Origin: a virus
Length of the DNA stretch: 23,007 nucleotides
Strand: one strand, 5' to 3'
IMG/VR virus record: IMGVR_UViG_3300014501_001048
Span: 1 to 23,007 of that record
Shown: positions 1 to 23,007 of the stretch, piece by piece
How the letters are laid out: each line of letters starts with the position of its first letter
Position numbering within the stretch: the stretch's first letter is position 1
Program-made: the position numbers and the translations under genes
The notes under the pieces: generated by a model
The model's database searches: none
Told to the model about the DNA's origin: nothing
What the model saw: only the letters and a program-made list of their open reading frames with translations

Positions 1-377
1 AACGTCGCGGCAAAATTTGGATTGTAGATGCACAGCGCCGAACCGGCATTCGGCGGCAGCATGATCGATCCCGACCAGTCGACACCCAGGCCCCAAAACG
101 ACGGCTGGATGCCGGCGATGAAAACGATCTTGCGGCCGAGCTCGGCGGCAATCTCGACGACGTTGTTGGCGCCAAGACTGTAGCCGACCGCCGCGAGCAG
201 ATCGCCCGCCGGGCGTTTGTCGAGATCGTCCGCCGCCTGTTGCCACGCATCCTGATCGTATGGGCCGAGCACGATAAAATTCGCGCCGAGCTTTTTGATC
301 TTGCCCGCCAGGGTGAGCATGCCGGGCGACGTGGCGAGGCCGCCAAGACCGTAAAGATCAGCAATGACGATGCTCAT
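1..377 (-). CDS. Alpha/beta-hydrolase-like phage protein (3' end beyond window)
   Basis: An open frame starts with ATG at 377 and runs off the left edge, giving about 125 residues that begin MSIVIADLYGLGGLATSPGM. It contains GYSLGAN, a G-x-S-x-G nucleophile elbow of the alpha/beta-hydrolase fold, preceded by strand-like segments such as NFIVLGPY and followed by KIVFIAGI. This looks like a small lipase or esterase-like hydrolase, but the acid and histidine would lie in the missing part. The ATG overlaps the stop of the upstream endolysin gene in an ATGA, so the two are probably translationally coupled and expressed in the lysis module. The substrate is unknown. A mycolyl-esterase LysB role is unlikely in a Gram-negative host. 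A non-enzymatic protein with the same fold is possible. Confidence 0.6.
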   Translation of the reverse strand, partial: MSIVIADLYGLGGLATSPGMLTLAGKIKKLGANFIVLGPYDQDAWQQAADDLDKRPAGDLLAAVGYSLGANNVVEIAAELGRKIVFIAGIQPSFWGLGVDWSGSIMLPPNAGSALCIYNPNFAAT

Positions 378-958
378 GCTACGGCTCCCAGATTGATGGA
401 TTTATCGGCAACGGCCATGCGCGTGAGGAGCGCCGCGCAGCCGAGCTGGTGATCGACTGCGTTCGGGTCGTAATGGCCGTCAGCGATGTATTTGCCGGAT
501 TTGTATTGATCGGTGCTGGCCCAGACGTACGGCGACGGCACGCCGTGCTGCGCATAGCCGAGGCCGTTGTACTCCTCGAGCAGCGTCAGCGCGCCGCCGA
601 TCGACCAATCGGCCCAATGGGCCGCGTAGGGCGCGCAGCGTTTCAGTGCATTGATCGCCGCATCTTCCCAACTGTCGAATGGTCCCTGCCCTTTCGGAAC
701 ATGCACCGAAACAGCGTTCCATGAATCGCCCTGCGCGAGATTGGCCGCCCAGCTTTGCGATGCTTCGCGCTCATGAATGACGGCGATGATGAACCACGGC
801 ACGCTCGTTTGCCCGGATACGGTCTGGTATCGCGCCTTCGCGGCCGAATCGATCAGGCGGCGTGCGACGGCATCGAGCGTGGTGCCGAGTGCCGGATTGG
901 TGTGCATCGCGGACCAGCGCGCCGCATTTGCCGCTTTGAGCTTGGCGAGGTCGATCAT
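374..958 (-). CDS. Endolysin (lysozyme-like peptidoglycan hydrolase)
   Basis: This 194-residue protein most likely cleaves host peptidoglycan during lysis. An HERE motif near residues 62-65 resembles the catalytic-glutamate region of a lysozyme-like fold, and the later stretches EEYNGLGY and PSPYVWASTDQYKSGKY are, from memory, typical of a lysozyme-like family common in alphaproteobacterial and Acinetobacter prophages. The frame is open back to 1015, but I choose ATG 958 because GGGAG sits six bases upstream and this ATG overlaps the stop of the small membrane-peptide gene in an ATGA. No signal peptide or separate wall-binding domain is visible, so export probably depends on a holin-like partner. 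The stop overlaps the next gene in another ATGA. The exact glycosidase class is not resolved. Confidence 0.75.
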   Translation of the reverse strand: MIDLAKLKAANAARWSAMHTNPALGTTLDAVARRLIDSAAKARYQTVSGQTSVPWFIIAVIHEREASQSWAANLAQGDSWNAVSVHVPKGQGPFDSWEDAAINALKRCAPYAAHWADWSIGGALTLLEEYNGLGYAQHGVPSPYVWASTDQYKSGKYIADGHYDPNAVDHQLGCAALLTRMAVADKSINLGAVA

Positions 959-1044
959 AGCCAGCTCCCGCCAGATCGCAACGCGATGGCGCCGGCGAGC
1001 AAGGTCGAAACGCAATAGATCGCTGTGGCGAGAATCGTTCGCAT
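955..1044 (-). CDS. 29-residue single-pass membrane peptide (holin-like candidate)
   Basis: A 30-codon frame starts at ATG 1044 behind a strong Shine-Dalgarno (GAGGTGAC, three bases before the ATG) and ends in TGA overlapping the endolysin ATG (ATGA). The peptide begins MRTILATAIYCVSTLLAGAI and continues with a short polar tail, so residues 3-22 form one hydrophobic helix with an Arg at each end. The good ribosome site, the coupling overlap and the position directly before the lysin argue that it is a real gene. A holin-like or lysis-regulator role is inferred from context only. The alternative is a leader peptide that merely couples translation to the lysin gene. Confidence 0.55.
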   Translation of the reverse strand: MRTILATAIYCVSTLLAGAIALRSGGSWL

Positions 1045-1099
1045 AATGTCACCTCGTTTTTTTTGAAACGGCTACCCGGGTGCGGTCAGGTCGCCGCGA

Positions 1100-1657
1100 T
1101 CAATTTGTCGGCGCGCCGCACAGGATGCATTGGATCGCCACGCGCACGGTGCCGCCGGTGAAATTCGATCCCTGCGCGGTGAGTTTTATGGTCGAGGTCG
1201 CATACCAAGCGGTCGGGCCGACCACGCCGCTATTGCTTGATCCGGCCGCGACACCGAGGCTTGAGCCGAACTGGCCCGCGGTCGTTCCGGCACCGCCGCT
1301 CGCGCTGGTCGTGGCATCGACATTGAACGAAGTCGCGCCGGTGATCGCCGTCACGACATAAGTGGAGACTGCGAGCACGATGGCGCGATTGGGGATGGCC
1401 GCTGTGGAGACAGACGATGCTCCCGAGCAAGTAATGAGATCCTCGATCACGCCGAACTGAATTGTCGATCCGTGCGTAGCCGTCACCAAACCGAGGTCCG
1501 ACAATTTGGCCGCGGGGAATCCCCCGGCGGTGGCGCCGTCCTGGACCACGACGCGATTATTGGTGGTATCGACGACCAGCTCGCCCTGTGCCCCCGTGAA
1601 GGAGGCGACTTGGCTCGCCGTGCCGCGCCGATATTGAACCTGAACGGCTGTCGTCAT
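1100..1657 (-). CDS. Tail fibre / receptor-binding protein with Mtd N-terminal-like domain
   Basis: This 185-residue protein has an N-terminal segment (about residues 5-55: VQYRRGTASQVASFTGAQGE, then a VVDTTNNRVVVQDG stretch) typical of the major tropism determinant N-terminal fold found at the base of phage fibres. The rest is Ala/Gly/Ser/Thr-rich beta sequence ending near an IQCILCG motif, consistent with a trimeric fibre or tip. The start ATG 1657 has AGGA eight bases upstream, 12 bases after the tail-tip gene. It probably contributes to host recognition at the tail end. No diversity-generating retroelement template or reverse transcriptase is visible nearby, so the domain name does not imply diversification here. 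Confidence 0.65.
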   Translation of the reverse strand: MTTAVQVQYRRGTASQVASFTGAQGELVVDTTNNRVVVQDGATAGGFPAAKLSDLGLVTATHGSTIQFGVIEDLITCSGASSVSTAAIPNRAIVLAVSTYVVTAITGATSFNVDATTSASGGAGTTAGQFGSSLGVAAGSSNSGVVGPTAWYATSTIKLTAQGSNFTGGTVRVAIQCILCGAPTN

Positions 1658-1668
1658 GTGCTAAATCC

Positions 1669-3792
1669 TCATGCCGCGCCGAGATCGACATCGAGCTCGA
1701 CAAGCAGACCGGGCGGGATGCCGAAGTCATCCGCCGTGGCGACCGTTCCCGTGACCAGCCCGAAATCCATGGAAGTATTCACGAGCAGCGCGCGGGCGAC
1801 TGGATGATCGATCGCAACGCCCGTCGGCGTGTAGGTGTAAGCCGTGCAAGCTGAGAGCTCCTGCACGCCGCCGCCGAAGACGTTGAAGCTTTGCAATTTG
1901 ATATAGAGCGTCTGGCTTACATATTGCGGCGGCAGGTCGTATTCGAACACGGAACTATCGAGGCGCGCGAACGGCGCAGCCACGGCGTGCGCGGCACTCG
2001 CGGTTCCGTAGAGGCCGCGATACATCGTGCTGAGCGAGTAATGGTTCGCCGAGGTCAGCGTCGCCGTCTCGTAGGATAGAAGCTCGCCGTCGACGATGGA
2101 CAGCGTATTGGTGAGCTGGGCGTCGAGTGCGGTGCCGCTCGACAGCACGCCGCCGCTCTCGGCGAGATTCACCGCCAATGTGTCCGTGATGTCGGGGTTC
2201 GTTCCGCCGAACGCCGCGAGCGCCGCGGTGAGCACGCCCTGCCGTGCCGGCGAGACGACCGTGCCGATTTGCGTGTATGAGGTGCCGTCGAGCGACAGCC
2301 ATACGAAAGCCCCGCCCCAATTCGGGTCGGCCATGCCGCCGGAGCCGCCCGATGCCGCGATCCACACCTGCGCGGTCGTCCCGACGAGCGCGGCCGGCGG
2401 CTCGAAAATGATCGGCGCATTGACGGAATCGGTAGCGAGGTTGCGGTTGATCGGATTGTTGGAGACCGGTTGCGTCGCATACAACGTCGCCGTCGCCGCA
2501 CCCAGTGGAAACTCCTCGGCCGCCACCTGCAAGAAGCCGTTCTCATCCTCCTCGATTTCGGTGATGCGGATCGGCGCATTCGCCAAGCCCAGGATCGAGT
2601 CGGTGACCGTTACCAAATCCATCGGGTCGAGCAGGCAATATTCCCACGACAGACGGAATTTGTAGGTGTTGCGGATATAGACCGCGCGCTGCAGCATGAG
2701 CTGGCCGGAAATCAGCGCGACGTTGGGATCGCAGATTTCGTGCGCGGTCACCGTTGAAGCGATCCGCATGCCGTAAAGCTCGATTGCGTTCTGGTCGCGC
2801 GATTCCACCGTCGTCAAATTGTAGGCGTTATCGCGCTCCGCGATTTCCAAACGCCAAACATTGTAAGCCTCGTACGGATCAGAGCGCGACACTTGGAGCG
2901 GATCCTCGTTGCCGTCCGCCTTGAAGTCGTCGTCGGTCAGATCGTAGATCGGCGTGACATTGGGATTGAACGTGACGCCGGCACCGGTGACGGAGCTGTC
3001 GCCGTAAGGGATCAAGCGGAACAAGCCGCCGGACCAAACCGCGGCGGTGTTGCAGAGCGCCAACCAGCGGCCGAGGATGCTCGACGCCGTCTCCTGGTCG
3101 GTAAGCGCCGGACTGAGCGCGATGCCGGCGGCCTTGCAATAGGTTTGGAGCGACGCGTCGCCGCCGGAACCGTAGAGCGTGGTGGCATCGATGCTGGCTG
3201 ACGGAAAGCCGACGCCGTATTGGGCATTGGTGAGAAAATCGCCGATGATTTGCGCGGCGTCGGCATCGACGCCATTGGGCCCGCTGCCATAGAATACACC
3301 TTCGATCTCGAAATTATGATTATCGAGCGTCGCCGAGTCGCTCAGGTCGTAGTTCGCCGCGCACACATAGGCGGTGCCTTGATAGGCAAGCGCCTGCGCG
3401 GGATAGGCCGAGACAAGATAGCTCCACTCGCTTTGCGGCGTCGTGCCGGTGAACAGCGACAGTCCCAAGCCGGAAAGCGTATAGAGCGACTGCCCGCGCC
3501 AGATCTGATTGATGCCACCAATCGCCCCTTCGCAAAGAGCCATGATCACCGAGGCGGAATAGGTGTAACCGGTCGTCGTTCCGCCGCCGCCGAAAATGCC
3601 GCCTTTGCCGCCGCCGCCACCGCTCTGCTCTGCGTGGGTTTGGAAATTATTGTACCAGATGACGTTCGGCGCCAGTTTGGACTCGCCCCAGACGATCGGG
3701 ACCGGCAGCGCATTGACGGCGGTCTGGATTTGCAGGCCGGTATAGTCCGGCGTGACCGCAGCCTGCTTGGCGCCGGTACGAAAGATGCTCAC
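1669..3792 (-). CDS. Tail-tip / central fibre protein (Phage-tail_3, GTA gp15-like)
   Basis: This 707-residue protein is a baseplate/tail-tip component comparable to the C-terminal part of the large Rhodobacter GTA protein. A glycine-rich run (about residues 57-70) leads into SASVIMALCEGAIGGINQIW, a strongly conserved pattern in that family. A later stretch with DPMDLVTVTDSILG and ITEIEEDENGFLQVAAEEFP matches the Phage-tail_3 domain. The C-terminal third is beta-rich and may hold receptor-binding or fibre-attachment modules. The start is GTG at 3792 overlapping the stop of the NlpC/P60 gene in a GTGA. The N-terminal TIM-barrel of the GTA homologue is absent here and found instead in the protein at 8053-10548, so the domains have been redistributed between genes. 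Confidence 0.8.
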   Translation of the reverse strand: MSIFRTGAKQAAVTPDYTGLQIQTAVNALPVPIVWGESKLAPNVIWYNNFQTHAEQSGGGGGKGGIFGGGGTTTGYTYSASVIMALCEGAIGGINQIWRGQSLYTLSGLGLSLFTGTTPQSEWSYLVSAYPAQALAYQGTAYVCAANYDLSDSATLDNHNFEIEGVFYGSGPNGVDADAAQIIGDFLTNAQYGVGFPSASIDATTLYGSGGDASLQTYCKAAGIALSPALTDQETASSILGRWLALCNTAAVWSGGLFRLIPYGDSSVTGAGVTFNPNVTPIYDLTDDDFKADGNEDPLQVSRSDPYEAYNVWRLEIAERDNAYNLTTVESRDQNAIELYGMRIASTVTAHEICDPNVALISGQLMLQRAVYIRNTYKFRLSWEYCLLDPMDLVTVTDSILGLANAPIRITEIEEDENGFLQVAAEEFPLGAATATLYATQPVSNNPINRNLATDSVNAPIIFEPPAALVGTTAQVWIAASGGSGGMADPNWGGAFVWLSLDGTSYTQIGTVVSPARQGVLTAALAAFGGTNPDITDTLAVNLAESGGVLSSGTALDAQLTNTLSIVDGELLSYETATLTSANHYSLSTMYRGLYGTASAAHAVAAPFARLDSSVFEYDLPPQYVSQTLYIKLQSFNVFGGGVQELSACTAYTYTPTGVAIDHPVARALLVNTSMDFGLVTGTVATADDFGIPPGLLVELDVDLGAA

Positions 3793-4244
3793 GGGTTCGC
3801 CCAGAAGCTGAAGAAGCGCGGTCTGCGCGCCGCATCGGACAGTACGGCGTTATGACCGATCTCCTCTTCAAGAACCCTGCGCGCGGGATGGTACGCGTGC
3901 ACGATCGTGAGCGGGCTTGCGTTGGTCACGATGCCTCCGTGCGAATAGCAGCGGCCATAGCGCAGGACCATCACATCGCCCGGCTGGGGTGAAGTGACCT
4001 CGCGGCTGCGATCGAAGATAAAGCCGAGATAGCGCTCTTCGCTGCGATGCAAATGCCAATCGACCGGATACGGGCGCGGGTCGAATGGCGGGCAGAGTCC
4101 GGTGTCGACGAAAACACGCACCAGCAGCATGCCGCAATCGACGCCGACGCCTTTGACGTCGGCGCAGTTGTGATACGGCGTACCGAGCCACGCGCGCGCC
4201 GCCGCGACAACGCGTGCGCGTTGAGCGCTTTCGCTCTCGGTCAT
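3789..4244 (-). CDS. NlpC/P60-family tail peptidoglycan peptidase
   Basis: This 151-residue cysteine peptidase probably opens host peptidoglycan during DNA entry, as GTA gp14-type proteins do. With the start at ATG 4244, VGVDCGML places the catalytic Cys near residue 37, SHGGIV gives the His near 102, and IVHA supplies a likely third polar residue near 117. The N-terminal ARAWLGTPYH is the usual opening of the fold. A longer version from TTG 4277 is open but adds only 11 unconvincing residues, and neither start has a good ribosome site. It lies between the HigBA module and the tail-tip gene, in the same order as in GTA clusters with HigBA removed. Its stop overlaps the tail-tip start (GTGA). 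Confidence 0.85.
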   Translation of the reverse strand: MTESESAQRARVVAAARAWLGTPYHNCADVKGVGVDCGMLLVRVFVDTGLCPPFDPRPYPVDWHLHRSEERYLGFIFDRSREVTSPQPGDVMVLRYGRCYSHGGIVTNASPLTIVHAYHPARRVLEEEIGHNAVLSDAARRPRFFSFWANP

Positions 4245-4355
4245 GATGACAATCCGGATTTTTAGGGGTGGCCGCAATGCGACGCGACCAACCGAGAGCA
4301 GTACAGCGGGCTTCGCGCTGCTCGGCCTATCCTGGGTACTGCATTGAGATCGCTG

Positions 4356-4757
4356 TTAGGCCGCCGCTCGTTTGCTTGCACGTCGGCTCGGCGCCTTCTT
4401 GGGTGGCGGCAACAGCAGGTCGGCCGGCACGCGAAAGCGAGCACGCAATCGCTGCACCATCGCCATGCTCAATCCCTTCTTGCCGCGCAGCACTTCGCTG
4501 ACCCGGCTCGGGGTGCCGAGGATCGGCACCATGTCGGCGCGCGTAAGGCCTTGCTGGTCCATCAAATGACGGATCAGATCGGCGATGCGCGGTGGACGGC
4601 GCGGCCATTTGCACTCCTCATACGCAGCAATCAGACGCGCCTGCGCCTCCAGCCGCGCAATATCGGCCGGTTTACGCGAGTCCCACAGCCGCTCGACGAG
4701 CGCGCGAGCGCGGACCAGCTCCGCCTCCCTGTCGATGAGGATCATTGTTGCATCCAT
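4356..4757 (-). CDS. higA: HigA-like antitoxin (HTH Cro/C1 domain)
   Basis: This 133-residue protein has a Cro/C1 helix-turn-helix at about residues 56-112 (PPRIADLIRHLMDQQGLTRA, then PSRVSEVLRGKKGLS), preceded by an Arg/Glu-rich helical N-terminus and followed by a basic tail rich in Lys, Arg and Pro. It would neutralise the HigB-like toxin encoded just upstream and repress the operon by binding the palindrome at 5089-5103. ATG 4757 shares one base with the toxin stop (TAATG), typical of toxin-first HigBA pairs; ATG 4745 is an alternative. The pair is inserted between the DUF2163 hub and NlpC/P60 genes, which are adjacent in GTA-like tails. The basic C-terminal extension is somewhat unusual. 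Confidence 0.85.
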   Translation of the reverse strand: MDATMILIDREAELVRARALVERLWDSRKPADIARLEAQARLIAAYEECKWPRRPPRIADLIRHLMDQQGLTRADMVPILGTPSRVSEVLRGKKGLSMAMVQRLRARFRVPADLLLPPPKKAPSRRASKRAAA

Positions 4758-5068
4758 TACATCGTCTCCGCATCTATCTCGTCGTATTCGGCATGCGTCC
4801 CAAAGAACCGGATCACCACGACGCCCGCCTGATACTGCACGCGGGCAATCAATCGATAGTCGTTGGCCTTGACATTGAACACGACCCGCCCGGCTTTGAG
4901 AATGCTCGCCTTCGGGTATGCGGCCTTAACATCCTCCGGATTGCGCCATTGGGCGCGGCCGACAATGTCCAGCCAGGCATCATATTGCGATCGTGCAGCT
5001 TTGATTCCCTTGTGGCCAGCACGATGGGCGAAATAACCTTCGACCACTTCCGTGCCAATGACGATCAT
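4757..5068 (-). CDS. higB: HigB-like toxin (RelE-type mRNA interferase)
   Basis: This 103-residue protein matches the HigB toxin family with a RelE-like fold. The sequence runs through RNPEDVKAAYPKASILKAGR, VVFNVKANDYRLIARVQY and a C-terminal VIRFFGTHAEYDEIDA, which are the family's signature positions. Such toxins cleave mRNA on the ribosome and are inactivated by the adjacent HTH antitoxin. I choose ATG 5068; a TTG at 5086 would add six residues that lie in the promoter region. A -10-like TATGCT (5075-5080) and a perfect palindrome (5089-5103) lie immediately upstream. All expected family features appear present, so the toxin looks intact. It probably acts as an addiction or anti-phage module carried in the tail operon. 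Confidence 0.87.
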   Translation of the reverse strand: MIVIGTEVVEGYFAHRAGHKGIKAARSQYDAWLDIVGRAQWRNPEDVKAAYPKASILKAGRVVFNVKANDYRLIARVQYQAGVVVIRFFGTHAEYDEIDAETM

Positions 5069-5088
5069 TCGTTGAGCATACCACAAAA

Positions 5089-5103
5089 TTCCAAAAATTG
5101 GAA
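5089..5103. promoter_or_regulatory. 15-bp palindrome, probable HigA operator overlapping the higBA promoter
   Basis: TTCCAA-AAA-TTGGAA is a perfect inverted repeat with a 3-bp centre, 20 bases before the toxin start codon. On the minus strand it precedes a -10-like TATGCT at 5075-5080 (extended by an upstream TGTGG), so its outer arm falls where a -35 box would lie. This is the expected placement for autorepression by HigA. Binding is inferred. Confidence 0.6.
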
Positions 5104-5216
5104 GCTCAGGCCAAGCCGGGCAACCCTCCTCTGAAGAGCCTGGAGGGAAGGGCGTTTAGCGCCGCGCAGTGGACCACGGATCGAGGCCCTGCGTTTCCGT
5201 CAATGGCGCAGCTGCA

Positions 5217-6092
5217 TTACACCGCCATCTGCGGCGGCGGCACGTACGGAAAACCGCGAAAATTCGCGAGATTGCCGAATTTGCTCTGGCAGGTACCCGG
5301 CGTGTGGTCGCAGCCCTGGTAAACGGTAAAGCTGTCGCTGGCAGCCGGAACGCTTTGCAGCGGATAGAGTACGGTCAGCGACGTCGAAGCGACCGCCGAG
5401 CCGACCGTCGCGGTCACTCCCGCATTGACGCCGGAGGTGAACGTGATCGAGCCTTGCTGGTATTTCGGATCGGCGCCGGACCACAGAATGACGGATGCGG
5501 TTGAACCGGCGCCCACCGTGCCATTGGTGCCGAATGCGTTCTTTACCAAGGTGCAGCCTGAATCATAGAGCGTGTGCAGGCAGGTCGGCTGATAGATGTT
5601 ACGCGGCATGTCGATGTCGAGCAGCACTAGGTCGGAATTCACCGTGAGTTTCGCGCTGGTGCGACCGATCTGGTCGACGGTGCCCAGCCGCCCTTTGAAT
5701 AGCGTCACGGAGCCGATCGCGGTGCCGGCGATACGATCGGAGAAAAACACGCGGGCGCGCTGGATCTCACAGCCGTCGAACGCACCATCGCGCAGCGCCT
5801 GGAGGAAGGGCGCGCCGCCGGTGATGGTGTCGGTCGCGAGCGCCGAGACCGTAATTTGCTGTTGATCGACTTCAAGGCCGACGGAAGCTTTGTATTTCAG
5901 GCCGTCGATCAGAATGGAGTTGGCAAGATAGGTAACGCCGCAATACGTGAACGAAACATCGACATTGGTATAGGTCAGGATCAACCCCGATCGCAGCGTA
6001 AAGCTGAAGACATCGGCCATGAACAACGGAACATCGGAGCTCGCGCGTGCAGTATTAAGGTAAGTTATGAGCGCGGAGGATGCCGGTTTCAT
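5217..6092 (-). CDS. DUF2163 tail hub protein (BR0599 / GTA gp13-like)
   Basis: This 291-residue protein is the hub that links the distal tail to the tip in GTA-like tails. The N-terminal half carries DUF2163 features (FTLRSGLILTYTNVDVSFTY, then IDGLKYKASVGLEVDQQQIT), and the end has the family pattern CDHTPGTCQSKFGNLANFRG followed by FPYVPP. Cys 171, 180, 261 and 268 form two pairs in the conserved C-terminal part. From family knowledge, GTA and lambda gpL-type hubs bind an iron-sulphur cluster through such cysteines, so a cluster is likely here. ATG 6092 is the first good start, 51 bases after the fibre gene. The hub normally neighbours the NlpC/P60 gene; here HigBA separates them. Confidence 0.88.
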   Translation of the reverse strand: MKPASSALITYLNTARASSDVPLFMADVFSFTLRSGLILTYTNVDVSFTYCGVTYLANSILIDGLKYKASVGLEVDQQQITVSALATDTITGGAPFLQALRDGAFDGCEIQRARVFFSDRIAGTAIGSVTLFKGRLGTVDQIGRTSAKLTVNSDLVLLDIDMPRNIYQPTCLHTLYDSGCTLVKNAFGTNGTVGAGSTASVILWSGADPKYQQGSITFTSGVNAGVTATVGSAVASTSLTVLYPLQSVPAASDSFTVYQGCDHTPGTCQSKFGNLANFRGFPYVPPPQMAV

Positions 6093-6143
6093 GGTCGCCT
6101 GCGATTGGGTTGAGCGGGAGAAGAATTGCGACAGCAGGCCGCA

Positions 6144-6734
6144 CTAGGTCAGGCTCTGGAGGGTGACGTTCGGCGCACGCATGCCGTTCCAAAAACCGAT
6201 CCGGGCAATATGCCCGAACAGATCGTTCGCCCCGGCCGTATCGGTGCCGAGGCGCAAAGTATTGAGCGTCGGGATCGCGCCGCTCGACGTGCTCGACGGA
6301 CTACCGCCGTTGGCGACTAGCGCGAAGTCATTGGCCTGGTATGCCGCCGCGAGCTGCGCCGCCGTACCGGCCGTTATTGTGCCGGCGGTCAGCGCCGCTT
6401 CCGACGCGCCGCCGGAAAGGAAGTCGAACGCGCCGGCGCCGCTCGAATTCAGCGAGAGCGACGCGCGATTGTTGGCAGTGCCGTCGTCGATCTGGATGAG
6501 CCGCTGCGCCTGGCCGGCATATTCGGTGTCGGCCTTGGTGTAGAGCGTGCCAGCGGCGGTTGCCGACAACGTCGCAGTGCTCAGGCTGTCGCCCGCGCGC
6601 GATGCGCTGCTCGACGTGGTAGGGATATAGGAGGAAGCGAAGGGAAGAGCCTCCGCTTGCGCACCCCAGATCAGGAACTGTTCGGCGCCTGCGGCCGAAG
6701 TCCACGTGGGAGCTTGATTGCTTGCCGAATGCAC
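6144..6734 (-). pseudogene. Severed C-terminal lectin-like part of the DUF2460 fibre protein
   Basis: This 196-codon frame lacks a convincing start (GTG 6734, no clear ribosome site) and reads as the natural continuation of the preceding fibre protein. GAEQFLIWGAQAEALPFASS followed by YIPTTSSSASRAGD is the usual end of the phage spike/fibre domain whose beginning lies in the upstream frame. It then enters a concanavalin/laminin-G-like domain ending LRLGTDTAGANDLFGHIARI. A -1 shift near 6735-6760 would join the two into one protein of about 635 residues. It probably bound surface glycans. Either the gene is a recent frameshift pseudogene or one base is wrong in the assembly. Confidence 0.7.
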
Positions 6735-8056
6735 TCGATCTGAACATAGAACGTCCCGGCACTCAGCGTCCTCGTGATGGAAATGAAATACCAGCCGTTC
6801 GCGAGCGCGGAGATCTTCGCGGTTGTACCGGATGCGGCAAATCCGACCACACCGTTCTGCAGATCGAAGAACGCGCCGTCCTGCTGCGCATCGTTTGAGC
6901 CAAAACTTAATGCAATCCAGCGGCCGCCGTTTGGCTTGGCGAACAGCGAAACGGCGTAGGCGGCGGCGCTCGCCGTATAGGATTGATACAAATAGTTCGC
7001 GGAGCCGCCCGACGCTGGCGCGACATTTTCTGCCGTGGTCGTCCCATTGGGGGCCGTTCCCGCTGCCGCCGTCACGGTCGTACTACTTCCCTTTGTCCAC
7101 GAAGCATTGTCGAACGCCTGCGACTGGAGAACGAGATTGGTGCTTCCACCCTCGACGAAAATCCCCTTCGGATTGCCGCTGGAATCGTGATCGAAGCGAA
7201 GCGTGTTGCTCGCCGCTTGCACCAGCGCACCCGAGGCATTCGTGTAGTATGCTGAGGATGCTCGGCTGAACGTGATGCCCAGTGCCGCGAGCAACGCCGC
7301 GGATGATGCGTAGCTCGTGCCGTTATAAAGATAATGATCGCTGCCGCCCTCGGTCGTGAAGTCGGCAAACAGCGTCGGCATGACGCCGCCGATCTCATAG
7401 GGCGTGTACCATTGCGGGGCCGCGGCCGGCGTCGTATTGGCCTTGACGCTACGGAACTTCATGCTGCCGAGCCTCCACAGGCTCGACATGAATTCTTCAA
7501 AATCCATCTGATCGTCGAGGAAGCGGCACTGGAATGCGTAGGAAAAGTCGGCGGTGATGGCGACGCCGGTGCCGGGCGCCGTGTAGAACCCGAGCGAATT
7601 CGGCGCAGTAAGCACCCAAGCGCTCGACGATTGAGCGACGCCGTTCAGATACACATTCGATATCGAGGTAACCCAGCAGACCGGCTCATTGAAACCGCCG
7701 AACGTGCGCCCCATCAAGAAAGTCTGTGTCGCACCATCACCGACGCCGACGTTCTGGCCGGCGACCGAATTGTCGTCGGGATCGGTATAGAGGAAGGTCC
7801 CAGCTTGCCCGAGCAGCTGGAGGAAAAACCCCATGAGATTTTGCAGGCTCGACGAGCCGAGGCCGGCAAAGGCGGCCGTCGAAGACGATGCCAGGCCGTT
7901 GTAGACCGCCTCGAACTCATAGAGCGGATAGCTCATCAGCGCGACGCGGACTTCACGTCCGGAAACGTGCGGCGCTACGCGCGTCGAGAATCCCGGCTTT
8001 TTGTGCCGCGACCAGGCGAGGCCGGCCAGACTCGGGAGAGCGGGCGGCGTCGTCAT
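6671..8056 (-). CDS. DUF2460 distal-tail protein with truncated fibre domain
   Basis: This 461-residue protein begins with a DUF2460 domain (about residues 1-210: FSTRVAPHVSGREVRVALMS at the front, AFQCRFLDDQMDFEEFMSSL at the end) that forms the distal-tail ring in GTA-like particles. It continues into a spike/fibre module (ITFSRASSAYYTNASGAL, FDHDSSGNPKGIFVEGGSTN) that normally ends IWGAQ...SYIPTT. Here the frame runs into TGA at 6671 with an unrelated tail (about the last 20 residues, after FYVQI), while the missing continuation lies in another frame at 6734-6144. ATG 8056 overlaps the stop of the TIM-barrel gene (ATGA). The DUF2460 part is a paralogue of the C-terminus of that upstream protein. 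The ring function may survive although the fibre is cut. Confidence 0.82.
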   Translation of the reverse strand: MTTPPALPSLAGLAWSRHKKPGFSTRVAPHVSGREVRVALMSYPLYEFEAVYNGLASSSTAAFAGLGSSSLQNLMGFFLQLLGQAGTFLYTDPDDNSVAGQNVGVGDGATQTFLMGRTFGGFNEPVCWVTSISNVYLNGVAQSSSAWVLTAPNSLGFYTAPGTGVAITADFSYAFQCRFLDDQMDFEEFMSSLWRLGSMKFRSVKANTTPAAAPQWYTPYEIGGVMPTLFADFTTEGGSDHYLYNGTSYASSAALLAALGITFSRASSAYYTNASGALVQAASNTLRFDHDSSGNPKGIFVEGGSTNLVLQSQAFDNASWTKGSSTTVTAAAGTAPNGTTTAENVAPASGGSANYLYQSYTASAAAYAVSLFAKPNGGRWIALSFGSNDAQQDGAFFDLQNGVVGFAASGTTAKISALANGWYFISITRTLSAGTFYVQIECIRQAIKLPRGLRPQAPNSS

Positions 8057-10548
8057 GACCGCATGGTCCTAAGTTGCAGCGACTGCAGCGCGTAGAGATT
8101 TGCCATGAACTCCTCGGCATCGAGATCGTCGTCCGCGAAACGGCAGAGAAAATACCAGCCGAAATCGGCGGCCACCGTGACGCCGGCACTCGGCGCGGTC
8201 GCAAAGGTTACGGACGCCGCAAGCGGCACGGCATTGACGACATAACCACCGGTCTGTGCGACGCCGTCGAGATAGACGGCGGATACCGGACCGACGCCCG
8301 CCGGCGACAACGCGTAGCCCGCGATCGAGACGATGAACGGAAACGTCGTCGTGGAGCCGTCGCCGGTGCCGAGCGGCTGCGCGGTCACAGGCGAAAGCGC
8401 TGCCGGCTCGAAATAAAACGATGTACCCTCGCCGGCGCATTGCTCGAAGAAGCCGGCAAGCGCCTGTAATTCGACATCGGGCGCCGCCATGCGCAAAAGA
8501 TCGTAGTTCAGTTCGATCTTCCACAACGGCGCCGCCATCCGGGCGGCGCGCAACTCGCGGCCGGAAATGTGCGGCGCCGCCATGGTCGAGAAAATCGGCG
8601 AATATTGCACCGACCACCCCAATGTCGGCAGCGCCGGGAAGACGGAGTACGGTCCCGGCGGCGGCGGATTATCCGGAACGAGCGGCGCGAGAAACGGGCC
8701 CTTGCCGTCGATCCACAGTCCGGCCGGCCAGGTGCCGGCGTCTCCCCAAGTCGCGGCCAATGCTGGGAAGGCCGGAAACGGCCGCGCATCCCAATTCCAG
8801 GCCGACATGAAGGTGGTCTCGATCATCGGCATGCCGCTGCCCGATGACTCATTATTTCCGTCGCTCACCCAGTATTCGTAGAGGGCCTGCAGCGCGAGTG
8901 TTTGCAGGATATCGTCACGTCGTGGCGCATAGCCACCCGAAGCACTGGCGGCCGGGTCCCACACCGACCAGAACGCCGTGGCGCTCTCCGTGCTCTTGGG
9001 ATCGAAGAATGCGTTCGGTTGATTGGTGGAACAGTCGCAAGAAGCAAAGCCGTATTCAACGAACGTGATCGATTTCGATTGCGCGTTCCACTCGGTGAGG
9101 GGACCGCGCGGCTGCCAGCCGCTGCCGTCACCGTCGTCGTACACGGCCTGATGGCTGCTATTCCACCACCATCGCAGCTGCTTCGGCGCAAGAATCTGTT
9201 GATTGGGAAAATAAGCGTTGCGCGATTGCGTCAGCCGATCGCCTTGCGGCAGCGAAACGCGAAGATCGGTGCCGTGCGGATCGAGCCCAATGCCGAGATT
9301 GTTGCTGTCATTGTAAAACCAGTTGAAATACTGGCTGCCCTCGATATTGGCCTTGAGATAGGTCTTTGAGAAAATCGTCGGCTGGCCGCTCAAGCCCAGC
9401 CCGTTGAATGCCGGCGCGCCCGGTGGCCATGCTCCGCCCGGCGCCGGATCGAGCCAGTGCTGCGCGTCGATCCCGCCATCGCCGGTCGTCCAATCGCTAA
9501 GCGGCAGATAATTGTCGAAGCAGACGAGATCGATATTGGCGTGCGCGTAGAGCTGGTCGAGATGCGGCCACTGCCCGTCGTCGCCCGGATGCTGGAAGCC
9601 CATCCAATCCGACCAGTCGGCCGAATAACTGATGAGATTGTGGAGACCCGTCGAATCCTTAGTCAGCCCGGCCGTGTCGAAAACGCCGCGCGCATCGTCC
9701 GACAATTGGATGAGCCCATTCACGAACGGGTAGTCCCATGTCACCCGCCCGTCGCCGCCGGTCGTGCCGGCTTTTGTCCAGGCCGGACCGCGGATCGTTT
9801 CCAGCCCGCGCAGCTCCGAGCCCAGCAGAAAGAGGTCGACGCCGCCGGCGATCACAACGAGGTTGGCGTAATGCAGGATCATGCGCCGATAGGTGAAATC
9901 GGTCGGCGATCCCGAATAGCTGACGGTCAGGTTGGTCGTGTCGCGCGTGAATTGCGATGCCGCCGCCGAACCGAGAAACGAACTGATGGCCGCCGCCGCC
10001 GCCGAGGACACGTCCGCCGCATAGGTGATCCGCCCGCGCCACGGCAGACCCGCGTTTGTCAGCAGCAGGAACGGATAGAATACGACGCGGAAGCCGCGCG
10101 ACTTCAAATCCTGGATGCAGCGGACGACCGACTGGTCCGACGGCGTACCGCCGTAAACGGCCGAGCCGCCGCTCGTCGGGATCGGCACAATGCCGGACGA
10201 CGCTTGCGTCAGCGATGAGACCTGCCAGTTATCCGCAATCCATGTACCGCCGGCGTATTTCTCAAACGTCCCGCCGATGAATGTCGTCGACGGATAGATC
10301 TGGCATGTTGAGGCATCGGTCGAGCTTGCAAACCAGGCGACGACAAGGGCGACAGTCTCGCAATCGGGAAACTGCGCCTGGAGCCGATCGAGCGAATAGT
10401 CGCAGTCGGTCTTGGTGCCGCTAGGATTATAGTTGAGGTTCTGTTGCGTAAAAGCAGTGTCGCCTAAGCGCTTGGCCTGATACGGCACGCTGTCATAGAC
10501 CCACTCGCCGGTCGCCGGCAGCAGATTGACACCCTTGAGATAGGTCAT
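8053..10548 (-). CDS. GTA TIM-barrel-like protein fused to a DUF2460 domain
   Basis: This 831-residue protein has two parts. Residues about 1-615 match the glycoside-hydrolase-like TIM barrel of GTA tail proteins; the segment ITFVEYGFASCDCSTNQPNA followed by FFDPKSTES is that family's signature. Residues about 637-831 are a DUF2460 domain (FSTMAAPHISGRELRAARMA at the front, FLCRFADDDLDAEEFMANLY near the end). A Pro-rich linker (DNPPPPGPYS) separates them. In Rhodobacter GTA the barrel belongs to the large tip protein and DUF2460 is a separate small protein, so this is an unusual fusion. It probably sits at the distal tail and may process or bind cell-surface polysaccharide. ATG 10548 follows the tape-measure stop by six bases, without an obvious ribosome site. 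Confidence 0.85.
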   Translation of the reverse strand: MTYLKGVNLLPATGEWVYDSVPYQAKRLGDTAFTQQNLNYNPSGTKTDCDYSLDRLQAQFPDCETVALVVAWFASSTDASTCQIYPSTTFIGGTFEKYAGGTWIADNWQVSSLTQASSGIVPIPTSGGSAVYGGTPSDQSVVRCIQDLKSRGFRVVFYPFLLLTNAGLPWRGRITYAADVSSAAAAAISSFLGSAAASQFTRDTTNLTVSYSGSPTDFTYRRMILHYANLVVIAGGVDLFLLGSELRGLETIRGPAWTKAGTTGGDGRVTWDYPFVNGLIQLSDDARGVFDTAGLTKDSTGLHNLISYSADWSDWMGFQHPGDDGQWPHLDQLYAHANIDLVCFDNYLPLSDWTTGDGGIDAQHWLDPAPGGAWPPGAPAFNGLGLSGQPTIFSKTYLKANIEGSQYFNWFYNDSNNLGIGLDPHGTDLRVSLPQGDRLTQSRNAYFPNQQILAPKQLRWWWNSSHQAVYDDGDGSGWQPRGPLTEWNAQSKSITFVEYGFASCDCSTNQPNAFFDPKSTESATAFWSVWDPAASASGGYAPRRDDILQTLALQALYEYWVSDGNNESSGSGMPMIETTFMSAWNWDARPFPAFPALAATWGDAGTWPAGLWIDGKGPFLAPLVPDNPPPPGPYSVFPALPTLGWSVQYSPIFSTMAAPHISGRELRAARMAAPLWKIELNYDLLRMAAPDVELQALAGFFEQCAGEGTSFYFEPAALSPVTAQPLGTGDGSTTTFPFIVSIAGYALSPAGVGPVSAVYLDGVAQTGGYVVNAVPLAASVTFATAPSAGVTVAADFGWYFLCRFADDDLDAEEFMANLYALQSLQLRTMRS

Positions 10549-10554
10549 GGTCCG

Positions 10555-11760
10555 TCATGGATTGACCGCGCGCAGCCCAAGATGGGCGCCGCGTTTCACC
10601 GCGTCATTGATCGCACGCAGCATGTGCCTTGAATTGTCATTGAAGAAACGCGCGACACTTTGCGAGTCGAGCGCCGAGACATTGATGCTCACCGGCGCAT
10701 GAATCTGCGGAGACATGCTTGCGCCCGTGTATGGCCCCGAACCGCGCGCCGCCGGGATGATCGTCTCGCCGGGATGAATGAGGGCAAGACCGCCGCGCAC
10801 CACGTAATCGGTGCCGACGTCGAAAATCGCCGCGGCCGAAACCGAGGCCTGTGCCGCCGCAGCCGGACCCGCGGCCGCAGGTCCCATGGTCGGCGCCAGG
10901 AACGCGAACACGCCGGCAAAGGTCTGCGCCGCATCGGTCATGATGGCCTGCATCGCATTGGCGGCGTTGGCGAGAATGCCGGAACTTGACGCCGTCTCCT
11001 CCGCGGCGGCACGCGCCGCGGCGCCGCTCGTGGTCGCCGTGGTCTGCGCCAGTTCCGCCGCCGCCCACTTCACCACCATTTGCTCGACCATTTCGATGAA
11101 TTTGATCGTGAGATCCTCGAGCATTTTGGTCATGGCCTTTTGCCAGGTCGTCGTTCCTTCCAAGAGGCCGCGAAGCTGTGAATTGAATGCGCCTGTCAGC
11201 GTCGAGAGATAACCGTTCCACAGCGCCTGCTGGGCCGCGATCGACTGTTCGTCGAGGCGCAGCATGTCGGCGTCGTGTTTGGCGTGTAAGATCGCAATCT
11301 GGCCCTCGATGCGGCTTGCTTCCTGGGACTCTTTCTGGGCGATTTTCAGTTTTTTATCGAGAAGATCGAGCGCGGCGTCATATTCTTTCTGCGTCTCCGC
11401 CTCGAGCAGCGCGTATTTCTGATCTTGGGTGATCTGGAACTGTTGCACCTCGGCATTGAGAAGAACTTTTTGTTCCGATAATCCTATTTGCAGAAGCCTA
11501 AGCTGTGCACCGATTCCCTGGACTCCGCCGGCCGCGCTTTGCGCCGCCGCGCCGACACTCCCGAGTCCCTTGGCGCATTGGTTGATTTGGTCCAGGGGCA
11601 AGGCTGCGCCGAACGTGTCGCCCATGCGATCGAGCGTGCCGCTCAGGCCGCTCACCGGCGCCGTTAGCCCAGAGAGCGCGTCACGGATTTGCGCGATTCC
11701 GGCCAGCGCATCGTCTGTCGACGCGCCGAAGCGGATTTCGACTTCATTGTCGTCAGCCAT
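10555..11760 (-). CDS. Tail tape measure protein
   Basis: This 401-residue, largely helical protein is the tape measure that sets tail length and helps DNA delivery. The N-terminus is Ala/Gly/Leu-rich helix. A long charged coiled-coil follows (about residues 95-190: EVQQFQITQDQKYALLEAET, then KLKIAQKESQEASR), then an Ala-rich hydrophobic segment (about 235-320), and the C-terminal YVVRGGLALIHPGETIIPA is typical of tape measures. At roughly 1.5 angstrom per residue it predicts a tail near 60 nm, short for a siphovirus. A plus-strand lipoprotein gene separates it from the chaperone genes that usually lie directly upstream. ATG 11760 starts MADDNEVEIRF; an earlier in-frame start is not convincing. 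Confidence 0.85.
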   Translation of the reverse strand: MADDNEVEIRFGASTDDALAGIAQIRDALSGLTAPVSGLSGTLDRMGDTFGAALPLDQINQCAKGLGSVGAAAQSAAGGVQGIGAQLRLLQIGLSEQKVLLNAEVQQFQITQDQKYALLEAETQKEYDAALDLLDKKLKIAQKESQEASRIEGQIAILHAKHDADMLRLDEQSIAAQQALWNGYLSTLTGAFNSQLRGLLEGTTTWQKAMTKMLEDLTIKFIEMVEQMVVKWAAAELAQTTATTSGAAARAAAEETASSSGILANAANAMQAIMTDAAQTFAGVFAFLAPTMGPAAAGPAAAAQASVSAAAIFDVGTDYVVRGGLALIHPGETIIPAARGSGPYTGASMSPQIHAPVSINVSALDSQSVARFFNDNSRHMLRAINDAVKRGAHLGLRAVNP

Positions 11761-11790
11761 GGCCGATTGCCTTGTGAACCGCTTGCACTC

Positions 11791-11812
11791 TCAGATTGTA
11801 TTATATTAGGAT
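11791..11812 (+). promoter_or_regulatory. AT-rich promoter candidate for the lipoprotein gene
   Basis: The short stretch between the divergent tape-measure and lipoprotein starts contains TGTATTATATTAGGATACA, markedly AT-rich for this window, with TTGCAC (11783-11788) and TTGTGA (11772-11777) upstream. No pair of hexamers has ideal spacing, so I mark only the region. A separate promoter is needed because the gene opposes the phage operon. Confidence 0.3.
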
Positions 11813-11838
11813 ACACGGTGGGGTTGGGGGATACGAAA

Positions 11839-12243
11839 ATGCGCGTATTTATTGCGTTTTGCGTGGCCTGCTTGCTTGCAAACTGCGCCGCCTCAGGCGT
11901 GAAAGTCAGCGAGCAACAAGCGGAAGCGTTCAAGGTCGGGACGGCGACCTATTCGGAGGTGGTGGCCGCGCTCGGCGAGCCCACCTCTACATCCGTGGCC
12001 TCGAACGGCAGCCGAACGGCGGCGTACAATTATTCTTCGATGCGCTCGCAACCGCAGAACTTCATTCCGTATATCGGCCCGCTTGTCGCCGGATACGATA
12101 ACCAATCGAGCGCGGTGACATTTACCTTTGACCAGCGTGGCGTTCTGACCGCCACCACGTCGAGTCAAAGCGGAATAGCAACGGGCGCCAATCTGGCCGC
12201 CGGCACCAATGCCGCCGCACGCCCCTATGAGGGCGTTCGGTAG
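11839..12243 (+). CDS. SmpA/OmlA-like lipoprotein (moron gene)
   Basis: This 134-residue protein starts at ATG 11839 with a short lipoprotein signal (MRVFIAFCVACLLANCAASG), the likely lipidated Cys being the one in LLANC near residue 16; Asn before the Cys is atypical. The mature part has TATYSEVVAALGEPTSTS followed by a YNYSS strand, the pattern of SmpA/BamE/OmlA-like small outer-membrane proteins. The frame is open further upstream, but that region covers the promoter and the divergent tape-measure start. It is on the plus strand, opposite all structural genes, so it is probably expressed from the lysogen. By analogy with phage lipoproteins such as T5 Llp it could block superinfection or alter the envelope; this is inference. 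It ends 12 bases from the converging chaperone gene. Confidence 0.7.
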   Translation: MRVFIAFCVACLLANCAASGVKVSEQQAEAFKVGTATYSEVVAALGEPTSTSVASNGSRTAAYNYSSMRSQPQNFIPYIGPLVAGYDNQSSAVTFTFDQRGVLTATTSSQSGIATGANLAAGTNAAARPYEGVR

Positions 12244-12255
12244 CGCTTCGATCGG

Positions 12256-12456
12256 CTACGCGATCTTGCCGTTCGGGAACATGGCAAGGAGCTCGCGATA
12301 GTTCTTCGAGGATTTCGTCCGCGGCTTATATCCGAGATACGCCGCAGCCATCTTGCGCAGTGGCGGACAATCCGCCCAGGCACGATGCAAGTCCTCGAGA
12401 AACAGGACATCGACCTGATCGAGTACCTGATCGCGCGTCCAATGAAGCTCGATCAC
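12256..12456 (-). CDS. Tail assembly chaperone, T-frame (downstream part of a G-T fusion)
   Basis: This frame encodes IELHWTRDQVLDQVDVLFLE, then a PPLRKMAAAYLGYKP stretch, resembling the second half of tail-assembly chaperones. A GTG at 12456 overlaps the stop of the preceding chaperone frame (GTGA) and could start a 66-residue protein. The frame, however, stays open and protein-like further upstream (ERFDAVDWRALVAELVIELH in the same frame). That suggests it is normally made as the C-terminal part of a fusion produced by -1 frameshifting, the arrangement conserved in most long-tailed phages. The fused chaperone binds the tape measure and the tail-tube protein during assembly and is absent from finished tails. 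Confidence 0.7.
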   Translation of the reverse strand: MIELHWTRDQVLDQVDVLFLEDLHRAWADCPPLRKMAAAYLGYKPRTKSSKNYRELLAMFPNGKIA

Positions 12457-12848
12457 GAGCTCGGCGACGAGCGCGCGCCAGTCGACCGCGTCGAAGCGCT
12501 CGCCGCCAATACTTCCCCCGCGGAGGCGTCCACCGTTCTGCCGCCGGCCTGCTCGATTACGACTGGCAGCGCCGCGACTAGTTCCGCGATCGTGATCGGC
12601 AGTTCGAAAAATTCATCACGCGTGAGCTTCGGATGTGCGCGGCGCAATCCATGCCATAGCACTTCAGCGAGCGGCGCCAACCGCTCGCCGGACAGGCTCT
12701 CCGCGCCGATAGCGGAAAGTTTCGGCACATAATCGGCAATGGCGAGGATCTGCCGTAACGAAAGCGGCGCGATATGAAAGTCGCGGCCGGCGAGGCGCAC
12801 GGTGCGCGCCACTGTAAGATCGATGGATTCGTCCCGTTCGACAGTCAC
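12453..12848 (-). CDS. Tail assembly chaperone, G-frame
   Basis: This 131-residue protein is the upstream chaperone frame located between major tail protein and tape measure, as expected. RTVRLAGRDFHIAPLSLRQI and HPKLTRDEFFELPITIAELV are typical of this family (an N-terminal beta strand, then helices ending near a conserved PITIAEL-like segment). GTG 12848 is preceded by AGGAG at good spacing. The last 20 or so residues (ASASTRSTGARSS, low complexity) look like out-of-frame reading, consistent with most of the conserved C-terminus lying in the -1 frame. The gene is separated from the major tail gene by an inserted nucleotidyltransferase gene and from the tape measure by the lipoprotein gene, both on the other strand. 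Confidence 0.75.
   Translation of the reverse strand: MTVERDESIDLTVARTVRLAGRDFHIAPLSLRQILAIADYVPKLSAIGAESLSGERLAPLAEVLWHGLRRAHPKLTRDEFFELPITIAELVAALPVVIEQAGGRTVDASAGEVLAASASTRSTGARSSPSS
12512..12521 (-). promoter_or_regulatory. Candidate -1 programmed frameshift site in the chaperone gene
   Basis: On the minus strand the upstream frame reads GCG GGG GAA G, a run of five G. A -1 slip here would continue as G-S-I-G-G-E-R-F-D-A-V-D-W, leading directly into the protein-like T-frame. It resembles, but does not equal, the lambda slippery sequence G GGA AAG. The exact slip site is inferred; the frame relationship (-1) is read directly. Confidence 0.5.
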
Positions 12849-12928
12849 GCGGTGTCTCCTTCTCCGCGGTCTCCTCCCCGTGGGGAGGAGGGTTCACGGT
12901 ATCTGTTCGTCTCAGGGTTTTAGGGGCG

Positions 12929-13042
12929 TTTCAACAGACAGGCGCCATATCCAACTTGCCTGTTGAAGTTATTGAAAAAACACAATAAGTACTATTTCAA
13001 CAGTGAGCCTCAAAAATCATAGGAACTGTTGAAATGATTGAA
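12929..13042 (+). repeat. Two-unit 66-bp-spaced repeat with inverted arms, overlapping the nucleotidyltransferase start
   Basis: TTTCAACAG occurs at 12929-12937 and 12995-13003, and its complement CTGTTGAA at 12960-12967 and 13026-13033. Each unit reads TTTCAACAG-N22-CTGTTGAAnTnATTGAA, and the two units are offset by exactly 66 bp. The second unit includes the AGGAA ribosome site in its loop and the ATG (13034) at the end of its stem. It could be a pair of operators, or an RNA hairpin controlling translation, or an old tandem duplication. The remainder of the 185-bp gap (12849-13033) shows nothing else recognisable. Confidence 0.65.
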
Positions 13043-14059
13043 TTTCAAGAGCTTAACAACGACCAGCGTCGCGAACTCGTTAACACTCAACAGAGGTACG
13101 CCGCATACCGGGAGGCTGAAGAGCGGGCAAAGGGGTACCGCGGTTCGATGACTTGGACACAGATTAAAGGGCGCGATTACTTGGTCCGGAGCCACTACGG
13201 CAAGTCTGGGATTCGGCGACAAACGTCTCTCGGTCTCCGCTCGAAGGAGACTGAGGCAATCAAGCTTGAATATGACCACGGCCGCTCAGAAGCCCAGGGC
13301 CGCCTGAAAAATCTAAAAACCGTGATCGCTAGACAATCAGCGATCAACCGCGCCATCGGATTGGGCCGCGTTCCGTTGATTGGAGCGAAGATTATCCGTG
13401 CCCTTGACCAAGCAGCAATGCTCGGCTCGGGCATCCGGGTGCTCGGCACAAATGCCATCTATGCATACGAGGCCGCCGCAGGTGTCCGCATCGATCCGGG
13501 CTTAACCAGCACCGAGGACATTGACTTATTGTTCGATGCGCGTGGCGGATTGACTTTCGCAGCGAACGAAAACGTATCGCCGCCGTCGTTGCTTCATTTG
13601 CTGCAAAAAATCGATCGCAGTTTCGAGCGTTCGACTCAAACGTTCCGAGCTGCGAATGGCGATGGGTATCTGGTCGATTTAATCAAGCCATTACGCAACC
13701 CGCCTTGGGTGGCCGAGAGCCAGCGGGTGGGCGTGGACGCCGACGACCTTTCGGCGGCCGAAATAGAAGGATTGGCCTGGCATGAAAGCGCACCGTCTTT
13801 CGAGGCGCTTGCCGTCGACGAAAAAGGCGAGCCATGTCGCATTGTCGCGACCGACCCGCGTGTCTGGGCCGCTCATAAACTGTGGCTTTCCAAACGCCAA
13901 GATCGCGAACCGCTTAGGCGCCGACGAGATGAAGCCCAAGCCCAGGCCATTGGCCATCTTGTCGCGAAGTATATGCCGCATCTGCCGTACGCCTCGGAGC
14001 AACTGAAAATGCTTCCGAAGACCGTGTTTGAGGAGGCTGCGTCCCTTTTCAGCCAATGA
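13034..14059 (+). CDS. GSU2403-family nucleotidyltransferase-fold protein (moron gene)
   Basis: This 341-residue protein has the hallmark of the GSU2403/NTP_transf_8 family: RVLGTNAIYAYEAAAGVRID at about residues 136-154, followed by STEDIDLLFDAR around 159-170, where the two Asp of DIDLL would bind metal. The N-terminal 100 residues are charged and helical, with a basic patch (SGIRRQTSLGLRS). The family is often found in accessory DNA; its substrate is unknown to me, though nucleotidyl transfer to a protein or RNA is plausible. It lies on the plus strand between major tail and chaperone genes, so it must use its own promoter and could be expressed in the lysogen. AGGAA eight bases before ATG 13034 decides the start. 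A role in phage defence or toxin-antitoxin function is speculative. Confidence 0.75.
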   Translation: MIEFQELNNDQRRELVNTQQRYAAYREAEERAKGYRGSMTWTQIKGRDYLVRSHYGKSGIRRQTSLGLRSKETEAIKLEYDHGRSEAQGRLKNLKTVIARQSAINRAIGLGRVPLIGAKIIRALDQAAMLGSGIRVLGTNAIYAYEAAAGVRIDPGLTSTEDIDLLFDARGGLTFAANENVSPPSLLHLLQKIDRSFERSTQTFRAANGDGYLVDLIKPLRNPPWVAESQRVGVDADDLSAAEIEGLAWHESAPSFEALAVDEKGEPCRIVATDPRVWAAHKLWLSKRQDREPLRRRRDEAQAQAIGHLVAKYMPHLPYASEQLKMLPKTVFEEAASLFSQ

Positions 14060-14090
14060 TGCGCGTCGTGCCATTCGGTCCTTGCACTCA

Positions 14091-14831
14091 CTATTCGCTC
14101 AAGCTGATCGTGCCGATATTGTTCGAGGCATCGGCGAGCGCCTGGAAGTCGAATTCGGCGACGGTGAATTTCTGATTGGAGAACGGCAGCGACAGTTTCG
14201 ACGACACGCAGGCATTGAGCTTCACCACCAGGTCCTTCGCGCTGCCGTAATAGTTGAAAGTCTCTTTCAGCGCGATTTCGAACATCGGCAGCGGGCCGGC
14301 GAGCTGATTGGCGAGGCTGATCTTGTTCCCCGACGAAATGGTGTAGCTGTAATAGATCAGCACCGCCGAGCCGTTGTCGGCGGAATTGAACGTATAAACG
14401 CCGCTCGACACGCAGTATTGGCCCTGCGCCGGCGAGGACGCGACGGGCGAGAGCTGCGCGCCGCTTGACGCGTAGAACACACCGTAATCCTCGACGAAGG
14501 TCGAGCTGTTGACCACGGTAACTGCGCCCGAGGCAACCGTATCGGTTTCCCCCGTCGTCATTTCCAGCATGCTGCTGGCGGTGAGCGTCTGGCCGAGAAA
14601 CAAATTGTTGAATTGTGTCGCCTGAAGTCGGGCATATTTAGCCTTGCCGGTAATCTTGAACTCGCCGCCGCCGGCCGCGACCGCCATGCTGTATTGACCG
14701 AGCAGCGTCTCGATCTTGCGGTCGAAATCGATCGAAATGGTATCAAGAGTGCCGAACAGGCAGGGCGGCGTACCGGCCACGTCGGTGCGCTTAGCGATCA
14801 GCGTGCCAGAGCCGAAGGCGTATTGGGTCAT
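14091..14831 (-). CDS. Major tail (tube) protein
   Basis: This 246-residue beta-rich protein is in the major-tail-protein position, between the tail terminator and the chaperone genes. The opening (MTQYAFGSGTLIAKRTDVAG) and the phrase DTISIDFDRKIETLLGQYSM fit tube proteins that stack as hexameric rings. A central insertion (about residues 130-185: VASSPAQGQYCVSSGVYTFN, then SADNGSAVLIYYSY) closely resembles one in the adaptor protein at 16918-17754. The C-terminus returns to tube-like sequence (KFTVAEFDFQALADASNNIG). GGAG lies nine bases before ATG 14831. Convergent with the nucleotidyltransferase gene, with only 31 bases between stops and no clear terminator. Confidence 0.85.
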   Translation of the reverse strand: MTQYAFGSGTLIAKRTDVAGTPPCLFGTLDTISIDFDRKIETLLGQYSMAVAAGGGEFKITGKAKYARLQATQFNNLFLGQTLTASSMLEMTTGETDTVASGAVTVVNSSTFVEDYGVFYASSGAQLSPVASSPAQGQYCVSSGVYTFNSADNGSAVLIYYSYTISSGNKISLANQLAGPLPMFEIALKETFNYYGSAKDLVVKLNACVSSKLSLPFSNQKFTVAEFDFQALADASNNIGTISLSE

Positions 14832-14910
14832 AGGTGGGATCTCCTGGGTGAATTGCTTTGAAAAGCGCGAATGGGAAGAGAGAATAGAGGCGGCGGATTC
14901 GCCCGTCCCT

Positions 14911-14938
14911 ATTCGCTATTCGCCGCTCGCTGTTCGCT
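14911..14938. repeat. Degenerate heptamer tandem repeat (4 copies)
   Basis: ATTCGCT-ATTCGCC-GCTCGCT-GTTCGCT runs without gaps and ends inside the stop codon of the tail-terminator gene. Similar ATTCGC heptamer strings are, from memory, common between genes in Bradyrhizobium-like genomes. The rest of the 105-bp gap (14832-14936) shows only the ribosome site of the major tail gene. Confidence 0.5.
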
Positions 14939-15383
14939 AAGGGACTAAAATCTGGAACGGAATCGCGGCGACAGCCTTGCCGTCGATGTCGCCGGTATCG
15001 ATGAAGACCGGCCCGAACGGATAACAATGCGAAACCAGCCCGCCGAGCGTCTGCTTGTTGCCGGCGAGCGCGTCGGCACCGCTCGGTGCCACTGCTGTAT
15101 CGATGGCATCGAGCAGCGTATTCATGGCGCTGTCCGGAACATCCTCGGGGTCCATGCCGGCGGAGAGATAAACGAACACATGCGCATTGATGGTGAGCGC
15201 CGGCAGGCCTTCGGTCTGCCGGCCGCGCTGCTCGCCGGTCTTGAGCATGGTCAGAAACGGCATCTGCGTTTCATTGACCTGATCCCAATGCATAAAGCGC
15301 CGGCTCGTCGCGGTGAAATCCGCCGCGCCCTTGATCAGGTCGAAGAAGGCGACGGAGATTTGTTCGCGGGTGGTGGCGGGCAT
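14937..15383 (-). CDS. Tail terminator protein
   Basis: This 148-residue protein lies directly before the major tail gene, the usual place for the terminator that caps the tail tube and joins it to the head. It starts MPATTREQISVAFFDLIKGA and contains ALTINAHVFVYLSAG and PFGPVFIDTGDIDGKAVAAI, an alpha/beta pattern usual for this group. The frame is open to 15455, but ATG 15383 has AGGAG eight bases upstream, and the extra residues come from the neck-gene fragment, so I use 15383. Its upstream neighbour should be the HK97-gp10-like gene; here the Imm1-like insertion and a remnant of that gene intervene. Confidence 0.75.
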   Translation of the reverse strand: MPATTREQISVAFFDLIKGAADFTATSRRFMHWDQVNETQMPFLTMLKTGEQRGRQTEGLPALTINAHVFVYLSAGMDPEDVPDSAMNTLLDAIDTAVAPSGADALAGNKQTLGGLVSHCYPFGPVFIDTGDIDGKAVAAIPFQILVP

Positions 15384-15411
15384 TACGTGATCTCCTGGCG
15401 GATGGCGAGAC

Positions 15412-15590
15412 TCACCGAGCCGCGCAAGCGGTGCGGCGGTTACCCAGCCCGGCAAGTGACAAGCGCAAATAGGAGCGCTCCTGCATGGTAATCGCCGGCA
15501 GGTTCACGCGCGAAGCGAAGACTTGCTTGCCGCCGGCTACGACGGCGAGCGCCTGGGCCAGGTCCGGCACTATCTCATGACTCGGGAGGA
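15412..15590 (-). pseudogene. Displaced 3' fragment of the gp10-like neck gene (direct repeat)
   Basis: A frame without its own start encodes HEIVPDLAQALAVVAGGKQV then FASRVNLPAITMQERSYLR, nearly the same as the C-terminus of the intact neck protein (HEILPDKARALAFAIGGKQV, FAARVNLPAIAMPERSYMR). At DNA level 15473-15567 aligns without gaps to 16527-16621, with roughly 80% of positions identical by eye. The fragment begins where the Imm1-like gene ends (overlap 15575-15590) and stops just before the tail terminator. It looks like the original gene end left behind when a cassette carrying a replacement 3' end was inserted. Confidence 0.75.
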
Positions 15591-16018
15591 TGCTCTGCAT
15601 CCTCTTTGAGGGTGCGAGGATAGAATTTTTGCCAGACGACTTCGTTGCTCCGTTCGCCGGTGTGCAGAAAACGCGCGGCAACCTGCTTCAGTTCATCGAA
15701 GTTTATGATGTACCGCGCGGCAACCGGTGTCGGCGTATTGGCAGTGAGAAATTCAACATAGCCGCGCTTTAATGGCGGACGTGCGGAGACGGCCAGAAGG
15801 TTTGGCGATTCACCTTGGGAGCGCGAGTGTTGAACACAGCCGACGTTATCACCAATCCCAACCATCAGCTCGAAGCCATTGTCGCATGAAAGCCGAATGA
15901 AGAAGGGCGGCTGCTTTCTTCGAGACTCGAGCAATTCGACAAGCTTCGAGTCATCGGAAATAACGGCGCCGTTCATAGAATCGCGATTGTCTTGCTGATT
16001 AACGTATCGAACTTTCAT
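15575..16018 (-). CDS. Imm1-like immunity protein
   Basis: This 147-residue acidic protein resembles the Imm1 family of polymorphic-toxin immunity proteins: an early strand-helix (MKVRYVNQQDNRD), then ELMVGIGDNVGCVQHSRSQG, a YVEFLTANTPTPV segment and a conserved end (ARFLHTGERSNEVVWQKF). Imm1 proteins bind and neutralise the C-terminal enzyme domain of a partner toxin in the same cell. No toxin gene accompanies it here; the gene upstream is a truncated relative and before that the intact neck gene. ATG 16018 is chosen because it gives the expected opening, though the ribosome site is weak. Its last codons coincide with the start of the neck-gene fragment. It is probably an orphan immunity gene. 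Confidence 0.65.
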   Translation of the reverse strand: MKVRYVNQQDNRDSMNGAVISDDSKLVELLESRRKQPPFFIRLSCDNGFELMVGIGDNVGCVQHSRSQGESPNLLAVSARPPLKRGYVEFLTANTPTPVAARYIINFDELKQVAARFLHTGERSNEVVWQKFYPRTLKEDAEHPPES

Positions 16019-16041
16019 AGCGTTATGCCGTTGAACCTGTT

Positions 16042-16305
16042 CTAATCGGCAGTCCGCTCTGCATCTTCTTCAATGGCCCTTGGGTCGAGAACCTGCCACG
16101 AGACAACATCACTCCGCTCGCCAGTCTGTAAGAAGTATAGAGCAACGCCAGTGCGTTCGCCCTTCGACGCGATATCGATGGGAAGCCGGTAGCAGGTCGT
16201 CAGTTCATTGTTGAGTTCGGAGATTGATCGGACCGTCCAGTGCGTATGCGCGCCGACAAGGCTTTGCTTCTCCAAAAGAGGAACAAAACACCGTTCGCAC
16301 TGCAC
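16042..16305 (-). CDS. Truncated Imm1-like relative
   Basis: This 87-residue frame (GTG 16305) shares its C-terminal part with the next gene: VALYFLQTGERSDVVSWQVL and DPRAIEEDAE compare with VAARFLHTGERSNEVVWQKF and PRTLKEDAE. The N-terminal half of an Imm1-like protein, including the vGIG strand, is missing, and a TGA closes the frame just upstream of the GTG. I read it as a 5'-truncated paralogue from an earlier toxin-immunity cassette; a small functional protein cannot be excluded. The 139 bases between it and the neck gene stop (16306-16444) hold short open stretches in other frames but nothing I recognise. Confidence 0.5.
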   Translation of the reverse strand: MQCERCFVPLLEKQSLVGAHTHWTVRSISELNNELTTCYRLPIDIASKGERTGVALYFLQTGERSDVVSWQVLDPRAIEEDAERTAD

Positions 16306-16444
16306 GACACGCGATCAACTTCCCGGTCGCCGGAGAGAGAAAAGACGCGCAATCCCGGCATCGCAAGCATTGCGATCAGGCTCCATCGAATGATTACGGA
16401 ACGTGAAAGATGGACAGGCTCGAACGTGCCGCGGCTGGCAGGCC

Positions 16445-16918
16445 TTATTGCATCGCCTCTACCACCGCCTCGCTCAGTTCGTCCCTGATCTCATCCGCCA
16501 TCTCAGCGAGCGACGAGCGCATATAAGAGCGCTCCGGCATCGCGATCGCCGGTAGGTTCACGCGCGCGGCGAAGACTTGCTTGCCGCCGATGGCGAAGGC
16601 GAGCGCCCTGGCCTTGTCCGGCAAAATTTCGTGCGGCGGGATGGTGCCGCCGAATTCGTGGATCGCCGCGTATTTGATATCGCCGGACGTGGCGATGCTC
16701 ACGGAGACGTTTGCCGACGAGTCATCGACCGTGGCGGCGATCGAGCGGGCGAGCGCGCCGCTCTTCGTATTGAGCACCGTGCCGGCGAGCTTTTGCTGGA
16801 TCTTTACTTGCAGCTCGGCGGCAAGCCTATTCGCCTTGCTCGACAGCGCGTCGCGCAGGCGATCCGGCATGGCCGCCAGCGCGGCGCTAGCGCCGTCGAG
16901 CAGATTGGCCTGGAGCAT
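16445..16918 (-). CDS. HK97-gp10-like neck / tail-completion protein
   Basis: This 157-residue protein fits the HK97 gp10-like family that bridges connector and tail: an N-terminal helix (LLDGASAALAAMPDRLRDAL), then SGALARSIAATVDDSSANVS, KYAAIHEFGGTIPPHEILPD and RSYMRSSLAEMADEIRDELS. The AAIHEFGG phrase is the strongest marker. ATG 16918 shares a base with the adaptor stop (TGATG); a GTG three bases earlier is also possible. The 3' part is duplicated as a fragment at 15412-15590, on the far side of the Imm1-like genes. Relative to that fragment this intact copy differs at scattered third-position and replacement sites, so the two ends probably come from different phages. Confidence 0.82.
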   Translation of the reverse strand: MLQANLLDGASAALAAMPDRLRDALSSKANRLAAELQVKIQQKLAGTVLNTKSGALARSIAATVDDSSANVSVSIATSGDIKYAAIHEFGGTIPPHEILPDKARALAFAIGGKQVFAARVNLPAIAMPERSYMRSSLAEMADEIRDELSEAVVEAMQ

Positions 16919-17754
16919 CACACACCCACCACGCTGCGGTACGGATCAAGCGACGCGCGGATGAAATCCGGCATGTCTTTCAGACTATACGACGCCGTCT
17001 GCTGGCCCTGCACGGTCTGCGCGCTTTGCCCGACGCGGGTGCGGTAGCGGTAGCGCTCGGCGGTCCATTCGATGCAGGCATTGTTAATCGCGGCCGGAAT
17101 GAAGCCGTAGGAGATGAGCACGCCGGCGCCGGCATCCGCCGCCGCGAAAGTGTATACGCCGCTGGCCACGGCATATTGGTGCGCGGCCGGATTACTCGCC
17201 ACCGCCGCGAGCGCAGTGCCGTTGGCATAAGTGACGCCGGCGTCGCTGGCCCAGGGCCCGAACGGCGCGGCAGCCGTGACATTATATGGACCGGGCGCGG
17301 CGGGCACGCTCGCGGCTTCGTTCTCGACGGCGTATCCAGCGTTGTAACCGACAACGACATTCTGCCGGCCTTTGCAAAAGACTTCGCCGAAGACGTCGAG
17401 CGATTGCGGCCGGCCGAGCGGCAGGCCATCCCAGGTTTCGAGCAAATAGCCGTTGGCGCATGACGCGCCGGCACCCGGCACGGGCGCCGCGGCCACCGCG
17501 CGATTGTCGATGACCAGCGAAGTGACTTGCAGCACCGGATAGCGGCGCAGATAGAGCCGCGCCTTGCCGTCACCGTCGAGGCGCTCGACGAAAGCGCGCG
17601 GCGTCAGCGACGGCCGGCCGAGATAGGCGGTGATCGCGCCACTGACGTCAGTAATGAGCCGCGCGATGAGCGCGTCGTCGGACGAGCCGATGCCGCTCGA
17701 GCCCGACAGCCAGGTTTTCACGTCGGCGAGCACGGCGAGATCGGACGCAGCCAT
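16918..17754 (-). CDS. Head-tail adaptor (gp6-like connector) with inserted beta module
   Basis: This 278-residue protein begins MAASDLAVLADVKTWLSGSS and continues through SSDDALIARLITDVSGAITA, the helical start of gp6/gp15-type adaptors that sit under the portal. A segment LRRYPVLQVTSLVIDNRAVA is the usual mid-domain strand, and WTAERYRYRTRVGQSAQTVQ near the end matches the family's closing helix. Between them lies an extra beta-rich insertion (about residues 175-230) with VASNPAAHQYAVASGVYTFA, shared with the major tail protein. ATG 17754 with GGAG eight bases before it is preferred over the much longer open frame to 17937, whose extra residues are Arg-rich shadow sequence. It follows the small 67-residue gene by 14 bases. 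Confidence 0.82.
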   Translation of the reverse strand: MAASDLAVLADVKTWLSGSSGIGSSDDALIARLITDVSGAITAYLGRPSLTPRAFVERLDGDGKARLYLRRYPVLQVTSLVIDNRAVAAAPVPGAGASCANGYLLETWDGLPLGRPQSLDVFGEVFCKGRQNVVVGYNAGYAVENEAASVPAAPGPYNVTAAAPFGPWASDAGVTYANGTALAAVASNPAAHQYAVASGVYTFAAADAGAGVLISYGFIPAAINNACIEWTAERYRYRTRVGQSAQTVQGQQTASYSLKDMPDFIRASLDPYRSVVGV

Positions 17755-17768
17755 GGTGCAATCTCCGC

Positions 17769-17972
17769 TCAGGCTTTTTTGGCGGCCGGGCGGCTGCGCC
17801 GCGGCGCGGGTGCAGCATCCGGTTTTTCGGGCTCGTCGGTCTCGACAAAGCCGAAGCATTCGATCAGCAGCGCGCCGATCTCGGCCTCGACCTCGTAGAG
17901 GCCGTTGCGAGTCCCGAGCACGACGCCCGCCACGCACGGATTGCCGACGCCTTCCGGCGCTTTCAGTTTCAT
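17769..17972 (-). CDS. Small conserved-looking head-region protein (67 residues)
   Basis: ATG 17972 is preceded by GAGG at six bases and starts MKLKAPEGVGNPCVAGVVLG, followed by an acidic middle (EVEAEIGALLIECFGFVETD) and a basic Pro/Ala/Lys tail (PAPRRSRPAAKKA). I do not recognise a characterised family. A small protein is often found between capsid and adaptor genes in alphaproteobacterial prophages, and the beta-strand-like N-terminus with a charged tail would suit a head decoration or connector accessory role, but this is position-based guesswork. The 182 bases upstream (17973-18154) separate it from the second immunity gene and contain only a weak hairpin. Confidence 0.6.
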   Translation of the reverse strand: MKLKAPEGVGNPCVAGVVLGTRNGLYEVEAEIGALLIECFGFVETDEPEKPDAAPAPRRSRPAAKKA

Positions 17973-18068
17973 GAAAACCTCGCGTTGTTTGGCGTGCCGG
18001 AGACGGTCATAGCCATAGCCCGCGTTGAGCGCAGCAAAATGCGGGAATGCTGGCGCTGAAACGCAGTC

Positions 18069-18095
18069 CTCGGATTTGGCTCCGCTCAATCCGAG
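18069..18095. terminator. Weak hairpin after the immunity cassette
   Basis: CTCGGATT and AATCCGAG form 8-bp arms around an 11-base loop, about 60 bases downstream of the second DUF2019 stop. On the minus strand no T-run follows, so an intrinsic terminator is doubtful; it may be a cassette-boundary repeat. Confidence 0.25.
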
Positions 18096-18154
18096 TTATT
18101 TGCTTCACGGCTTGAGAATTACTTCGCTCAGATTGCAGTTCGCGCTGGCAATTT

Positions 18155-18526
18155 CTACTTGGGCACAACTGAGCCGTCGTCGAGACCCAAAAGGCACATT
18201 CCGGCATCGCCGGTCTGCGGCTGCCGCTGCCATTCTTGTATACGCTCAAGCATTTGCCGCGCGGCCTGTGGCTCAACTGCTAGCGTGGCTTTTGCTGCTT
18301 GTAATCGAACCTGAAGATCTGGATGGTTGAAGAGCGCAAGCAATGCTCTTCTTTGGTCTCCCGGACGGATTTTCAATTCATCCCTGACCGCGACCATCTG
18401 GCCGTAGAGGCGATTGAATTTGGCAATTTCGTCTTCAAACAACGCTTTGTTTTGTTCGACACAACTCACAGCAAAGCGATCGACCAATTCAGCCACTTTC
18501 GCGTTTTGAGCATTAAAACGTTTCAC
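18155..18526 (-). CDS. DUF2019 immunity protein, second copy
   Basis: This 123-residue helical protein is a close paralogue of the first DUF2019 gene: AELVDRFAVSCVEQNKALFE, FNRLYGQMVAVRDELKIRPG, DQRRALLALFNHPDLQVRLQ and the closing GDAGMCLLGLDDGSVVPK. HEAT-like helices with QVRL are typical of the family, which I associate with HNH-like toxins in Rhizobiales. The frame is open to 18586, but I choose GTG 18526: it overlaps the stop of the toxin remnant (GTGA) and gives exactly the same length as copy one. The toxin remnant before it is broken, so this gene now stands as an orphan immunity. It differs enough from copy one to suggest a different cognate specificity. Confidence 0.75.
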   Translation of the reverse strand: MKRFNAQNAKVAELVDRFAVSCVEQNKALFEDEIAKFNRLYGQMVAVRDELKIRPGDQRRALLALFNHPDLQVRLQAAKATLAVEPQAARQMLERIQEWQRQPQTGDAGMCLLGLDDGSVVPK

Positions 18527-18709
18527 GGCGTTAGCACTCCGAACCGAACGAGCGCATACTTTCCCACGCGCACGCGTTCGTCCCAACCTTTGCCTCGCAA
18601 ATAATCTCTTGGCGAGAACCCATCGAAATCTTTATTTTTTTGTCGCAAACCACGCGCTAATCAACCAGTGCTTCAGGGTCGGAATGCGAACCAAATAATC
18701 TGGTGAAAT
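18523..18709 (-). pseudogene. Orphan toxin C-terminus with an A7 frameshift
   Basis: Eight bases after the first immunity stop, the minus strand encodes ISPDYLVRIPTLKHWLISAW then FATK, runs into TAA after a seven-A run, and in the +1 frame resumes as DFDGFSPRDYLRGKGWDERV to FGVLTP and TGA. Removing one A joins both parts into the last ~60 residues of an HNH-like toxin similar to the one at 19975-19085. No N-terminus is present. Its stop overlaps the GTG of the second immunity gene, the same coupling as in the first pair. This is the displaced-tail pattern of polymorphic toxin loci. Confidence 0.75.
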
Positions 18710-18716
18710 CGCGCCC

Positions 18717-19088
18717 TCAACTGGGTACAAACGAACCATCATTGAGACCTACGATGCACATGCCCGCATCACCGGCCTGTGGTTGTCGGCCCGAAGCGGC
18801 AATAGATTGAAGCACGCGCCGCGCTTCCGTTGGCGCCACTGCCAAAGTGCTGACTGCAGCCTTGAGTCGAACCTGCATATTTGGGTAGCCGTGGAGTGGA
18901 AGAAGCGCTTTACGCTGATCGCCTGGGCGGCTTCTTAATTCATTTCTGACAGCGTCCATCTCGCCATAAAGTCTCTTGAATTTGCCGATATCATCCTCAA
19001 GCAATGCTTGATCCTGTTCCAGAGCAATTGCGACGAAGCGATCCACCAACGCTGCGACCGTCATAGCTTGAAGCTTAGCCCGCATCAT
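18717..19088 (-). CDS. DUF2019 immunity protein, first copy
   Basis: This 123-residue protein starts at ATG 19088, overlapping the stop of the full-length toxin frame (ATGA at 19085). It reads TVAALVDRFVAIALEQDQAL, FKRLYGEMDAVRNELRSRPG and ends RQPQAGDAGMCIVGLNDGSF, the DUF2019 pattern. It would neutralise the HNH-like nuclease encoded upstream. The tight coupling fixes the original partnership: immunity is translated whenever the toxin frame is read to its end. With the toxin now stopped early, ribosomes would not reach this junction by the original route, so translation may rely on reinitiation or another start; the gene itself is intact. Confidence 0.8.
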   Translation of the reverse strand: MMRAKLQAMTVAALVDRFVAIALEQDQALLEDDIGKFKRLYGEMDAVRNELRSRPGDQRKALLPLHGYPNMQVRLKAAVSTLAVAPTEARRVLQSIAASGRQPQAGDAGMCIVGLNDGSFVPS

Positions 19089-19210
19089 GGCTCAAGCACT
19101 CCAAACATAAGCAATGCATCATAGCCGACGCTTAAGCGTTCGTCCCAACTCTTACCTCTTAAATAGTCTCGTGGTGACAGTCCGCCAAATCTTTCATTTG
19201 GAGTCGAATA
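19085..19210 (-). pseudogene. C-terminal 41 residues of the HNH-like toxin, cut off by TGA
   Basis: In the same frame as the toxin, directly after TGA 19213-19211, the sequence continues YSTPNERFGGLSPRDYLRGK, then SWDERLSVGYDALLMFGVLE and P before TGA at 19087-19085. It is clearly homologous to the end of the orphan remnant downstream. The stop overlaps the ATG of the immunity gene, so this was the authentic end of the toxin. A single TGG to TGA change explains the interruption. Confidence 0.85.
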
Positions 19211-19975
19211 TCAGGCACTGATTTCCCAATGGACCAGCGTCGGAATACGAACCAAATTCTCGGACGCATCGATTATACTGTCAGGAAAGCCATCCTGCCC
19301 GGCCGGCGTTTGCTCGACGATGTGATGAATATTGTATCCGTCCAGGGGACTCAAGTCCTGCTGTAGCTCTTGCAGCGTTTTTGGCGGATCTTGATAAGCA
19401 TCAATCCAAGGACGAAACTCAGACAGCCACTCGGCCGCTTCCAAGGCTAAGATAAAGTCACCGGCCGGCTCCCCTGCCAACGCTACTCCAGCCAGCCAGT
19501 AGGCGGCGGCTTTCAGGAAGGTATTGACGGCTTTGGCCGTTGCCGGCTCTTCCGGTGGAATTGTGGGCGGCGGCCCGATTGCCGGACCCTGATTGTCTCC
19601 GATGCCCGAAGGATCATTTGCAGCGTATTGAGCACCCGGCTTCCAGACATCGTCGGGTGTCGCGTCGGAAAGAACGCGCGAATCACTCGAATTTCCGTTC
19701 TCACCCTCTGCCGTCCACTGGCCGCCATCGGCGTTGCCGACGGGCACGCGAGGTTCATCGGGATTGAAATCGGCTTTGCGAAGGTCCCGAAAGACATTCC
19801 GGACAATACCTAGAATCAGCTCACGAGCGTTCGGAGTGGAAATGAGTTCGGCGCGCCGCTGGAGCCGCTCCTCCTCGTCTTGTGCGGCGAGCGCACGGAT
19901 CGCTTTCGCGATTTCCAGCCGCACCGGTAGTGTTTGCGGCACGGCATAGAGGCGGCGCGATGGAAGGAGCGTCAT
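19211..19975 (-). CDS. HNH-like polymorphic toxin, interrupted by an in-frame TGA
   Basis: This frame encodes 254 residues from ATG 19975 and would be 296 if the TGA at 19213-19211 were read through. The helical N-terminus (MTLLPSRRLYAVPQTLPVRL) is followed by NPDEPRVPVGNADGGQWT (about 71-88), a linker I associate with phage-borne and secreted toxins, then a Pro-rich stretch and a hydrophobic segment (about 150-185). The C-terminus has GYNIHHIVEQTP (His 217/218), ENLVRIPTLVHW (Asn 240, His 249), an H-N-H arrangement suggesting a metal-dependent nuclease. The TGA falls where the paralogous remnant has Trp. The DUF2019 gene after it is the cognate immunity. Activity of the truncated form is doubtful because the conserved last 41 residues are missing. 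Confidence 0.7.
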   Translation of the reverse strand: MTLLPSRRLYAVPQTLPVRLEIAKAIRALAAQDEEERLQRRAELISTPNARELILGIVRNVFRDLRKADFNPDEPRVPVGNADGGQWTAEGENGNSSDSRVLSDATPDDVWKPGAQYAANDPSGIGDNQGPAIGPPPTIPPEEPATAKAVNTFLKAAAYWLAGVALAGEPAGDFILALEAAEWLSEFRPWIDAYQDPPKTLQELQQDLSPLDGYNIHHIVEQTPAGQDGFPDSIIDASENLVRIPTLVHWEISA

Positions 19976-20007
19976 TCATTTGATCCGAGCATCGTCACAG
20001 GGAGAAT

Positions 20008-20075
20008 CGTCATTGCGAGGAGCGAAGAGACGAAGCAATCCAGAGCTGGATTGCTTCGCTTCGCTCGCAATGACG
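20008..20075. repeat. Long palindromic dispersed repeat between toxin and capsid genes
   Basis: Outer arms CGTCATTGCGAG (20008-20019) and CTCGCAATGACG (20064-20075) enclose inner arms CGAAGCAATCCAG (20031-20043) and CTGGATTGCTTCG (20046-20058) around a 2-base loop. I recall this sequence type as a frequent intergenic repeat in Bradyrhizobium-like chromosomes. It lies just downstream of the capsid stop and could act as a processing or termination hairpin, but has no T-run. Confidence 0.8.
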
Positions 20076-20081
20076 CGTAAA

Positions 20082-21656
20082 TCACCCCGCCGCGATATTC
20101 GCGATCACCGCCATGGCCGGCGGGAAGTAGTGCTGCAGCACCTCGTCGGCATAGACGCCGGTTTCGTAGCGGCGCGCGCGCGGCGGCCACTCGATCTGGT
20201 AATAGTCCTGGCGCGTGCGGATCTGCATGACATTGCCGACATTAGACAGCGGATAGGGCAAGGTGCGCGCGGTCATCAGCAGTGCGCCCGCCGGCATGTT
20301 GGGATGGACGCGGATGTCGATCGTCTTCGGCCCGGCCATCGAGAACTTGTTGAGATAGGTGCGCACCATGACGCCGCCGCCGAGTGCGCCCTGCTCGCTG
20401 TCGAAGACGAAGCGCTGCGCCGCATTCGTTCCGCCGGCGAGGATTTTCGCCGACAGATTGTTGGCGACTTGCGAGCCGACCCACATCGTGTCGGGCGACA
20501 GCCGGTAATTGTCCCAGCGGTTCTTGAGCGCCGCGTCGACCTCGACGATGCCGCCGGCGCCGTCGCCGGTCAGCGTCGAGCCGGTACCGGCGGTGCCGGT
20601 CGCGAGATATTGGACATAGGCGTTGGCGCCCGATTTGAACGCCTGGTACAGCAGGCCGTCGAAGACCAGCGCATTGGTCGAGTTGTCGCTTCCGCCCAGC
20701 GAGGCCGCGGTCTGCGTGCCGGCCGCATTCGCGGTGATGACGAGCGAATTGATGGTGGTGATGGCGCCGAGCACTTCCGAGCCGGCGGCGCCCCAGAACC
20801 AGGCATAACCCATGGCGCCGGTGACGGGTGCGACACTCGCGGCGATCGAGCCGGAAGTGCCGGACGAGATCGACGCGGTGGCGTTCGCGGATTTGCCGGC
20901 TGCGCCGCCGCCGAACGTATCCGACGAGCCGTCGGCATTGCTGCGCGTGATCGCGCCCTGGATGCCGCCGGTGACGCTGCCGTTGACGATCGCGTCGAGC
21001 GAAAGCGCGACGCAGATGACACTATAAGGTGACGCCGCGGCGGTGAGGCTGCCGCCCGAGGTCGAGGGCGCCAGCGACGGCGTCGGCGTGGTGCCGAGCG
21101 GCACCGAGGTATTGCCGCCCAAAATCAGCAGCTCCTCGCCGAGCATGCAGGCTTCGAGCCCGATCTTGGCGCCGATCGCCTTGACGTCGTCAAAGCCCAT
21201 GCCGGCATATTGCGCCTCGAAGTCGACCGAGGTCTCGATGCCGATGCCCTTATAGGCGGCGCTGTAATCCTGCGTCGTCACTGCCTGCACGCCGCCGCGG
21301 TTGCCGCCGGAAACGCCGATGCGCAAGCCTGTCGTGTTGACGCCGGTCACCGCGCGCCAATTGGCCTGGACGCCGCCCTTGCCGGACACGCGCGGAATCT
21401 CGTTGCGCAGCGGGGTGAGCAGCGGATAGACGAATTTTGCACCGGTTTCGAGGTCGTAATAGGTCAACCCCGATGTCGGCGAACTCGATTCCGAAAACGT
21501 GCTCTTGGCGAGCGGATCGCCGGGCAGCGGATTGGCGTGCGCTTTCTCGATCTCGCGCAGAAAGCCGCCGGCATTGGTGAGCGCGGCATTGTAATCCTGC
21601 ACGGTGCGCGGCAAGGCCGACTTGGCAAGCACATGGTGAAGATTGGGCTGATACAT
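20082..21656 (-). CDS. Major capsid protein (HK97-fold type)
   Basis: This 524-residue protein follows the maturation protease, as the major capsid gene does. MYQPNLHHVLAKSALPRTVQ opens an N-arm, then GLTYYDLETGAKFVYPLLTP and EIPRVSGKGGVQANWRAVTG fit the E-loop region, GIGIETSVDFEAQYAGMGFD the spine, and IDIRVHPNMPAGALLMTART the P-domain strand. A Ser/Gly/Ala/Thr-rich stretch (about residues 205-360, with Ig-like phrases such as GYAWFWGAAGSEVLG) is an insertion relative to standard 300-400-residue capsids and may project outward. The frame is open to 21746; I choose ATG 21656 with GGGA upstream, because the extra residues overlap the palindromic repeat. Confidence 0.85.
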   Translation of the reverse strand: MYQPNLHHVLAKSALPRTVQDYNAALTNAGGFLREIEKAHANPLPGDPLAKSTFSESSSPTSGLTYYDLETGAKFVYPLLTPLRNEIPRVSGKGGVQANWRAVTGVNTTGLRIGVSGGNRGGVQAVTTQDYSAAYKGIGIETSVDFEAQYAGMGFDDVKAIGAKIGLEACMLGEELLILGGNTSVPLGTTPTPSLAPSTSGGSLTAAASPYSVICVALSLDAIVNGSVTGGIQGAITRSNADGSSDTFGGGAAGKSANATASISSGTSGSIAASVAPVTGAMGYAWFWGAAGSEVLGAITTINSLVITANAAGTQTAASLGGSDNSTNALVFDGLLYQAFKSGANAYVQYLATGTAGTGSTLTGDGAGGIVEVDAALKNRWDNYRLSPDTMWVGSQVANNLSAKILAGGTNAAQRFVFDSEQGALGGGVMVRTYLNKFSMAGPKTIDIRVHPNMPAGALLMTARTLPYPLSNVGNVMQIRTRQDYYQIEWPPRARRYETGVYADEVLQHYFPPAMAVIANIAAG

Positions 21657-21700
21657 GATGTCGTTCCCGTCTGTGGTTGGTTGGTGTGGATTCTCAGCCA

Positions 21701-21797
21701 TCATTCCGGGGCCGAGCAAAGCGAGGAGCCCGGAATCCATAATCACCGCCCGTGATTATGGATTCCGGACTCGCCGCTGCGCGGCGATCCGGAATGA
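21701..21797. repeat. Complex palindromic dispersed repeat between protease and capsid genes
   Basis: Inner 17-bp arms CCGGAATCCATAATCAC (21730-21746) and its perfect complement (21752-21768) surround a 5-base loop. Outer arms TCATTCCGG (21701-21709) and CCGGAATGA (21789-21797) frame the whole, and a small CGCCGC/GCGGCG hairpin sits near the right. The type is familiar from Bradyrhizobium-like intergenic regions. Together with the repeat at 20008-20075 it brackets the capsid gene. Confidence 0.8.
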
Positions 21798-21816
21798 CGA
21801 GAAGGTGAAAGCCGTC

Positions 21817-22845
21817 TTATTCCTGGCGCACGCGAAAGCCGGGGATCGCCCGCATCGGCCGCGCCTGCGCCTTGCGGATGGCGGCTTCGGCGAGCGCTTC
21901 GAGCGCGCCCGGCTGATCGAGCAGCGCCTCGGGTTTTGGAAAACTCGTATCGTCTGCTTTCTCGGCGACGCGCACCGAGGTCGAGCCGAGCGGCAACGGC
22001 TGATCCTCGATTTTCTTCACCCGCGCGGCCATCTCATCGATGCGCGCGGTGACCCCGTGCAACGCTTTCGACAGCGTGCGTTCCACCGAGCGATCGAGGA
22101 TTTTCGCCAGCTTTTCCGTTTCGCCGCCGAGCGCTTCCGCCGCGCCCTCGCCTGCTTGCGGCGAGAATTCGGGCCGGTGGTCGACGTTCGCGCCAGGAAT
22201 ACTGGCGGCGGCACAGCAATCGGGATCGAGCGCGACCAGAAGATCGTGGCTTTGCTTGATGCGCTCCTTGTCGGCCTTGGAGTGCCGCGCGCCGATCTTG
22301 GCGAGCGCATCGGCAATCGATCTTGCAGCCGCCGGCGCGCCAGCTTTGAATTTGCGCAGCTCCGTCGAGCCGTCGGCCTTGATCACCGCGAAGGTCGCCT
22401 CCGGCAAACACGGATGATCGACCAGGGAAACCTCCAACGGCTCGGCGGTGTAACGCGTCAGCGCCGGCGCATCCGGATCCGGCCAGCGCTTGAGATAGCG
22501 CCCGCCCTGCGAGAAGCCGGTATAGACGCCCTCCTCCACCTTCTGCCATTCGGCGTCGTCGACCACCTTGCCGCAAATCTCGATGCGCTTGGCGTCGTCG
22601 TTGAACGCGATCTCGACCAGCTTGCCGGCGGCGACATTGCCGTGCATGGCGCGCAGATTGCCGAAACTCTTGCCGCCGCTGGCGCTGGCGAAATTCTGCG
22701 ACCACTTCTGATAAAGCGGCTTGGTCGAGGCATAGTCGCAAACCTCGCCGGACACGTCCGGCGCCTCGGCGGTGACAACGCCATAGACGAGGCGCTGCGC
22801 CGCATCGATCTTGGTAATGGGAACGAAGATTTTCATGTCATCCAT
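21817..22845 (-). CDS. XkdF-like prohead maturation protease with scaffold-like C-terminus
   Basis: This 342-residue protein combines a serine-protease-like N-terminal domain and a helical C-terminus. GNLRAMHGNVAAGKLVEIAF carries the expected catalytic His, GVYTGFSQGGRYLKRW the Ser candidate, and EPLEVSLVDHPCLPEATFAV closes the domain (about residues 1-160), as in PBSX XkdF. The C-terminal half has coiled-coil-like helices (ETEKLAKILDRSVERTLSKA, then ARIDEMAARVKKIE) consistent with a built-in scaffold. It would process capsid proteins before DNA packaging. AAGGAG six bases upstream decides ATG 22845. Its start overlaps the end of the portal gene by eight bases, and it is separated from the capsid gene by the palindromic repeat. 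Confidence 0.85.
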   Translation of the reverse strand: MDDMKIFVPITKIDAAQRLVYGVVTAEAPDVSGEVCDYASTKPLYQKWSQNFASASGGKSFGNLRAMHGNVAAGKLVEIAFNDDAKRIEICGKVVDDAEWQKVEEGVYTGFSQGGRYLKRWPDPDAPALTRYTAEPLEVSLVDHPCLPEATFAVIKADGSTELRKFKAGAPAAARSIADALAKIGARHSKADKERIKQSHDLLVALDPDCCAAASIPGANVDHRPEFSPQAGEGAAEALGGETEKLAKILDRSVERTLSKALHGVTARIDEMAARVKKIEDQPLPLGSTSVRVAEKADDTSFPKPEALLDQPGALEALAEAAIRKAQARPMRAIPGFRVRQE

Positions 22846-23007
22846 TGCGCACTCCTTGTTGCGGTGTTGCGCCGTATGCGGGGGTTGGGCCGGGGCGCAA
22901 CGCGTCTTGGCTACCGAACCGTTTGCGTCGGCGGCGCTTGGCGAGATCGCCGGCGAATTCGGTGTCCCAATAATCCTGGAATTGCTTGATCTGGTCCGGC
23001 GTCCAGC
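22838..23007 (-). CDS. Portal protein, C-terminal end (5' part beyond window)
   Basis: The minus strand from the right edge encodes 56 residues beginning WTPDQIKQFQDYWDTEFAGD, then LAKRRRRKRFGSQ and a low-complexity Pro/Gly/Gln tail ending in TGA at 22840-22838. The W/F-TPDQIKQFQ phrase followed by DLAxRRR is, from memory, typical of the C-terminus of portal proteins in alphaproteobacterial prophages. The position directly before the protease gene, with an eight-base overlap, fits the standard portal-protease-capsid order. Most of the portal lies outside the window. Confidence 0.7.
   Translation of the reverse strand, partial: WTPDQIKQFQDYWDTEFAGDLAKRRRRKRFGSQDALRPGPTPAYGATPQQGVRNG

Follow-up and report, generated by a model that had tools for sequence, protein, structure and literature searches.

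Two palindromes that lie directly in front of a phage-borne nucleotidyltransferase gene are, judging by comparison of that gene with its relatives, most likely an on/off switch, one that the N-terminal part of the encoded protein recognises. The gene is found in a 23,007-base IMG/VR virus record (IMGVR_UViG_3300014501_001048), analysed over its whole length and called the window here, in which it stands on the + strand among phage tail genes on the - strand. Taken as a whole, the explanation that we consider probable is a DNA operator of four half-sites, bound by the gene's own protein, probably via its N-terminal module, and serving negative autoregulation.

Sequence features

The palindromes have the form TTTCAACAG-N22-CTGTTGAA and occupy positions 12929-12967 and 12995-13033. 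The copies of TTTCAACAG lie at 12929-12937 and 12995-13003, and those of CTGTTGAA at 12960-12967 and 13026-13033, each with a gap of 22 nt to its own left arm. A preliminary description of this DNA had reported two such units offset by exactly 66 bp, with a ribosome site in the second loop and the start codon at the stem end, and the sequence bears this out exactly. The features referred to below are as follows.

12929..12937, unstranded: outer left half-site (OL), TTTCAACAG, from direct matches and the four-arm score
12960..12968, unstranded: inner left half-site (IL), CTGTTGAAG, overlapping the -35-like box
12963..12968, + strand: -35-like hexamer TTGAAG inside the IL arm, from comparison of relatives
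12986..12991, + strand: -10-like hexamer TAAGTA just 5' of the IR arm, from comparison of relatives
12994..13004, unstranded: inner right half-site (IR), ATTTCAACAGT, around the expected transcription start
13021..13025, + strand: ribosome-binding-like site AGGAA in the loop of the second palindrome, from direct reading
13025..13035, unstranded: outer right half-site (OR), ACTGTTGAAAT, whose 3' end overlaps the ATG
13034..14059, + strand: gene for a 341-aa PF12281 (NTP_transf_8) nucleotidyltransferase, its ATG beginning at the end of the second palindrome
13034..13372, + strand: N-terminal module, residues 1-113, predicted as a helix, three antiparallel strands and a long helix; proposed operator reader
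13385..13996, + strand: nucleotidyltransferase domain, residues 118-321, with G138-T139-N140, D162 and D215 invariant and D164 nearly so

The pattern TTTCAACAG-N15-30-CTGTTGAA gave three strand matches in the window, all of them within the two palindromes, and none in 100 dinucleotide shuffles; the four-arm layout scored 51 of 54, against a shuffle maximum of 38. The extension 'nTnATTGAA', to which the preliminary description had also assigned conservation, is indeed exact in both copies. In the second copy, however, it encodes the codons M-I-E, and it is missing from that place in many relatives (for example Bradyrhizobium, with ...GTGTTGAAACC-ATG-GAT), so we place it outside the conserved unit.

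A + strand gene inserted among - strand phage genes might suggest that recombination or transposition brought it into the phage and that the repeats are the ends of the moved segment. This is hardly credible, as the layout is tied to the promoter and start codon in many unrelated contexts, and a partner repeat downstream is missing, the window having the word pair at no other place. A second + strand gene lies in the tail cluster (11838-12243); it encodes a small lipoprotein-like protein (MRVFIAFCVACLLANCAAS...) and is possibly another phage cargo gene.

The encoded protein belongs to PF12281 (GSU2403 family), with 190.5 bits against a curated cut-off of 26.3 and a Pfam E-value of 5.2e-56, and its AlphaFold model has a pLDDT of 88. 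A sequence search of the PDB found no relative, a fold search with the full-length model found only weak nucleotidyltransferase neighbours (5uvd and Rv1045, 7c46; E 0.004-0.017), and the PADLOC defence protein models gave no match up to E 1. In the open-access literature searched we found no functional description of the GSU2403/PF12281 family; PF12281 was not mentioned, and GSU2403 appeared solely as an entry in a table of expression data.

Conservation of the layout among PF12281 relatives

The first comparison set comprised 30 genome loci and 10 viral loci encoding relatives, with genomes sampled one per species. PF12281 relatives occur in bacteria, plasmids and phages, and the family is present in roughly 8-20% of sampled genomes (20/247, 53/398 and 59/297). 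No relatives of the window gene were found among GenBank phages, and ten were found in IMG/VR.

Nearly all of the 40 upstream regions carry the same layout, built from different arm words. Over the whole family, TTTCAACAG, TTTCCACAG, GTTCCAACAG, TTGCAACAG, TTTCTACGG, TTTTCCACT, GTTATACT and CTTGTTACC are among the words used by one clade or another. The first of these serves Bradyrhizobium and Microvirga, the second a sister group of phages, the third Devosia, the fifth Azospirillum and the sixth a Pseudolabrys group, while Mesorhizobium and Xanthobacter combine TTGCAACAG inner arms with ATCAACAG-like outer arms. A search that assumed no model, looking for sets of four 9-mers that match one another and scoring them against dinucleotide shuffles, recovered the clade arm words blindly. 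Distant Pseudomonadota PF12281 genes have the same design with the words GTTATACT, GTTATAAG, GTTCAAC, GTGTGCAG, CTTGTTACC and TTACCCTA.

A four-arm score of at least 45 was reached by 26 of 36 close members and 26 of 56 distant members, against 6 of 762 control windows taken from the same loci (<1%). At least one palindrome lies between -80 and +20 in 107 of 125 members versus 9.3% of controls, or, at a score of at least 10, in 58% versus 1.9%; about 14% of family members lack a palindrome at the threshold used. As a universal feature, the four-fold layout was rejected, a middle group and most Desulfobacterota having a single palindrome. The last arm stands at no fixed distance from the start codon, the palindrome ends ranging between about 29 bp upstream and the interior of the coding sequence.

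Within one locus all arm copies agree and change together, even though the words differ greatly between clades. This concerted change, along with the recurrence of the layout in relatives, strongly supports selection on the arms rather than plain duplication, as had been supposed. The search for the motif upstream of related nucleotidyltransferase genes, proposed as a check that homologues lacking it would contradict, likewise came out favourably, provided that the motif is taken as a layout and not as a fixed word.

Several loci depart from the common geometry. The inner arms lie 63-66 bp apart, not 31-37, in L026, L027, L029 and L030, and close to the middle of the extra stretch lies another inverted repeat, most pronounced in L030 (TTCAATATCTTATGGAA-TTCCATAAGATATTGAA) and weaker in L026 and L029. 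In L014-L018, L020, L022 and L023 the inner arms (TTGCAACAG) agree better with each other than do the outer arms (A/T-TCAACAG), so that the symmetries are nested around the promoter; the best match in the distant subfamily is instead between the two arms of one palindrome. L093 has, about 150 bp 5' of the gene, a third palindrome, CTTACCCCACAAA...TTTGTGGGGTA, with the word of its relative L068 and not its own TTACCCTACA. The operator of L002 is a hybrid, with three TTTCCACA-type arms and a last arm CTGTTGAA, as if caught in the middle of a change of word.

The encoded protein as the probable reader

The arm word tracks the protein tree (r about 0.7). Eleven host genomes were scanned with two word patterns for the word pair; in ten of them matches were found only at this gene, once or twice each, and the eleventh gave no exact match. 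No neighbour or partner gene is conserved over 126 loci, beyond the tail-gene context common to eleven phage-type loci. Sites confined, in the genomes scanned, to the protein's own gene, the lack of a conserved neighbour and a word that follows the protein tree make the encoded protein the simplest reader.

A regulator encoded by the host could also read such sites, as any repressor might, and the family does span many hosts. Genera of one bacterial order nevertheless use different words, the word follows the tree of the enzyme, the scanned genomes have sites at this gene only, and the operator accompanies the gene into phages and plasmids where no neighbour is conserved; we judge a host regulator improbable. 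The comparative data strongly support the paired operators for autoregulation that were among the meanings first proposed, and it is from two things only, the coevolution of word and protein and the exclusivity of the sites, that we infer autorepression by DNA binding.

Under this autoregulatory reading, one half-site, repeated four times, would make up the operator, which surrounds the promoter of its own gene and continues downstream of it. The encoded protein would bind the repeats, probably through its helix/three-strand/helix module; about three helical turns separate the half-sites, which a dimer or tetramer would bridge, and the bound protein would block RNA polymerase and so keep its own nucleotidyltransferase at a low level.

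Promoter position and readings as RNA

Relatives in the clade of the window have TTGAAA, TTGGAA or TTGCAA at the -35-like place and, after a spacer of 17 bp, a -10-like TA. A strict consensus sigma-70 scan of the window found no promoter, and the likely location, placed by comparison of relatives only, would put the transcription start inside the second palindrome; in the TTTCCACAG clade the promoter in use may be a shifted one. In the window's clade the IL arm also serves as the -35-like box, which would place the first palindrome upstream of the likely transcript.

The palindromes could instead act as RNA hairpins, either as a cis-acting leader or in a translational switch by which ribosome site and start codon are concealed. 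The second one does fold around AGGAA with the ATG at its stem end (-11.1 kcal/mol, z -1.06), and the 136-nt leader has a z of -3.4. The first, however, bears the -35-like box in the window's clade and as RNA prefers a different stem. Arm mismatches show no excess of G-U over A-C (16/13 and 16/12), the palindromes keep no constant place with respect to the start codon, and in some relatives (L025) the ribosome site falls outside the hairpin. A hairpin would also have no need of one word in all four arms, and Rfam gave no match. The promoter position, the absence of a G-U preference, the alternative RNA fold and the variable distance to the start codon favour recognition of double-stranded DNA, and we hold the RNA hairpin decidedly unlikely. 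Its form as a translational switch, raised in the preliminary description, is poorly supported in view of the variable start distance, the outlying ribosome site of L025, the first palindrome upstream of the likely transcript and the missing G-U excess.

The palindromes might also be substrates or antidotes of the enzyme, as DNA or RNA hairpins to which nucleotides are added or as an RNA antitoxin of type III kind. The nucleotidyltransferase fold is in keeping with this, and the Rv1045 toxin is among the best neighbours of solved fold (probability 0.63). There are usually one or two copies and no array, Rfam again offers nothing, no terminator-like site lies between the palindromes and the gene in the window, and the first palindrome is outside the likely transcript. 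The sites moreover stay beside a separate module gene in loci without a detectable enzyme, as described below. We regard these roles as very unlikely, and the earlier suggestion that the palindromes are target sites modified by the encoded enzyme found no support.

The N-terminal module and its separate form

The model of the N-terminal module has a pLDDT of 93.8, and the module carries a net charge of +10 versus -5 for the rest of the protein. Its three-strand part is common to the distant subfamily (profile match E 2.6e-23). A search of the module against PDB folds returned nothing at E<0.001 and matched no known DNA-binding fold.

Desulfobacterota served as an independent phylum set. Most full-length members there again have a palindrome near the start. 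Six short enzymes of this phylum are without the module; a small gene of its own encodes it immediately upstream, and in those six split loci the palindromes precede the small module gene and not the enzyme gene. A search for separate modules gave a small set of 14 loci, six of them already among the short-enzyme loci, and a palindrome stands at the module start in 12 of the 14. The nucleotidyltransferase is truncated in L178, L180, L182 and L184 and undetectable in L176 and L181, with the module gene intact in all six; the palindromes before the module gene persist in each of these except L178, which has none. Split loci thus keep the palindromes before the module gene even when the enzyme has decayed or is undetectable, and therefore the operator goes with the module. 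A module kept beside a decayed enzyme would be expected if the enzyme alone is costly, which is consistent with toxicity.

By profile comparison the separate module matches the N-terminus of fused proteins in the distant subfamily (E 4.9e-5); its profile gave no significant match to the window's own subfamily (E 0.4), and the small module of the split form has no significant Pfam family. The general design would be a cis-linked regulator and nucleotidyltransferase, fused in most members, including that of the window, and encoded by two genes in some Desulfobacterota. The module is the likely recognition part, assigned by association and not by residue covariation; the partial correlation with the arm word is 0.13 for the module and 0.33 for the enzyme domain, and the module shows no enrichment for differences fixed at the A-to-C arm switch (6 versus 7). 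Binding by the module, repression and a toxin-like role of the enzyme are all things that we infer.

Comparison with known systems

To our knowledge, the nearest known layout is the Rv2827c-Rv2826c promoter. In this nucleotidyltransferase operon of M. tuberculosis, four inverted-repeat sites in two pairs extend from -1 to -131; the sites are of 23 bp and graded affinity, and their reader is a separate antitoxin (PMC7319586). Four sites in two pairs straddling the promoter are common to both, whereas here the half-sites are of about 9-10 bp and of one word, with 22-nt gaps and a single gene.

In the AbiE type IV toxin-antitoxin system, whose operon is widespread and also found on mobile elements, AbiEi binds two inverted repeats on the abiE promoter in autorepression (PMC3985639). 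The likeness lies in a nucleotidyltransferase under a promoter overlapped by inverted repeats, the promoter of the window being placed by comparing relatives only. AbiEi, however, is a separate protein encoded upstream (COG5340) and AbiEii is a DUF1814 protein, whereas the enzyme here is of PF12281, with the regulator module fused in most members. Pfam gives only PF12281 for the window protein and no DUF1814/AbiEii domain, and a separate AbiEi-type regulator gene is neither present in the window nor conserved over the 126 loci. The module of the split form differs from AbiEi, and searches short of a profile-versus-profile comparison found no relatedness. The window locus would work like the AbiE and Rv2827c designs but is a member of neither, having another enzyme family and no separate AbiEi-type regulator.

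The MenT nucleotidyltransferase toxins, checked by a cis-encoded partner in MenA-MenT pairs (PMC10435456, PMC11375011), are of the same broad superfamily but of another protein family and with other antitoxins. Type III toxin-antitoxin systems have a transcribed tandem array and a terminator before the toxin; the window has instead two palindromes with the likely promoter between them. A search of the open-access literature found no description of the operator or of the split form of the PF12281 family.

Conclusions

What looked like one odd palindrome becomes a family-wide rule for an uncharacterised enzyme family. We tentatively suggest that PF12281 proteins may be a widespread and unrecognised one-gene system resembling type IV toxin-antitoxin pairs, with a DNA-binding module of new fold joined to a nucleotidyltransferase effector, and in which a fast-diversifying operator word would insulate or cross-regulate host, plasmid and phage copies. 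The window (12929-13033) and the Bradyrhizobium genes L003-L007 use the same arm word; a phage copy could therefore cross-regulate a resident one, and the Devosia and TTTCCACAG copies should be insulated. The analysis points to the region of the protein probably responsible for reading DNA. It also yields dozens of naturally occurring pairs, each of a protein with its recognition word, from which protein-DNA recognition could be learned for a fold with no significant solved match. The family can now be tested as self-regulated, perhaps toxin-antitoxin-like, units.
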